Assembly: GCA_030746775.1 (NCBI GenBank)
Contig: JASLLZ010000004.1
Span: 1 to 64,000, forward strand
Direction of reading: 5' to 3'
Length of the DNA stretch: 64,000 bases
Source of the DNA: Rhodospirillales bacterium
Lineage (GTDB): Bacteria; Pseudomonadota; Alphaproteobacteria; Rhodospirillales; JASLLZ01
The stretch's first letter is position 1. Every line of letters starts with the position of its first letter. A program made the position numbers and the translations under genes. Shown in pieces: positions 1 through 64,000 of the stretch. The notes beneath the pieces were generated by a model that made no database searches, was not told the DNA's origin, and was given only the letters and a program-made list of their open reading frames with translations.

Positions 1-2
1 TC

Positions 3-62
3 GCACGAAACTTCCTCTCTGCTGTCCTCATCGCCGCAATCGTCATATGGTGGATTAATTGA
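3..62 (+). CDS. C-terminal tail of a membrane protein (partial)
   Basis: The first 62 bases hold an open frame that enters from outside the window and ends at TGA 60-62. Its last residues (SAVLIAAIVIWWIN) form a hydrophobic helix, as at the C-terminus of a small membrane protein or permease subunit. Only about 19 codons are visible, so the family cannot be named. It converges on the dehydrogenase gene that ends ten bases downstream. Confidence 0.35.
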   Translation, partial: ARNFLSAVLIAAIVIWWIN

Positions 63-71
63 GTCTGGAGC

Positions 72-1040
72 CTAGCCCTTGCCCAGCACTTCGGGGTTGA
101 CCACCAGGTCGGGATCGAGGCGGCCGTCGAGACCGGCGAGGGCGTTTTCGGCCGTGGCGATGCCCATGCGCGCCCCGCATTCCTCGGTCAGACCGGCCGT
201 ATGGGGGCTCAGGATCACGTTGTCGAAGCCATAGAGGGGGTCGTCGGCGGGCGGCGGTTCGGGGGCGAAGACGTCGATGCCGGCGCCGGCAATGGCGCCC
301 GATTTAAGGGCGGCGCAAAGGGCGGCGTGGTCGACCACCTCGCCCCGCGCCGTGTTGATGAGGATTGCGTCGGACCGCATGGCGGCCAGCTCGGCGGCGC
401 CGATCATGCCTTCGGTCTCATCGGTACTGGGCACGTGGAGCGTGACGACGTCGGCGCGCCCCAGGGCATCCTTGAGGTCTTCCACCTTAGCGGCGCCGTT
501 CTCGCCCATGGCGGCGGCGTCGACGTAGGGGTCGTAGGCCAGGACCTCCATGGCGAAAGGCTGGGCCCGTTTCGCCACCTCGCGCCCGATCCGTCCCAAA
601 CCGACGATGAGCAGGGTCTTTTGCAACACGTCGCGGGCGGCGAAGGCGGAACGCACCGCCCATCCCCCCTCGCGCACGGCGCGATCGTGGGCGAAGCATT
701 GCTTGGCCAGGGCCAGCATCATGAACATCGCGTGCTCGGCGACCGTGGTAGCGTTGACGCCGCCGATCACCGCCACCGGCACGCCGCGCGCGCTCAGTTC
801 CGCCACCGCCACGTCGTCATAGCCGACGCCGTGCACCGAGACGACGCGGAGGCGCCCGCCGGCCGCCGCCGCCTCGGCCGTCAGGCCGGAGCGCACGAGG
901 ACCGCGTCGGCCTCGGCGACGCGTGACAGAACCTCGGCCTGGTCGGGCGCTTCGAGCACCTCGATGGTGGCTTCGGCGCGGCCCTCCAGCAATTCCATGC
1001 CCTTGTCGTGAATACGTCCCGCGACCAGAATGTGTGTCAT
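72..1040 (-). CDS. D-2-hydroxyacid dehydrogenase, NAD-dependent
   Basis: A 322-aa cytosolic oxidoreductase of the phosphoglycerate dehydrogenase/D-isomer 2-hydroxyacid family, converting a 2-hydroxyacid to its 2-keto acid. The Rossmann motif GLGRIG lies at residues 147-152, followed by D170, which favours NAD over NADP. The catalytic triad is visible as R232 (in NTARGEVVD), E261 (in FAPEPPP) and H280 (in LSPHTAG). Length is normal for forms without an ACT domain. The ATG is preceded by a GGGGGA ribosome-binding site. It diverges from the helicase gene. The substrate (phosphoglycerate, glyoxylate, lactate-like) cannot be read from sequence. A second, more divergent family member lies at 55445-56491. 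Confidence 0.9.
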   Translation of the reverse strand: MTHILVAGRIHDKGMELLEGRAEATIEVLEAPDQAEVLSRVAEADAVLVRSGLTAEAAAAGGRLRVVSVHGVGYDDVAVAELSARGVPVAVIGGVNATTVAEHAMFMMLALAKQCFAHDRAVREGGWAVRSAFAARDVLQKTLLIVGLGRIGREVAKRAQPFAMEVLAYDPYVDAAAMGENGAAKVEDLKDALGRADVVTLHVPSTDETEGMIGAAELAAMRSDAILINTARGEVVDHAALCAALKSGAIAGAGIDVFAPEPPPADDPLYGFDNVILSPHTAGLTEECGARMGIATAENALAGLDGRLDPDLVVNPEVLGKG

Positions 1041-1159
1041 CGCTTTCCCCCATCGAAAATTATGCCCAGGGGAAAAAGCCTAGCCCATTTTCCGGCGGCG
1101 CGGTACTCGTGCCGACGATAGGCTCTTAAGCCGGCGCCCGGCCGTGCTATACAGGCGCC

Positions 1160-3367
1160 ATGTCCGGCTCCCTCGACCCCCACCCAATCGCGCCGCCCGC
1201 CGCCGCCCATCTCGACGGCCTCAACGAAAGCCAGCTCGAGGCCGTCAGGGCGACCGAGGGGCCGGTCCTGGTGCTGGCTGGGGCCGGCACCGGCAAGACC
1301 CGGGTGCTGATCTCACGCCTTTCGCATATCCTATTGGAAGGCAAGGCGCGGCCTTTCGATATGCTCGCCGTCACCTTCACCAACAAGGCGGCGCGCGAGA
1401 TGAAGGACCGGGTCGCCGGGCTCTTGGGCCGGCCGGTGGAGGGCTGGTGGATCGGCACCTTCCACGCGCTCAGCGCCCGCATCCTGCGCAGCCACGCCGA
1501 GGCGGTGGGCCTCAGCCCCAACTTCACCATCCTCGACACCGACGACCAGGAGAGGCTGTTGAAGCAGCTTTTGGAGGCCGAGGGCATCGACGTCAAGAAA
1601 TGGCCGCCGCGCGTCGTGCTGGCCGTCATCCAGCGCTGGAAGGACCGCGGCCTGACCCCCGACAAGGTCACCGGCGCCGAGGGCTCGGAGGTCGCCGACG
1701 GCAAGGTCCTCGACCTCTATGGTCAATACCAGGAACGGCTCAGAACCCTCAACGCCGTCGATTTCGGCGATCTTCTTTTGTTGGCGCTGGAACTTTTCCA
1801 GGGCGACGCCGAGGTGCTGGAAACCTACCAGCGCAAGTTCCGCTATATCCTGGTCGACGAATACCAAGACACCAACGTCGCCCAGTACCTGTGGCTGCGC
1901 CTGCTGGCCCGCTCGCACGGGAATCTCTGCTGCGTCGGCGACGACGATCAGTCGATCTATTCGTGGCGCGGCGCCGAGGTCGGCAACATCTTGCGCTTCG
2001 AAAGCGACTTTCCCGGCGCCCGCATCGTGCGCCTGGAACGCAACTACCGCTCGACGCCCCACATCCTGGGCGCCGCCTCGGGCCTCATCGCCAACAACCA
2101 GGGCCGCCTTGGCAAGACCCTGTGGACCGAAGTCAATGAAGGCGAGAAGGTGCGCGTCAGGGGCGTGTGGGACGGCGCCGAGGAGGCGCGCCTGGTCGGC
2201 GACGAGATCGAGGCCCTGCACGCCAAGGACCAATCGCTGGACGAAATGGCGGTCCTGGTGCGGGCCGGCTTTCAGACCCGAGAATTCGAGGAACGCCTTA
2301 TAACGCTCGGCGTTCCCTACCGCATCATCGGCGGCCCCCGGTTCTACGAGCGCATGGAAATCCGCGACGCCATCGCCTATTTCCGCGTCGTCGTCCAGCC
2401 GAGCGACGACCTGGCCTTCGAGCGCATCGTCAATGTGCCCCGGCGCGGCCTGGGCACGGCGACCTTGCAGACCGTGCATCGCCTGGCCCGCGCCGAGGGC
2501 ATTGCGCTGACCCTCGCCGTGCGCCGCCTGATCGAAAGCGACGAGATCCGACCCCGGGCGCGCGCCAGCCTGGCGCGGCTAATGGTCGATTTCGAACGCT
2601 GGCGTTCGCTCCTCGACACCATGCCCCATGCCGAGCTGGCCGGCTTGATGCTCGACGAATCGGGCTACACCGAGATGTGGAAGAACCACAAGTCGATCGA
2701 GGCGCCGGGGCGCCTGGACAACCTCAGCGAACTGGTCGCGGCCCTGGCCGAGTTCGAAACCCTGGGCGGATTCCTGGAACACGTCAGCCTGGTCATGGAG
2801 AACGACGACAACGCCACCGACGACAAGGTCAACCTGATGACCCTGCACGGCGCCAAGGGGCTCGAATTCGACACCGTCTTCCTGCCTGGTTGGGAAGAGG
2901 GCCTGTTCCCCCACCAGCGCGCCCTCGACGAAGAAGGGGAGGCGGGCCTGGAGGAGGAACGCCGCCTGGCCTATGTCGGTCTTACCCGGGCGCGGCGCCG
3001 CGCCCTGATCACCTTTGCCGCCAGCCGGCGCATCTACAACCAATGGCAAAGCGCCCTGCCGTCGCGCTTTATCGACGAACTGCCCGCCGATTGCATCGAT
3101 CATGTCGCCGAACCCGGCCTCTACGGCGGCCAGGGGGGTGGCGAGGACCGTTCGTGGCGCCGCCGCCAGCGCGCCGTCCCCTTGGCCGACGCGGCCCGGT
3201 TGGCGCCGCCCGGGGGCGGCGAAGAGGACCTGGCGGTGGGCTTGCGGATCTTTCACCAGAAGTTCGGCTACGGGCGCATCGCCGCCATCGACGGTGACAA
3301 GGCGGAGATCGACTTCGAAAAGGCCGGCCACAAGAAGGTGATGACAAGTTTCGTCAGCCGGGCGTGA
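1160..3367 (+). CDS. uvrD: UvrD/PcrA-type superfamily I DNA helicase
   Basis: A 735-aa ATP-dependent 3'-5' DNA helicase for nucleotide excision and mismatch repair. Walker A GAGTGKT is at residues 41-47. Walker B/motif II VDEYQDT is near 232-238 and motif III DDQSIYSWRGA near 263-273. Motif V/VI sequences (TLHGAKGLEFD, AYVGLTRARRR) lie in the last third. The C-terminal piece HQKFGYGRI followed by a short beta-rich segment is the usual tail of alphaproteobacterial UvrD. ATG 1160 was chosen because it gives full family length and follows a -10-like CTATAC. It is followed by a palindromic repeat and then prmA on the same strand. Confidence 0.93.
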   Translation: MSGSLDPHPIAPPAAAHLDGLNESQLEAVRATEGPVLVLAGAGTGKTRVLISRLSHILLEGKARPFDMLAVTFTNKAAREMKDRVAGLLGRPVEGWWIGTFHALSARILRSHAEAVGLSPNFTILDTDDQERLLKQLLEAEGIDVKKWPPRVVLAVIQRWKDRGLTPDKVTGAEGSEVADGKVLDLYGQYQERLRTLNAVDFGDLLLLALELFQGDAEVLETYQRKFRYILVDEYQDTNVAQYLWLRLLARSHGNLCCVGDDDQSIYSWRGAEVGNILRFESDFPGARIVRLERNYRSTPHILGAASGLIANNQGRLGKTLWTEVNEGEKVRVRGVWDGAEEARLVGDEIEALHAKDQSLDEMAVLVRAGFQTREFEERLITLGVPYRIIGGPRFYERMEIRDAIAYFRVVVQPSDDLAFERIVNVPRRGLGTATLQTVHRLARAEGIALTLAVRRLIESDEIRPRARASLARLMVDFERWRSLLDTMPHAELAGLMLDESGYTEMWKNHKSIEAPGRLDNLSELVAALAEFETLGGFLEHVSLVMENDDNATDDKVNLMTLHGAKGLEFDTVFLPGWEEGLFPHQRALDEEGEAGLEEERRLAYVGLTRARRRALITFAASRRIYNQWQSALPSRFIDELPADCIDHVAEPGLYGGQGGGEDRSWRRRQRAVPLADAARLAPPGGGEEDLAVGLRIFHQKFGYGRIAAIDGDKAEIDFEKAGHKKVMTSFVSRA

Positions 3368-3385
3368 GGGGCTGATTGTGCCAGG

Positions 3386-3513
3386 GGCGGCCCTTCGACT
3401 GGACGCCTTCGGCGCCCGCTCAGGGTAAGGTAAATGTGTCAGAATCAAGATACCCTCATGCTGAGCAGCGCCCCGAAGGGGCGCCTGTCGAAGCATCGGG
3501 CCAATCGGGTCCG
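3386..3513. repeat. Intergenic imperfect palindromic repeat
   Basis: The left arm (about 3388-3435, containing CCCTTCGACTGGACGCC and GCTCAGGGTAAGG) is an imperfect reverse complement of the right arm (about 3461-3513, containing CCCTCATGCTGAGC and CTGTCGAAGCATCGGGCC). The TTCGAC...GCTCAG core resembles palindromic elements scattered between genes in many alphaproteobacteria. It lies between uvrD and prmA and could form a long hairpin in the transcript. The prmA frame stays open through it, but those codons are not part of the conserved protein. No other copy was seen in this window. Confidence 0.6.
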
Positions 3514-3526
3514 GGGCGCTAAAGCG

Positions 3527-4402
3527 ATGGCCGTCTCTCCCGGCCTGTGGCGGATGCGCCTCCATGTCGCGGGACAAGCGGCGGCTGCCTTCGCCGAGGT
3601 TCTTGAACCCCACGCCGGCAGTACGTCGTGGACCGAACCGGTCGGCGGCCGGGCGCTCGTCGAGGCACTTTCGGAAAACGAGCCCGACCGGGCGCTGCTT
3701 GAGGCGCTGCTCGGCGAGGTGGCGGCGGCCTTCGGTCTGGCGCCGCCGGCTCTCGACGTCGCCTGGCTGGCGGGGCGCGACTGGCTGGCCGAAAACCGGC
3801 TCGCCTTTCCGCCCGTCGAGGTCGGGCGCTACTTCATCCACGGCTCCCATTTTGGGGGGTCCGTGCCGGTGGGGCGGATCGGGCTTCGGCTCGACGCCGC
3901 CACCGCTTTCGGCTCGGGCGAGCATGGCTCGACCCGGGGCTGTCTCATGGCCCTCGACGGACTGGCTCGGAGACGCCGTTTCCGCAACGGCCTCGACCTC
4001 GGTTGCGGCTCGGGCATCCTGGCCATCGCCATGGCCAAGACCTGGGGCTGTCCGGTGGTCGCCGCCGACGTCGATGACGAGGCGGTGCGCGTCGCCGCCG
4101 ACAACGCCAAACGCAACGGTGCCGCGGCGCTCATCCAGGTGGTGGCGAGTAACGGCTACCGGGCGCCGGCCCTGCGGCGGGGGGCACCTTTCGACCTGAT
4201 CGTCGCCAACATCCTGGCGCGCCCGCTCGACCGCCTGGCAACAGGCCTCGAACGCCATCTGGCGCGGCGCGGTTTAGCCGTCCTCGCCGGCCTCTTGGAA
4301 GACGAGGCTGCCGGCGTGCTTTCAACCCACCGCCGCCGCGGCTTGCGCCTCGATCATCGCATCACCCTCGACGGCTGGACGACCCTGGTCCTGCGGCGGT
4401 GA
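3527..4402 (+). CDS. prmA: Ribosomal protein L11 methyltransferase
   Basis: A 291-aa SAM-dependent methyltransferase that trimethylates ribosomal protein L11. It has an N-terminal substrate-recognition domain, then the SAM fold with motif I DLGCGSGILA (about residue 160), acidic motif AADVD, and the catalytic-pocket signature VANILARPL (about residue 225), diagnostic of PrmA/HemK-type enzymes. The frame is open further upstream (from 3434), but those codons lie in the palindromic repeat, so ATG 3527 (MAVSPGLW) is preferred; it also gives the usual PrmA length. Confidence 0.9.
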   Translation: MAVSPGLWRMRLHVAGQAAAAFAEVLEPHAGSTSWTEPVGGRALVEALSENEPDRALLEALLGEVAAAFGLAPPALDVAWLAGRDWLAENRLAFPPVEVGRYFIHGSHFGGSVPVGRIGLRLDAATAFGSGEHGSTRGCLMALDGLARRRRFRNGLDLGCGSGILAIAMAKTWGCPVVAADVDDEAVRVAADNAKRNGAAALIQVVASNGYRAPALRRGAPFDLIVANILARPLDRLATGLERHLARRGLAVLAGLLEDEAAGVLSTHRRRGLRLDHRITLDGWTTLVLRR

Positions 4403-4420
4403 GTTGGCAGCCTCTAACCT

Positions 4421-4452
4421 ATGTGTTACACTATACATTGCAAATAACACAT
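4421..4452. promoter_or_regulatory. Palindromic operator of the toxin-antitoxin operon
   Basis: A perfect 8-bp inverted repeat, ATGTGTTA (4421-4428) and TAACACAT (4445-4452), with a 16-bp spacer, sits 11 bp before the antitoxin ATG. A TATACA sequence between the arms could be a -10 element, so bound antitoxin would cover the promoter. Ribbon-helix-helix antitoxins typically autorepress through such sites. The AT-rich patch stands out from the GC-rich surroundings. Confidence 0.65.
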
Positions 4453-4463
4453 CGGAGCGCGCC

Positions 4464-4760
4464 ATGCCCCAGACCACATTTACCTTCCGGGTCGATGACG
4501 AACTGAAGGCCGCTTTTTCCGAATCCGCGAAGGCCCAGGACCGCACCTCGGCCCAGCTCCTGCGGGTTCTCATGCGCGAATCAATACAGCGTCAGGAAGA
4601 AGAGCAGGCCCATGATCGCTGGTTTCGGGGCGAGGTCGAGCAGGGGATGCGCGAGGCCGACGATCCCGACGTGCCGCGCATTCCTCATGACGACGTGCGG
4701 TCGAACTGGCGTCGCCAGCGCGCCGAACTGGTGAGGCGCGCCGGCGCCAAGACGGCGTGA
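4464..4760 (+). CDS. Ribbon-helix-helix antitoxin (RelB/ParD/CopG-like)
   Basis: A 98-aa protein with an N-terminal ribbon-helix-helix DNA-binding region (TTFTFRVDDELKAAF, then a helix through SAQLLRVLMRES). An acidic/basic C-terminal half is likely to wrap the partner toxin. It would neutralise the toxin and autorepress from the palindrome just upstream. ATG 4464 begins the conserved MPQTTFTFRV segment; the in-frame codons before it overlap the operator. Its stop overlaps the toxin's GTG start (GTGA, 4757-4760), the translational coupling usual for toxin-antitoxin pairs. The RHH subfamily is not certain. Confidence 0.8.
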   Translation: MPQTTFTFRVDDELKAAFSESAKAQDRTSAQLLRVLMRESIQRQEEEQAHDRWFRGEVEQGMREADDPDVPRIPHDDVRSNWRRQRAELVRRAGAKTA

Positions 4761-5050
4761 GGGTTGAGTGGCTGCCCGAGGCGGAGCGCAACCGCGAAAG
4801 TCAGATTGCCTATATCGCCCGGCGCAATCCGTGGGCCGCGATCGACTTGGGCGACGCGATCGAGGCCGCCGTGGCCCGGCTCGCCGAAAATCCTAAAAGC
4901 GCCCGGCCCGGACGGGTGGCGGGGACCCGAGAATTGGTCGTGACTGGAACGCCCTTCGTCGTTATCTATCGCGTCGAGCCAGCCGCCGTCGTCATTCTGC
5001 GCCTGTTGCATGGCGCACAAAGCTGGCCGCCAACGCCCCCCGGCCGGTGA
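4757..5050 (+). CDS. ParE/RelE-superfamily toxin
   Basis: A 97-aa toxin of the ParE/RelE fold. The family pattern is clear: N-terminal VEWLPEAERN, helix IAYIARRNPWAA, central RLAENPKSARPGRV, then beta strands GTRELVVTGTPFVVIYRV and VVILRLLHGAQSW. The xxRxL(V)xxxPFxxxY and LHGxQxW signatures favour ParE-type (gyrase-directed) over ribosome-dependent RelE, but this is inference. The GTG start overlaps the antitoxin stop. The following 70 bp lead to hisG, unrelated in function. Confidence 0.82.
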   Translation: MRVEWLPEAERNRESQIAYIARRNPWAAIDLGDAIEAAVARLAENPKSARPGRVAGTRELVVTGTPFVVIYRVEPAAVVILRLLHGAQSWPPTPPGR

Positions 5051-5120
5051 TCGCCAAGCTTGCCACGGGCGGCCGGCCCTGCTATTGGCACGGGCCGAAA
5101 CGCCGAGGCCGGAAACCGTC

Positions 5121-5993
5121 ATGCCGCAACTGAAGCTGGGAATCCCCAAGGGCAGCCTGGAGGCCGCCACCGTCGAGCTCTTCGCCGACGCGGGTTGGGC
5201 CATTTCGGCGCGCTCGCGCAACTATTTCCCGTCCGTCGACGACGACGAGCTGAGCTGCGCCCTGGTCCGTTCCCAGGAGATGGGGACCTACGTCGCCGAC
5301 GGCGCGCTGGATGCCGGGCTGACCGGCCTCGACTGGGTGATGGAGACAGAGGCCGACGTGGAGACGGTCTGCGACCTGGTCTATTCCAAGGCCTCGGACC
5401 GCGTCGCGCGCTGGGTATTGGTGGTGCCCGAGGACTCGGCCGTCACCAAGGTCGAGGATCTCGAAGGCGGCAAGATCGCCACCGAGTTGGTCGGCTTCAC
5501 CCGGCGTTACCTCGCCGAACGCGGCGTCAAGGCCGATGTCGAGTTCTCGTGGGGCGCCACCGAGGCCAAGGTGGTCGAGGGTCTGGCCGACGCCGCCGTC
5601 GAGATCACCGAGACCGGCAGCACCATTCGCGCCCACGGCCTGCGCATCGTCTGCGAACTGTTGCAAACCCACACCATCTTGATCGCCAACAAATCCGCCC
5701 TCGCCGATGCGTGGAAAAAGGCCAAGATCGACCAGATGGCCATGCTGCTGACCAGTGCGCTGACGGCCCGCGGCAAGGTGCTGTTGAAGCTCAACGCGCC
5801 GCCCGACAAGGTCGAGGCCATCGTCAAGCTGCTGCCCAGCCTCAACGCCCCGACCGTCAGCCACCTATACGAGACCGACTGGCTGGCCGTCGAAACGGTG
5901 GTCGAACGCGACCAGGTGCGCGCCCTGGTCCCCAAGCTCAACGCCGCCGGCGCCCAAGGCATCCTGGAACTGCCCATCCAGAAAATCGTTTAG
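5121..5993 (+). CDS. hisG: ATP phosphoribosyltransferase, long form (HisG)
   Basis: A 290-aa enzyme catalysing the first step of histidine biosynthesis, condensing ATP with PRPP. The N-terminus MPQLKLGIPKGSLE is the HisG opening; DAGLTGLDWV and DAAVEITETGSTIRAHGLRI are the conserved nucleotide/PRPP-binding stretches. The last ~75 residues (KVEAIVKLLPSLNAPTVSHL) are the ACT-like regulatory domain of the long form, so no HisZ partner is needed and feedback inhibition by histidine is expected. ATG 5121 is the family start although the frame is open upstream. No other his gene is adjacent. Confidence 0.93.
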   Translation: MPQLKLGIPKGSLEAATVELFADAGWAISARSRNYFPSVDDDELSCALVRSQEMGTYVADGALDAGLTGLDWVMETEADVETVCDLVYSKASDRVARWVLVVPEDSAVTKVEDLEGGKIATELVGFTRRYLAERGVKADVEFSWGATEAKVVEGLADAAVEITETGSTIRAHGLRIVCELLQTHTILIANKSALADAWKKAKIDQMAMLLTSALTARGKVLLKLNAPPDKVEAIVKLLPSLNAPTVSHLYETDWLAVETVVERDQVRALVPKLNAAGAQGILELPIQKIV

Positions 5994-6045
5994 GGCGTTA
6001 TTGGTTTAGACGACCCTTTATTTCTTCCCAATCAAGGAGGACGCC

Positions 6046-6387
6046 ATGACCATCACCCGCGTGCCCGGCAATCCGGGACGAAGCAAGTTCGTCGAATTCA
6101 ACGGCGTGGTCCAAATGGTCGCCACCGCCGCCGACCGCTCCGCCGACCTCAAGGGCCAGACCGAGCAGGCTTTGGCGACCATCGACGCCCTTCTCATCGA
6201 GGCCGGCAGCCATAAGTCGCGCCTGTTGTCGGCGACCGTCTACATCACCGACATGGCGAACAAGGATGACATGCAGGATGCCTGGATGGCCTGGGTCGAT
6301 CCCGAGGCCCGTCCCCTGCGCGCCTGTGTCGAAGTCGGCCTGGCCGGCGGCTGCCTGATCGAAATCGTCGCCCAGGCGGCCAAGTAA
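6046..6387 (+). CDS. RidA-family protein, copy 1
   Basis: A 113-aa member of the RidA/YjgF/UK114 family, small trimeric proteins that hydrolyse reactive enamine/imine intermediates or act as related deaminases. The C-terminal Arg (in PLRACVEVGL) and the LIEIVA strand correspond to the carboxylate-binding Arg and the VEI motif. A strong AAGGAGG site precedes the ATG. It is the first of two tandem copies, about 59 per cent identical to the next gene by my ungapped hand alignment. Position 1 of the motif is Leu rather than the Thr of copy 2, so substrate preference may differ. Confidence 0.85.
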   Translation: MTITRVPGNPGRSKFVEFNGVVQMVATAADRSADLKGQTEQALATIDALLIEAGSHKSRLLSATVYITDMANKDDMQDAWMAWVDPEARPLRACVEVGLAGGCLIEIVAQAAK

Positions 6388-6403
6388 GACGCCGCCACCA
6401 CGG

Positions 6404-6432
6404 TTGGCCGTGCGGCGGGCGCGGTCTATAAC
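6404..6432 (+). promoter_or_regulatory. Promoter between the two RidA genes
   Basis: TTGGCC (6404-6409) and TATAAC (6427-6432) with a 17-bp spacer form a good sigma-70-type promoter 39 bp before the second RidA ATG. It suggests that copy 2 can be expressed independently of copy 1. Confidence 0.5.
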
Positions 6433-6471
6433 TCCTTGGACAACTTCACCGACAGTCCAAGGAGGAAACCA

Positions 6472-6813
6472 ATGACCATCACCCGCACACCCGGCAACCC
6501 GGGACGGAGCCAGATCGTCGAATACAACGGAATGGTGATGTGCGTCGGCACGGCGCCCGACACCAGCCAGGGCATGAAGGGCCAGACCCAGCAGGTTCTG
6601 GCCAAGATCGACGAATACCTGGCCACCGCCGGCACCGACAAGTCGAAGCTTTTGAACGCCATGATCTACATCACCGACATGGACAAGTGGGAGGAGATGC
6701 AGGAAGCCTGGATGGAATGGGTCGATCCCGACAACTGCCCGACCCGGGCCTGCGTCCAGGCGGTCCTGGCCAACGACTTTCTTGTGGAGATCGTGGCGAC
6801 GGCGGGGAAATAG
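6472..6813 (+). CDS. RidA-family protein, copy 2
   Basis: A 113-aa paralogue of the preceding gene, aligning without gaps over its full length. Shared landmarks are MTITR-PGNPGRS, the central YITDM, AWM-WVDP and the RACV motif with the carboxylate-binding Arg; the VEIVA strand follows. The GGAGG ribosome-binding site at 6461-6465 selects ATG 6472 over the in-frame ATG 36 bp upstream. It probably acts as an imine deaminase or chorismate-lyase-fold relative, cytosolic. The tandem arrangement points to gene duplication followed by divergence; the next gene starts 9 bp downstream. Confidence 0.85.
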   Translation: MTITRTPGNPGRSQIVEYNGMVMCVGTAPDTSQGMKGQTQQVLAKIDEYLATAGTDKSKLLNAMIYITDMDKWEEMQEAWMEWVDPDNCPTRACVQAVLANDFLVEIVATAGK

Positions 6814-6822
6814 GGCGGCCCC

Positions 6823-8205
6823 GTGATCGCCCGGCAGGGCATGGCGGGCCGGGGTCTCCCCGCGCTTGGTCTTGCCGCCCTGGCCGCCCTGGTCCTCGCC
6901 CTCGTCCTGGCCCTGGTTGGGCCGGTCCGCGCCCTGACCTTCGACGAGGCGCGCCACCTGTTGAGCCGCACCGGGTTCGGCACGCCAAGCGCCGCCGGCG
7001 TCACCGCCCTGATGCCCCTCGATCACGCGGCGGCGGTGGACCGCCTGCTCGGCGGCCTCGGCGCCGAACCGGTGACGCCGCCGCCGCCCCGGGTCGGGGA
7101 AAGGCCGCCGCCGCCCGCCGCCTGGGCGGCGCTTTCGGCGGCCGAGCGGCGGGCCTTGCGGACACGAAGGAGCGAGCGCGGTAGCCAACTTCGGGAATGG
7201 TGGCTCGGCGAGATGCTGGAGACCCCCTCGCCGTTGACCGAACGCCTGGTCCTGTTTTGGCACAACCACCTTCCCTCTTCCCTGCGCCAGGTCAAGTGGC
7301 CGGCCTACATCTACCGCCAGAACGCGACGTTCCGGCGCCACGCGGCGGGCAATTACGCCGACCTCCTGCGCCAAGTGGCCAAACAGCCGGCCATGCTTCT
7401 CTATCTCGACGGCCAGACCAACCGCGCCGGCAACCCGAACGAGAACTTCGCCCGCGAATTCCTTGAGCTGTTCACCTTCGGCGAAGGCCTGGTCTATACG
7501 GAGGGTGACATCCGCGAGGCGGCCCGCGCCTTCACCGGTTGGCGGATCGACCCCGAGAGCGGCGGTTTTACCTTCGCAGGCGCCCTGCACGACGGCGGCA
7601 TCAAGACCTTCATGGGACGCCGGGGTCCCTTCACCGGCGACGACATCATCGATATCGTGCTCGACGAACCGCGTGTCGCCCGGCACATCACCGAGAAGCT
7701 GTGGCGTATCTTTATCTCCCCTTCCCCGGACCCCACCGAGGTTGGCCGGCTGGCCACGCAATTCCGCCGTTCGGGCCATGCCCTCGGACCTCTGTTGAAG
7801 GGGCTTTTGACTTCGCCCCATTTCCTCAATCCGGCCAATCGGGGCGTCCTCGTCAAATCGCCTATCGACCTGAGCGTCGGAACCTTGCGCGTGTTGCGGC
7901 TCAGGCCCGACGACAAGGCCTGGTTGGCGTCGTTCAACCGCCGCCTCGGCCAGGACGTCCTCGACCCGCCCAATGTCAGGGGGTGGCTGGGGGGGACGAC
8001 CTGGATCACTTCGGCCACGCTGCCGACGCGCCACGCCTTCCTTCTCGACCTTTGGCAAAGCGTGGAAAAGACGGCGACGGCCGCGGCGGACCGGTTGGCG
8101 CCTTTGCTTTTGCCGCTGCCGGCGGCGGAGCCGGCGCCGGCCGGCGAAGGGCCTCACGCGCGCCTGCGCCGCCTGTTGCTCGATCCGGCGTTTCAACTGA
8201 AGTGA
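6823..8205 (+). CDS. DUF1800-family secreted protein
   Basis: A 460-aa DUF1800 protein (family function unknown). The N-terminus has a long hydrophobic signal (LAALAALVLALVLALVGPVRA) and the mature part begins LTFDEARHLLSRTGFG, the usual DUF1800 opening. NENFAREFLELFTFGEG and REAARAFTGWR are the family's most conserved stretches, and PPNVRGWLGGTTWI is its C-terminal signature. GTG 6823 starts the only open frame long enough for the signal. It is followed 11 bp later by a DUF1501 protein, a pairing seen in many bacteria; the two are thought to be exported and to act together, but no reaction is established. Confidence 0.85.
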   Translation: MIARQGMAGRGLPALGLAALAALVLALVLALVGPVRALTFDEARHLLSRTGFGTPSAAGVTALMPLDHAAAVDRLLGGLGAEPVTPPPPRVGERPPPPAAWAALSAAERRALRTRRSERGSQLREWWLGEMLETPSPLTERLVLFWHNHLPSSLRQVKWPAYIYRQNATFRRHAAGNYADLLRQVAKQPAMLLYLDGQTNRAGNPNENFAREFLELFTFGEGLVYTEGDIREAARAFTGWRIDPESGGFTFAGALHDGGIKTFMGRRGPFTGDDIIDIVLDEPRVARHITEKLWRIFISPSPDPTEVGRLATQFRRSGHALGPLLKGLLTSPHFLNPANRGVLVKSPIDLSVGTLRVLRLRPDDKAWLASFNRRLGQDVLDPPNVRGWLGGTTWITSATLPTRHAFLLDLWQSVEKTATAAADRLAPLLLPLPAAEPAPAGEGPHARLRRLLLDPAFQLK

Positions 8206-8216
8206 AGAGAGGGCCC

Positions 8217-9368
8217 GTGAACCGCCGCCATTTCCTGAGCCTTGCCACAGCACTTCCCATGGCGCTGATCCCTTTCCGTTCGCCCCTCGGCGGCGCCCGT
8301 TGGGATCGGACCTTGGTGCTGGTCGAACTGTTCGGCGGCAACGACGGCCTCAACACCGTCGTGCCCTATACCGACCCCGAATACCACCGCCTGCGCCCGA
8401 CCCTGGCCATCGGCCGCGACCGCGTCCTCCCCCTCGACGAACGGCTCGGCTTCCATCCGTCCCTGGCCCCCCTGATGGGGTTGTGGCGCGGCGGCGAATT
8501 GGCGGTGGCCCTCGGCGTCGGCTATCCCGATCCCAACCTCTCTCACTTCCGCTCGATCGACATCTGGGACACCGCGTCGGACGCCGCCGAGACCACCCGG
8601 CAGGGTTGGGTCGCCCGGCTTTTGGAGGAATCGCGGCCGACCGGGAGCTTCGATGCCGCCGGGGTGGTGCTCGGACGCAACTCCCTCGGTCCGCTGGCCA
8701 ACCGCGAGCCGATCGCCCTCAGTCTCGACGATCCGCACCGATTCGTGGCCGAGGCAGGGCGGATGGAAGAAACGCCCGGGCGGGCGGTCAATCCCGCCCT
8801 CGCCCACGTCACCGGTGTTCACCAACGCTCGCTTCTCGGTGCCCGTGCCTTGAGCGAACGAAATCTCGGAGCCGTCGAAGCCGGCGCCGAATTCCCCTTG
8901 AGCCCCTTTGGCCGACGGCTGGAGACGGTGGCGCGTCTGCTGGCCAGTGGTCTCGCCGTGCCAGTGGTCAAGGTCTCGCTCTCCGGCTTCGACACCCACG
9001 CCGCTCAGGCCGGAGTCCACGGACGGTTGCTGCGCCAGTTGGCCGACGCCCTGGCCGCCTTCGCCGCCGCCATGAAGGCTCATGGCCTGTGGGAAAGGGT
9101 GCTGGTCATGACCTACGCCGAGTTCGGCCGCCGCGTCGCCGAGAACGGCAGCCTGGGCACCGACCACGGCACGGCGGCGCCCCACTTCTTGCTTGGCGGC
9201 CGGGTCCGGGGCGGCCTCTACGGCGCCCAGCCGCCCCTCGACGACCTCAGTGACGGCAACTTGGCCTATCGGCTCCACTTCCGCAGCCTCTATGCCACCG
9301 CGGCCCGCGAATGGTGGGGTGTGGAAACAAGTTTCATCGCCGAGGAGGGGCTGGGCTGCATCGTCTGA
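8217..9368 (+). CDS. DUF1501-family protein with Tat-like signal
   Basis: A 383-aa DUF1501 protein. GTG 8217 gives an N-terminus NRRHFLSLATALPMALIPF, a twin-arginine-like signal that suits folded export. Family landmarks are LVLVELFGGNDGLNTVVP, LSHFRSIDIWDTA, VSLSGFDTHAAQ, VLVMTYAEFGRRVAEN and GTDHGTAAPHFLLGG; the metal-ligand-like His/Asp residues resemble the sulfatase/alkaline-phosphatase superfamily to which DUF1501 is distantly related. The frame is open well upstream of 8217, but that part overlaps the DUF1800 gene and is not conserved. Function is unknown; it is coupled to the DUF1800 gene. Confidence 0.85.
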   Translation: MNRRHFLSLATALPMALIPFRSPLGGARWDRTLVLVELFGGNDGLNTVVPYTDPEYHRLRPTLAIGRDRVLPLDERLGFHPSLAPLMGLWRGGELAVALGVGYPDPNLSHFRSIDIWDTASDAAETTRQGWVARLLEESRPTGSFDAAGVVLGRNSLGPLANREPIALSLDDPHRFVAEAGRMEETPGRAVNPALAHVTGVHQRSLLGARALSERNLGAVEAGAEFPLSPFGRRLETVARLLASGLAVPVVKVSLSGFDTHAAQAGVHGRLLRQLADALAAFAAAMKAHGLWERVLVMTYAEFGRRVAENGSLGTDHGTAAPHFLLGGRVRGGLYGAQPPLDDLSDGNLAYRLHFRSLYATAAREWWGVETSFIAEEGLGCIV

Positions 9369-9520
9369 CAGGCCGCTTTTACCGGGACACGGCCGGCGCC
9401 GGCGTTTACCCGGCGCCCATCGGCGTGATAGGATGGGGCGGCCATAAGAAAGGGGTTCCGTTGCTGCTCCTGCCCCGTTGGCGGCGGGATCGGCAGTGAA
9501 CCGTGGAGCGGGGTGGGTCG

Positions 9521-11335
9521 ATGCTTTTCGAACGCCACGGCGTGTCTCGGGATGACGCGGATTTCAAGCCCCCTTGGAAGCGCCTCGCGGGAACGCTTCT
9601 CATCGTGCTTGCCATGGCCGCGAGCGTGGCCGCCGTCTCGCTCGCGCCGCCCCTCGTCGGCCCAGCCCTGGCCTTCGGCGACGAGGGCGGTGACGACGAC
9701 GGTGACGACGGCGATGACGGCGGAGGCGGCGACGGCGACGGCGGCGAGGATGCCGGCGCCAGCAGCGACGATCCGCCGCCGGGCTTCAGTCCCAAGCTGA
9801 AACTGGTGCCCTGGCTGGCCGGAGAGTGGTCGAGCGACGGGTCGGGGGAAAAGGCCCTGCGTAACCTTCTGAGCCAAATCAGAAAGGTGCAGCTGAGGCT
9901 GCCGGCCCAACGCCGCATGCAGCTCACGCCGTTCGAACTGAGGCAATTCGAGCTGTGGCAGTTCTCCTTGATGGTGTTCGATCTCAGGATGTTTGATCTG
10001 TGGCAATCGGACCGGCCATTCGGCAATCTGACCTTTTCGCGACCGCAACTAAGAATGCTCGGGGACGTTCTGGCCAATCGGGACCGCCCGACACTGAGGA
10101 CGGAATTCTTCCAATTCTTCCGTGGAGAGCCCTTCCAAATGAGGTCGACGACCGACATCCGCCGTCAGGGCGAGTTGTCGCTGTCGGAACGCCAGAGAGA
10201 ATTGTTGCGCTTGAGCGAGGAACAGAGAGAGAGACTGAGGGAGAGGGACAGTGCGTGGGAAGGTGCGCGCGATGACCTGACCCATTCGTCAATCCCCTCG
10301 CCGACGGCGCTGTCGAGAACGGCGCCCCAACAGGCGCGCCAGCAACCGGCGAAGGCGGCCTCTCTCCGCGACTCGGCGGCGACCGCCAAGCAGGTGCAAT
10401 TCCTTGCAGACTCTGCGCGAATCCATATTCGCAACGGACAATTCGCTACGGCCCTCGATCTGACCCGCGAGGCGCTGGCGCTTCAACCCCAAAATCCCAT
10501 GCTCCGCGCCGACTTGGAGTACCTGGAATACGCCAAATGGTATTCCCAGCAGACGCAGCCCCTGGGATCTTTGGACCGCTATGCCAGGTCCAATGCGACG
10601 GATTTGATCCTCGACGCCCTGGATTCGACAAAAAAAGGCAACCTTATCGGCGCCATCGCCTATCTTGAGGACCAGATGCTGAGGCACGAAGGGGATACGA
10701 CCTACGCGTTAAGTGCCCTTAGTTACCTAGAGGGACTCTACCAATCCTATGTATACATCGGCGAGGCCGCACTGGGGGCACAGAAAAGACGGGAAGAGCG
10801 GGAAAGGGCAAAGGCCTGGGCAATACAGGCGCGGGGAAGAAAATTGTTCGATCCGACGGCCAATGACAGTTTTAAACTTCTTCAGTACCGCATGACCCCA
10901 CCGGAAGAGAAGCCGGTGCTGGATATCATCGCGGAACTGTTCGTGAAAGGATTTCTGAAAACGGGAGAACTGTTCGAGAAAGCGACTAAACCTTTTTATC
11001 GCAAACAGACCGAGTCGTTGGTCTCGCTCTCCGATCCGACCAACAAAAACCTGCTCAGCCCACCGCCTCCGATCCAACCTGATTTGGCCTGGAGGTGGGA
11101 GGAGAAAACGCGGCCACGTCTCGTGGGAACGCGTACTAGGCGGAGCCGCGCCATCTCCGAGGCGGCAAAACGGGCTACCACCTACGTCGAGCTAATACGC
11201 CATCTGGAAGAACAGGCTGCCGAGACACGGGCAGTCGACCACGAATCCTATGGTCCAGACGACGCCGCCCATGCGATCAGCTATCTGCAGGGCCAGGCCG
11301 CCTACTTCGATTTACTACTTGACGCTTACCGGTAA
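9521..11335 (+). CDS. Unrecognised membrane-anchored protein with acidic linker, pentad tract and TPR-like segment
   Basis: A 604-aa protein of no family I recognise. One hydrophobic segment (LLIVLAMAASVAAVSLAPPL, about residues 24-47) looks like a signal anchor. A ~30-residue linker almost entirely of Asp, Gly and Glu follows. Residues 138-162 repeat every five residues: FELRQ, FELWQ, FSLMV, FDLRM, FDLWQ. A strongly charged helix (LSERQRELLRLSEEQRERL) follows, then one TPR-like motif near residues 300-335 (HIRNGQFATALDLTREALAL). The last third is less GC-rich than its neighbours. ATG 9521 was chosen over GTG 9503 because a GGGGTGGG stretch precedes it. It may belong functionally with the preceding DUF1800/DUF1501 pair, but only position suggests this. 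Confidence 0.75.
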   Translation: MLFERHGVSRDDADFKPPWKRLAGTLLIVLAMAASVAAVSLAPPLVGPALAFGDEGGDDDGDDGDDGGGGDGDGGEDAGASSDDPPPGFSPKLKLVPWLAGEWSSDGSGEKALRNLLSQIRKVQLRLPAQRRMQLTPFELRQFELWQFSLMVFDLRMFDLWQSDRPFGNLTFSRPQLRMLGDVLANRDRPTLRTEFFQFFRGEPFQMRSTTDIRRQGELSLSERQRELLRLSEEQRERLRERDSAWEGARDDLTHSSIPSPTALSRTAPQQARQQPAKAASLRDSAATAKQVQFLADSARIHIRNGQFATALDLTREALALQPQNPMLRADLEYLEYAKWYSQQTQPLGSLDRYARSNATDLILDALDSTKKGNLIGAIAYLEDQMLRHEGDTTYALSALSYLEGLYQSYVYIGEAALGAQKRREERERAKAWAIQARGRKLFDPTANDSFKLLQYRMTPPEEKPVLDIIAELFVKGFLKTGELFEKATKPFYRKQTESLVSLSDPTNKNLLSPPPPIQPDLAWRWEEKTRPRLVGTRTRRSRAISEAAKRATTYVELIRHLEEQAAETRAVDHESYGPDDAAHAISYLQGQAAYFDLLLDAYR

Positions 11336-11389
11336 AACTAAACCCCACTTGTTTTCCCCGATTGTGACACGAACGGCCCGGGACCGCCT

Positions 11390-11464
11390 TGGTGGGTGCG
11401 GCTGGGATCGAACCAGCGACCTCTCGCCTGTGAGACGAGCGCTCTCCCGCCGAGCTACGCGCCC
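11390..11464 (-). tRNA. tRNA-Val (anticodon CAC)
   Basis: Read on the minus strand, this folds into a complete 75-nt cloverleaf. It has a 7-bp acceptor, D-stem GCTC/GAGC, anticodon stem CTCGT/GCGAG with loop CTCACAG giving anticodon CAC, T-arm GCTGG/CCAGC with TTCGATC loop, discriminator A and an encoded CCA end. One acceptor pair (C4 with A69) is mismatched, since the 3' strand reads CGCACCC where CGCGCCC would pair fully. The gene reads valine codon GUG. It abuts the broken end of the M23 peptidase gene. Confidence 0.93.
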
Positions 11465-12125
11465 TCCGGCGGTGGCGACGGTCCTCCTTCGCGTGTCCCG
11501 TTACGTGCCGCCGAATCGGCGTCCGGGTGCATGTGGACGACCAAGATGGCGCCATGCTCGGCGACCAGCGCGTAAAGGCGGCGGACCGACGATGCGTCGC
11601 CGCGCGCCCGGAAAGGCCGACCAGGCCAAGCGGCTGTCCCGCCTTCACCGACTCTCCCTTCTTCACCGCGATGCTGCCTTGTAGCATGTGGCAGTATTGG
11701 GTTGCCCAGCCTTTCCCGTGCGTGATCCGAACGCCGTTGCCGCACTCCTTGCCCTTGACCGCCTCTTGGCCGATCTTGCGCAGGTTGACGTCCTTCATGC
11801 CGTCCCGCGTGCCGGCGACAAGGCCCGGCGCCGCGGCGCGCACGATAACGCCGGCCCGCATGACGGCAAGGTCGCGAATGGCGAAATCGGTGCCCTTGTG
11901 GCGGTTGCCGGGCGGCGCGTTGTAGGTCGCCTTGCCGCACATGTAATCCCTGAGCCCGGTGGTCGGGTCGTGATCGACGTAGTTGACGATCCAGCAGTCC
12001 TTGCCCGGCTCACAATCGATGGGCAGGTCCATTCGAAAGGGCTCGGCGGCGCGCGGCGGCGACGGCCCCAGGGCCACCAACCCAACCAGACAAAGGATAA
12101 ACCGACATGCCGATCGTCTTGCCAT
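11465..12125 (-). pseudogene. M23-family peptidase, 3' end broken
   Basis: ATG 12125 (after AAGGGG) starts a secreted protein: signal peptide RFILCLVGLVALGPSPPRAA, then a peptidase M23 (LytM-like) domain. The first zinc-site motif HKGTDF is present, then ITHGKGWATQYCHM and GQPLGLVGLSGRA. At that point (about 11600) the family normally shows HxHF, but none appears; the frame becomes Arg/Ser-rich and stays open straight through tRNA-Val to 11277. A different frame (SSVRRLYALVAEHGAILVV) looks protein-like after the break. Either a frameshift/deletion or a fusion to a remnant of another gene has removed the second catalytic motif. The 3' boundary given is the tRNA edge and is approximate. Confidence 0.6.
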
Positions 12126-12283
12126 GTCCCCTTGAATATCAGGTTCGCCGACGTTTGGAAACGGCACCGCGCCGATGGCCGGCGGATCGGCCACAGCCTT
12201 GTTGCCGGCCCCGCCCCGGCAGGGTAATATTGCGGCGCAGTATAATTGTTTGCATTGCACCATTGAGGACAAGGGATGACGCC

Positions 12284-12751
12284 ATGAATAACCCCTCGGA
12301 CCCGGCCGTCGACGCGGACGGCATCGGCGCGTTGCACGGCTATGCCTTCGAGGACCTGCGCGAGGGGATGACCGCCGACTATTCCAAGACCATCACCGAA
12401 GCCGACATCGTCCATTATGCCGACATTACCGGCGACGTGAACCCGGCTCATCTTAATGACGCATACGCCGCCGCCACCATGTTCAAGGGCCGCATCGCCC
12501 ACGGCATGCTGACCGCCGGCCTGATCTCGACGGCCATCGGAACCAAGCTGCCCGGACCGGGCGCCATCTACGTCGGCCAGACCCTGCGCTTCAAGGCCCC
12601 GGTAAGGATCGGCGATGAGGTCGTGGCGCGGGTCACGGTGGGCAAGCTGAACGCCGGGCGGCGGTTCGTCGAGCTGAAGACCACGTGCAGCGTCGGCGAG
12701 ACCACCGTGATCGACGGCGAGGCCACGGTGATGGTGCCGGCGCGCGACTGA
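12284..12751 (+). CDS. MaoC-like (R)-specific enoyl-CoA hydratase
   Basis: A 155-aa hot-dog-fold protein of the MaoC/PhaJ family, hydrating trans-2-enoyl-CoA to (R)-3-hydroxyacyl-CoA and so linking fatty-acid oxidation to polyhydroxyalkanoate or related pathways. The hydratase-2 motif is intact: D51 and H56 in DITGDVNPAHLN, followed by the conserved RIAHGMLTAGLIS. ATG 12284 is used; an earlier ATG at 12276 is out of frame. A TATAAT hexamer at 12241-12246 lies 37 bp upstream without a convincing -35. The gene diverges from the M23 pseudogene and precedes ribF on the same strand. Confidence 0.87.
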   Translation: MNNPSDPAVDADGIGALHGYAFEDLREGMTADYSKTITEADIVHYADITGDVNPAHLNDAYAAATMFKGRIAHGMLTAGLISTAIGTKLPGPGAIYVGQTLRFKAPVRIGDEVVARVTVGKLNAGRRFVELKTTCSVGETTVIDGEATVMVPARD

Positions 12752-12845
12752 TCCTTGCGGCCGGCGACGGCAGGGGCGGGCGGAAGCGATCTCTTTGTTG
12801 TTTCCCCTTGACCCTTTCCCGGGGCGCTGACACCTTCGTGCCGCC

Positions 12846-13844
12846 ATGCGGATATTTCACCATTTCAACGACCTGCCGGCCGATGTCCGGGGCGCCGCCG
12901 TCGCCATCGGCAACTTCGACGGCGTCCACCGGGGCCATCGGGCGGTGATCGACGAGGCCGGGCGCATCGCCCGCGCCGCCGGCCTGCCGTGGGCGGTGCT
13001 GACCTTCGAGCCCCACCCCCGAAGCGTCTTCAAACCCGGCATCGAGCCCTTCCGCCTGACTCCCTTTCCCGCCAAGGCGCGCCATATCGCGGCCTTGGGC
13101 GTCGATTGCCTGGTCGTCCTCGCGTTCGACCTTCCCTTCTCGCGCCGGCCGGCAAATCAGTTCGTCGACGATGTCCTGGTCCGGGGTCTCGAGGCGCGCC
13201 ACGTGGTCTCGGGTTACGATTTCGTCTTTGGCCACGACCGCGTCGGAAACTGCGAGCTGCTCTTGCAAATGGGGGCGCGGGCCGGGTTCGGGTTTACCTC
13301 GGTCTCGGCGGTCGTCGACGAGGCCGGCGAAATCTATTCCGCCACCCGTGTGCGCGAAGAACTGGCGGCCGCCGATCCGCGCGCCGCGGCGCGCCTGCTG
13401 GGCCGCTGTTTCGAGATCGAGGGACGCGTTGAGCACGGCGAGAAACGAGGCCACGCGGTCGGCTTTCCGACGGCCAACATGCACCTCGATGAATTCTTGC
13501 GGCCGGCAAAGGGCGTATATGCCGTTCGCGCCAGTGTCGGCGAGGGTCCGGCCCCCCAATGGCGCGACGGCGTCGCCAATCTGGGCCATCGGCCGACCTT
13601 CGCCGGCGACGACCTGATCCTGGAGGTCCACCTGTTCGATTTCGACGGCGATCTCTACGGCCAACATCTGCGAATCGCCCTGGTCGACTATCTGCGCCCG
13701 GAAAAGAAGTTTGACGGACTTGATGATTTAAAGGCACAAATCGTCCGCGACATCGAGGCGGCGCGGGGCATCCTCGGCGTCATTGAGGATGCCGCCGAAG
13801 CCACCAGTGCTTCGCGACAACAGCGCCAGCGAGCCGAAAAATGA
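12846..13844 (+). CDS. ribF: Bifunctional riboflavin kinase/FAD synthetase
   Basis: A 332-aa enzyme that phosphorylates riboflavin to FMN and adenylylates FMN to FAD. The N-terminal adenylyltransferase nucleotidyl motif GNFDGVHRGH is at residues 22-31; the C-terminal flavokinase domain carries GHAVGFPTANM near residue 205. Length matches the bacterial bifunctional type. Its stop overlaps the ileS start (ATGA, 13841-13844), opening the ribF-ileS-lspA-DUF3035 operon, an arrangement common in proteobacteria. Confidence 0.93.
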   Translation: MRIFHHFNDLPADVRGAAVAIGNFDGVHRGHRAVIDEAGRIARAAGLPWAVLTFEPHPRSVFKPGIEPFRLTPFPAKARHIAALGVDCLVVLAFDLPFSRRPANQFVDDVLVRGLEARHVVSGYDFVFGHDRVGNCELLLQMGARAGFGFTSVSAVVDEAGEIYSATRVREELAAADPRAAARLLGRCFEIEGRVEHGEKRGHAVGFPTANMHLDEFLRPAKGVYAVRASVGEGPAPQWRDGVANLGHRPTFAGDDLILEVHLFDFDGDLYGQHLRIALVDYLRPEKKFDGLDDLKAQIVRDIEAARGILGVIEDAAEATSASRQQRQRAEK

Positions 13845-16654
13845 CCACCAATTACAAACCGACCCTGTTCCTGCCCCGCACCGACTTTCCCATGAAGGCG
13901 GGCCTGTCCCAGCGCGAGCCCGAGACCCTGGCGCGCTGGGAAAAGATCGACATCTACCGCCGTCACCGCGAGCAGGCCAAGGGCCGGGAAAAATTCATCC
14001 TCCACGACGGCCCGCCCTATGCCAACGGCCACCTGCACATCGGCCATGCCCTGAACAAAATCCTCAAGGACGTGATCACGCGATCCGAGCAGATGCGCGG
14101 ACGGGATTCCAATTACGTCCCCGGCTGGGACTGTCACGGCCTGCCCATCGAATGGAAAATCGAGGAAGCCTACCGCGCCCGGGGCGAGGACAAGGACGCG
14201 GTGCCAATCGTCAAATTCCGCCAGGAGTGCCGTGAGTTCGCCGACAAATGGATCGCCGTGCAGAGCGAGGAGTTCAAGCGCCTCGGCGTGGTCGGCGACT
14301 GGTCCAACCCCTATACCACCATGAGCTTCGCCGCCGAGGCCCAGATCGTCCGCGAACTGGGGAAGTTCCTGATCAACGGCTCGCTCTACAGGGGCGCCAA
14401 GCCGGTTCTCTGGTCGGTGGTCGAAAAGACGGCCCTGGCCGAGGCCGAGGTCGAATACCATGACCATACCTCGACGACGATCGCGGTCCGCTTTCCCGTC
14501 GTCGAAGCCCCGTCGCCCGAGCTTGAGGGGGCGGCCGTCGTTATCTGGACGACGACGCCGTGGACCATTCCCGGCAACCGGGCCGTCGCCTTCGGCCCCG
14601 ACTTCGACTATGGGGTCTACGAGGTAAAGGCCGTCGCCGAGGACAGCCGCGCCGCCGCCGGCGAACGCCTGGTGGTCGCCCAGAAACTGGCCGAGACCAT
14701 GCGGACCCAGGCCGGCATCGTCGAATGGGACCTGGTCGCCCCGGTGACCACCCTGGAGGGAACGGTCTGCCGACACCCCTTGGCCGGCCAGGGCTATGAA
14801 TTTCCGGTGCCGCTTCTGGCCGGGGACTTCGTCGACATGGAAACCGGCACCGGCTTTGTCCACATCGCCCCCGGCCACGGCGCCGACGACTGGGAACTGG
14901 GCATTGCCCACGGCTTGGCCGTACCCGAAACGGTGGACGGCGACGGTCTATTCGTCGACACCGTGCCGCTGTTCGCCGGCCAGCACGTTTTCAAGGTCAA
15001 CCCCGAGATCGTCCAGGCCCTTGACGACGCCGGGGGGTTGTTGAATTCGGGCACCTTGGTCCACAGCTATCCCCATTCGTGGCGTTCCAAGGCGCCGCTT
15101 ATCTTTCGCAATACCCCCCAATGGTTCATCTCCATGGAAAAGACGGGGCTGCGCGCCACCGCGCTCAAGGCCATCGACGCCACCCGTTTCGTGCCGGCCT
15201 CGGGGCAGAAGCGCCTCAACGGCATGATCGAGACGCGGCCCGACTGGTGCGTGTCGCGCCAACGCGCCTGGGGCGTGCCGATCGCCGTCTTCGTCGACAA
15301 AAGCACCGGTGAGCCCCTGCGCGACGAGGCGGTTTTGGAGCGCATCGCGGCCGCCGTCGAGGCGGAAGGCGCGGACATCTGGTTCACCTCGGAGCCGTCG
15401 CGTTTCCTGGGCGAGGGCCGGGATCCCGAGGACTACGAACAAGTGATGGATATCCTCGACGTGTGGTTCGAATCGGGGACCACCCACGCCTTTGTCCTCG
15501 AGGAGCGTGCCGACCTGCAATGGCCGGCGTCCCTCTACCTGGAAGGGTCGGACCAGCATCGCGGCTGGTTCCATTCGTCGCTTTTGGAATCGTGCGGCGC
15601 CCGGGGCCGGGCCCCTTACGAGACCGTGCTGACGCACGGTTTCGTCATGGGCGAAGACGGCCAGAAGATGTCCAAGTCGTTGGGCAACATCGTCTCACCC
15701 CAGGACGTGGTCGAAAAGCACGGCGCCGACATCCTGCGTCTGTGGGTGGTCGGTTCGGACTATTCCGAGGACCTGCGCCTGGGCGCCGAGATCGTCAAGC
15801 ACCACGCCGACATCTATCGCCGACTGCGCAACACGCTGCGCTTCCTGCTGGGCAACCTGAACGGCTTCTCGCCGGCCGAGCGCCTGGCCGACGCCGAGAT
15901 GCCGGAACTGGAACGCTGGGTCCTGCACCGGCTGTGGGAACTGGACGGGGCGGTGAGAAAGGCTTGCGACGACCTGGAATTCCATCCCCTGTTCACCGAG
16001 CTGCACGCGTTCTGCGCCGTCGATCTGTCGGCTTTCTATTTCGACGTGCGCAAGGATAGTCTTTATTGCGACGCAGCCTCTTCGAGGCGCCGGCGCGCGG
16101 CGCGCAGCGTCTTGGACCGGGTGTTCGATTATCTTACCGCCTGGTTGGCGCCGTTCATCTGCTTCACCGCCGAGGAGGCCTGGCTGGCCCGCAACCCGGG
16201 CGACGAGGAAAGCGTGCACCTGCGCCTCTTCCCCGACGTCCCGCGGGACTGGCGCGACGACGCCCTGGCCGCCAAGTGGGGCCGTATCCGCGAACTGCGC
16301 CGGGTCGTGACCGGGGCCCTTGAGGTCGAGCGCGCCGAAAAGCGCATTGGATCGAGCCTCGAAGCCCACGCCGAGGTGTTCGCCACCGCCGGCGACACCG
16401 ACATCCTGGAAAGCATCGACCTGACGGAAATCGCCATTACGTCGGGCGTCACCCTGAGCAACAAGGCCGTCCCCGCCGACGCCTTCACCATCGACGACGT
16501 TGCCCTCGTCGGCGTCGTCGTCAGGCGTGCCGAAGGGCAAAAGTGCGCGCGCTGCTGGAAGGTCCTCGAAGAGGTCGGCACGGACGCCGATCGCGCGGAC
16601 GTCTGCGGCCGCTGCGCCGACGCCGTCCGGCACTTTCAACCACCGTCCGATTGA
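13841..16654 (+). CDS. ileS: Isoleucyl-tRNA synthetase
   Basis: A 937-aa class I aminoacyl-tRNA synthetase charging tRNA-Ile. The HIGH motif is GHLHIGHALNKIL (about residues 63-75), KMSKS is GQKMSKSLGN (about 607-616), and the CP1 editing domain lies between (PWTIPGNRAV, HIAPGHGADDW). The C-terminal zinc knuckle GQKCARCWKVLEEVG with a second Cys pair VCGRCADAV is complete. It overlaps ribF by four bases and is 7 bp from lspA, so all are probably co-translated. Confidence 0.97.
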   Translation: MTTNYKPTLFLPRTDFPMKAGLSQREPETLARWEKIDIYRRHREQAKGREKFILHDGPPYANGHLHIGHALNKILKDVITRSEQMRGRDSNYVPGWDCHGLPIEWKIEEAYRARGEDKDAVPIVKFRQECREFADKWIAVQSEEFKRLGVVGDWSNPYTTMSFAAEAQIVRELGKFLINGSLYRGAKPVLWSVVEKTALAEAEVEYHDHTSTTIAVRFPVVEAPSPELEGAAVVIWTTTPWTIPGNRAVAFGPDFDYGVYEVKAVAEDSRAAAGERLVVAQKLAETMRTQAGIVEWDLVAPVTTLEGTVCRHPLAGQGYEFPVPLLAGDFVDMETGTGFVHIAPGHGADDWELGIAHGLAVPETVDGDGLFVDTVPLFAGQHVFKVNPEIVQALDDAGGLLNSGTLVHSYPHSWRSKAPLIFRNTPQWFISMEKTGLRATALKAIDATRFVPASGQKRLNGMIETRPDWCVSRQRAWGVPIAVFVDKSTGEPLRDEAVLERIAAAVEAEGADIWFTSEPSRFLGEGRDPEDYEQVMDILDVWFESGTTHAFVLEERADLQWPASLYLEGSDQHRGWFHSSLLESCGARGRAPYETVLTHGFVMGEDGQKMSKSLGNIVSPQDVVEKHGADILRLWVVGSDYSEDLRLGAEIVKHHADIYRRLRNTLRFLLGNLNGFSPAERLADAEMPELERWVLHRLWELDGAVRKACDDLEFHPLFTELHAFCAVDLSAFYFDVRKDSLYCDAASSRRRRAARSVLDRVFDYLTAWLAPFICFTAEEAWLARNPGDEESVHLRLFPDVPRDWRDDALAAKWGRIRELRRVVTGALEVERAEKRIGSSLEAHAEVFATAGDTDILESIDLTEIAITSGVTLSNKAVPADAFTIDDVALVGVVVRRAEGQKCARCWKVLEEVGTDADRADVCGRCADAVRHFQPPSD

Positions 16655-16661
16655 AGCGGCC

Positions 16662-17213
16662 ATGACCCGGGGCGCGATGAGGGCCGACGGCGCTGCCAAG
16701 GTGGGGATTGCCGTGGCGATCTTGGTCGTGGCCCTTGATCAAGCCTCCAAGTGGTGGATGCTGGAACACGTGATGCGCCCGCCCAGGGTTATCGAGTTGA
16801 CCGGTTTTTTCAATCTGGTCATGGGCTGGAACCGGGGCGTCAGCTTTGGCCTGTTCAACACCAATTCGCCTTACAACGCCTGGGTTTTGTCGGCCATCGC
16901 GCTGGTCATCGTGATGGCGCTGGCGGTCTGGCTCCGGCGCGCCCGAAGCCCCTTGCTGGCGGCCGCCCTCGGCCTGGTCATCGGCGGCGCGCTGGGCAAC
17001 GTGGTCGATCGGCTGCGTTTCGGCGCCGTTTTCGATTTCTTGGACCTCCACGCCGCCGGCTATCACTGGCCCGCTTTCAACCTGGCCGACAGCGCCATCA
17101 CCGTGGGCGCCGTCATGTTGGTCGTTGACTCCTTGTTCGCGCGCCCGGAAAATCATAATGGTAAGGGCGACGGGTCGAGCGGATCCGAAAAGGGGGCGAA
17201 CGGCGGACCATGA
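16662..17213 (+). CDS. lspA: Lipoprotein signal peptidase II
   Basis: A 183-aa inner-membrane aspartyl protease that cleaves prolipoprotein signal peptides after lipidation. Four transmembrane helices are visible, and the catalytic aspartates are D116 (GNVVDRLRFG) and D143 (FNLADSAIT). The WNRGVSFGLF motif around residue 57 is the conserved substrate-loop sequence. ATG 16662 follows the ileS stop by 7 bp; ATG 16677 is an alternative. Its stop overlaps the next gene, itself a lipoprotein and so a likely client. Confidence 0.93.
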   Translation: MTRGAMRADGAAKVGIAVAILVVALDQASKWWMLEHVMRPPRVIELTGFFNLVMGWNRGVSFGLFNTNSPYNAWVLSAIALVIVMALAVWLRRARSPLLAAALGLVIGGALGNVVDRLRFGAVFDFLDLHAAGYHWPAFNLADSAITVGAVMLVVDSLFARPENHNGKGDGSSGSEKGANGGP

Positions 17214-17776
17214 ACAAGTCGGGCTTGATAATCGCGCTATCCGTCTCGGCGACTCTGCTTGGCGGCTGCGAAGATGTGCGCTCGGCCTTGGGACAGACCA
17301 AATCCGCGCCCGACGAGTTCGCCGTCTATTCGCGGGCCCCCCTCAGCCTGCCGCCCGATTACGGATTGCGGCCGCCGGCGCCGGGCTCCTCGCGCCCTCA
17401 GGAGGTGGAACCGCGCAGCAATGCCCGGCGCGCCGTGCTCGGCGCCAAGGGCGCGCCAAAGGCCGGCGGCGCCCCGCCGGCGGGAAGCAGTCCCGGCATT
17501 CAGGTCCTGCTTAGGAATTTGGGGACCGAGAACGCCAACCCCAACATCCGCGCCACCATCAACCGCGAGACCACCATCTTGGCCGAGGAGGACGAGTCCT
17601 TCGCCGAATCCATCATGTTCTGGGGCACGCCGACGAAATACGGGACGGTGGTCGATCCGACGAAGGAAGCCAAGCGGATCCGGGAAAACCAGGCCTTGGG
17701 ACGCGCCATCACCGAGGGCGAGGTGCCAACCATCGAGCGCAAGCGCGAGGCACTCTTGGAAGGAATATTCAATTAG
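17210..17776 (+). CDS. DUF3035-family lipoprotein
   Basis: A 188-aa putative outer-membrane-directed lipoprotein. The signal peptide ends in a lipobox (ATLLGGC), with acylated Cys near residue 24. The mature start has the DUF3035 pattern PDEFAVYSRAPLSLPPDYGL, then a Pro/Gly-rich linker and a conserved C-terminal part (TILAEEDESFAESIMFWG). Function is unknown. The start overlaps the lspA stop (ATGA), fitting with processing by LspA. The last 8 bp overlap the convergent methyltransferase gene. Confidence 0.85.
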   Translation: MNKSGLIIALSVSATLLGGCEDVRSALGQTKSAPDEFAVYSRAPLSLPPDYGLRPPAPGSSRPQEVEPRSNARRAVLGAKGAPKAGGAPPAGSSPGIQVLLRNLGTENANPNIRATINRETTILAEEDESFAESIMFWGTPTKYGTVVDPTKEAKRIRENQALGRAITEGEVPTIERKREALLEGIFN

Positions 17777-18395
17777 TGTCCCGATCCGCGGCCGGCTTGG
17801 CCGTCAATAGCTTGATGATGTCCTTATAAAGAAACTTCTTTTCCACCAGATCCAATCCGGCGGCATTCAGATACTGTTCCGTATGGCGGTCGAACGCGGC
17901 GCCGTAGGCAAGGTGGACCCACGGCGCCCACAATTTCATCATCAAGCGCCGCCACGGATTTTCCGAAAGGGCGTATTCCAGAATGTGAATCGTGCCGCCG
18001 GGGCGGCAGACCCGGCACAGTTCTTCAAGGGCGGGCTGTTGATGTTCGGCGTCGAGTACGCAAAAAAGAAACGTCGAGATAATGCCGTCGAAACTGTCAT
18101 CGGCGAAATCCATCTCCATCACGTTCATCTCGCGCAGATCGACCGCCGTGCCAAGATTCTCCTTGCGCCACCGGGCGCGGCCCAGCATGGCCGGGCTGAG
18201 GTCGATGCCCGTAACCTTGGAGGCCTCAGGATAGAAGGGAAAATTACGCCCCGTGCCAACCCCGGCATCGAGCAGATCGCCGCGCAGCCCCTCGAACAAC
18301 ACTTGGCGCAAAGGCTTGTAGCGAACATGTTCGAAAGGCAGGTCGAGGATGTCATAGAGCCGGGCAATCCGGCGATAGGTTTTCTGTTTGCTTAT
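17769..18395 (-). CDS. Class I SAM-dependent methyltransferase with non-standard start codon
   Basis: A UbiE-like methyltransferase of about 208 aa. Motif I is LLDAGVGTGRNFPFYP, followed by VTGIDLSPAML, the acidic DFADDSFDGIIS and GGTIHILEYALS. Homology continues upstream of the first standard start (TTG 18311) through about 28 codons typical of the family N-terminus (RRIARLYDILDLPFE). There is no ATG, GTG or TTG in this frame before that, but GGAGG (ribosome site) stands 7 nt before ATA (18395) and 4 nt before ATC (18398). One of these may be a rare start codon; a sequencing error in an ATG is the alternative. The substrate is unknown. Confidence 0.75.
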   Translation of the reverse strand: MSKQKTYRRIARLYDILDLPFEHVRYKPLRQVLFEGLRGDLLDAGVGTGRNFPFYPEASKVTGIDLSPAMLGRARWRKENLGTAVDLREMNVMEMDFADDSFDGIISTFLFCVLDAEHQQPALEELCRVCRPGGTIHILEYALSENPWRRLMMKLWAPWVHLAYGAAFDRHTEQYLNAAGLDLVEKKFLYKDIIKLLTAKPAADRDTN

Positions 18396-18612
18396 GATAA
18401 AGCCTCCACGATGCGCTAGTATTGCACCATATTATGATGATATCCCGGCACCCTATCCCCATAGGCTGACATGGGGGAAGGTCTTGGGCTGGGGCGTGGC
18501 GTCGTCCGTCACGGGTCTGTGATTTCTTCACCGACCAAACCGGGAGTAGAGTGCGAAGCCCCGGCCAACGACCGGCAAGGCGGAGCAGGGACGAGAGGTA
18601 AACGGAACGGCT

Positions 18613-19968
18613 ATGACGCTGGGGCACAAACTTTCGCGCGCCATGGGGCTTATCGCCTTCGTCCTCGCGCTGGGCGGGGCGGGTTCGGCGGCCGACGGCG
18701 GCGTTTTCAACCCGCAAACCTTCACCCTGGCCAATGGCATGCAGGTGGTGGTGGTTCCCAATCACCGGGTTCCGGTGGTCAACCACATGGTGTGGTACAA
18801 GGTCGGCTCGGCAGACGATCCGCCGGGCAAGTCAGGCATCGCCCATTTCCTCGAACACCTGATGTTCAAGGGCACCAAGACACTGGCGTCCGGTGAGTTT
18901 TCGCGCCGGGTGGCGCGCAACGGCGGACGCGAGAACGCCTTTACCTCGACCGACTACACCGGCTATTTCCAGACAGTGGCATTGGATCGTCTGGAACTGG
19001 TCATGGGCATGGAGGCCGACCGCATGACCAATCTGGTGCTCACCGAAGAGGACGTGCGGACCGAGCGCCTGGTCATCTTGGAAGAACGCCGCCAGCGCAC
19101 CGACAACGATCCCGCCGCCATTCTCAGCGAACACGTCAACGCCGCCCTTTACGTCAACCACCCCTATCGCAATCCGGTGATCGGCTGGGAACACGAGATC
19201 GAGGGTCTTGACCGCCAGTCCATCTTGTCGTTCTACCGCCAGCGCTATGCCCCCAACAACGCCATCTTGGTGGTCTCCGGCGACATCACGGCGGATCGCC
19301 TGCGCCCCCTGGCCGAAAAGCACTATGGCGCCATCCCGAGCGCCCGGACGCCGCCCCGGACGCGGCCCCAGGAACCGCCGCACCGGGCGGCGCGTGCCGT
19401 CGTGCTCAAGGATGCCAGGGTGCGCCAACCGTCGTGGAGCCGATCCTATTTGGCGCCCAGTTACTCCGCCGGCGCCACCGAACACGCCTACCCGTTGCAG
19501 GTCTTGGCCCAGGTCCTCGGCGGCGGAGCCACCAGCCGCCTCTATCGCTCCTTGGTGGTGGAGAGCAAGCTGGCATCCTCGGCGGGCGCCTATTACGGCG
19601 CCGGCCGCCTGGGACCGTCGGCGTTTTCCGTCTACGCCAGCCCCCTCCCCGGAATCGGGGTCGACGTCCTGCAAAAGGCCGTCGAAGAACAGCTGGAACG
19701 GCTCTTGAAGGACGGCATCGGCGGCGACGAAGTCGAACGCGCCAAGAGCCGCATGCGCTCGCGCGCCATCTATGCCCGCGATTCGTTGCGGGCGGGAGGG
19801 CGCGTCCTCGGTTCCGCCCTGGCGGCGGGGCGCTCGATCGAGGATGCGGAAGCCTGGCCCGAACGGATTGGCGCCGTCACCGTCGGGGAAATAAACGCCG
19901 CGGCCCGGGCCGTGCTGCGCGACGCCGGCTCGGTCACGGGACGGCTGCTGCCCCAGGACCAGTCATGA
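18613..19968 (+). CDS. M16 zinc peptidase, catalytic subunit, periplasmic
   Basis: A 451-aa insulinase/pitrilysin-family peptidase. Signal peptide LIAFVLALGGAGSAA ends near residue 27. The inverted zinc motif HxxEH is H78-F-L-E81-H82 (SGIAHFLEHLMFKGT), with a downstream Glu ligand in the ERLVILEERRQ helix. The second half is the inactive M16 C-terminal domain (LAQVLGGGATSRLYRSLV). It is followed 16 bp later by a related protein without the motif, the catalytic/non-catalytic pairing seen in bacterial M16 heterodimers. It probably degrades peptides in the periplasm. Confidence 0.92.
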   Translation: MTLGHKLSRAMGLIAFVLALGGAGSAADGGVFNPQTFTLANGMQVVVVPNHRVPVVNHMVWYKVGSADDPPGKSGIAHFLEHLMFKGTKTLASGEFSRRVARNGGRENAFTSTDYTGYFQTVALDRLELVMGMEADRMTNLVLTEEDVRTERLVILEERRQRTDNDPAAILSEHVNAALYVNHPYRNPVIGWEHEIEGLDRQSILSFYRQRYAPNNAILVVSGDITADRLRPLAEKHYGAIPSARTPPRTRPQEPPHRAARAVVLKDARVRQPSWSRSYLAPSYSAGATEHAYPLQVLAQVLGGGATSRLYRSLVVESKLASSAGAYYGAGRLGPSAFSVYASPLPGIGVDVLQKAVEEQLERLLKDGIGGDEVERAKSRMRSRAIYARDSLRAGGRVLGSALAAGRSIEDAEAWPERIGAVTVGEINAAARAVLRDAGSVTGRLLPQDQS

Positions 19969-19984
19969 GAAAAGGGTCAGGGCC

Positions 19985-21322
19985 ATGATCATCGGCGCTT
20001 TTCGCCGTTGCCTGCCGGCGACGGTGCTCCTCATCGCCCTCCTCGGCGCGCCCGCCCGGGCCATCGAGGTGCAACGGGTGATCTCGCCGGGGGGCATCGA
20101 GGCTTGGCTGGTCGAGGACCACACCAATCCCCTCGTCGCGCTGCGCTTCGCCTTTCGCGGCGGCGCCGGCCTCGACCCCATGGGCAAGGAGGGCCTGGCC
20201 GATCTGGTCTCCTCGCTGCTCGACGAAGGTGCGGGAGACCTCGACTCCCAGGCCTTTCAGGGGCGCCTCGAAGACATGGCGATCACGCTGCGTTTCGATG
20301 CCGGTTACGATACCTTTGGCGGCCGGCTAAGGACGCTTAGCGCCAACCTCGGCGAGGCCTTCGATCTGCTGCGCCTGGCCCTGACGCTGCCCCGCTTCGA
20401 CGACGAACCGGTCGCCCGCATTCGCGGTCAGATCCTGACCATGATCCGGCGCAATTTGGAAGACCCGGACGTTATCGCCGGGCGTACCTTGCGCCGCGCC
20501 CTTTTTCCCGACCACCCCTACGGGCGGCCGGTCATGGGAACCGATGACAGCATCAAGTCGATCGCCGCCGCAGACCTGAAACGCTTCGTCGCCGAACGCC
20601 TGGCGCGCGACAATCTTGTCATCGGGGCGGTCGGCGACATTGACGCGGACCAACTGGCGACCCTGCTGGACAAGACCTTCGGCGGGCTGCCCGGCCAGGC
20701 GGCGCCGTGGCAACTGCCCGAGGTAACGCCCGCCGCCACCGGGCGCACCATCGTGGTCAGGAAGGCGGTGCCGCAAAGCGCCATCCTCTTCGCCCAGGCC
20801 GGCATCAAACGCGATGACATTGATTTCTATCCGGCCTATGTCATGAACTACATCCTCGGCGGCGGCGGCTTCACGTCGCGGCTGTATAGCGAGGTGCGCG
20901 AAAAGCGCGGCCTTGCCTATTCGGTTTACACGACCCTCACGCCTCTTGAGTCATCGGCCCTACTCCAGGGCGGCGCCGGCACCGCTAATGCACGCGTCGC
21001 CGAGACCTTGGGCGTCGTCCGCGCCGAATGGCGGCGCATGGCCACGGGCGGTGTCGACGAGACCGAGCTGGCCGACACCAAGACCTACCTCACCGGTTCG
21101 TTCCCGTTGCGCTTTTCGTCCAGCGGGCGCATCGCCGCCATCCTGACCGCCATACAACTCGACAACCTCGGCATCGATTTTCTGCAACGCCGCAACGGCT
21201 ATGTCGAGGCGGTGACCGGGGACGACGTCAACCGTGTGGCGCGGCGGCTTTTGGACGCCAAGGGGCTGACCACCGTCGTCGTCGGCCAGCCCGAGGGGGT
21301 ATCCAGCCTCCGCCAACCCTGA
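19985..21322 (+). CDS. M16 peptidase-like protein, non-catalytic partner
   Basis: A 445-aa M16-family protein with a signal peptide (LPATVLLIALLGAPARA). Where the partner has HxxEH this one reads GKEGLADLVSSLLDEG, so the zinc ligands are lost and it cannot be an active peptidase alone. The C-terminal domain keeps the family motif MNYILGGGGFTSRLYSEVRE. It is expected to form the substrate-binding half of a heterodimer with the gene just upstream, as in other bacterial M16 pairs. Confidence 0.9.
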   Translation: MIIGAFRRCLPATVLLIALLGAPARAIEVQRVISPGGIEAWLVEDHTNPLVALRFAFRGGAGLDPMGKEGLADLVSSLLDEGAGDLDSQAFQGRLEDMAITLRFDAGYDTFGGRLRTLSANLGEAFDLLRLALTLPRFDDEPVARIRGQILTMIRRNLEDPDVIAGRTLRRALFPDHPYGRPVMGTDDSIKSIAAADLKRFVAERLARDNLVIGAVGDIDADQLATLLDKTFGGLPGQAAPWQLPEVTPAATGRTIVVRKAVPQSAILFAQAGIKRDDIDFYPAYVMNYILGGGGFTSRLYSEVREKRGLAYSVYTTLTPLESSALLQGGAGTANARVAETLGVVRAEWRRMATGGVDETELADTKTYLTGSFPLRFSSSGRIAAILTAIQLDNLGIDFLQRRNGYVEAVTGDDVNRVARRLLDAKGLTTVVVGQPEGVSSLRQP

Positions 21323-21367
21323 CCGCCGGGCATTGAGCGCGTCCCCCGCCTGGGCCACAATGGAGCG

Positions 21368-22339
21368 ATGGCAGGCCATTGTTCCGAACCCTCCCGGAGC
21401 CAACCCGTGGTGGTCATTGCCGGGCCGACGGCGAGCGGCAAATCGGCCCTGGCGCTGGACGCGGCGGAGGCCTTCTCGGGCACGGTGATCAATGCCGACA
21501 GCATGCAGGTCTATCGCGAGCTGCGCATCCTGACGGCGCGCCCTCCGCCGGCCGACGAAGATCGCGCGCCGCACCGTCTGTTTGGGGTTCTCTCGGCCAC
21601 CGAGCGCTGTTCGGCCGGACGCTGGCTTGATCTGGCGGCGGCGGCCATCGACGAGACCCGCGCCGCCGGGCGCCTGCCCATCGTCGTTGGCGGCACCGGA
21701 CTTTACCTGAGGGCGCTCCTCGAGGGCCTGGCGCCGGTGCCCGAGATCGCGGACACGGTGCGCGCCGAGGCACGCACCCTCCATGAGCGTCTTGGTGACG
21801 AGGCTTTCCACGCCGAATTGGCCCGCATCGATCCGCAGATGGCGGCCCGCCTGCCCGCCGCCGATGGCCAGCGCCTGATCCGGGCCTTCGAGGTGGTCAA
21901 AGCCACCGGCCGTTCCCTGGCCGATTGGCAAGGCCAGGAAAAGGCGCACCAACCGGTCGCCGGGCGCTTCGCCACCATCGTCCTGAACCCGCCGCGCGAC
22001 GATCTTTACGCCGCCATCGACGCCCGCTTCGAAGACATGATCGAGGCCGGCGCCCTGGACGAAGTGGCGGCCCTTGAGGAATTGAAACTCGATCCCAGCC
22101 TGCCCGCCTCGAAGGCCCTGGGCGTAGCCCCTCTCGGGCGTTACTTGCGCGGCGAGATGGACCTCGACGAGGCCCGCCGGGCGGCCAAACAGGCAAGCCG
22201 CAACTACGCCAAGCGCCAGTGCACCTGGCTCGGCAACCAGATGGCCGGGGCAAACCTGTACCCCGCGCAATATTCGCAAAGGTTACAGTCTAGAATCTTT
22301 TCATTTATTCGCCAGTTTCTGTTGACCGCGGATACCTGA
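21368..22339 (+). CDS. miaA: tRNA dimethylallyltransferase
   Basis: A 323-aa enzyme that transfers a dimethylallyl group to A37 of tRNAs reading UNN codons. The P-loop is AGPTASGKSALA (about residues 18-29), followed by INADSMQVYRELRILTARP and the dimethylallyl-PP loop VVGGTGLYLRALLEGLAP. The C-terminal ARRAAKQASRNYAKRQCTW with R-x-Y-A-K-R-Q is the anticodon-binding signature. The last 80 bp are AT-rich and seem to contain the ilvB promoter. Confidence 0.95.
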   Translation: MAGHCSEPSRSQPVVVIAGPTASGKSALALDAAEAFSGTVINADSMQVYRELRILTARPPPADEDRAPHRLFGVLSATERCSAGRWLDLAAAAIDETRAAGRLPIVVGGTGLYLRALLEGLAPVPEIADTVRAEARTLHERLGDEAFHAELARIDPQMAARLPAADGQRLIRAFEVVKATGRSLADWQGQEKAHQPVAGRFATIVLNPPRDDLYAAIDARFEDMIEAGALDEVAALEELKLDPSLPASKALGVAPLGRYLRGEMDLDEARRAAKQASRNYAKRQCTWLGNQMAGANLYPAQYSQRLQSRIFSFIRQFLLTADT

Positions 22340-22350
22340 AAGACTAGGTT
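22322..22350 (+). promoter_or_regulatory. Possible promoter of the ilvBHC genes
   Basis: TTGACC (22322-22327), a 17-bp spacer and TAGGTT (22345-22350) lie at the miaA stop codon, 67 bp before the ilvB ATG. The -35 matches consensus in five of six positions, the -10 in three. No leader peptide rich in branched-chain residues is visible in the short leader, so classical attenuation is not supported here. Confidence 0.4.
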
Positions 22351-22416
22351 CCTCGTCTCTCGGGCGGAAGCCAAGGGGTTTCCGGCTATTTTGGGTGCCG
22401 GCAAGGAGCGCGGGTC

Positions 22417-24177
22417 ATGGCGAGCAAACAACTGAACGGTTCCCAAATCGTTCTCAAGGCCCTGGTCGATCAAGGGGTCGAGGATGTTTTCGGCTATCCG
22501 GGGGGCGCCGTCCTGCCGCTCTACGACGAGATATTCAAGCAAAACCAGCTGCGCCACATTTTGGTCCGCCAGGAAGGCGGCGCCGTTCACGCGGCCGAGG
22601 GCTATGCCCGTTCGACGGGCAAGGTCGGCGTCGTTCTGGTGACCTCGGGGCCGGGCGCCACCAACGCCGTGACCGGGCTCACCGACGCCCTCATGGACAG
22701 TGTTCCGGTGGTCTGCCTGACCGGACAGGTGCCGACCCATCTGATCGGCAACGACGCCTTCCAGGAAGCCGACACCACCGGCATCACGCGGCCGTGCACC
22801 AAGCACAACTATCTGGTCAAGAACATCAACGACTTGGCGCGCGTCGTCCACGTGGCCTTTCATGTGGCGCGTAGCGGGCGGCCGGGTCCGGTCGTCATCG
22901 ACCTGCCCAAGGACATCCTCATGGGCCAAGGACCCTATACGCCGAGAACCGGCGCCGGACACAAGACCTATCGCCCCCAGGTCAAGGGCAACACCGCCCA
23001 GATCAAACGCGCCGTATCGCTCATGGCATCGGCCAAGCGGCCGCTGTTCTATTGCGGCGGCGGGGTCGTCAATTCGGGTCCCGAGGCCTCGCGGCTGCTC
23101 AAGACGCTGATTCGCAAGACCGGCTATCCGTGCACCTTGACCCTGATGGGACTGGGCGCCTATCCGGCGACGGACAAGCAGTTCCTCGGCATGGTCGGGA
23201 TGCACGGCACCTACGAGGCCAACATGGCTATGCACGGCTGCGACCTGATGATCAACATCGGCGCCCGTTTCGACGACCGGGTGACCGGGCGGCTGGCCGA
23301 CTTCTCACCTGGATCGAAGAAAATTCACGTCGACATCGACCCGTCGTCGATCAATAAGAACGTCCCGGTCGATGTGCCCATCGTCGGCGACGTGGCCCAT
23401 GTGCTCAAAGAAATGCTGGCGCTGTGGAAGGCGGAGCGCGCCAAGCCCGACGCCCCGGCCCTGAAGGCCTGGTGGCGCCAGATCGGCAAGTGGCAAAAGC
23501 GCGACTGCCTGCGCTATAAGACCAATTCGAAGGTGATCAAACCCCAGCAGGCCATCCAGCGGCTCTATGAGGCGACCAAGGGGCGTGACGATGTCTTCGT
23601 CACTACCGAGGTCGGCCAGCACCAGATGTGGGCGGCCCAGTTCTTCAAGTTCGACAAGCCCAACCATTGGCTGACCTCGGGCGGACTGGGCACCATGGGC
23701 TATGGCCTGCCCGCCGCCATGGGCGTGCAGGTCGCCCATCCCAAGGCCCTGGTCGTCGATATCGCCGGCGAGGCCTCGACCATGATGAACATCCAGGAGA
23801 TGTCGACCATCGCCCAGTACCGCCTGCCGGTTAAGGTCTTCATCCTCAACAACCAATACATGGGGATGGTGCGCCAGTGGCAGGAGCTCCTGCACGGCAG
23901 CCGTTATTCCGAGACCTACATGGACGCCCTGCCCGACTTCGTCAAACTGGCCGAGGCCTTCGGCGCCGTCGGGCTGAGGGCGACGCGGCCCAGCCAACTG
24001 GACGGCGTGATCGCCGAAATGCTGGCCACCGACAAGGCGGTGATCGCCGATATCCATGTCGACAAGATGGAGAACTGCTTCCCCATGATCCCCTCGGGCG
24101 CGGCCCACAACGAGATGCTGTTCGCCTCCGACGGCGAGGGCAGTCCGGTGTCCGAGGAGGGCATGGTCCTGGTCTAA
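22417..24177 (+). CDS. ilvB: Acetolactate synthase large subunit
   Basis: A 586-aa ThDP- and FAD-dependent enzyme making acetolactate or acetohydroxybutyrate, the first common step to valine, leucine and isoleucine. The catalytic Glu is E53 in RQEGGAVHAAEGYA; the N-terminal signature GYPGGAVLPLYDE and the TSGPGATNAVTG loop are complete. The ThDP/Mg motif reads DIAGEASTMMNIQEM, where many enzymes have GDGS; GEAS variants occur in alphaproteobacteria and keep an acidic ligand. It is followed by the regulatory subunit ilvH and then ilvC. Confidence 0.95.
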   Translation: MASKQLNGSQIVLKALVDQGVEDVFGYPGGAVLPLYDEIFKQNQLRHILVRQEGGAVHAAEGYARSTGKVGVVLVTSGPGATNAVTGLTDALMDSVPVVCLTGQVPTHLIGNDAFQEADTTGITRPCTKHNYLVKNINDLARVVHVAFHVARSGRPGPVVIDLPKDILMGQGPYTPRTGAGHKTYRPQVKGNTAQIKRAVSLMASAKRPLFYCGGGVVNSGPEASRLLKTLIRKTGYPCTLTLMGLGAYPATDKQFLGMVGMHGTYEANMAMHGCDLMINIGARFDDRVTGRLADFSPGSKKIHVDIDPSSINKNVPVDVPIVGDVAHVLKEMLALWKAERAKPDAPALKAWWRQIGKWQKRDCLRYKTNSKVIKPQQAIQRLYEATKGRDDVFVTTEVGQHQMWAAQFFKFDKPNHWLTSGGLGTMGYGLPAAMGVQVAHPKALVVDIAGEASTMMNIQEMSTIAQYRLPVKVFILNNQYMGMVRQWQELLHGSRYSETYMDALPDFVKLAEAFGAVGLRATRPSQLDGVIAEMLATDKAVIADIHVDKMENCFPMIPSGAAHNEMLFASDGEGSPVSEEGMVLV

Positions 24178-24282
24178 TACCAAGAATCGGCGGGGTTCGC
24201 CATCGGCCCACGTCACGCGATTCATTTTTGTAATTGGGGTCGGGCGGCGAGGCCCGGATCCCGCAATGCCGGAGCGAACAGA

Positions 24283-24798
24283 GTGAACCCGCAAGCCGAA
24301 CAAACGAAAGAGCACACGATTTCGGTCCTGGTCGACAACGAGGCCGGCGTCCTGGCCCGCGTCGTCGGCCTTTTCTCCGGGCGCGGCTACAATATCGAGA
24401 GCCTCACCGTGGCCGAGGTCGATCCTGAAAATGCCTTGTCCAGGATCACCATCGTCACCTCCGGCACGCCCATGATCATCGAACAGATCAAGGCCCAGCT
24501 GGAGCGCCTGGTGCCTGTCCACAAGGTCAACGACCTGACCCTGGAAGGCCCCCACGTGGCCCGCGAGCTGGCCATGGTCAAGGTCGTCGGCAGCGGCGAG
24601 AAGCGGGTCGAATCCCTGCGCATCGCCGACATCTTCCGCGCCCGCGCCGTCGACAGCACCAACAAATCCTTCGTCTTTGAGATCGTCGGCGACACCGGCA
24701 AGGTGAACGCCTTCATCAAACTTATGGAGAAACTCGGCCTGACCGAGGTCTCGCGCACCGGCGTCGTCGCCATCGCGCGCGGCACCAAGGGTATTTAG
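24283..24798 (+). CDS. ilvH: Acetolactate synthase regulatory small subunit
   Basis: A 171-aa regulatory subunit conferring valine feedback inhibition and stimulating the catalytic subunit. The N-terminal ACT domain begins HTISVLVDNEAGVLARVVGL with the conserved Gly/Ala valine-binding loop. The C-terminal domain has DSTNKSFVFEIVGDTGKVNAFI. GTG 24283 is the only start giving the full family N-terminus. It sits 105 bp after ilvB and is followed by two hairpins before ilvC. Confidence 0.94.
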   Translation: MNPQAEQTKEHTISVLVDNEAGVLARVVGLFSGRGYNIESLTVAEVDPENALSRITIVTSGTPMIIEQIKAQLERLVPVHKVNDLTLEGPHVARELAMVKVVGSGEKRVESLRIADIFRARAVDSTNKSFVFEIVGDTGKVNAFIKLMEKLGLTEVSRTGVVAIARGTKGI

Positions 24799-24801
24799 GA
24801 A

Positions 24802-24819
24802 TTCTTATGTCGATAAGAA
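24802..24819 (+). other. Small hairpin after ilvH
   Basis: A perfect 7-bp inverted repeat, TTCTTAT and ATAAGAA, with a 4-nt loop (GTCG) begins three bases after the ilvH stop. It lies immediately before a much larger hairpin. It has no following T run, so termination on its own is unlikely. Confidence 0.6.
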
Positions 24820-24820
24820 C

Positions 24821-24902
24821 CGGCACCGGCCCGCACCCCCACCCGACCACCCCAAGCGTACAATGGCATTGGGTGGCCGGGTGGGGGTGCGGGCTGGTGC
24901 CG
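24821..24902 (+). other. 32-bp near-perfect hairpin between ilvH and ilvC
   Basis: The arms 24821-24852 and 24871-24902 pair over 32 positions with only one A-C mismatch and one G-U pair, around an 18-nt loop. The stem is C-rich on one side and G-rich on the other. It may block or attenuate transcription or protect the upstream mRNA end, setting ilvC expression apart from ilvBH. It could instead be a copy of a dispersed palindromic element. The bases after it (AACAATCTTAATTAATATTC) are AT-rich but lack a T run. Confidence 0.75.
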
Positions 24903-24917
24903 AACAATCTTAATTAA

Positions 24918-25973
<1,056 letters not shown>

Positions 25974-26069
25974 GAGCCGCCCTTGCCGCTGTCGCCCACG
26001 AGGAAGGGGTGAACGAGGACCCGGCCGGACGGGGTCAAGCCATGCGCGCGCACCTTGTGGGACCACCTG

Positions 26070-26219
26070 ATGGGCGACGAATCCGGCGTCACGGCGCTGG
26101 AATACGCCCTCATCGCGTCGCTCATTTTCCTTGTCATCGTGGCCTCGGTGCAACTGATGGCCGGCAACGTGACCGATTTGTACAACACCATATCCAACGC
26201 GGTTTCCGATAACGTGTAG
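26070..26219 (+). CDS. Orphan Flp-family type IVb pilin
   Basis: A 49-aa pilin missed by length cut-offs. The sequence MGDESGVTALEYALIAS contains the Flp prepilin cleavage site G/VTALEY (Glu5-Tyr6 of the mature protein), followed by one hydrophobic helix (SLIFLVIVASVQLMAG) and a short polar tail. No Tad assembly genes are nearby. The in-frame ATG 26070 has no clear ribosome site; TTG 26055 is an alternative. ATG 26042 would give a natural longer leader (MRAHL...) if one base were removed near 26056, hinting at a frameshift or sequence error. Confidence 0.65.
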   Translation: MGDESGVTALEYALIASLIFLVIVASVQLMAGNVTDLYNTISNAVSDNV

Positions 26220-26230
26220 GGGCGCCGGCG

Positions 26231-26259
26231 CTGACACCGGTTCCCGGCCCGTGTTAGTC
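26231..26259 (+). promoter_or_regulatory. Possible promoter of the RraA-like gene
   Basis: CTGACA (26231-26236), a 17-bp spacer and TTAGTC (26254-26259) lie about 50 bp before the RraA-like ATG at 26311. The -35 is a near match; the -10 is weak. Confidence 0.35.
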
Positions 26260-26310
26260 TTGCCCAGCGCCGGCGCCGCCGGACGACCAAAAATAAGGGG
26301 GGAACTGGAT

Positions 26311-27018
26311 ATGACCGAACCGTTGACGACGGACGAGATCGCCGGACTGCGCCAATATTCGACCACCACCGTCAGCAACGTCATCGAAGTTTTGGTGCCC
26401 GAACGGCGCGGCCGCGGCTTTACCATCCGGCCCGTTTATTGCGCCTTTCCCGACCTTAAGCCCATGGTCGGCTACGCCAAGACGGTGACCATCAAGGCGA
26501 GCGAGCGCAGCTCGCTTAGCCCCGAGGCGGCTCAGAAGCAACGCGGCGATTACCTGGATTACCTGGCCGCCGGCCCGCACCCGTCGATCTGCGTCGTCCA
26601 GGACATCGACACCCCGGCCGGCCAAGGCACCTTTTGGGGCAAGCGCAACGCCGTCGTCCACAAGAAGCTGGGCTGCGACGGCGTGCTGACCAACGGCATC
26701 ATGCGCGATGCCGACACGATCGTTCCCGATTTCCAGATCCTCTGCGGCGGCCTCGGCGTATCCCATTCCTTCGTCCATACCGTCGAGTTCGGTGCCCCGG
26801 TCGAGGTCCATGGCCTGACCGTCGCATCGGGCGATCTGATTCACGGCGACGCGCACGGGGCGGTCATCGTGCCCGCCGAAGTCGTGCGCGACATTCCGAA
26901 GGCCCTGGACTATCTGAAACGGCGCGGGGCGGCGGTCGGCGATGCCCTCGACGACCCCGGGTTTACCGTCGAAAAGCTCAAGGCCGCCTATCAGCTCGCC
27001 GACGACATCAAGGTGTAG
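26311..27018 (+). CDS. RraA-family protein, probable 4-hydroxy-4-methyl-2-oxoglutarate aldolase-like
   Basis: A 235-aa RraA-like fold protein. The metal/substrate-binding Arg-Asp pair of the aldolase branch is R132-D133 in [11 protein letters not shown]. The loop [15 protein letters not shown] with its Asp and Gly-Val is also present. These features favour a class II pyruvate aldolase/oxaloacetate decarboxylase over the RNase E inhibitor RraA, which lacks the Arg-Asp pair. The GGGGGG-type ribosome site at 26297-26302 selects ATG 26311. It precedes pgi on the same strand; the two functions are not obviously linked. Confidence 0.75.
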
Positions 27019-27086
27019 TGCCCCGGGGGCGCTTGTCTGCTACTCTCGGCCGAGCCGCAAGGGGCGGCGGCAAGGCGGTGTTCGAC

Positions 27087-28736
27087 ATGGCGTCACCTGA
27101 TAAATCCAAGGCCTGGACGGCGCTCGAGGCCCACCACCGCAAGGTGGCGGGGCTGACCATGGGCGCGCTGTTCGCCGACGACCCCGAACGCTTCGGGCGC
27201 TTTTCGCTCAGCCTTGGCGACATGCTCCTCGATTACTCCAAGAACCGGGTGACGGCCGAGACCATGGACCTGCTGATCGCCCTCGCCCGCGCGGCCGACG
27301 TCGAGGGCTGGCGGGCGCGCATGTTCGAAGGCCAGGCGATCAACACCACCGAAAACCGGGCCGCGCTGCACGTCGCGCTGCGCAACCGATCGGACGCACC
27401 GATGGAGGTCGGGGGCGATGACGTGATGCCCGCCGTCCAGGGCGTGCTGGCCCAGATGCGGGCTTTTACGGATTCGGTGCGGGGCGGCAACTGGAAGGGC
27501 CATACGGGCCGGCCCATCACCCATGTGGTCAATGTCGGCATCGGCGGCTCGGACCTTGGCCCGGCCATGGTCACCGAGGCCCTTACCCCTTACCACCAAG
27601 ATGGCCTTGAGGTGCGCTTCGTCTCCAACGTCGACGCCACTGACCTGGCCGAAACCCTCAAGGACCTGGATCCCGCCACGACGCTCTTTATCGTCGCCTC
27701 CAAGACCTTCACCACCCTTGAGACCCTGACCAACGCCCGGTCGGCGCGCCATTGGCTCACCGATGCCCTGGGTGAAGACGCCGTGGGGCGCCATTTCGTC
27801 GCCCTTTCGACCAATGCCGAAGCGGTTCGGGCCTTCGGTATCGAGCCCGACAACATGTTCGCGTTCTGGGACTGGGTCGGCGGGCGCGCCTCGCTGTGGT
27901 CGGCGATCGGCCTGCCCATCGCGGTTGCCATCGGCATGGACCGCTTCGAGGACCTTTTGGCCGGCGCCCACGTCATGGACCGCCACTTTGCTGAAGCGCC
28001 GCTGGAAGCCAACATGCCGGTAGTCCTGGCCCTGTTGGGCCTGTGGTATATCGACTTCTTCGGTGCCCGGGCCCATGCCGTGCTGCCCTACGACCAGTAC
28101 TTGAGACGGCTGCCGGCCTTCCTCCAGCAGCTCGACATGGAGAGCAACGGCAAGGGTGTGCGCCGCGACGGCACCCCGGTCGAGCGCGGCACCGGGCCGG
28201 TCGTCTTCGGCGAGCCCGGAACCAACGGCCAGCATGCCTTCTACCAACTCCTCCACCAGGGGCCGCGGATGGTCCCCGCCGACTTCATCGCCGCCGCCGA
28301 GACCCACAACCCGATGGGCCGCCACCATCCCATCCTGGTGGCCAACTTCCTGGCCCAGACCGAAGCCCTGATGAAGGGCCGCACCGCCGCCGACGCGCTG
28401 GCCGAGCTCACCGCCCGGGGAATGGCCCCGGACGCCGCCCGGGAACTGGCGCCCCACAAGGCCTTTCCGGGCAATCGGCCGACCAACTCGATCTTTGTCC
28501 GGCGCTTCGATCCCCCGACACTCGGCATGCTGATCGCGCTTTATGAGCACAAGGTCTTCGTGCAGGGCGTGCTGTGGGGCATCAATTCGTTCGACCAATG
28601 GGGCGTCGAGCTGGGCAAGGAACTGGCCGGGACGATATTGGACGAACTGGAAGACGGGACTCAGGGCTCGGGCCACGATACCTCCACCGCCGGACTGATC
28701 GATCATTACCGCCGCCTGTCGAAGGAAGCGCCGTGA
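27087..28736 (+). CDS. pgi: Glucose-6-phosphate isomerase
   Basis: A 549-aa enzyme interconverting glucose-6-phosphate and fructose-6-phosphate. Signatures present are [30 protein letters not shown] (sugar-phosphate SIS loop), [20 protein letters not shown] (catalytic Glu/His region) and [15 protein letters not shown] (C-terminal Lys region). ATG 27087 follows AAGGCGG and gives the exact family length; GTG 27078 is an alternative. Its stop overlaps the mutL GTG start. Confidence 0.96.
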
Positions 28737-30538
28737 CCCTGCGCCTTTTGCCCGAGACCGTGATCAACCGCATCGCCGCCGGCGAGGTCGTCGAGCGCCC
28801 GGCATCGGCGGTCAAGGAACTGGTCGAAAACAGCCTCGACTCCGGCGCCGCCAATATCGACGTGGTGGTGCGCGACGGCGGCCAAACCCTGATTACGGTG
28901 ACCGACGACGGCGCCGGCATGACGGCCGACGAATTGTCCCTGGCCGTCGAGCGCCATGCCACCTCCAAGCTCCCGGACGGGGACCTGACCCACATCTCCA
29001 CCCTGGGCTTTCGCGGCGAGGCCCTGCCCTCCATCGGCGCCGTCAGCCGGCTCACCATCACCAGCCGCCCGGCCGGTGCCGGGGAAGCCTGGGCCATCGA
29101 CGTCGAGGGCGGCCGCAAGGGCGCCCCCAGGGTCGCCGCCCATCCGCCCGGCACGCGGATCGAGGTGCGCGACCTTTTCTTCGCCACGCCGGCGCGGCTC
29201 AAGTTTCTCAAGACGCCGCGCACCGAACTCAGTCACGCCCAGGACGCGGTCAAGCGCCTGGCCATGGTCCATGCCGGGGTCGCGTTTTCCTTGAGCGACG
29301 GGACGCGCAGCGTGATCCGCCTCACCGCGCCCCAGGGCGAGCTGTTCGTCCGGCGCCTCGAACGCCTGGCCGCCATCATGGGCCGCGAGTTCGCCGACAA
29401 CGCGCTGGCCATCGAGGCCGAGCGCGAGGGTATTCGCCTCACCGGCCACATCGGCCTGCCGACCCTGAATCGCGGTCATGCCACCATGCAGTTCCTGTTC
29501 GTCAACGGCCGGCCGGTGCGCGACAGGCTTCTCTTCGGCACCGTGCGCGCCGCCTACCGGGACTTCCTGGCCTCCGACCGCCATCCCCTGCTCGCCCTGT
29601 TCCTTGATGTTGCGCCCGAAGCGGTCGACGTCAACGTCCACCCGGCCAAGAGCGAGGTGCGCTTCCGCGATCCCGGACTGGTGCGCGGCCTCATCGTCGG
29701 CTCCTTGAAGCACGCCCTGGCCGAGGCCGGCCACCGCGCCTCGACCACCGTGGCGGCAACGGCGCTCGGCGCGGCACGCCCCGGGGACGCAAGCGCCATG
29801 GCGCCCCACGGCGGTGGCGGCGGCCCCAGACCGGGCGCAACGGCGGTACTGCCGCGCAACCTTGCCGATCGCGCCGCCCATTTTCACGCCCCGCTGCCCG
29901 AGCTTGACGCGCCGCCGGGCGCCCCTGTCGCCGAGGCAGGGGCCGACGACGGCGGCGACTATCCCCTCGGCGTGGCGCGGGCCCAGGTCCACGAAACCTA
30001 CATCGTCGCCCAGACCGGCGACGGCATCGTCGTCGTCGATCAGCACGCGGCCCACGAACGCCTGGTCTATGAACGCATGAAGGCGGCCATGGCCGAGGGC
30101 GGCGTCAAGCGCCAGGGCCTGCTCATCCCCGAGGTGGTGGAAATGGAGGAAGGGGCGGCGGCGCGCCTCCTGGCCCGGGCCGGCGAGTTGGCCGAACTGG
30201 GCCTGGTCATCGAGGCCTTCGGCGCCGGCGCGGTGGTGGTGCGCGAGGTGCCGGCCCTTCTCGGTCCCACCGACGCCCAGGGCCTGGTGCGCGACCTGGC
30301 CGACGACCTGGCTGAATACGCCGAGGCATTGTCCCTGAAAGAGCGTCTCGGCGAGGTCTGCGGCACCATGGCCTGCCACGGCAGCGTGCGCGCCGGGCGG
30401 CGCCTCAACGCGGACGAAATGAACGCCATCCTGCGCGAAATGGAAGTCACGCCCCATTCCGGCCAGTGCAACCACGGCCGCCCGACCTATGTCGAGCTCA
30501 AACTGGCCGATATCGAAAAGCTGTTCGGCCGGCGCTAA
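28733..30538 (+). CDS. mutL: DNA mismatch repair protein MutL, endonuclease type
   Basis: A 601-aa MutL. The GHKL ATPase domain has [26 protein letters not shown] and [16 protein letters not shown] Gly/Ala/Pro-rich linker (about residues 335-410) separates it from the dimerisation domain. The C-terminal domain carries the endonuclease motif DQHAxxExxxxE at residues 436-447, plus AC-H-G and QCNHGRPT, all marks of the nicking MutL found in organisms without MutH. The GTG start overlaps the pgi stop (GTGA); the stop overlaps the convergent rsmD stop by 3 nt. Confidence 0.95.
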
Positions 30539-31110
30539 GACAGCTCTTCCCCGAGGACAACGAAAACCACCCTGGCCGCGCCATAGGTGCGTTGGTCGAG
30601 GACCCGGAAGGCGGGCGGCGGCTCGAACGGTTCGCGGGCGCCGATCTCGACGACGGCCACCGATCCTTGGACGATCCACCCCTTATCGACCAGTCCGGCC
30701 AGAGCCGGAATTGCCAGGTCCGATCCGTAGGGCGGATCGAGAAACGCTAGGCGAACCGGGGCTTCGGCGACGCCGGGCGGCGGCGGCAGGCGGCTGGCGT
30801 CGAGGCAAAACAAGGCAACCTTGTCCGCCTCGCCCAGGGCGGCGGCGTTGCGCCGGATGGCGGCTATGGCGTTCCGGTCGCTATCGATGAAGGTGGCCCT
30901 GGCGGCGCCGCGCGATAGGGCCTCCAGCCCCAAGGCGCCGGAACCGGCAAAGACATCGACCACCGCCGCGCCCCTCAGGTCAACCGCCGCCGTCCCGTGG
31001 GCCAGCAGGTTGAAGGCGGCTTCGCGCACCCGGTCGGCGGTCGGCCTGACGGCGCGCCCGCCCGGCGCCGTCAACCGCCGGCCCCGGTGCCTGCCGCCGA
31101 CGATCCTCAT
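30535..31110 (-). CDS. rsmD: 16S rRNA (guanine966-N2)-methyltransferase
   Basis: A 191-aa SAM-dependent methyltransferase modifying G966 of 16S rRNA. The N-terminal [18 protein letters not shown] with [15 protein letters not shown] is the RsmD opening. Motif [16 protein letters not shown] is at residues 51-65, and the catalytic DPPY is at 125-128. ATG 31110 overlaps the stop of rluB (ATGA). It is the last gene of a three-gene minus-strand operon. Confidence 0.93.
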
Positions 31111-31856
31111 GACGGCTTGTCCGCTCCCAGTTGCTCGCGCAGGACCTTGCCCCGCACCTCGCCAACCGCGCCGCGCTTGAGGCGGCCCAACTGGAACGGC
31201 CCGAAGGCGATGCGGATGAGGCGGTTGACGGTCAGCCCCAAGTGTTCCATGACGCGGCGCACCTCGCGGTTGCGGCCTTCCTTGAGCGATACGGTGAGCC
31301 AGGCGTTGCGCCCCCGGCGGCTGTCGAGGCGGGCGTCGAGCGGCCCGTAATCGAGCCCATCGACGGACAGGCCGTCGGCCAGACGGGCCAGGGCGGCCTC
31401 GTCGACGGCGCCAAACACCCGCACCCGGTAACGCCGCGTCCAGCCGTTTTCGGGCCTTTCCAGACGCCGCGCCAGATCCCCCGCGTTGGTCAGCAGCAAC
31501 AAGCCCTCGCTGGTCAGGTCGAGGCGGCCGACCGAGATCACGCGCGGCAGTTTGTCGGGCAGGCGATCGAAGACCGTGGGCCGGCCCTGGGGGTCGCGGT
31601 GGCTGGTCACCAGGCCGGCGGGCTTGTGATAGCGCCACAGTCGCGCTGGCCCCGCCGCCGCCACGGGTTTGCCGTCGACCGTGACGCGGGCGGCGGCGGT
31701 CACGTTGACGGCGGGGGAGATGAGCTTGCGGCCATCCACCGCGACCCGGCCGGCGGTGATCCAGCGCTCCGCCTCGCGGCGCGAACAAAGGCCGGCGCGG
31801 GCCAGCACCTTGGCAATACGCTCACCCTTGGCCGGGCTGTCGGCGCGCTTATCCAC
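31107..31856 (-). CDS. rluB: RsuA/RluB-family 23S rRNA pseudouridine synthase
   Basis: A 249-aa pseudouridine synthase. The N-terminal S4 RNA-binding domain is IAKVLARAGLCSRREAERWI. The catalytic Asp is D113 in SVGRLDLTSEGLLLLTNAG, and the motifs YHKPAGLVTS and EGRNREVRRVMEHLGL follow family order. The RluB assignment (U2605) is by similarity of motif spacing; RluE/RsuA cannot be fully excluded. It overlaps its neighbours at both ends. Confidence 0.88.
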   Translation of the reverse strand: MDKRADSPAKGERIAKVLARAGLCSRREAERWITAGRVAVDGRKLISPAVNVTAAARVTVDGKPVAAAGPARLWRYHKPAGLVTSHRDPQGRPTVFDRLPDKLPRVISVGRLDLTSEGLLLLTNAGDLARRLERPENGWTRRYRVRVFGAVDEAALARLADGLSVDGLDYGPLDARLDSRRGRNAWLTVSLKEGRNREVRRVMEHLGLTVNRLIRIAFGPFQLGRLKRGAVGEVRGKVLREQLGADKPS

Positions 31857-32568
31857 CTTGACGGCAGGCTTCGATGAAGGCGGCGAAGATGCGCCCGTCA
31901 GCCTCGCTGATGGCGTATTCCGGATGCCACTGGACGCCCAGGCAAAATCGCTGGGACGGCGCCTCGATGCCCTCGATAACGCCGTCCGGGGCGCGGGCGT
32001 TGACGACGATGCCGGGCGGTGCGTCGGCGGCGGCCTGGTGGTGGGCGCTGTTGACCGCCAGGGTGGCGGCGCCGACGATGCGGTGCAGAAGCGTGCCTTC
32101 CTCGACCGCCACCTCGTGCCCGGCCTCGGTGCGCGGGTTGGGCTGTTCGTGTTCCAAGGCGCCTTCGATGGCGTCCGGGATGTGCTGGATCAGGGTGCCG
32201 CCGAGGGCAACGTGCAGGAGCTGTTGGCCGCCGCAGATGCCAAGGACCGGCATGTCGCGGGCCAAGGCCGCCTTTGTGATGGCAAGTTCGAAAGCGGTGC
32301 GGGCGTCCTTGGTGCGCACCGATTCGTGGCGTTCGGCGGCGCCGAACAACGCCGGGTCGACGTCGAAGTCGCCGCCGGCGATGACCAGGCCGCGAATGGT
32401 TTCCAGGTAGGCCTCGGCCAGGTCGGTCATGTGGGGCAAGAGGAACGGCAACCCGCCGGCGCGCACCACCGCCTCGGCGTAGTTTTCGCGCAGGGCGTAC
32501 CACGGCAGGCCGGCGTAGCCGCCGGGCGGTTCGCTGTCGACGGTAATGCCGATGACGGGCGCTTCCAT
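31849..32568 (-). CDS. Class I glutamine amidotransferase-like hydrolase (peptidase C26, PuuD-like)
   Basis: A 239-aa C26-family hydrolase, probably cleaving a gamma-glutamyl amide such as gamma-glutamyl-GABA. The nucleophile is C112 in LGICGGQQLLHV, with H215 and E217 in QWHPEYAI completing the triad; the IAGGDFDVDP loop matches the PuuD glutamate-binding region. ATG 32568 is the conserved start (MEAPVIGIT). It overlaps the rluB start by 8 bp, so it heads the operon. A gamma-glutamyltransferase-like gene lies 5 kb downstream, but a shared pathway is not shown. Confidence 0.82.
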   Translation of the reverse strand: MEAPVIGITVDSEPPGGYAGLPWYALRENYAEAVVRAGGLPFLLPHMTDLAEAYLETIRGLVIAGGDFDVDPALFGAAERHESVRTKDARTAFELAITKAALARDMPVLGICGGQQLLHVALGGTLIQHIPDAIEGALEHEQPNPRTEAGHEVAVEEGTLLHRIVGAATLAVNSAHHQAAADAPPGIVVNARAPDGVIEGIEAPSQRFCLGVQWHPEYAISEADGRIFAAFIEACRQGG

Positions 32569-32654
32569 GGCCCGGAGTGTAGGGCCCCCGCCGAAGACCG
32601 ACAAGGGCGCGGTGGCGCTTGACGCCGGCCGGTGGCGGCGGCAGTCTCGGCGCC

Positions 32655-33113
32655 ATGGAGCCCCAGATCACGCCTTTCATGGAACTGGCCCTGGCCGAGG
32701 CCGAGGCCGCCGGCAGGCGCGGCGAGGTGCCCGTCGGCGCCGTCCTGGTGGCGGCGGAGGCGGGCGAGGTCCTGGCCGCCGCCGGCAACCGCATGGAGGA
32801 AACGGGCGATCCGACGGCCCACGCCGAGATGGAAGTCATCCGCGCCGCCGCGTCCCGCCTTGGCGCATTGCGGCTCGCCGCTTGCGACCTGATCGTGACC
32901 CTGGAGCCCTGTCCCATGTGCGCCGCCGCCATCTCCCTGGCCCGTATTCGCCGCCTCACCTTCGGCGCCTATGACCCCAAGGGCGGCGGCGTCGACCACG
33001 GGCCACGCATCTTCACTCAACCGACCTGCCACCACCGGCCCGAGGTGGTGGGCGGCGTCGCCGAGGCGGCTTGTAGCGGGATCTTGCAGGCGTTTTTCCG
33101 CGACCGCCGTTGA
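32655..33113 (+). CDS. tadA: tRNA-specific adenosine deaminase
   Basis: A 152-aa zinc deaminase converting A34 to inosine in tRNA-Arg(ACG). Zinc/catalytic motif H56-A-E58 (DPTAHAEME) and PCPMC with C86 and C89 are complete. GNRMEETGDPTAHAEM and SLARIRRLTFGAYDPKGG are TadA-typical. ATG 32655 gives the usual length. A degraded second copy of its last 14 codons lies about 1.2 kb downstream at 34219-34271, on the other side of the URO-D-like gene. Confidence 0.93.
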   Translation: MEPQITPFMELALAEAEAAGRRGEVPVGAVLVAAEAGEVLAAAGNRMEETGDPTAHAEMEVIRAAASRLGALRLAACDLIVTLEPCPMCAAAISLARIRRLTFGAYDPKGGGVDHGPRIFTQPTCHHRPEVVGGVAEAACSGILQAFFRDRR

Positions 33114-33130
33114 GGCGCCCGGCGTCTTTA

Positions 33131-34120
33131 TCAGGCCGGCTCGACGGCGTGGCGGAGCGCCCGCAGGTTGGCCTCGGGCGTCGCGGCGGTGGCGATGGAA
33201 CAGCCCGGTCCCAGCATCAGGCCGCGCCCGTCGGTCTCGGCGATGGCGGACCTGGCCTTGCGTTCCACTTCTTCGGCCTGGGCGGTGGTCAGGGTCGGGA
33301 TGTCGATGCCGCCGCCCACCGTCTTGCCGACGGTCGCGCGGCCGTCCGCCAGGCCCGAGTTGTTTTCGGACCAGTTGTCCCAGTGGAAGACGTGGACCGG
33401 GTAGTCGGCCAGGACATCAAGGTAAATCCCGTCCTCGCACAGATACATCATGTTGCACCACAGGCCTTGGGCCTCGGCCAGGACCTGCAAATCGTAAGGC
33501 CGGGCGAGACGGCGGTATTCGGCGGCCGGCAGCTTGAAGCGGTTGGACCACTTGGCGGAGAAATAGATGCCGTCGATGCCGCTTTGGCCAAGGCGGCGGA
33601 CGAAAGGGGCGAAGGTCTCGGCGAAGACGGCCAACCCCGCGGCCACGGAATCCGGGTCGCGGCGCAGGTGATCGCCCAGGAGCGCGCTGTCGTGGCCGGT
33701 TAGATAGTAGGCGGCATCCAGGGGCGAGAACACGGTCATGATCAACGGCACCTTGCCGCCGACGGCGCCCCGGATCAGCTCGATGGCGCGGAACTGCTCG
33801 TCCAGGGCCGGATCGTCCAGCCCCAGGGGCGTGAGCTTGCGCCAGTCCTCGGGCTCGGCGATGGGATGGCCGAGGGTCTTGTGGATTTGCCCGGGGTCCG
33901 TCGAGGCCTCATAGCGGAACCCGAATCCTTCGACGTGATAGCTGGCCCGCGCGTGGATCTTCATGTAGTCCCAGTCGTAGGTCTGCTGGAACCGCACCAT
34001 TACTGCGGCCAGGTCCTCGGCTGTGGTCTCCTCGGTGAACCAGTGGCCCCAGGCGCTGACCGGCACGCGGTCCACGGTTGCCCCGTTGACGGCGGCCTTC
34101 AGTCTTTCAAACCGGTCCAT
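33131..34120 (-). CDS. Uroporphyrinogen decarboxylase-like (URO-D family) protein
   Basis: A 329-aa TIM-barrel protein of the URO-D superfamily, which also contains corrinoid methyltransferases such as MtaA/CmuA. It is not HemE: the HemE N-terminal RQAGR motif is missing. The C-terminal GLMLGPGCSIATAATPEANL has the Cys placed where methyltransferase relatives bind zinc. Other landmarks are MTVFSPLDAAYYL and IDGIYFSAKWSN. ATG 34120 was chosen because it starts the conserved MDRFERLKAAVNG segment. A paralogue sits at 48331-49326, framing the accessory region. The reaction is unknown. Confidence 0.8.
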   Translation of the reverse strand: MDRFERLKAAVNGATVDRVPVSAWGHWFTEETTAEDLAAVMVRFQQTYDWDYMKIHARASYHVEGFGFRYEASTDPGQIHKTLGHPIAEPEDWRKLTPLGLDDPALDEQFRAIELIRGAVGGKVPLIMTVFSPLDAAYYLTGHDSALLGDHLRRDPDSVAAGLAVFAETFAPFVRRLGQSGIDGIYFSAKWSNRFKLPAAEYRRLARPYDLQVLAEAQGLWCNMMYLCEDGIYLDVLADYPVHVFHWDNWSENNSGLADGRATVGKTVGGGIDIPTLTTAQAEEVERKARSAIAETDGRGLMLGPGCSIATAATPEANLRALRHAVEPA

Positions 34121-34218
34121 CCGTTTGCCCTCTTGATGCGGTGCAAAAACCCAGCGTCGCAACCTGGCCAAGGATAGCGTCGCACAACTCGCCGGAGGCT
34201 CACAAGGGTCGCCGCGGC

Positions 34219-34271
34219 GCTTGACGGCGTGTGGCGAGATCTTGCGGGTGTTTTTCCGCGCCCGCCGGTGA
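34219..34271 (+). pseudogene. Remnant of a second tadA 3' end
   Basis: The 14 codons 34230-34271 read CGEILRVFFRARR-stop, against CSGILQAFFRDRR-stop at the end of tadA, with nucleotide similarity running back a little into GCCGCGGCGCTTGAC. No larger tadA frame is present. It looks like a fossil left by a duplication or insertion that placed the URO-D-like gene beside tadA. Confidence 0.6.
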
Positions 34272-34286
34272 AACGTCCATGCGCCG

Positions 34287-34314
34287 TTGACTCGCGTCCC
34301 TGGCCCATTAGTAT
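34287..34314 (+). promoter_or_regulatory. Promoter of the tctCBA operon
   Basis: TTGACT (34287-34292), 16-bp spacer and TAGTAT (34309-34314) lie 46 bp before the tctC ATG, with GAGGGAGG as ribosome site before the ATG. This appears to be the start of a six-gene transcription unit ending near 42.9 kb. Confidence 0.5.
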
Positions 34315-34360
34315 CGGGGCAACAAACATAAAGGCCAATTAACCTGAGGGAGGCTATCAG

Positions 34361-35392
34361 ATGACCCGTTTCTCTAAATCGCTTGGAATCTTGTGCCTCG
34401 GCTACGCCCTCGCGGGCGGCGCCGGAGCGATCATCGCCGTCAACACCGCCGAGGCGGCGACCGACTGGCCCAAAAAGTCGATCACCGTCGTCATTCCGAC
34501 GCGGCCCGGCGGCTCCGCCGACCAGACCCTGCAGCCCCTGAAGACACTGATGGAAAAGGAACTCGGCGTCAGCCTTTTGTATTCGTACAAGCCAGGCGCC
34601 GGCGGCGAGCTGGGATGGTCCATCGTCCACCAGAAGGGCGCCGACGGCTACACCATTGGCGGGTTCTGGACACCCCACATGCAGAACACCACGATCTTTC
34701 AGAAGCCGCCCTACAAGATCAGCGACTTCGCACCGCTCGGCATCATCACCGGCGACGTGCCCATGTGGTTCACCTACAAGGGGGGCGCGCTCAACGACAT
34801 GACCGATCTGGTCGCGGCGGCGAAGAAGGCGCCCGACACGGTCAAGCTGGCCATCGGTTCGTTCACCGGCGAGCACTACATCACGGTGCTGTCGGTAGAG
34901 AAGCAGGCCAAGGCCGATTTCCGCGTCGTCGCCGTGCACTCGGGCTCCAAGGTGCGCTCCAACATCCTGGGCAAGCACTTCGACGTCGGGGTATCGCGGC
35001 CGCTGTCGGTCTATTCGGTGCGTGACCAGATCCATTGCCTGGGCGTCGCGGCGGCGCAGCGCAGCGCGGCCTATTCCTACTGCAAGACCTTCGCCGAGCA
35101 GCTTCCCGCCGACGTCAAGGTGCCCAACCTGACCTTCGCCATCGGCATGATGACCCACAGCGCCTTCAAGAAGAACGACCCGGAAGGCTGGGGCAAGCTG
35201 GAGGCCGCTTTCCGCAAGGTGGTGCACTCCAAGCCTTATGCAGAGGCGCTGAAGCGCGGCGGGCGCACGGTGACCTACATGGACCCGGGGGCCGCCACCA
35301 AGTTGGTCAACGATACGGCCGGGGTCATGACCCAGTACCTGCCGTTGATTAACGAGGCGAAGGCTGCCCAGCCCAAGCCCAAGAAGAAGTAA
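34361..35392 (+). CDS. tctC: TctC-type tripartite tricarboxylate transporter binding protein
   Basis: A 343-aa periplasmic solute-binding protein (Bug/TctC family). The signal peptide ends near residue 36 (VNTAEAA), then DWPKKSITVVIPTRPGGSAD, with the GGSAD loop that contacts the ligand carboxylate. Other family stretches are LKTLMEKELG and YKPGAGGELG. It delivers a carboxylate-type substrate to the TctAB permease encoded next. The ligand cannot be predicted; TctC proteins bind citrate, aromatic acids, amides and more. Confidence 0.9.
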   Translation: MTRFSKSLGILCLGYALAGGAGAIIAVNTAEAATDWPKKSITVVIPTRPGGSADQTLQPLKTLMEKELGVSLLYSYKPGAGGELGWSIVHQKGADGYTIGGFWTPHMQNTTIFQKPPYKISDFAPLGIITGDVPMWFTYKGGALNDMTDLVAAAKKAPDTVKLAIGSFTGEHYITVLSVEKQAKADFRVVAVHSGSKVRSNILGKHFDVGVSRPLSVYSVRDQIHCLGVAAAQRSAAYSYCKTFAEQLPADVKVPNLTFAIGMMTHSAFKKNDPEGWGKLEAAFRKVVHSKPYAEALKRGGRTVTYMDPGAATKLVNDTAGVMTQYLPLINEAKAAQPKPKKK

Positions 35393-35466
35393 CGTCATCG
35401 TTCGGCGGCGGGGGCGCCCTGGCCGACGCCTCCGCCGTCGGCAATTCGGCAAGGGACGCCGTTTTC

Positions 35467-35886
35467 GTGGCTATTCTAAAGGAATTGCTGATCCCCGGAC
35501 TGGTATTCGCGTTCGGCGCGGCATATTTTGTCGAGACCGACGGACTGCCATTTGAGACGGTCCTGTTCCCCCACTTCCTGATGTGGGTCATGCCGGTCCT
35601 GGCCGTCCTGATCCTCCTCGCCGAAGTCCGCCTTGGGACGTCGAAGGCCGGCGAGGAAGCAAGCTCGTTGCTCGCCGAACTGAAAAAGCCTGGCCTTCTG
35701 GTGGTTATGTGCGCCGGATACGTGGTGGCGTTCTGGCTCGCCGGGTTCCTGGTGGCGACAATCCTTTTTCTCGCCCTGACCATGCTTCTGTTGCGGGTCC
35801 ATTGGTTGAAGTCGGTGGTTATCGCCACCGCCTTCTCCTTCAGCCTCTATTTCGTCTTCGGCGTGATCTTCGAGGTTCCGATCTGA
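35467..35886 (+). CDS. tctB: TctB-type small permease subunit
   Basis: A 139-aa membrane protein with about four hydrophobic helices (LIPGLVFAFGAAYFV, MWVMPVLAVLILLAEV, VVMCAGYVVAFWLAGFL, ATAFSFSLYFVFGVIF), the TctB topology. GTG 35467 is the only start giving the first helix. It forms the small membrane subunit with TctA and lies between tctC and tctA, the standard order. Confidence 0.88.
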   Translation: MAILKELLIPGLVFAFGAAYFVETDGLPFETVLFPHFLMWVMPVLAVLILLAEVRLGTSKAGEEASSLLAELKKPGLLVVMCAGYVVAFWLAGFLVATILFLALTMLLLRVHWLKSVVIATAFSFSLYFVFGVIFEVPI

Positions 35887-35929
35887 TGGACCGCGCGGGG
35901 ACCACCAACAGAAAAGTGTTGCGACAGCC

Positions 35930-37426
35930 ATGATGGAAATTCTTTCAGCCATCGCTCTCGATACCGTTCTTTTCGCTGTCGTCGGCATGGGAATCGGTAT
36001 CTTTTTCGGCGCCTTGCCCGGATTCAGCGGCGGCACGGCGGTGGCGCTCTGCCTGCCCATCGCGGTGACGCTTTCGCCCTTGAACGCCATGGTGTTCCTG
36101 ATCAACGTCTATGGCGGCTCCCATTACGGCGGCGGCATTACGTCGATCTTGTTGGGGGTGCCGGGGGACGCCGGCGGCGCGCCGACCGTGTTCGACGGCT
36201 TTCCCATGACGCGCAAGGGCCGGGTGGCCGAGGCGCTCGGCTACGGCGCCATGGGTTCGGCGGCGGGCGGTACCTTCAGCATTCTCGCCTTCCTCATGTT
36301 CTCGCCGATGCTGGCCCGCTTCGCGCTTGAGTTCGCGGCGCCGGAATTCTTCGTCCTCGTCGTCTTCGGGCTCACCGTGCTCGCCTCGGTAGAACCGGGA
36401 CGGTTGTGGAAGGGCCTGTTCGCCGGCGGCCTCGGCATGGCGCTGGCGTCCCTCGGCGTCGATCAGTACTGGAGCGAGAAGCGGATGACCTTCGACATCC
36501 CCCAGCTTTACGAGGGACTGCCGTTTATCGCCTCTCTCCTCGGTCTCTTCTGCGTCTCCCAGATGATGGCCCTGATCAACGAAAAAAGCCTGGTGCGCGG
36601 CGATCTCCATGTCACATCGTCGCTCAGGGAGACCCTGACCGGGATGGGGCGGACCTTTCGCCATCTTCGGGTGCTTTTGCAGAGTTCGGTCGTGGGTACC
36701 TTCATCGGGGCGCTGCCCGGAGCCGGGGCGGCGGTTTCCGCCTTCGTCTCCTACACCCTGGCACGCAATACGTCGCGCCACCCCGAGAAGTTCGGTACCG
36801 GGGTCCCCGATGGCATCATCGCCGCCGAGGCGGCCAACAGCTCCAACGTCGGCGGCGCCCTGATCCCCACTTTCGCGCTCGGCATTCCCGGGTCCGTGGC
36901 TGCGGCGATCCTGATGGGCGTCATGATGTTCATGGGGCTGAGGCCCGGGCCGCGGCTCTTCATAGAGCAGCTGCCGCTGATCCAGACTATCGGTGTCTAC
37001 CTGCTTTTTGGTTGCCTGCTGATCGGCGTTTTTGGGGCGCTGGTCGCCACCTACTTCTACCGCATAACGCGAATTCCCTTGAACATCCTGATCCCTTGCA
37101 CGATCGCCGCCGCCGCTCTCGGCGCCTATGTCAGCCGCCAGGAGATATTCGACGTCGGCGTGATGCTGGGGATGGGGGTCTTCGGTTTCGTCCTGCAGAG
37201 ATTCCACTATCCTTTGCCGGCGGTCGTGCTGGGCATGGTACTGGGCCCCATCGCCGAGGAGTACTTCATCCAGAGCGGCCAAATGTTCGACTGGGATTAC
37301 ACGGTCTTTTTCACCCGGCCCATTTGCCTGGTGTTGTGGATCGGCATCGCGGCCTCGCTTTTCGGCTCGCGGCTGCTTGCCAAACGCGACAAAATCCGCA
37401 ACGCCGATAAAGGTGCGGCGCCGTAA
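35930..37426 (+). CDS. tctA: TctA-type large permease subunit
   Basis: A 498-aa inner-membrane permease with roughly 12 helices, the channel of the tripartite tricarboxylate transporter. Family motifs are FFGALPGFSGGTAVAL near the N-terminus and its internal repeat FIGALPGAGAAVSAFVSY, both lining the transport path, plus YGGSHYGGGITSILLGVPG. Two ATGs are adjacent at 35930 and 35933. It follows tctB by 43 bp and precedes the GGT-like gene by 29 bp. Confidence 0.92.
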   Translation: MMEILSAIALDTVLFAVVGMGIGIFFGALPGFSGGTAVALCLPIAVTLSPLNAMVFLINVYGGSHYGGGITSILLGVPGDAGGAPTVFDGFPMTRKGRVAEALGYGAMGSAAGGTFSILAFLMFSPMLARFALEFAAPEFFVLVVFGLTVLASVEPGRLWKGLFAGGLGMALASLGVDQYWSEKRMTFDIPQLYEGLPFIASLLGLFCVSQMMALINEKSLVRGDLHVTSSLRETLTGMGRTFRHLRVLLQSSVVGTFIGALPGAGAAVSAFVSYTLARNTSRHPEKFGTGVPDGIIAAEAANSSNVGGALIPTFALGIPGSVAAAILMGVMMFMGLRPGPRLFIEQLPLIQTIGVYLLFGCLLIGVFGALVATYFYRITRIPLNILIPCTIAAAALGAYVSRQEIFDVGVMLGMGVFGFVLQRFHYPLPAVVLGMVLGPIAEEYFIQSGQMFDWDYTVFFTRPICLVLWIGIAASLFGSRLLAKRDKIRNADKGAAP

Positions 37427-37455
37427 GCCGTCGCGCCCGAATAAAGGAGTCAAAC

Positions 37456-39180
37456 ATGCCCTCACCTTATCGCGCCCGTATCGTCGGCACCCGGCACATG
37501 GCCGCCGCCGGCCACTACCTCGCCGCCCAGGCGGCCCTGCAGATTCTCGAGGCCGGGGGCAACGCCATCGACGCCGGCTGCGCCGGCGGCATGGCGCTTG
37601 GCGTGTTGCAAAGCGAGTTCGTCAGCTTCGGCGGTGTCGCGCCGATCATGATCCGTCCCGCCGACGGCGGCGAGATCGTTACCATCACCGGGCTTGGCCA
37701 TTGGCCCAAGGCGGCGTCGCTCGATGTTTTCCTTAACGAGTACGACGGCCATATCCCAAGCGGCATCCTGTGCACCGTCATCCCGGCGGCGCCCGATGCC
37801 TGGATCACGGCGCTGGAGCGCTACGGCACCATGGGTTTCGCCGAGGTCGCCAGCGCCGCCATCCGCTTCGCCCGCGACGGCTTTCCGGTCAACGCGCTGT
37901 TAACCCAGATGATCACGGACCGCGCCGAGGGCTATTCCCGTTGGCCGGCGAGCACTGAAATATACCTTCCCGGCGGCAAGCCGCCGGAAGTCGGCGGGCT
38001 GTTCGTACAAAGCGACCTTGGCCGTACCATCCAGCACATGGCGGACGAGGACACGGCGGCGGCGGCCAAGGGCGGCCGCGAAGCCGGCCTCAAGGCGGCG
38101 CGCGACGCCTTCTACACGGGCGACATCGCCGCCGCCATGGTCAAGTACCACGCCGAGAACGGCGGCTGGATGACGGCCGACGACCTCGCCGATTTCAAGG
38201 TCGAGGTCCGCCCGCCCCTGAAGACCACCTTCGGCGACGTCGACTATTACGCCTGCGGACCGTGGTGCCAGGGGCCGATGGTGGCGCAGACCCTCAACAT
38301 TCTTAACGGCTTCGACCTCAAGGCGATGGGCCACAACGAAGCGGCCTATATCCATACCATCGTCGAGGCGCTCAAGCTGGCCTATGCCGACCGCCATCAC
38401 TATTACGGCGACCCCAACTTCGTCGACGTGCCGATGGAGGCGCTGTTGAGCGCCGAGCATACCGAACGGCGGCGCAAGATGATCGACGCCGAAAAAGCGT
38501 CGCCCGGCATGCCCGAACCGGGATCGCCGGAAGAATTGGGCGTGGCGGCGGCGGGACCGGCGGCCGAGGCGGCGCGCGAGGAAATCGTCGACGGCCTGGA
38601 TACCTCATACGTCTGCACCGTCGACAGCCAGGGCAACCTGTTCTCGGCGACGCCGAGCGACGCCTCGTCGGAGTCGCCGATCATCCCCGGCCTTGGCTTC
38701 GCTCCCTCGTCGCGGGGCACGCAATCGTGGGCCGATCCCGCCATGCCGGCCTGCATGGCGCCCGGCAAGCGCCCGCGCCTGACCCCCAACCCGGCCATCG
38801 CCATCCGCCCAGGACACTGGGAAATGCCCTTCGGCACGCCGGGCAACGACGTTCAGGTGCAGGCCATGACCCAGGTCCTGATGAACATCGCCGTCTTCGA
38901 CATGGCGCCGCAGGAAGCGGTTGAAAAGCCGCGCTTCGCCACCGTCAGTTTCCCGCGCTCGTCGGAAAGCCACGCCTACTATCCGGGACGCCTGCACGCC
39001 GAAAGCCGCATTACCGAGCGCGTCCAGGACGCGCTTACGGCTCTTGGCCACGATGTCCATCCCTGGTCCCATTGGGAGTGGAAGGCGGGCGAGGTCTGCG
39101 CCATCAAGCGCGACCCGGGGACCGGCATGATGGAGGGCGCCGCCGACCCGCGCCGGCCAAGCGGCATCGCCGGCTGGTGA
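37456..39180 (+). CDS. Gamma-glutamyltransferase-family N-terminal nucleophile hydrolase
   Basis: A 574-aa GGT-like enzyme (Ntn hydrolase, autocleaved precursor). The predicted nucleophile is T383 in DTSYVCTVDSQGN, aligned with the TTHxxVVD motif of classical GGT. The N-terminal ILEAGGNAIDAGCAGGMALGV and the substrate loop RPRLTPNPAIAI are typical. No signal peptide is visible, so it is likely cytosolic, unlike classical periplasmic GGT. The small-subunit GSGGF-like lid motif is not evident, suggesting altered donor specificity. Its place after a transporter suggests it acts on the imported compound, cleaving an amide or gamma-glutamyl bond. Confidence 0.83.
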   Translation: MPSPYRARIVGTRHMAAAGHYLAAQAALQILEAGGNAIDAGCAGGMALGVLQSEFVSFGGVAPIMIRPADGGEIVTITGLGHWPKAASLDVFLNEYDGHIPSGILCTVIPAAPDAWITALERYGTMGFAEVASAAIRFARDGFPVNALLTQMITDRAEGYSRWPASTEIYLPGGKPPEVGGLFVQSDLGRTIQHMADEDTAAAAKGGREAGLKAARDAFYTGDIAAAMVKYHAENGGWMTADDLADFKVEVRPPLKTTFGDVDYYACGPWCQGPMVAQTLNILNGFDLKAMGHNEAAYIHTIVEALKLAYADRHHYYGDPNFVDVPMEALLSAEHTERRRKMIDAEKASPGMPEPGSPEELGVAAAGPAAEAAREEIVDGLDTSYVCTVDSQGNLFSATPSDASSESPIIPGLGFAPSSRGTQSWADPAMPACMAPGKRPRLTPNPAIAIRPGHWEMPFGTPGNDVQVQAMTQVLMNIAVFDMAPQEAVEKPRFATVSFPRSSESHAYYPGRLHAESRITERVQDALTALGHDVHPWSHWEWKAGEVCAIKRDPGTGMMEGAADPRRPSGIAGW

Positions 39181-39217
39181 GGAAGGGGCGGGACGCGATC
39201 GTTCACCGGCGCGCGCC

Positions 39218-40846
39218 ATGACCAAACCCGGCCCTGACAGTCCGGCGGTGCGCTTTCGCGCCGAGATCGAGGGCGAGGCGCTGCATCCCAACCTGGGCGC
39301 CCTGGTCGCCGAGGCGGCGGCGCGTTATTCCGACCGTCCGCTCTGGGTCTCCATCGACGGCCAGGGGCCGGACATGACCTATGGCGCCTTCGAGGCCGCG
39401 GCCAATCGCTGCGCCAACGCGCTTGGCGCGCTCGGCGTCGTCAAGGGGACCCACGTCGGCGTCATGCTGCCCAACGTCGCGCCTTTTCTGATCACTTGGG
39501 TCGCCCTGGCGCGGCTCGGCGCCGTCATGGTGCCGATCAACATCGGCTATACGCCGAGCGAGCTCGACTACACCCTGGACAACGGCGACGTGGAGGTGCT
39601 GATCATCGATAACGAGCGCCTGGCGGCCCTCACCGGGATTAAGGACCGCGCCGCCCTGATCGCCGATGATCGGGTGATCGTCGCCGGTGCGCCGCCGGCG
39701 CCCTTCGTCCACGACTGGTTCGCCCTGACCGACGGCGCGTCCGAGGTCCTTGACGCGGGCGCCGAGGTGGACGCCGACGACCTGGCGACCATCCAGTACA
39801 CGTCGGGCACCACGGGGATGCCCAAGGGATGCATGCTGACGCATCGCTATTGGCTGATCATCGGCAAGGTATTGGCGCGCCGGGGACCGACCGTGCAACG
39901 CCTATTGGTCGACTTGCCGCTCCATTACCTGGGTGCCCAGTGGCGGTTCTGGATGGCGCTTTATGCCGGCGGCGCGATATGCGTCGCCCTTCGTTACACC
40001 TTGAACGGACTGATCGGGCGCATCCGCGACCATGACATCGACTTCACCTCCATGTTCGATCAGGTGGCCAAGCTGCCGCAAAGCGCCAAGGACGGCGAAA
40101 ACAAGCTAAAGCGCATCTCCATCGCCGGTTTGAGCCCCGAGCTGCACGCCACCCTGGAAGCCCGCTTCGGGGCGCCGGCGCGCGAGGGCTATGGCATGAC
40201 CGAGGTCGGCGCCACCCTTTACATGCCGTTCGAAGAAACGGCCATGGTGGGGTCCGGGTCCTGCGGCATTCCGTCGCCTTTCCGCCAATGCCAGATCGTC
40301 GGCGCCGACGGCACCCCCGTGGCAACCGGCGAGCCGGGCGAATTGTGGGTCAGGGGCGCCGGCATCCTCAAGGGCTATTACAACCAGCCCGAGGCCACCG
40401 CCGCCGCCTTTTGCGGCGAGTGGTTCCGCACCGGCGATCTCTTTCGCCAGGACGCCAAGGGGTATTACAGCCTGGTCGGACGCATCAAGGACATGATCCG
40501 GCGCAGCGGCGAAAACATCTCGGCCCAGGAGGTCGAAGCGGTCCTTCTCGCCATGCCCGAGGTGCGCCAGGCCGCCGTCGTCGCGGTCCCCGATTCGTTG
40601 CGCGGCGAAGAGGTCAAGGCCTTCATCGTCCTGGAACCCGGACTGGCGTCCTCCGACCTGCCGCCCGATCCCATTTTCGACCATTGCGCCCGACACCTGG
40701 CCCGTTTCAAGGTGCCGCGATACCTGCACTTCGTCGAAGGTCTGCCGAAGACGGCCTCCAACAAGGTCGCCAAGCACAAGTTGACGGCCGGCGACCCCGC
40801 CGCCGGAGCCAGTTACGACCGCGCCGAAGGGACGTGGCGGAGATGA
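39218..40846 (+). CDS. AMP-forming acyl-CoA synthetase
   Basis: A 542-aa ANL-superfamily adenylate-forming ligase that activates a carboxylic acid as its AMP ester and then CoA thioester. The phosphate loop YTSGTTGMPKG is near residues 194-204, the adenine-binding region REGYGMTEVG near 325, and the hinge/Lys region has YSLVGRIKDMIRRSGENIS and the final catalytic Lys in KTASNKVAKHKL. Substrate is not predictable (crotonobetaine/carnitine-CoA ligase-like forms share this layout). It is coupled to the downstream hydantoinase B gene by an ATGA overlap. Confidence 0.88.
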   Translation: MTKPGPDSPAVRFRAEIEGEALHPNLGALVAEAAARYSDRPLWVSIDGQGPDMTYGAFEAAANRCANALGALGVVKGTHVGVMLPNVAPFLITWVALARLGAVMVPINIGYTPSELDYTLDNGDVEVLIIDNERLAALTGIKDRAALIADDRVIVAGAPPAPFVHDWFALTDGASEVLDAGAEVDADDLATIQYTSGTTGMPKGCMLTHRYWLIIGKVLARRGPTVQRLLVDLPLHYLGAQWRFWMALYAGGAICVALRYTLNGLIGRIRDHDIDFTSMFDQVAKLPQSAKDGENKLKRISIAGLSPELHATLEARFGAPAREGYGMTEVGATLYMPFEETAMVGSGSCGIPSPFRQCQIVGADGTPVATGEPGELWVRGAGILKGYYNQPEATAAAFCGEWFRTGDLFRQDAKGYYSLVGRIKDMIRRSGENISAQEVEAVLLAMPEVRQAAVVAVPDSLRGEEVKAFIVLEPGLASSDLPPDPIFDHCARHLARFKVPRYLHFVEGLPKTASNKVAKHKLTAGDPAAGASYDRAEGTWRR

Positions 40847-42933
40847 GCGGCCCCGGGCGCGGCGGGAGCGGACGGCTCGACCCCGTCGCCCTTGAGATAC
40901 TGAGCAACAAGGTGAGCGCGGCGACCGATCAGATGGCGGCCACCTTGCAACGTTCGGCCCGCTCCACCTTCGTCAAGGAAGCAGCCGACTTCGGCACCGG
41001 ACTGGTCGACCCATCGGGCCGCGTCTTCGCCTATCCGTCCTCGGCCAGTGTCCAGTTTCTCATCGACAGCGATTGCGGTCCCACCATCCGCGCCGTGCCC
41101 GACGTCGCGCCCGGCGACGTCATCGTCACCAATGATCCCTACACTTCCGAGGGCTTGGCGTCCCACATGCCGGACCTTCACATGCTGCGGCCCTATTTTC
41201 ACAAGGGGCGTGTCGTCTGCTACGGCTGGTGTTACATCCACTGCACGGACATCGGCGGCGCCGTGCCGTCCTCGATCTCGCCGTCGAATCGCGAGATCTT
41301 CCAAGAAGGTCTCAGGATCCCGCCCCTCAAGGCCCTCTGCAAGGGTGTCTTCAACCCGGACTTCGTGGCGCTCTTCGCCGCCAACAGCCGCACGCCCGAG
41401 ATGAACATGGGCGATGTCCGGGCCATGGTCGGGAGCCTGGAGACCGGCGCCCGGCGGGTCGCCGAGATGATCGAGCGCCACGGCATCGACACCGTTCTTG
41501 CCTGCCCGGACGCTTTGCAAGACTACTCGGCGCTCAAATCGCGCCAGGTGCTGCGCCGGCTTCCCGACGGCATTTACGACTTCTGGGACTACATGGACGA
41601 CGACCTGGTGTCTTCGATTCCGGTCCGCCTGCGAGTCCGGATGAAGGTCGACGACGGCCGGGTCGACTTCGACTTCACGGGTACGGATCCTCAACTCGAC
41701 GCAGCCTACAACATCGCCACGGCGGGAAAGCGCCACCATTGGCTGACCGTGCGCCTGACCGGGTTCATGCTGACCCACGATCCGACCATGCCGCTGAATG
41801 CCGGACTATTCCGCCACATCACCGTAACCAGCCCGCCGGGTACCGTCGTCAACGCCGAATTCCCCGCCGCCGTCGGCATCCGCCACGCGACGGGCCGGCG
41901 CCTCACCGACGCCATGACCGGCGCCATGCTGAAGGCGGCGCCCCAGAGCGTCGCGGCGCCCACTTGCGGCGCCACCGTGCCCTTCGTCCTGGCCGAGACC
42001 GACCCGCGAACGGGCAAACGGCGGCTGATGGTGATCGAACCGCTGCGCGGCGGCATGGGGGCGTGGTGCGGCGGCGACGGAGCCGATGCCCGCGACGCCA
42101 CCACGTCGAACCTCAACAACCACCCCATCGAAGTGGTCGAAGACGAGGCCGGCATCATCGTGCGCGAATACGACGTGCCCATCGATTCGGGCGGTCCCGG
42201 GCAGTGGCGCGGCGGCGCCGGCCAGATGCTCACCATCGAGGTGCTGCGCGACGGCGGCACCATATTGGCGCGCGGCATGGAGCGCATGCGCTTTCCTCCC
42301 TACGGCGTCGCGGGCGGGCGGCCGGGGGCGCCGTTTCGCGCTGTCTTCAACAAGGGGCGCACCAATGAACGTCGGCTGGCGAAGATAGACCAGTTGACGG
42401 TCGGCGCCGGCGATACGGTCACCTTCATGCTGCCCGGCGCCAGCGGCTACGGCGACCCCTTCCGGCGCCCTCCGGCCAAGGTACTGGAAGACGTGATTTT
42501 GGGCTTTGTCAGCCCGGCGGCGGCGAAGAGCGACTATGGCGTCGTCATCGTCGATGGAAATGTTGACGCCGCGGCGACCCGTCGGCGCCGCGGCGGCCGG
42601 CGCCCGGCCCGACCGGATTTCGATTTCGGGAGCGAGCGCGAAGCCTGGGAGTCGGTCTTCGACGACGCGGTCATGGAGGAACTCAACCGCCGGCTATTCC
42701 TCTTGCCGCCGGCGCGGCGTTCGGCGACGCGGCGCCGTATATTCGCCCGCGCGGTGCCCGATTTGCCGCCCGTCGGCGGCACGCCGCTGGCCCAGGCGAT
42801 GGCCAAGGCGGATGAGGCCCGGGCGCGCCTGCGAAGGGCCATGGACGAAATCCTCGGCCCGGCCGGCGCGACGCCGCCAAGACCACTCAGGCGGGCCGGT
42901 TCGGTCCCATGGCCTCCAAGGCGCGGACGATGA
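40843..42933 (+). CDS. hyuB: Hydantoinase/oxoprolinase B-subunit family protein, copy 1
   Basis: A 696-aa HyuB-family protein (N-methylhydantoinase, 5-oxoprolinase and acetone/acetophenone carboxylase B subunits). Family landmarks are DPVALEILSNKVSAATDQMA, VTNDPYTSEGLASHMPDL, GWCYIHCTDIGGAVPSSIS, PPGTVVNAEFPAAVGIRH and FMLPGASGYGDP. Enzymes of this family need an ATP-binding A subunit, but no hyuA occurs in the window. The start overlaps the ligase stop. The C-terminal 47 bp overlap the convergent kinase-like gene, and the tail is Pro/Arg-rich. It shares extensive similarity with 43689-45713. Confidence 0.87.
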   Translation: MSGPGRGGSGRLDPVALEILSNKVSAATDQMAATLQRSARSTFVKEAADFGTGLVDPSGRVFAYPSSASVQFLIDSDCGPTIRAVPDVAPGDVIVTNDPYTSEGLASHMPDLHMLRPYFHKGRVVCYGWCYIHCTDIGGAVPSSISPSNREIFQEGLRIPPLKALCKGVFNPDFVALFAANSRTPEMNMGDVRAMVGSLETGARRVAEMIERHGIDTVLACPDALQDYSALKSRQVLRRLPDGIYDFWDYMDDDLVSSIPVRLRVRMKVDDGRVDFDFTGTDPQLDAAYNIATAGKRHHWLTVRLTGFMLTHDPTMPLNAGLFRHITVTSPPGTVVNAEFPAAVGIRHATGRRLTDAMTGAMLKAAPQSVAAPTCGATVPFVLAETDPRTGKRRLMVIEPLRGGMGAWCGGDGADARDATTSNLNNHPIEVVEDEAGIIVREYDVPIDSGGPGQWRGGAGQMLTIEVLRDGGTILARGMERMRFPPYGVAGGRPGAPFRAVFNKGRTNERRLAKIDQLTVGAGDTVTFMLPGASGYGDPFRRPPAKVLEDVILGFVSPAAAKSDYGVVIVDGNVDAAATRRRRGGRRPARPDFDFGSEREAWESVFDDAVMEELNRRLFLLPPARRSATRRRIFARAVPDLPPVGGTPLAQAMAKADEARARLRRAMDEILGPAGATPPRPLRRAGSVPWPPRRGR

Positions 42934-43567
42934 CGTCGACGACCTGTTCATGGCCGGAAAAATTGTCCGTGTTGATGATCAGGTCGTAGTTGAGGGGATC
43001 GTTGAGGCGCGAGCGGAACACGGTCCACAGGAACTCGCCGCGCCGGCGATTGCTTTCCCGCACCTTCTTCTTGGCTTGGGCAATCGAAATGTCGTCTTGC
43101 TCGGCGATCCGCTTGGCGCAGGCGTCCACCGATCCGATGATGCGGACGCGCAGAACGTCGCGGCCGGCGAGGACGATGTGGCTGCCGCGGCCCAGGATGA
43201 CGCCGCCCTTCCAGTACAGTCCGCGCATGGTCGTCACCAGGGCGCGATGGTAGTCGTCGCGCCGCACATTTTGGGCAAAGAACAGCGAATACAGCCACGA
43301 TTCGCTGGTTCGGCCGACCATCTCGTGAAGCTTTTTCAGGAGATCGGCATCGACATCGGCATTGTCGGCAATTGTGTCCAGAATCTCCTTGCCATAGCAT
43401 TCGACACCGAGGCGCTTGGCCAGGGCATGGGCCACATGATAGCCGCCGCTGCCGATGATGCGAGAGATCGTGACCACCGGTTTGCGGGTATCCTCTGTGT
43501 CCTCTTTTTCATGGTCGACGCCGGCCTGGATGATTGCCCGGATGACGCTTTGCGCTCCCATTGCCAT
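42887..43567 (-). CDS. Cytidylate kinase-like family protein
   Basis: A 226-aa P-loop protein of the cytidylate-kinase-like family. The N-terminal VVTISRIIGSGGYHVAHALA carries a glycine-rich loop that deviates from a standard Walker A (no GKT), as in this family. GVILGRGSHIVLAGRDVLRV and the Asp/Arg-rich LID-like section follow. ATG 43567 follows AGGAGAGGG; TTG 43582 is an upstream alternative. Its substrate is unknown; true CMP kinase is a different gene. The 3' end overlaps hyuB copy 1 by 47 bp on the other strand. Confidence 0.8.
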   Translation of the reverse strand: MAMGAQSVIRAIIQAGVDHEKEDTEDTRKPVVTISRIIGSGGYHVAHALAKRLGVECYGKEILDTIADNADVDADLLKKLHEMVGRTSESWLYSLFFAQNVRRDDYHRALVTTMRGLYWKGGVILGRGSHIVLAGRDVLRVRIIGSVDACAKRIAEQDDISIAQAKKKVRESNRRRGEFLWTVFRSRLNDPLNYDLIINTDNFSGHEQVVDVIVRALEAMGPNRPA

Positions 43568-43688
43568 TATCCCTCTCCTCAACCCATGACGGCGGCGGCG
43601 GACCCACTATTATAGTCCCTTGGCCAAGCGAGGGGTAAGACGCAGGGCGGCGATGGAACCCGCCCAGGCGTGTTTTTTTCGATTGTCG

Positions 43689-45713
43689 TCACGGACGATC
43701 GGGTGCCGCCGCCCCGGCGCCGAAGGTCATCGCCATGGCGTCGGCCAGCCGCGCCTTGACGGCGTCGGGATCGGCCAGCGCCCGGACCAGGGACACCGGT
43801 CCGCCCCCGGCCAGTTCGGGCACCGCGTGCTCGAAGACGGCGCGGCGCTTTTCCTGGCGCACGGACTTGGGCAGGGCATAGAGACGGCGGTTCAAATCGC
43901 CCATCGCCCGGTCGTCGAAGACCGCTTCCCAGGCTTCGCGATCGGGGCCGAAATCGAAATCGGCGCGGATGTTGTCCTTGACGCGGGCGCCGCGCCGCCG
44001 TGCCGTCGCCGCATCGTCAACCGCCCCGTTCTTACCCACCACGACGCCGTAATCGGCCGCCGCCGCGGGGCGGCTGACGAAGCCGGTTTCCACGTCGCGG
44101 CGCACCGCTTCGGCGTCGCGCTGATAGGGGTCGCCATAGCCGCTGCCGCCCGGCGAGAGAAAGGTCACCATGTCGCCCGCCTTGACCGGCAGCTCGTCGA
44201 TCTTGCCCAGTTCCTTCTCGTCGGCGCGCCCCATGTTGAGCACGGCCCGCATCCGCTGGGCCGGCTTGGCGCCGCCATAGCCCCACGACGGAAAGCGCAT
44301 GCGCTCCATGCCGCGCGCCAGAACCTTGCCGCCGTCCTTTAGAATCTCCATGCTGAGAATCTGGCCGCTGCCGCCGCGCCACCGTCCGGCGCCGCCGGAA
44401 TCGGGACGGATATCGTAGCGCCGGATGATGACGCCGATATCCTCTTCGATGGTCTCCAGGGGATGGTTGCTCAGGTTGGCGGCCGAGTTGTCGCGGGTAT
44501 CGACGCCGTCGTGCCCCAAGTAGGCCCCCATGCCGCCGACCAGGGGCTCGATCACCGTGATGTTGCGGTTGTTCCCTTGCGCGTCGCTCTCGGCCAGCAC
44601 GACCGGCACGATGGCGCCCGAGGTCAGGGCCGACATGCTCTCGGGGGCGGCCTTGAGAATAACGCCGTTGAGGGCGTCGTTGAGGCGCTGGGCGGCGGCG
44701 TGGCGGACCCCGACGGCATCGGGGAACTCGGCGTTGACCACGGTGCCCGGCGGGTTGACGGCGCTGATATGGCGATAGATGCCGTAATTCAGCGGCATGG
44801 TCTTGTCATGGGTCAGGATAAACCGCGTCAGCCGAATGACCAGCCACGGATGACGGCCGCCCTGGGTCGGGATGTTATAGGCCGCCTTGACCTGGGGATC
44901 GGTGTTCGAGACATCGATGGTGACCTCGCCGTCCTTGACCGTCATGCTGACGCGGAAGCGCAGCGGTATGTCGGTGACCAGATCGTTGTCCATGAAGTCC
45001 CAGAATTCATAGGAGCCGTCGGGTATGCGGCGCAGCACGGCGCGCGTCTTGGCCGCCGCATAGTCCTGGACCGCCGTCTGGGCATCAAGGATGGTTTCCA
45101 CCCCGTGCTGGGCGATCAGGTCGCCGATGCGTCGGCCACCGGTGGCGAGCGCCGCCAGCATGGCCTTGATGTCGGCGATGTTCTGGAACGGCGTGCGGCA
45201 GTTGGCCCTGAGAAAACCGACCAGGTCCTCGTTCATCTCGCCGCCGACCGCGATCTTCATCGGCGGCACCAGAAGTCCTTCTTGGAAGACCTCGGTGCTG
45301 GACGGCGATATGGAAGACGGCACGCGCCCGCCGATATCCATGAAATGGATGAAACACCAGCCGTAGGCGACGATCTCGCCCTTATGAAAATAGGGCTGAA
45401 TCAGGTGCAGGTCGGGAAGGTGCGTGGCCAGACCGCCCGAGCGGTAGGGATCATTGGTCATGATGACGTCGCCCGGCTCGAGGCCGGGCACCTGGCGGAT
45501 GGAAGGGCCGCAGGGCCTTTCGATGGCGCTCACCGAAGTCGAATCGGGATAGGCGAAGACATGGCCCAAGCGGTCGATCAGCGCCGTGCCGAAGTCGCCC
45601 GCCTCCTTGACATAGACCGAGCGCGAGGCGCGCTTCAGGTTCGACGTCATCTCGTCGGCCACCGCCCCGAATTTGCGGCACATGATCTCCAGGGTTACCG
45701 GATCGAATTGCAT
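43689..45713 (-). CDS. hyuB: Hydantoinase/oxoprolinase B-subunit family protein, copy 2
   Basis: A 674-aa paralogue of copy 1, similar along its whole length. It opens FDPVTLEIMCRKFGAVADEM and has MTNDPYRSGGLATHLPDLHL, GWCFIHFMDIGGRVPSSIS, PPGTVVNAEFPDAVGVRH and FLSPGGSGYGDPYQRD. As with copy 1, no A subunit is adjacent. It is transcribed toward the kinase-like gene and diverges from the acyltransferase. Either it pairs with a distant HyuA, or the two B proteins work together in an unusual arrangement. Confidence 0.87.
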   Translation of the reverse strand: MQFDPVTLEIMCRKFGAVADEMTSNLKRASRSVYVKEAGDFGTALIDRLGHVFAYPDSTSVSAIERPCGPSIRQVPGLEPGDVIMTNDPYRSGGLATHLPDLHLIQPYFHKGEIVAYGWCFIHFMDIGGRVPSSISPSSTEVFQEGLLVPPMKIAVGGEMNEDLVGFLRANCRTPFQNIADIKAMLAALATGGRRIGDLIAQHGVETILDAQTAVQDYAAAKTRAVLRRIPDGSYEFWDFMDNDLVTDIPLRFRVSMTVKDGEVTIDVSNTDPQVKAAYNIPTQGGRHPWLVIRLTRFILTHDKTMPLNYGIYRHISAVNPPGTVVNAEFPDAVGVRHAAAQRLNDALNGVILKAAPESMSALTSGAIVPVVLAESDAQGNNRNITVIEPLVGGMGAYLGHDGVDTRDNSAANLSNHPLETIEEDIGVIIRRYDIRPDSGGAGRWRGGSGQILSMEILKDGGKVLARGMERMRFPSWGYGGAKPAQRMRAVLNMGRADEKELGKIDELPVKAGDMVTFLSPGGSGYGDPYQRDAEAVRRDVETGFVSRPAAAADYGVVVGKNGAVDDAATARRRGARVKDNIRADFDFGPDREAWEAVFDDRAMGDLNRRLYALPKSVRQEKRRAVFEHAVPELAGGGPVSLVRALADPDAVKARLADAMAMTFGAGAAAPDRP

Positions 45714-45805
45714 GATGCGTCTTTCGTTTTCGATGTGCGGGCGGCGGGCGGACGGAAAACCCTAACCCCTCCCCGGAAAGCGGTCAAATCGGCCCTTGGC
45801 CTGAA

Positions 45806-45838
45806 TTTGACAGGCGCGTCGCCCGGCACCTATGGTTT
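45806..45838 (+). repeat. Direct repeat (promoter), copy 1
   Basis: A 33-bp sequence beginning TTTGACAGGCGCG, 32 of 33 bases identical to 47025-47057. It contains TTGACA (45807-45812), an 18-bp spacer and TATGGT (45831-45836), a strong sigma-70-type promoter for the acyltransferase gene 44 bp downstream. The following bases CGGGCCGGCTCTG resemble the first codons of the selenoprotein gene after copy 2 (ATGGTCCGGCTCAG), so the duplicated stretch appears to include an eroded gene start. Confidence 0.8.
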
Positions 45839-45879
45839 TTTTTCGGGCCGGCTCTGCGAAGTAAAAGGTGTCGTAGACG

Positions 45880-47286
45880 ATGTCGGTGTCACACTCGACC
45901 GAGCCACGCCATCGAAACCTCCACTATATCGAGTGGCTGCGCGTGGCGATCATCGCGTTGGTGGTCGCCCATCACGCGGGCCAAGCCTACGGACCCACCG
46001 GCGGCGAATGGCCGGTTACGGAAACGGTCAGCAGCCCGTTCCTCGGTCCCTTCTTTGCCGTAAACGCCGGGTTTTTCATGGGGCTCTTTTTCCTCGTCTC
46101 GGGCTATTTCACCGGCGGGTCCCATGATCGCAGAGGCAGCGCCAGGTTCGCCAAGGACCGCTTAATCCGCTTAGGCGTTCCTGTGGCCTTCGTTTCGTTG
46201 TTCGTTTTTGGACCCGCATTCTATTTTTCCGCGCCCAGCGAAACGTCCTTTTGGCATTACTGGCTGTGGGATTATGTCGGCGAATGGAATGTGGAAATGG
46301 GCCATCTTTGGTTCGTCGCACATTTGCTGGTTTATTCCCTTCTCTACGCGCTGTGGCGGCGATTGCCGTTCGCGGGCGACTCTTCCGATCGGGCCAAGAC
46401 CCGGGTCCCGGGCCACCTGACATTTCTGGGTTTCGCCGTTTTCCTGGGGCTAGTCGGCGCCGCCGTCCGGGCCCGTTTTCAACAAGATTATTGGGTCGAT
46501 ATCTTTTGGCTTGTGCCGGCGGAACTTGTCCACCTGCCGCAATATCTGAGCCTCTTTTTCATCGGTGTCCTCGCCGGTCGGGGCGAGTGGTTCCAACGCG
46601 TGGCAACGCCGGTGGGTTATGTCTGGCTGGGGATTGGCCTGTCCTGCGCGATCTTTGCCTACGCGGTCATGCTTGGCCTTTTTCCCAATTTAATGGCGTC
46701 CGACCATGCATTTATTTATTTCGCGGTCTGGGAGGCCTTCTTGTGTACGGGGCTGTCGGTTGGGCTGATCGTGGTGTTCCGCGAGCACGCGAACGCACCC
46801 GGGCGCTTGCTGCGATTCCTGGCCCCCAGTGTCTATAGCGTTTATATCATTCACGTTTTCGTCGTCATCGGACTCCAGATGCTGATGTTTCCGCTACATC
46901 TTGGCGCCCTGGCAAAATTTATCATTGTCACCGGGCTGGGGATCGGCCTTAGCTTTCTGATCGCCTACCCTTTGCGCCGGCTGCCCGGCTTGAGGCAAAT
47001 CCTTCAGGACCGGCGCGGCGGGCGTTTGACAGGCGCGGCGCCCGGCACCTATGGTTTCGCATGGTCCGGCTCAGTCAGTTATCGGAAGCCTTCCGCACTC
47101 ACCTTCTCGACCTGCCTTGCCCGTCTTTCGCTACCCAGCCCTGGGTCACCGGCCCGTCGGTTGAGAAGTCCCGGGTGGCGATCATTTCCACCGCCGGGCT
47201 GCATCGCCGCGACGACCGCCCCTATTCGGTCGGCGCCACCGATTATCGCATCGTTCCGGGTGAGACCGCCGCCGCCGATGTGGTGA
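45880..47286 (+). CDS. Acyltransferase-3-like membrane protein, 3' end run-on
   Basis: An integral membrane protein of the acyltransferase 3 (OafA/NodX-type) family, with about ten helices. The N-terminal HYIEWLRVAIIALVVAHHAG carries the conserved Arg and His of the family; it would O-acylate a surface sugar or lipid. The family-like part ends near LRRLPGLRQILQD (about 47010). The frame then reads through the second promoter copy and 226 bp into the selenoprotein gene in another frame, giving a Ser/Pro/Arg-rich tail unlike any acyltransferase. The native stop was probably lost when the gene was placed here. Functional status uncertain. Confidence 0.75.
   Translation: MSVSHSTEPRHRNLHYIEWLRVAIIALVVAHHAGQAYGPTGGEWPVTETVSSPFLGPFFAVNAGFFMGLFFLVSGYFTGGSHDRRGSARFAKDRLIRLGVPVAFVSLFVFGPAFYFSAPSETSFWHYWLWDYVGEWNVEMGHLWFVAHLLVYSLLYALWRRLPFAGDSSDRAKTRVPGHLTFLGFAVFLGLVGAAVRARFQQDYWVDIFWLVPAELVHLPQYLSLFFIGVLAGRGEWFQRVATPVGYVWLGIGLSCAIFAYAVMLGLFPNLMASDHAFIYFAVWEAFLCTGLSVGLIVVFREHANAPGRLLRFLAPSVYSVYIIHVFVVIGLQMLMFPLHLGALAKFIIVTGLGIGLSFLIAYPLRRLPGLRQILQDRRGGRLTGAAPGTYGFAWSGSVSYRKPSALTFSTCLARLSLPSPGSPARRLRSPGWRSFPPPGCIAATTAPIRSAPPIIASFRVRPPPPMW
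47025..47057 (+). repeat. Direct repeat (promoter), copy 2
   Basis: The second copy of the 33-bp repeat, differing at one spacer base. TTGACA is at 47026-47031 and TATGGT at 47050-47055. Transcription would begin near 47061-47062, which is the ATG of the selenoprotein gene, so its mRNA may be leaderless. The copy lies inside the run-on 3' end of the acyltransferase frame. Confidence 0.8.
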
Positions 47287-48278
47287 TGAGCCATGTGTCC
47301 TCCAACTTCGACCGCTCGGGATTTCAACAAGACATCAACGTCGTCTTTCCCATCGACCGCCTGCGCGAACTGGCCGGGGCGGGCCGCATCGGCTCGGTCG
47401 CCGATTATCACTATTCGGTCATGGGCGCGACGACGCCCGAGGACCTGGAGACGGCAACCCACGAGATGGCGGGCCATCTTAAGGCCGACGGTGTCGATGC
47501 CGTGCTTTTGGTCCCCATATGACCGAACTGCACGCGCGCCGTGGGCGGGCTGGCACACTATCTGGAAGGCGGCGGTCTGGCGACGACCCAGATCAGCCTT
47601 ATTCGTGAACACTCCGAACGCATGCGCCCGCCGCGCGCGCTGTGGGTTCCGTTCGAGTTGGGCCGCCCCCTCGGCGCGCCCGACGACGCGGCCTTCCAAT
47701 CACGGGTCGTGATGGCGGCGCTCGACTTGCTGGGCGCCGAGGAAGGCCCCGTATTGGCCGATTTTCCCGAAGAGGCGCCCGAGGCCGACGCCATCACCGG
47801 CTGGGCCTGCCCGATCAACCTGGCGCCGCCAAGGGACGAGGCGGAAACCGCGGCACAACGCCTGGACGCCGCCTTCGCCGATGAGATCGAACGGCTTCGC
47901 CCCTGGCACGACCTGGCGGTCGAGGCGCTGGGCCGGACCATGGTCGGGGCCAGCGGTTTGGATATCATCGAGGCGGGGCGTTTCATCGCCGCCTGCCTGG
48001 AACCCGAGCTTCCCGCCAGTCCACTGCCCGAGTTGTCGCCCACCGAGGTCTTGCGCTTGGCCTGCGACGACGTCAAAGCCTTCTATCTGGAAGCGGCGGC
48101 GGCCCAGCCCGGCCAGGCCACCAGCCGCGATCTGGCCGAATGGTTCTGGGGCGAGACGGCGGCGGCCAAGGTTATCATCGCGCTCAGGGCGCTGTGCGTG
48201 GAAAGCGAGGACAAAGGGCTGCGCGCCTTGATCGGCATCCTGGTGCCGAGGGCGCAACTCCACCGCATGGACGGCTAG
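47061..48278 (+). CDS. GrdB-like selenoprotein (glycine/sarcosine/betaine reductase B family), in-frame UGA = selenocysteine
   Basis: A 405-residue protein read through TGA 47520-47522 as selenocysteine (residue 154). The part before it has VAIISTAGLHRRDDRP, MSHVSSNFDRSGFQQDINV and ADYHYSVMGATTPEDL and ends DAVLLVPI. The same frame continues after the TGA as PNCTRAVGGLAHYLEGGG and runs 251 more codons (PPRALWVPFELGRPLG). The resulting U-P-N-C-T-R matches the redox motif UxxCxxR of the GrdB family. There is no ribosome site or start codon near the TGA that would make the second half a separate gene. A short stem CGCC-GUG-GGCG follows the UGA and could be part of a SECIS. Reductase partners GrdA/C/D are absent, so the reaction is unknown. 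Confidence 0.85.
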
Positions 48279-48330
48279 GGTCGATCTCATTTTTCCGATA
48301 GCGTAATGTCGCCCGTGGGAGGACTATTCG

Positions 48331-49326
48331 ATGAATGAACCGATGACCCATTGGCAGCGCATAGAGGCGGCAATCGAGGGCGGAGCGGTCGATCGGCCCC
48401 CCATTGCCCTGTGGCGCCACTGGCCGGGCGAGGACGACACGGCCGAGGGTCTGGCCGCCGCCACCGTCGCCTGGCAAAAGGCGCATGACTTCGATCTCGT
48501 CAAGTTCATGCCGACCGGCACCTATGGCGTCGAGGACTGGGGGGCGCAAACCACCTATGCCCACAATCCAAGCGGCACACGGACCGTCACCGCGCCCGGC
48601 TTGACCGCGGCCGACGAATGGCCGCGCCTGAAACCGCTCGACGTTTCCAAGGGGTCCCTGGGACGGCAGAACGAAGCGCTCGGCCTGGCGGCGGAGGCGC
48701 TGGCCGACAGCGTCCCCATCCTGCAAACCGTCTTCAGCCCCCTGACGACGGCGCGCAAGCTGGCCGGCGACCGGGTCTTTACCCACCTGCGGCGCCATCC
48801 CGGCGCCCTCAAGGAAGGGCTTGAAATCATCGCCGAGACGACGGCCCGTTTTTCCGCCGCGGCGCTCGATGCCGGCGCCCACGGCGTCTTTTTCGCCAGC
48901 CAGTGCAGTTCCTACCAACTGCTCAGCGAGGCCGAGTACCGCGAATTCGGGGAACCTTTCGACCGCATCGTTCTCGACGCCGTCCAATCGGTTTCGCGCC
49001 TCAACATGGCCCATGCCCACGGCGAGGACGTCATGTTCGATATCCTGGCCGCCTATCCGGTGCAGATGATGAACTGGCACGACCGCCTGACCTGGCCCAG
49101 CCTGGCCGAGGCGCGGGAGCGATTTGCCGGGCTTCTGGTCGGCGGCATCGATGATCGCCGGACCTTGTTGCACGGATCGGGGGACGCCATTCGTGCCGAG
49201 ATCGAAGACGCCATAAGCCAAGGCGCGGGCCGCCTGATGGTGGGGCCGCAATGCGTCATGTCGATCGAGACGCCCGACGACAAGGTACGCATCGCCGTCG
49301 ATGCCGTCACCGGCGGCGCCGACTGA
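48331..49326 (+). CDS. URO-D-like protein, second copy
   Basis: A 331-aa URO-D-superfamily protein, distantly related to 33131-34120. It shares the opening ...RIEAAIEGGAVDRPPIALWRHW (compare RLKAAVNGATVDRVPVSAWGHW), the central QTVFSPLTTARKL and the C-terminal RLMVGPQCVMSIETPDDKV with its Cys. It lacks the HemE N-terminal motif, so haem synthesis is unlikely. It lies 52 bp after the selenoprotein on the same strand and is probably co-transcribed, hinting at shared chemistry such as methyl or C-N bond transfer (inference). Confidence 0.8.
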   Translation: MNEPMTHWQRIEAAIEGGAVDRPPIALWRHWPGEDDTAEGLAAATVAWQKAHDFDLVKFMPTGTYGVEDWGAQTTYAHNPSGTRTVTAPGLTAADEWPRLKPLDVSKGSLGRQNEALGLAAEALADSVPILQTVFSPLTTARKLAGDRVFTHLRRHPGALKEGLEIIAETTARFSAAALDAGAHGVFFASQCSSYQLLSEAEYREFGEPFDRIVLDAVQSVSRLNMAHAHGEDVMFDILAAYPVQMMNWHDRLTWPSLAEARERFAGLLVGGIDDRRTLLHGSGDAIRAEIEDAISQGAGRLMVGPQCVMSIETPDDKVRIAVDAVTGGAD

Positions 49327-49379
49327 CACCAAGGTTGAAGGGCCGGATCGCGGCTGCTTTCTTGACGGAGGAAAAACCC

Positions 49380-49681
49380 ATGGGCGAGATCGCCAACGTC
49401 ACCGAATACGACGTCAAGCCCGAGCACCGCGAAGCCTTCGAGGCGCTTCTCGGCGACCACGCCCGGCGCACCCTGCGCGTCGAGCCCGGGTGTCTACGCT
49501 TCGACATTCTTGTTCCGCGCGGCGCCAGCGCCACCGAAAACCCGACCCGCATCCTCCTCTTCGAGCTCTACCGCGACGAGGCGGCATACCGGGAACACAC
49601 GGATTCCGACCGCCTGGCCAGTTTCCGCGCCGCCTATTCCGACATGCTGGCCGACCGCCGCATCGTACTGGTGGACGTGAC

Positions 49682-49685
<4 letters not shown>
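49380..49685 (+). CDS. Antibiotic biosynthesis monooxygenase (ABM)-domain protein
   Basis: A 101-aa dimeric ferredoxin-like fold protein of the ABM/YgiN type. Pattern: [21 protein letters not shown], then [31 protein letters not shown] and a C-terminal helix ([15 protein letters not shown]). Relatives are cofactor-free quinol monooxygenases or LsrG-like isomerases. It follows the second URO-D-like gene by 53 bp and probably ends that transcript; its stop overlaps the convergent copA stop by 4 bp. Confidence 0.82.
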
Positions 49686-52198
<2,513 letters not shown>

Positions 52199-52236
52199 GG
52201 TCCCTCGACGAAGACGATTGGCCTTCAGGAACCCCT

Positions 52237-52267
52237 AATATGGCCCTTCCAGCGACTGGAAGGTCAA
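52237..52267 (-). promoter_or_regulatory. CueR-type copper-responsive promoter of copA
   Basis: On the minus strand TTGACC (52267-52262) and CATATT (52242-52237) are separated by 19 bp, the long spacer of MerR-family promoters. Between them is the near-perfect dyad CCTTCCAGTCGCTGGAAGG (52263-52245). This matches the CueR operator pattern ACCTTCC-N7-GGAAGG. A cueR gene is not in the window. Confidence 0.8.
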
Positions 52268-52287
52268 GCCCCCGCGCCGCCCTATTC

Positions 52288-53643
52288 CTATCGGATCACC
52301 TCGGGACCCATGAGCAGCGTCGGCAGCCAGAGGGAGATAATGGGGACGTAGGTCACGATGACCAGGAACACCAACAGGATCATCATCCACGGCAACGCCG
52401 CCTTCAACACCTGAAGCACCGACATACCGGTGATGCCCGAGGTGACGAACAGGTTGAGCCCGACCGGCGGCGTGACCATGCCGATCTCCATGTTCACCAC
52501 CATGACGATGCCAAGATGAATGGGGTCGATGCCCAGCTCCAAGGCGATGGGGAACAAGATCGGCGCCATGATCAGGAGGATCGCCGAGGGTTCCATGAAG
52601 TCCCCGGCGGCAAGCAACAGCAGGTTGACGATGATCAGGAACGACCAGTCCTGGAGGCCCGCCGCGACAATCATCTGGGTAATCGCATGGGGGATGCGCT
52701 CGGTCGTCAGCACATGGGCGAACAGCATCGCGTTGGCGATGATGAACAGCAGCATGATGGTCACCCGCGCCGCATCGAGAATGGTGCGGAAGACATCCTT
52801 GTGGAGGAAGATGCCGAGCACCACCTTGTTCAAAGACGGCCGCGCCTCGCCGCGCTTCAGCGGGCCGATGTCGCGATAGACGAAAATGGAGATGATGTAA
52901 GCGTAAATCGCCGCCACGGCGGCCGCCTCGGTGGGGGTGAAGATGCCGCCGTAAATGCCGCCCAGGATGATGACGATGAGCAGCAAGCCCCAGATGGCGT
53001 CGGCGAAGGACTCCCACAATTCCCTGGCGCTGGGCAGGGGCTGGCGCGGCAGTTTCTTGATGCGGGCCGCGACGTAGATTCCGACCATCATCATGAAGCC
53101 GGCGAGAATGCCGGGCAGCACGCCGGCCAGGAACATGCGCCCGACTGAAACCTCGGTGGCGGCGGCATAGACGACCATGACGATGGACGGCGGAATCAGG
53201 ATGCCCAGGGTGCCGGCGTTGGAGATGACGCCGGCGGCGAAGTCCTGGGTATACCCGGCCTTGACCATGCCGACGATGACGATCGAGCCGATGGCAACGA
53301 CGGTCGCCGGCGACGATCCGGAAACGGCGGCGAAGAGCATGCAGGCGAGCACGCTGGCCATCGCCAGGCCGCCGGGAAAATGCCCCACCAGGTTGATGGC
53401 GAATCGGATCAGGCGCCGCGCCACGCCGCCGGTGGAGAGAAACGCCGATGACAGGATAAAGAACGGGATCGCCATCAGCGTATAATGGTGCATGGTGTCG
53501 AACAGCTTGCCGGCTAGCGACGCCAGGTCGTCGTTGGAGAAGAAAAGGATGGTCGCGACGCTGGACAGACCGAGCGCGATGGCAATCGGCGCGCCGATGA
53601 TCAGGAGCACCCCAAGTGCGGTAAAGAGGAAGGCGATGGTCAT
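52288..53643 (-). CDS. dctM: TRAP transporter large permease (DctM)
   Basis: A 451-aa membrane protein with about 12 helices, the ion-coupled transport subunit of a TRAP system for an organic acid. Family signatures are GAPIAIALGLSSVATILFF at the N-terminus, ILIPPSIVMVVYAAATEVSV, ITPTEAAAVAAIYA-like FTPTEAAAVAAIYAY and MVTPPVGLNLFVTSGI. Its start overlaps the dctQ stop (ATGA). The ligand is set by the DctP protein and is unknown. Confidence 0.93.
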   Translation of the reverse strand: MTIAFLFTALGVLLIIGAPIAIALGLSSVATILFFSNDDLASLAGKLFDTMHHYTLMAIPFFILSSAFLSTGGVARRLIRFAINLVGHFPGGLAMASVLACMLFAAVSGSSPATVVAIGSIVIVGMVKAGYTQDFAAGVISNAGTLGILIPPSIVMVVYAAATEVSVGRMFLAGVLPGILAGFMMMVGIYVAARIKKLPRQPLPSARELWESFADAIWGLLLIVIILGGIYGGIFTPTEAAAVAAIYAYIISIFVYRDIGPLKRGEARPSLNKVVLGIFLHKDVFRTILDAARVTIMLLFIIANAMLFAHVLTTERIPHAITQMIVAAGLQDWSFLIIVNLLLLAAGDFMEPSAILLIMAPILFPIALELGIDPIHLGIVMVVNMEIGMVTPPVGLNLFVTSGITGMSVLQVLKAALPWMMILLVFLVIVTYVPIISLWLPTLLMGPEVIR

Positions 53644-54212
53644 TGTCCGGGCTTCTCCGGCGCGTCGTCCCCGGGAGCGGTGTCGAGGTAGTGTTCCACG
53701 GCCTCGCGCGCCTCGTCACCGATCAGGAGGCCCGATTCCTTGTAGACGACGATCCGCCAAGCGGCGATGAGCAGCCTCACGATCATCGTGGTAAAACCGA
53801 TGACCAGCACGCTGAGCGGGATCCACAGGGGGACCTTCAGGTCCTCGGATTCAAACTCGAACTCGAAGACGATGCCGAAGGTCTGCTCCCACGAGCCGTA
53901 AAGCAGCAAACCGGCGTACAACAGGCCGGCGCCAATGACCGCCAGTCCAAACCGACGTTGAATCGGTTCACGAAAGAGCTTGACGAAGGCATCGACACCG
54001 ATATGGGCGTGCACGCGGATGCCGTAGGACATGCCGAGGATGACCAGCCAGGCAAAGAGAAAGGAGGTCAACTCCAACGCCCAGATGGCGCCCGTGTTGA
54101 AAACGTACCGGGCCACCACCTGAGTGAAGGTAACTATCGTCATCGCCGCGAGGAGGAAGGCGAGAATGCCTTCCTCCAAGCGGTGAAGACGATCAACGAG
54201 CCTTTGCACCAT
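53640..54212 (-). CDS. dctQ: TRAP transporter small permease (DctQ)
   Basis: A 190-aa four-helix membrane subunit: LAFLLAAMTIVTFTQVVARYVF, then WALELTSFLFAWLVILGMSYGI with the conserved Trp-Ala-x-Glu, and two more helices. DctQ binds the DctP-DctM complex. A hydrophilic tail after residue 165 is longer than usual. It overlaps dctM by four bases and follows dctP by 42 bp. Confidence 0.9.
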   Translation of the reverse strand: MVQRLVDRLHRLEEGILAFLLAAMTIVTFTQVVARYVFNTGAIWALELTSFLFAWLVILGMSYGIRVHAHIGVDAFVKLFREPIQRRFGLAVIGAGLLYAGLLLYGSWEQTFGIVFEFEFESEDLKVPLWIPLSVLVIGFTTMIVRLLIAAWRIVVYKESGLLIGDEAREAVEHYLDTAPGDDAPEKPGQ

Positions 54213-54254
54213 GTCGTCCGATTCGGACGGGTCGATCGCGAAGGTACGTCTTGT

Positions 54255-55247
54255 CTACATGTTGTACCCACGCGCCGCCTTGATCAGGTCGTGCCCGATC
54301 TCGTCGGCGAATTGGTCCCACACCGGCTGCATGGCCTTGCTCCATGCCTGACGCTGTTCCCCGGAGAGCGTCCGAATGGTCCCGCCGGCATCGAGGACTT
54401 TCTGGCGATTGTCCAGGTTCAGCTTGCGCGACAGGCCGTTGCGGTCATTCGTGACCTCCGCCATGATGGTTTCCAGTTCGCCTCGGATGTCGGCCGGCAG
54501 GCCTTCCCAGAACCGCTTGGAGACGATCACGGCATAGTCGATGATGCCGTGGTCGGTCTCGGTGACGCCGTCCTGAACCTCGAAGAACTTCTTCGAATAG
54601 ATGTTCGACCAAGTGTTCTCCTGGCCATCGACAACGCCAGTCTGCAACGCGCCATAGACCTCCTTGAAGGCCATTTTTTGCGGCGTCGCGCCAAGTTGCT
54701 TGAACTGGGCCACCAGCACGTCGGACTGTTGGACGCGGAACTTCAGGCCCTTGGCGTCAGCAGGCTTGAGGAGCGCATTTTTCGCCGACATCTGTTTCAA
54801 GCCGTTGTGCCAGTAGGCCAGACCCAGGATGCCCTTCTTACTAAGCGAATTGAGGATCGCCTTGCCGTGCTTCGACGCCTGGAACTGGTTCACCGCATCG
54901 ATGTTGTCGAACAGGAACGGCAGGTCGAAGATACGGAACTTCTTGGTGATGGCCTCGAACTTGGAGAGCGAGGGCGCCGCCATCTGCACCGCCTTTCCCT
55001 TGATCAGTTCGATCAGGACTTGTTTGTCGTCGAAGAGCTGGCCGCCCGGATAGACCTCGACCCGGACCTTGCCCTTCATGCGCTCGTTCACCCGCTTGGC
55101 GAACTCATCGGCGGCAAGATACTTGGGATGCGCCTGACCGCTGGTGACATGGCTGAACTTGATGACGATCTCGGCGGCCTTGACCGCCGGCGCGGCAACC
55201 AACATGGCGATGGCCGCGATAGCGAAACAAACCTTGAAAAAACGCAT
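54255..55247 (-). CDS. dctP: TRAP transporter substrate-binding protein (DctP)
   Basis: A 330-aa periplasmic binding protein. Signal peptide VCFAIAAIAMLVAAPAVKA ends near residue 23; the mature protein starts AEIVIKFSHVTS, the DctP pattern. GLKFRVQQSDVLV contains the conserved carboxylate-binding Arg, and GVVDGQENTWSNIYSKKFFEV is the other family signature. It heads a dctP-Q-M operon. A TTGA-N6-TCAA motif 60 bp upstream suggests FNR/FixK control. Confidence 0.93.
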   Translation of the reverse strand: MRFFKVCFAIAAIAMLVAAPAVKAAEIVIKFSHVTSGQAHPKYLAADEFAKRVNERMKGKVRVEVYPGGQLFDDKQVLIELIKGKAVQMAAPSLSKFEAITKKFRIFDLPFLFDNIDAVNQFQASKHGKAILNSLSKKGILGLAYWHNGLKQMSAKNALLKPADAKGLKFRVQQSDVLVAQFKQLGATPQKMAFKEVYGALQTGVVDGQENTWSNIYSKKFFEVQDGVTETDHGIIDYAVIVSKRFWEGLPADIRGELETIMAEVTNDRNGLSRKLNLDNRQKVLDAGGTIRTLSGEQRQAWSKAMQPVWDQFADEIGHDLIKAARGYNM

Positions 55248-55306
55248 CTACTTTCTCCCTGATTGAAGTGTAGCGTTGAACGTCAACGACTTTTCCTCGC
55301 CTGACA

Positions 55307-55320
55307 TTGAGCCAGATCAA
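55307..55320. promoter_or_regulatory. FNR/FixK-like box upstream of dctP
   Basis: TTGAGCCAGATCAA has the TTGA-N6-TCAA core and differs from the FNR consensus TTGAT-N4-ATCAA at one base. It lies 60 bp before the dctP ATG in an AT-rich 197-bp gap (55248-55444). The gap also contains a perfect CGTTGA-ACG-TCAACG dyad (55275-55289). Activation or repression by an anaerobic regulator is inferred from the motif only. Confidence 0.45.
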
Positions 55321-55444
55321 TCTGTTAGCTTTCCTCTTTTTATCCTAATTTTAGACAGAATCGTAACAAAATCTGTTCGCGGACGAACGATGCGGGCCAA
55401 CCGGCGGGGAAAACCGCCTCATAATGGCGCGGTGGACATGGCCC

Positions 55445-56491
55445 TCAATACCCCCGTTCAATATTGGCCAGGGTCGGCAGGGGTTTTCCGGCCAGATCGG
55501 CGCGCAGGTTCTCGAACAAAAGGTCGAGGGTCCGGGGCGTGTAGTCCTCGGCGTCGATACACGACGTATGGGGCGTCATGATCAGGTTCGGCGTCGTCCA
55601 CAAAAGCGACTCCGGCGGCACCGGCTCGGGGTCGAACCCGTCGAGCACGGCGCCCGACAGACGGCCGCTCCCCAGACCCTCGGCCAAGGCTTCGTAATCG
55701 AAGACCCGGGTCGGGGCGGTGGTGATGAAACCGGCTCCGTCTTTCATCATGGCGAAGGCGCGGCGGTCGAAATAGCCATCCAGTTCGGGGGTGTAGGGAA
55801 GCGTAACGAGAACGAAATCGGCGTCGGGCAGCACCTTATCAAGCCCGTCCGGCCCGTAAACCTCGTCGCACAGGGGATGGGCCTCGCCGCCGCGCCGGAT
55901 ACCGACGACGCCGAGTCCCAGGTCGCGGGCGCGCCCGGCGCCGGCGCCGCCCAGCTTGCCGACCCCGATAACGGCCAGCGTCTTGCCTTCGATGCCCGTG
56001 GTGACCAGGGGCGCCCAGCGCTTCTCTTCCTTGGCGGTGACGAAATACGGAATGCGGCAGTTGAGCATCAAGAGCGAGGTCGCGATGAACTCTCCCGCCT
56101 TCTTGGCATGGGGGCCGAGGTTGTGGACCAGGGGCACCCCATCGGGCAGCCAGTCGGTGGGCAGTATCTTGTGATAAGACGCCGACGTCACCATAACCCA
56201 ACGCAGACGGGGCGCCGGCGCCGACAACGGAAACCGTTCCTTCAGCACCTGGGTCGTGGCGATCACCACCTCGGCGTCCGCCATGGCGGCGTCGAATTCC
56301 TCGGCGGTCTCGCCAAAGGTGGGCACGAGCCTTTGAGCAACATCGGGATGGCGTGCCAAGGCCTCGTCGAACCAGCGCCTGGAGATGACGAAGGCGGGAT
56401 TCATCTTGCGCACCGGATAGCCCGGCGGCGCGGTCTCCGGCGTCGGCGGGTTCTGGATGTGCAAACGGATGGGATTAGCATGCTCGGTCAT
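55445..56491 (-). CDS. D-2-hydroxyacid dehydrogenase family protein, divergent
   Basis: A 348-aa member of the D-isomer 2-hydroxyacid dehydrogenase family. The Rossmann region reads AVIGVGKLGGAGAGRARDLG, followed by ALVTLPYTPE-like VLVTLPYTPELDGYFD. The catalytic Arg lies in TTAPTRVFDYEAL, Glu in FDPEPVPP and His in MTPHTSC. The canonical NxxRG is altered to APTRV. It is transcribed away from the Nfn-like gene and converges on the dctP control region. A role on the 2-hydroxyacid imported by the TRAP system is plausible but unproven. Confidence 0.83.
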   Translation of the reverse strand: MTEHANPIRLHIQNPPTPETAPPGYPVRKMNPAFVISRRWFDEALARHPDVAQRLVPTFGETAEEFDAAMADAEVVIATTQVLKERFPLSAPAPRLRWVMVTSASYHKILPTDWLPDGVPLVHNLGPHAKKAGEFIATSLLMLNCRIPYFVTAKEEKRWAPLVTTGIEGKTLAVIGVGKLGGAGAGRARDLGLGVVGIRRGGEAHPLCDEVYGPDGLDKVLPDADFVLVTLPYTPELDGYFDRRAFAMMKDGAGFITTAPTRVFDYEALAEGLGSGRLSGAVLDGFDPEPVPPESLLWTTPNLIMTPHTSCIDAEDYTPRTLDLLFENLRADLAGKPLPTLANIERGY

Positions 56492-56592
56492 CGGATCGTT
56501 CTCCCTGGCGCGGCGCGGATGTGTCCGGCCGGCACCCTATCGACGCCCCGGGGGCGACGCAAGCGGCGGCCCCGGCGCAATCGCCGACACCA

Positions 56593-56606
56593 TTGATCCA
56601 CATCAA
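56593..56606 (+). promoter_or_regulatory. Perfect FNR-type box upstream of the Nfn-like gene
   Basis: TTGATCCACATCAA matches TTGAT-N4-ATCAA at all ten fixed positions. It is centred 110 bp before ATG 56710. With class II spacing, transcription would start near 56641, where GATACA/TACACC (56627-56634) could serve as -10. The 218-bp gap 56492-56709 is shared with the divergent dehydrogenase, so the site could serve both genes. Confidence 0.7.
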
Positions 56607-56709
56607 GGTCAAGGCGGAGCGGTGACGATACACCTTTGCGGGGCCTGGCCAAGGGGTAGCCGTTCGGCCCGGCGGGAAGACGCACGGCAATGGGAAGGAA
56701 ACAGGGCAG

Positions 56710-59700
56710 ATGCTGAAACTCAAGGACGGCCTGACATTCGAGGACCTTTACGAGAGGCAGGGACTGGAAAAACTCGACGCCCAGTTTCAGGCCTTCCTCG
56801 GCGCCGTCGACAAGGGTCTGCTGGCGACGCTCAACGACGGCCGGGCCGATCCCGACTCGCTTGCCGGCAAGGACTATTCGGACTTTATCATCGCCCTGTC
56901 GACGCACCTGGATTCGTTTCTCGTCCGGCTCTTCGGCATCGAGAAAGAAGCCGCCCGGGCGCGCCAGCAGCACCTGGACCTGGTCGAGCTGTTCGCCTGC
57001 AAACGCAAGTTCGTACAGCTCAAGGCGGCGCGCACCATCAACCCCGAAAAGGCCGAGGCCATCGACGGGCCGGCACTCGAAGCCGAACTGACGGCCATTT
57101 TCGGCGGTACTTTCGACCAGCGGACCTTCGCCAAGCACGTCATGGCCTGGCTCGGCGACCGGACGGCCAACAAGGACAATCTGGACCTGGCCATGCGCTA
57201 CGCCGCCTGGGCGGCCCATACCGAAGCGGGCCGCGAACGGCACAAGACGGACGTGGTGTTCAAGCTGTTCGGCCGCCCCGACCCATTCAATCTGGTGCCC
57301 AGCAGCACTATGGTGGAACACGATATCACCATGCTGCGCCAGCCGGACGACGATTATTACCGGCGCGAGGGCTTCAACCTCACCGATCCCGGCATGGACC
57401 TGATCGAATCCCTCTACGAGGCCAACTACTGCACCATCTGCCACGACCGCGACCGCGATTACTGTTCCCGCGGCTTGCCCGCCGATACCGAGAAGAAGGA
57501 CGGCGCCTTCGCCGTCAATGCCCTCGGCGTTACTTTGGTCGGTTGTCCCCTGGAGGTGAAGATCTCCGAGATGCACAAGGTGAAGATCGACGGCGACGTG
57601 CTCGGCGCCTTGGCCGTGATCACCGCCGCCAATCCCCTGGTGGCGGCCACCGGTCACCGCATCTGCAACGAATGCATCCTGGCCTGCATCTTCCAGAAAC
57701 AAGACCCGGTCATCGTTCCCCAGGTCGAGACTCGCATCCTCAAGGACGTTCTCGACTTGCCATGGGGCTTCGAAATTTACAGCCTGCTGACGCGCTGGAA
57801 CCCGATGAACCTTCAGCGCCCCCTGCCCAAGCCGCCAAGCCCGTACAAGATTCTTCTGGTCGGCATGGGACCGGCATCGTTCACTTTGGCCCATGAGTTG
57901 CTGAACGAGGGCCACGCGGCGGTGGCCGTCGATGGCCTCAAGATCGAGCCTCTGGCACCCGAGATTTCGGGCGTCAAGGCGAATGGCGAACGGGTGCCCT
58001 TCGAACCCATCCGCGACATGTCCGCGCTTTGGGAATCGCTCGATGAGCGGGCCATGGCAGGCTTCGGCGGCGTTGCCGAATACGGCATCACCGTCCGCTG
58101 GGACAAGAATTTTCTCAAAGTCGTCCGCCTGCTGATCGAGCGGCGGCGGCGCTTCACGATGTTCGGCGGCGTGCGCTTCGGCAGCGCCATTACCAAGGAA
58201 TCGGCCTTCGAGATGGGCTTCGACCACATAGCCCTTTGCGCCGGCGCCGGGCGGCCGACCTTTCTTTCCATTCCCAACGGACTGGCGCGCGGCGTGCGCC
58301 AGGCTTCCGACTTCCTGATGGCCTTGCAGCTTACCGGCGCCGCAAAGACCGCATCGGTGGCCAACCTGCAAATTCGCCTGCCGGTGGTGGTTATCGGCGG
58401 CGGACTGACCGCCATCGACACGGCGACCGAGGCGCTGGCCTATTATGTCCGCCAGGTCGAAAAATATCTCGACCGCTATGAGGTCCTGGTCGGCGAACAA
58501 GGAGAGGACGCGGTTCGCAAGACCTGGAACGCCGAAGAGGCGGTCATCGCCGGCGAATACATCGAACACGCCCGCGCCATCCGCGCCGAGCGGGAAACGG
58601 CGGCCAAGGAAGGCCGCGAACCACGCTTGATCGAACTCCTCGACCAATGGGGCGGGGTGGTTGTCGCCTACCGCCGCCGACTCGTCGATTCGCCAGCCTA
58701 CACCCTTAACTACGACGAGGTGACCAAAGCCTTGGAGCAGGGCATGCGCTTCGCCGAGCTGTTGGCGCCGTTGAAGGTCGAGGTCGACGAATTCGGCGCC
58801 GCCCACACCCTCCACCTGGGACGCCAGGTCATCGGCGAGGATGGGCGCCCCAAGCCCACCGGCGAAGAGGTGAGCCTGCCGGCGCGCACCGTCCTGGTCG
58901 CCATCGGCACCCAGCCCAACACGACCCTGGCGCGCGAGCACCCGGGCTTCGCCGGGATGGACGGCAAGTACTATCAGGCGGTCGACGAGGACGGAAATCC
59001 GGTGGAGCCGGAGTGGTCGCCCAAGCCCGACAATATGAACGTGCTTGCGTCTGTTGACAGCGAAAGCCGCGCCATGAGCTTCTTCGGCGATTTGCACCCG
59101 GGCTTCGCGGGCAACGTGGTCAAGGCCATGGCGAGCACCAAGCTGGGCTATCCGATCATCGGTCGGGTGCTTGAGCGCAAGACACCGGCGCCAGGGTCAC
59201 CCGAGGACCTGATCGCCGCCCTCAACCGCGACCTGAGGCCCGTCGTGGAGAGGGTATCCGAAGTGGCGCCCGGTATTTGGGAAGTTGTGATTCACGCGCC
59301 CATGGCGGCACGCCAATACCAGCCCGGACAGTTCTTCCGTCTGCAAAATTACGAAGTCAACGCGACCCGCGTCGACGGCACGTTGCTGGCCATGGAAGGC
59401 GTGGCGCTGACCGGCGCCTGGGTCGACCGGGACAAGGGTCTGGTGGCGCTGATCTCGCTCGACATGGGAGGATCGACCACCCTGATCAAGCACTTGCGGC
59501 CGGGCGAGCCGGTCGTCCTTATGGGGCCGACCGGGGCGCCGACCGAGATCGCCGGCGGCGAGACCGTGCTGATGGCCGGCGGCGGGCTCGGCAACGCGGT
59601 TCTGATGGCCATCAACAAGGCCTACCACGAGGCCGGGGCGCGGGTCCTTTACTTCGCCGCTTACAAGGGCGTCGGCGATCGCTTCCACATCAAGGAGATC

Positions 59701-60234
59701 GAGAAAAACTCGGACGTCGTGGTGTGGTGTTGCGACGAAGCCCCCGGCTTCACGCCCGGACGCGAACAGGACAAGGCCTTCGTCGGCAATGTCGTCGAGG
59801 GCATGGCGGCCTATGCCCGGGGCGAACTGGGCCAAGTGGATATTCCCTTGAACGAAGTCGACCGCGTCATCGCCATCGGCGGAGTGATGATGATGAAAGC
59901 CGTCGGCGAGGCCCGCAAGGGCGTGCTCGAGGCGTATCTGAAACCCGATCACCTGGCCATCGCCAGCATCAACTCTCCCATGCAATGCATGATGAAGGAG
60001 ATCTGCGCCCAGTGCCTGCAGCCCCATAAGGACCCCGATACGGGCGAGGAGACGATCGTCTTCTCTTGCTTCGAACAGGACCAGCCCCTGGACCGGGTCG
60101 ACTTCGGCGCCCTTTATCAGCGCCTGTGCCAAAATTCGGTACAAGAGAAACTGACGGCCCAATGGATCGCCCGCTGCCTGGGCAGCGAAAAGGGCGCCGC
60201 CGAGCTGGCGGCCCAGCGCGAACGCCGCTTTTAG
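56710..60234 (+). CDS. NfnAB-like fused iron-sulfur flavoprotein oxidoreductase
   Basis: An 1174-aa fusion. Residues 1-370 form an N-terminal extension whose second half has two Cys clusters (CTICHDRDRDYC and ICNECILAC) suited to [4Fe-4S] centres. Residues ~375-830 resemble GltD/NfnB, with an FAD Rossmann motif ILLVGMGPASFTLAHEL and a second dinucleotide site VVVIGGGLTAIDTATEAL. Residues ~840-1130 resemble PyrK/NfnA, with an FNR-type FAD site RQYQPGQFF, NAD(P) loop LMAGGGLGNAVLM and Cys cluster C-x5-C-x2-C-x17-C. Separate NfnA and NfnB subunits carry out flavin-based electron bifurcation between NADH, ferredoxin and NADPH; the fusion suggests a similar role. A perfect FNR-type box upstream fits anaerobic use. 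Confidence 0.8.
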   Translation: MLKLKDGLTFEDLYERQGLEKLDAQFQAFLGAVDKGLLATLNDGRADPDSLAGKDYSDFIIALSTHLDSFLVRLFGIEKEAARARQQHLDLVELFACKRKFVQLKAARTINPEKAEAIDGPALEAELTAIFGGTFDQRTFAKHVMAWLGDRTANKDNLDLAMRYAAWAAHTEAGRERHKTDVVFKLFGRPDPFNLVPSSTMVEHDITMLRQPDDDYYRREGFNLTDPGMDLIESLYEANYCTICHDRDRDYCSRGLPADTEKKDGAFAVNALGVTLVGCPLEVKISEMHKVKIDGDVLGALAVITAANPLVAATGHRICNECILACIFQKQDPVIVPQVETRILKDVLDLPWGFEIYSLLTRWNPMNLQRPLPKPPSPYKILLVGMGPASFTLAHELLNEGHAAVAVDGLKIEPLAPEISGVKANGERVPFEPIRDMSALWESLDERAMAGFGGVAEYGITVRWDKNFLKVVRLLIERRRRFTMFGGVRFGSAITKESAFEMGFDHIALCAGAGRPTFLSIPNGLARGVRQASDFLMALQLTGAAKTASVANLQIRLPVVVIGGGLTAIDTATEALAYYVRQVEKYLDRYEVLVGEQGEDAVRKTWNAEEAVIAGEYIEHARAIRAERETAAKEGREPRLIELLDQWGGVVVAYRRRLVDSPAYTLNYDEVTKALEQGMRFAELLAPLKVEVDEFGAAHTLHLGRQVIGEDGRPKPTGEEVSLPARTVLVAIGTQPNTTLAREHPGFAGMDGKYYQAVDEDGNPVEPEWSPKPDNMNVLASVDSESRAMSFFGDLHPGFAGNVVKAMASTKLGYPIIGRVLERKTPAPGSPEDLIAALNRDLRPVVERVSEVAPGIWEVVIHAPMAARQYQPGQFFRLQNYEVNATRVDGTLLAMEGVALTGAWVDRDKGLVALISLDMGGSTTLIKHLRPGEPVVLMGPTGAPTEIAGGETVLMAGGGLGNAVLMAINKAYHEAGARVLYFAAYKGVGDRFHIKEIEKNSDVVVWCCDEAPGFTPGREQDKAFVGNVVEGMAAYARGELGQVDIPLNEVDRVIAIGGVMMMKAVGEARKGVLEAYLKPDHLAIASINSPMQCMMKEICAQCLQPHKDPDTGEETIVFSCFEQDQPLDRVDFGALYQRLCQNSVQEKLTAQWIARCLGSEKGAAELAAQRERRF

Positions 60235-60273
60235 GGTCCAGCCCTAGAGGGACGGCAGGCCGGCACTCGGCCG

Positions 60274-61536
60274 TCAATCCCTGTTCCACTGTTCGACGAA
60301 GTCAATGAAATCGGAGGGCGCCAGAGGCTTGCTGAAGAAGTAGCCCTGCACTTTTTCGCAGCCGATGGAGCGCAGGAAGGTGACCGCCTCCGGTCCCTCG
60401 GCGCCTTCCGCGCAGACGGTCAGGCCGAGGTTGTGGGCCAGATCGACGATCGAGTGGACGATGATCTTGGCGTCCTCGTCGTGGTCGACTTCGACGACCA
60501 GGGATCGGTCGATTTTCAACTCGCTGAACGGCATGCGGTGAAGCTCGACCAACGACGAATAGCCGGTGCCGAAATCGTCCACCGAGAGGGTAAACTGCTT
60601 GAGCCGGCAGCGCGAGAGAATGTCCATTGTCCGCACCGGGTCCTCCATGGCGGCGCTTTCCGTGATCTCAAGCACCAGCTTCGAGTGCTCGATCTTGGGC
60701 CGGCTCAACAGGTCGGCCAGCCGATCCGGGAGATCGAGATGGCTGAGCAGCTGTGGTGCCAGATTCACCGCCACCGGCAGGTTCAATCCGTTCTGCCGCC
60801 AGCAACCGATCTGATCAACCACTAATTTCAACACTAGGTCGGTGAGCGGTGCGATCAGGCCGGACCTTTCGGCCAGCCCGATAAAGCTACTTGGCATGAG
60901 AAGTCCGAACAGCGGGTGCTGCCAACGCACCAGGGCCTCGCAGGAGTCGACGACCAGGGCGTCGCTCGACAGGAGGTTGACCTTGGGCTGGTAGTGAACG
61001 ACCAGTTGCTTTAGCTCGATGGCGTCGCCCAGATCACTTTCGGTCATCGTTGGCGGAGCGCGAAGACACCGGCGCAGCGCCGTCCTGAGTTCATCGGCGT
61101 GGACCGGTTTCCCGAGGCTCTCCCGCATCCGCAGACCATGGGTCGTGCCGAGCCGGCGCACGGTCGCCAGGAGGCGGGTGTCGATGCCGCTGATGATAAG
61201 GATGTCGGCCGCACACTGCCTGTGGGCCAAGGATCTCAGCAGTTCGACGCCGTCCACGTCGCCCATCACCATGTCGAGAATGATCGCCGTCGGCTGGAAG
61301 GTCTCGTAGGCGAGGACGAACTCCTCGGCCCGGTTACATAGGTGGACCTGAAATCCGATCTTCTCCGCAACTTCCTGAAACACATCACAGATGCCGGGTT
61401 CGTCATCCAAGATGAGCAACCGGTTGGAACAAGGGGAATCCGTCTCGCCCGAAACGGCTTCCTCTTGTGCGGCATTGCCCGCGCCAGCAGACGCGGTCCG
61501 CCGATCGCAACCCCAGACATTGGACGGCGCAAACAT
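60274..61536 (-). CDS. Response regulator with EAL domain (c-di-GMP phosphodiesterase)
   Basis: A 420-aa REC-EAL protein. The receiver domain has LLILDDEPG and the phosphoacceptor Asp in AIILDMVMGDVDG. The EAL domain keeps all catalytic landmarks: CEALVRW, VNLAPQLL, LEITES, DDFGTGYSS, LKIDRSLV, AEGAEG and QGYFF. It should therefore hydrolyse c-di-GMP under control of an unidentified sensor kinase. ATG 61536 is preferred; the frame is open to TTG 61656, but that stretch is AT-rich and unlike a receiver N-terminus. It diverges from the luxR-type gene. Confidence 0.87.
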   Translation of the reverse strand: MFAPSNVWGCDRRTASAGAGNAAQEEAVSGETDSPCSNRLLILDDEPGICDVFQEVAEKIGFQVHLCNRAEEFVLAYETFQPTAIILDMVMGDVDGVELLRSLAHRQCAADILIISGIDTRLLATVRRLGTTHGLRMRESLGKPVHADELRTALRRCLRAPPTMTESDLGDAIELKQLVVHYQPKVNLLSSDALVVDSCEALVRWQHPLFGLLMPSSFIGLAERSGLIAPLTDLVLKLVVDQIGCWRQNGLNLPVAVNLAPQLLSHLDLPDRLADLLSRPKIEHSKLVLEITESAAMEDPVRTMDILSRCRLKQFTLSVDDFGTGYSSLVELHRMPFSELKIDRSLVVEVDHDEDAKIIVHSIVDLAHNLGLTVCAEGAEGPEAVTFLRSIGCEKVQGYFFSKPLAPSDFIDFVEQWNRD

Positions 61537-61679
61537 GTAACCAGCGATAACGCATATGTAGTTGGGAGGAATACCTACAAAGTCTGATAGGGCACAACAG
61601 CGACCTTTTGAGCGATTCTTGTAATTAGGTTGAAGGATTTTAGCGGAAACACTCAAAAGTTTTACAAAATCATACTATG

Positions 61680-61705
61680 TGTTATTCTATCAAAGTCTTA
61701 TAACA
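61680..61705. promoter_or_regulatory. Inverted repeat in the AT-rich gap between the EAL and luxR genes
   Basis: TGTTAT (61680-61685) and ATAACA (61700-61705) form a dyad with a 14-bp spacer in the 281-bp gap 61537-61817. This gap is much more AT-rich than the rest of the window and must hold the divergent promoters of the REC-EAL and luxR-type genes. Any binding protein is unknown. Confidence 0.35.
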
Positions 61706-61817
61706 AAATTTCACGTGAGAAAGTGCGCCAATAAGGAGTGCGGAGAAAGAATAGGGAACGATTGTTCCGGAATGAACGAATCTCCGTCTCGCCGGGCGCT
61801 TCGAGCGCAGGGCATTG

Positions 61818-62546
61818 ATGCGGATATCGGAGTTTATAGAGCGATCGAATACTGCCGGATCGTCAGAGGGGGTATTCGCCCTTCTGGAAGACATCTGTGC
61901 GGGTTTTGGTATCGATCAGATCGCCTACGGTGCCCTGACCAATCATGTCATATACAACTCTCAGTCGCACCAGGCGCCGGCGGTCGTTCTGAACTATCCG
62001 CCGGATTGGGTAGATCATTATTTCACCAACGGCTACCAGCACATGGACCCGGTCGTGACGTTGACGCCGGGCTTGCGCCGACCGTACCTGTGGGATCGCA
62101 TGGACGAAATCGTTGCCTTGACGGACGAGCAAAAGACGTTCTTCGCCGAGGCCCGGGGGGCTGGCCTCAAGGACGGCATGAGCATTCCCTTGCATGGCCC
62201 CTTTGGCAACGTTGCGGTGCTCAGCCTGGCCAGCCGCGAGAGCAATCGGGCGATTGAAAACATCTTCGGCGAACTGAACGCGGTGGCGGCACAGTTCCAC
62301 ACGGTCTACACCGACCATGTCTTGGGAATCCGGCAGGTTCCCCCGTCGCTCCGCCTGACCGAGCGCGAGAGGGAATGCCTCCTGTGGAGCGCTCGCGGCA
62401 AGAGCTCCTGGGACACCGGGATGATCATCGGAATTTCGGAGCACACGGAAAATTTCCACCTCAAGAACGCCATGGCCAAGCTGGAAGCGGGTTCACGGGT
62501 CGTCGCCGTGGTCAAGGCCATCCGCGCCGGCCTGATTTCGCCTTAA
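61818..62546 (+). CDS. LuxR-type quorum-sensing transcription factor
   Basis: A 242-aa LuxR-family regulator. The N-terminal autoinducer-binding domain has the conserved pattern PPDWVDHYFTNGYQHMDPVV and YLWDRM (Trp, Tyr, Asp and second Trp of the acyl-homoserine-lactone pocket). The C-terminal HTH runs from LTERERECLLWSARGKSSW to SEHTENFHLKNAMAKL. ATG 61818 is used; TTG directly before it is possible. It precedes a luxI-type synthase gene by 83 bp. A dyad CCTACC-N6-GGTGGG (62548-62565) follows its stop and could be its operator. Confidence 0.9.
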   Translation: MRISEFIERSNTAGSSEGVFALLEDICAGFGIDQIAYGALTNHVIYNSQSHQAPAVVLNYPPDWVDHYFTNGYQHMDPVVTLTPGLRRPYLWDRMDEIVALTDEQKTFFAEARGAGLKDGMSIPLHGPFGNVAVLSLASRESNRAIENIFGELNAVAAQFHTVYTDHVLGIRQVPPSLRLTERERECLLWSARGKSSWDTGMIIGISEHTENFHLKNAMAKLEAGSRVVAVVKAIRAGLISP

Positions 62547-62629
62547 CCCTACCAAGATAGGTGGGCTGCGAGTACGCCCGAAAGATGGTTCCCTTGCCGA
62601 GCGAAGGTTAACTCTCGGGGGGCTTGGCA

Positions 62630-63253
62630 ATGATTGACTGTGTGACTTGGGAAACGGCTCACCTGTTTGGCGAGGCGTAGATATCTCACCACCGGCTGCG
62701 CCATCGCCTCTTCGTCGAACGGCAGGGCTGGGAAGTTCCGACTTACCACTCTCTCGAATACGACCAGTTCGATACACCGGCCGCCGTCTACCTCATGTGG
62801 CGCGACGAAGCGGGGCAGGCACGCGGCGTGGCCCGTCTCATTCCAACCGAACGGCCCTATATGGTGAAGGAGATATGGCCCCACATGGTGGACTCCTTGC
62901 CGTCCTCGCCAAGCGTGTGGGAAGCGACGCGCATTGGCGTCGATCGGGATCTGGACCCCAGGACCCGCAACCGGGTCTGCGGTGAACTGGTGGCAGGCTG
63001 CCTGGAATACGGTCTGCGCAACGGCATCAGCCGCTACATCTTTCTCATGCCGCTGGCCATCATTCGTACCTTGCTGGTTCGGGCGGGGTGTCCCGTCGCG
63101 CTGCTCGGCGAGCCGGTAATGATCGACAATCATCTCGCCGCCGTCGCCGAAGTCAGGATATCGAAGATTGCCCTCGCCGAGGTTCGGCGCCGCAAGATGA
63201 TCGCCGGCCCCGTACTGAATACCGAGACGGTTCCGCTTGAGAAGGCGGCGTAA
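62630..63253 (+). pseudogene. LuxI-type acyl-homoserine-lactone synthase with an in-frame amber codon
   Basis: ATG 62630 after GGGGGG begins MIDCVTWETAHLFGEA, then TAG at 62678-62680, then the same frame continues to 63253 as a complete LuxI-like enzyme. Residues essential in LuxI/TraI are all present after the amber: HRLRHRLFVERQGW, LEYDQFDT, ARLIPTE and EATRIGVD. The next ATG (62795) would delete the active-site Arg/Phe/Trp, so no standard start rescues it. It is either a recent nonsense mutation or a sequencing error. Without read-through the cell would respond to but not make the signal. Confidence 0.8.
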
Positions 63254-63285
63254 GTTCCCAACCTTACCGAGTAGACACCGCCCCG

Positions 63286-63456
63286 ATGGACCGCTCAGCC
63301 CAACCGATGGAGCAAACGCACGAAAATGCCGCCGCGACGATCGCGGTCGCGCTCCACTACCTACAGCGCAAGGCCCTGTCGACGGGCTTGAACAACCTGG
63401 CGGGGCTGATCGATAAGGCCGTACAGGAGGCAAGCGACCAGGCGAACAAACACTGA
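63286..63456 (+). CDS. Small helical protein downstream of luxI
   Basis: A 56-aa open frame (MDRSAQPMEQTHENAAATIA to SDQANKH) on the same strand, 32 bp after the luxI-type gene. It is predicted to be mostly helical (ALHYLQRKALSTGLNNLAGLIDKAVQ) with no signal or membrane segment. No family was recognised. The codon use is in line with neighbours, and the position suggests an accessory of the quorum-sensing genes, but it has no strong ribosome site. Confidence 0.5.
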   Translation: MDRSAQPMEQTHENAAATIAVALHYLQRKALSTGLNNLAGLIDKAVQEASDQANKH

Positions 63457-63584
63457 TGTCGGGCGCCGATCGGTTTCGCCGCTACCATCCGTTCGCGACT
63501 TACCGCCAGGCCGGGACGAATAGGTCTCGGGACGCGCGTTACCGCCCCGCGGTCGACGGCCTTTAGGACGGGCCGCGCGGCCGC

Positions 63585-63842
63585 TCAGGCAGCGGCCGAT
63601 TGCAGGCGTTCGAACTTGGCCTGCAACTCTTCCGGCGTTTCCTCGTGATCGGGGTCGGGAAGGATGCAATCCGAAGGACAGACTTCCACGCACTGGGGAT
63701 CGTCGTGATGGCCGACGCATTCCGTGCACAGATCCTTGTCGATGATGTAGAGACCTTCGATGATTGAGATCGCGTCGTTGGGACAAGGCTCAATACACGC
63801 GTCGCAGTCGGTACAGTCATCGGCGATAACCAGTAGCGCCAT
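63585..63842 (-). CDS. YfhL-type 2[4Fe-4S] ferredoxin
   Basis: An 85-aa bacterial ferredoxin. The first cluster motif is C10-x2-C13-x2-C16-x3-C20-P, the second C39-x2-C42-x8-C51-x3-C55-P. The longer x8 loop (VGHHDDPQ) marks the YfhL/Allochromatium type, which has low-potential clusters. A C-terminal helix (EELQAKFERLQSAAA) is also typical. It could donate electrons to the Nfn-like enzyme encoded 3.4 kb away, though no operon links them. The flanks 63457-63584 and 63843-64000 show no gene. Confidence 0.93.
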   Translation of the reverse strand: MALLVIADDCTDCDACIEPCPNDAISIIEGLYIIDKDLCTECVGHHDDPQCVEVCPSDCILPDPDHEETPEELQAKFERLQSAAA

Positions 63843-64000
63843 CTTATCTTACTCCTCGGATGCTTCATCTCTTTGGCGATTGAATTGCGTGGTCAACCGC
63901 CGTTTCACAAGAACAGGCCCGAAACCGAGCGTGAGTTTAGCCCAAGGAGGTCTTTGAGTCACCGGATTCGAAAACGCTCAGACTCTGCCATCAATCGAGA

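Follow-up and report, generated by a model that had tools for sequence, protein, structure and literature searches.

A predicted UGA-decoded selenoprotein from a putatively distinct branch of the PrdB/GrdB superfamily in Proteobacteria

The window analysed here is a stretch of 64,000 nucleotides from the draft genome of a Rhodospirillales bacterium. It contains a gene of 405 codons (47061-48278, + strand) with a TGA inside the reading frame. The best explanation overall, which we hold with good confidence on the grounds of sequence comparison, is that this gene encodes a UGA-decoded selenoprotein and that, within the PrdB/GrdB superfamily, the protein belongs to a proteobacterial branch of its own. 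More tentatively, and with somewhat less than an even chance, the branch may consist of pyruvoyl-independent selenoenzymes, for which no Cys counterpart was found and which would cleave C-X bonds by reduction as part of catabolism in marine and other environmental Proteobacteria. If that is true, the abundant sea-water 'proline reductase' selenoproteins are a different, uncharacterised enzyme.

The gene and its in-frame UGA

Translation of the frame reveals the TGA at 47520-47522 (+) as its sole internal stop; the terminal codon is TAG. The motif at the internal stop is V-P-I-U-P-N-C-T-R-A, where Sec is residue 154. The original prediction had described U-P-N-C-T-R at the stop and a single frame across it with family sequence on either side, and both are borne out, the second by the PrdB profile TIGR04483, which spans residues 34-223. 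It had also assigned the site to a UxxCxxR motif. The UxxC part stands, with Cys157 being invariant, but the final arginine does not, as R, C, S or T are found there among the homologues. Mechanical ORF calling indeed splits the gene into two pieces (47061-47522 and 47541-48278), as was expected of automated callers.

Conservation of the TGA among homologues

The patterns used to collect homologues excluded the Sec site. A genome collection of 84,980 species was scanned and yielded 32 related loci, every one of which has TGA as the equivalent codon. Other in-frame stops are absent from the 31 homologues that are longer than a fragment. When the genome of the window and its relatives were examined (40 genomes), ten gave matches, and each truly similar match across the site contains a single TGA, the close matches of the order-level relatives included. 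The stop-free matches in these 40 genomes are limited to a remotely related Cys protein (C-P-V-C, 34%) and a match restricted to the C-terminus. Taken together, TGA occupies the same codon, with the motif U-P-x-C-T, in all of the approximately 45 family sequences, and no Cys version of the Sec branch was found among them. The alignment that had been proposed to decide between Sec and Cys at residue 154 therefore gives TGA throughout and Cys in none.

In comparison to the locus of the sister species (L021) the dN/dS ratio is 0.28 before the TGA and 0.22 after it, and 0.24 for the whole gene. Such purifying values on both sides indicate that both parts are translated. A pseudogene with a nonsense mutation, or a pair of separate genes, would also account for a frame that is broken by a TGA and followed by a GTG at 47541, from which translation could restart. 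However, GTC or GTT replaces this GTG in 21 of the 43 distinct sequences, so that the GTG is not a conserved start, the same TGA is present in all homologues covering the site, and both halves are under purifying selection. On these three points the pseudogene and the two-gene readings are ruled out, and we give them practically no credence. A different genetic code with UGA as an ordinary sense codon is judged unlikely too, because TGA is restricted to the UxxC site, where a hairpin follows it.

The gene can be present in more than one copy. Two tandem full-length Sec paralogues of 407 and 405 residues, 4-5 bases apart, are seen in L022 and L023 from position 8001 onward, and the genome G003 has five matches to the Sec family.

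A SECIS-like hairpin downstream of the TGA

The hairpin that was to be sought 3' of the UGA is present at 47530-47554 (+). Its core stem is formed by 47534-47540 with 47544-47550, the loop (47541-47543) is GUG, and outer pairs connect 47530-47531 with 47553-47554. Nearly all homologues can form this structure, 14-30 bases from the first base of the TGA, and the loop is always GU[GCU]. Standard pairs occupy 272 of 301 pair cells of the family alignment. Synonymous resampling with the codon usage of each gene gave 181 +/- 6 such cells, and shuffling of synonymous codons within columns gave 256 +/- 2.3, with a maximum of 264 in 2000 shuffles. The pairs 15-31 and 16-30 vary on both sides, for example from C-G to U-A. 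Third-position entropy is 0.3-0.8 bits in the hairpin codons (1.2 bits in the loop codon) and mostly 1-1.9 bits elsewhere. Pairing and silent-site conservation are hence family-wide and above the synonymous controls. The window hairpin by itself has one G-G mismatch and an unexceptional folding energy (p ~0.10), so the evidence for a SECIS is comparative. Judged from the alignment, the conserved hairpin appears to be SECIS-like, and binding of SelB is predicted.

The invariance of the codon, this hairpin and the purifying selection on both halves together support the proposal that the TGA encodes Sec. The family to which the gene belongs is almost certainly a family of selenoproteins.

Selenocysteine machinery

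The genome of the window is a draft of 3.63 Mb in 203 contigs (97.6% complete, 6.6% contamination). A search of this draft for the Sec machinery, suggested as a check together with the original prediction, gave a divided result. The selA gene is intact (574 bits) and under constraint (dN/dS 0.17), selB contains an in-frame TAG, and selC and selD were not found in the draft. The TAG of selB (L006:3235-3237, minus strand; G000:C88) is immediately followed by GTG and lies, between the GTP-binding loop and DVPGHE, at a loop codon that varies. Some relatives have AAG at this codon, which is one base off, so a sequencing error or a minor variant would suffice; the TAG may be a nonsense mutation, a strain variant or a sequencing error.

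A tRNA-Sec candidate at L014:1497-1586 (G000:C136) reaches 52.8 bits with Rfam (gathering score 47) and was rejected, as ARAGORN reads it as tRNA-Ser(UGA). A tRNA-Ser(UGA) above the tRNA-Sec gathering score of Rfam is a false-positive trap in searches for selC. A selC nested within selB, as described in other Alphaproteobacteria, was also looked for and none was found.

The sister genome (G001) has selD, a true selC and selA together on one contig, and no selB was found in its assembly. Its selC and selD are adjacent (L125:5718-6881, G001:C13). When the genome of the window was searched with the DNA of this region, selA and its surroundings matched and the selC-selD stretch did not. Synteny breaks right beside selC-selD, with other genes in place (L137:1-5262, G000:C181). 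According to their sequences, the genes of the block in place of selC-selD are methylene-THF reductase-like, corrinoid-type methyltransferase-like and activase-like. The absence of the pair may reflect a gap, a rearrangement or a real loss. Among the 18 gene-carrying genomes selB, selD and a strong selC are found in 17 each. Several relatives (L085, L087, L089-L092) have a selD with an in-frame TGA, which is probably a selenoprotein itself.

The interruption of selB between the GTP-binding motif and the rest, together with a selC-selD pair that has no DNA match and would have stood at a synteny break, is what one would expect if the family consists of selenoproteins but decoding of Sec is being lost in this organism. 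The UGA would then terminate translation or be poorly read, and the gene would be a recent relic. We regard this as unlikely. The incompleteness and contamination of the fragmented assembly weigh against it, and the loss of one stretch would take both selC and selD. Moreover, the TAG falls on a variable codon one base from the AAG of relatives, selA is intact and constrained, and the selenoprotein gene retains both its hairpin and its low dN/dS. Insertion of Sec at residue 154 is probably going on at present in the organism of the window.

Protein family, domains and structure

The protein can be divided into a PrdB/GrdB-like domain (residues 1-232, 47061-47756, +) and a mostly helical C-terminal domain (residues 235-405, 47763-48275, +). 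The latter is absent from PrdB, and a Pfam search with it gave no family match. In the first domain the GRDB family PF07355 matches residues 33-151 with 45.7 bits (gathering score 22), covering only the end of the profile (positions 222-345). TIGR04483 (PrdB) matches residues 34-223 with an E-value of 3e-29 and 102 bits, which is below its equivalog cut-off of 300. Profiles of GrdB score 41-66 bits, among them TIGR01917 with 41 bits at a cut-off of 602. The description of the protein as GrdB-like thus holds for membership of the superfamily, for which PF07355 is above its cut-off, but by score the protein is closer to PrdB. Its identity to clostridial and enterococcal PrdB is about 30-32%.

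In a tree of 40 members with PrdB and Cys relatives, the Sec family is split off by one branch (87/96), and long branches separate the groups. The MAG L046, titled Bordetella parapertussis, has the Sec family and groups with environmental betaproteobacterial MAGs; its species label looks doubtful.

The AlphaFold2 model has a mean pLDDT of 87 and a pTM of 0.87 and places Sec154 between a predicted strand (147-151) and a helix (155-170). No solved relative was found in the PDB, neither by sequence nor by fold (Foldseek). Residues shared with PrdB around N82, D84, D91, N93, P97 and R100 are invariant. The branch appears to be a widespread and distinct proteobacterial group of PrdB/GrdB superfamily proteins.

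The missing pyruvoyl subunit

The family PF09338, which comprises the pyruvoyl subunits GrdE and PrdA, was found in none of the 18 genomes that carry the gene. The positive controls worked: the records of Acetoanaerobium and Enterococcus gilvus gave GrdE- and PrdA-type matches, the PrdA type in both. The claim that the gene lacks reductase partners, which had been made from its surroundings, can accordingly be extended to whole genomes for the substrate-activating subunit; for GrdA, GrdC and GrdD it applies to the window. The second claim, that the enzyme does something other than glycine reduction, is supported by this absence in combination with the low score of TIGR01917. As PF09338 is missing in 18 of 18 genomes, the names 'D-proline reductase' and 'glycine reductase' are not supported.

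The protein could nevertheless be a true D-proline reductase PrdB, or protein B of a glycine, betaine or sarcosine reductase, whose partner is encoded at another place in the genome. The roughly 31% identity to PrdB and the E-value of the TIGR04483 match point in this direction, as does the filing of marine Sec homologues as PrdB since 2005 (PMC1088965, PMC2398784). But the score is only 102 where 300 is the cut-off for PrdB, no PrdA or GrdE is encoded in any of the 18 genomes while both control records were positive, the protein has 405 residues compared to 237-241, and the family forms a clade of its own with long branches. This reading is already largely contradicted and seems very improbable to us.

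Gene neighbourhood and promoter

A URO-D-like protein, an ABM protein and hydantoinase-B proteins near the gene had been taken as a clue to its function. This clue fails, for the neighbours are not conserved among lineages. URO-D is absent from the sister locus, none of the other copies (41 loci) was found to have it nearby, and the proximity of ABM and hydantoinase-B is kept only within the genus. In the sister locus a hydantoinase-B gene lies directly upstream and an ABM gene directly downstream (46 bp), and the acyltransferase gene is missing. URO-D and the acyltransferase, both being absent from the sister locus, were discarded as functional clues, and so were ABM and hydantoinase-B because their persistence is limited to the genus. 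The ABM-family monooxygenase-like gene of the window is located at 49353-49685 (+). The 46 bp spacing in the sister makes a common transcript conceivable, and the selenoprotein gene and ABM are possibly co-transcribed in the genus.

Other lineages have TauD-type, luciferase-like and Rieske oxygenase-like genes, CoA ligases or transferases and TctC transporters nearby. Within 2.5 kb, TauD is found in 7, TctC in 5 and luciferase-like genes in 3 of the 41 loci, as raw counts. These neighbours suggest a role in catabolism and point to no particular substrate.

A promoter-like sequence, TTGACA-N18-TATGGT (47026-47055, +), ends five bases before the ATG. A like arrangement is present in the sister locus (L021/L055), and L026 also has a promoter-like match just upstream. 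In many other members of the family, a Shine-Dalgarno-like sequence is present instead. The spacing between promoter and ATG suggests that the selenoprotein mRNA may be leaderless. Two promoter-like repeats of 33 bases (45806-45838 and 47025-47057), which are 97% identical, flank the upstream acyltransferase gene. This gene starts at 45880, its frame continues to 47286 inside the selenoprotein gene, and it looks inserted.

Proposed chemistry

In the mechanism that we propose, SelB and Sec-tRNA would use the hairpin 47530-47554 to insert Sec at the UGA. The nucleophile would be Sec154, which sits at the N-terminal end of a helix that follows a beta strand; Cys157 would resolve it as a selenenylsulfide, and thioredoxin-like donors would reduce the latter. 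Working within catabolic clusters, the enzyme would reductively split a polar C-X bond (C-N, C-halogen or C-S) in a small organic substrate. In related enzymes Sec is the nucleophile and a pyruvoyl group or another carbonyl is the activator (PMC10838667; PMC13188914). Here pyruvoyl activation would have to be replaced by the C-terminal domain or by the substrate itself. If PrdB, GrdB and the fluoroacetate-cleaving GrdB-like protein are taken as models, C-X cleavage is the most likely chemistry, though we would not put it as high as an even bet. Against it stands that the known relatives use pyruvoyl or an equivalent carbonyl, and this subunit is missing here.

A UxxC at a strand-helix junction is a geometry common to many thiol-redox proteins. 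The protein could accordingly be a thiol or selenol redox protein, such as a peroxidase or a disulfide or protein-repair reductase, that cleaves no C-X bond of a substrate. The lack of a partner subunit and the several copies in one genome, G003, would agree with this. However, the invariance of the residues shared with PrdB and the position of the copies next to varied catabolic genes and transporters, and not to stress genes, argue against it, and we consider a redox protein a possible reading, though less likely than not.

Comparison with known systems

The GrdB-like protein FarB of fluoroacetate-cleaving Synergistota (PMC10838667) resembles the reductive C-X cleavage preferred here in that its selenol is proposed to attack such a bond and its operon is substrate-specific. 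It differs in having the GrdE-like FarE as its partner and in feeding GrdA (PMC10838667), and a GrdE-like protein was not seen in the genomes studied here. With GrdB itself (PF07355, TIGR01917/TIGR01918) the protein shares a PF07355 match above the gathering cut-off and the UxxC Sec site. However, only the end of that profile is matched, the score is far under the equivalog cut-off, and a GrdE-type partner is missing.

Cys proteins annotated as 'glycine/sarcosine/betaine reductase selenoprotein B family protein' are known from Roseomonas (WP_207415257.1) and Haematobacter (WP_035710215.1). They are stand-alone members of the same superfamily from Alphaproteobacteria. They have CPxC at the Sec site and 302-308 residues, are about 32-34% identical and form a separate clade.

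PrdB is similar in residues 34-223 (TIGR04483), in the position of Sec within UxxC and in the DIN..FPLDRL and MG motifs. It is different in its length of 237-241 residues, in its motif TAGUGTCHR instead of VPIUPNCTR and in working with the pyruvoyl subunit PrdA, and the protein of the window scores below the PrdB equivalog cut-off.

The marine metagenome PrdB selenoproteins share Sec, UxxC, pfam07355 and their abundance in sea water, and the accessible parts of the reports assign their function by homology to PrdB (PMC1088965, PMC2398784, PMC9402790). The reports give 42 Sec 'PrdB' genes for the Sargasso Sea in 2005 (PMC1088965), 235 for GOS in 2008 (PMC2398784) and 6.4% of the selenoprotein genes in a later marine survey (PMC9402790). 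A Sec protein of the GRDB family in a marine bacterium is therefore not new. Within the literature covered, which is incomplete, we found no paper that disputes the proline-reductase name for this branch. With their extra domain, no pyruvoyl subunit in any of the 18 genomes and no Cys versions found, the present proteins would be a distinct variant, and the marine 'PrdB' selenoproteins likely belong to this long branch. Sec 'PrdB' is among the commonest selenoprotein families of sea-water metagenomes and was named by homology. An extra domain and a missing required subunit in a large proteobacterial branch render a name that implies D-proline or glycine reduction doubtful, and an abundant marine use of selenium becomes a defined biochemical question.
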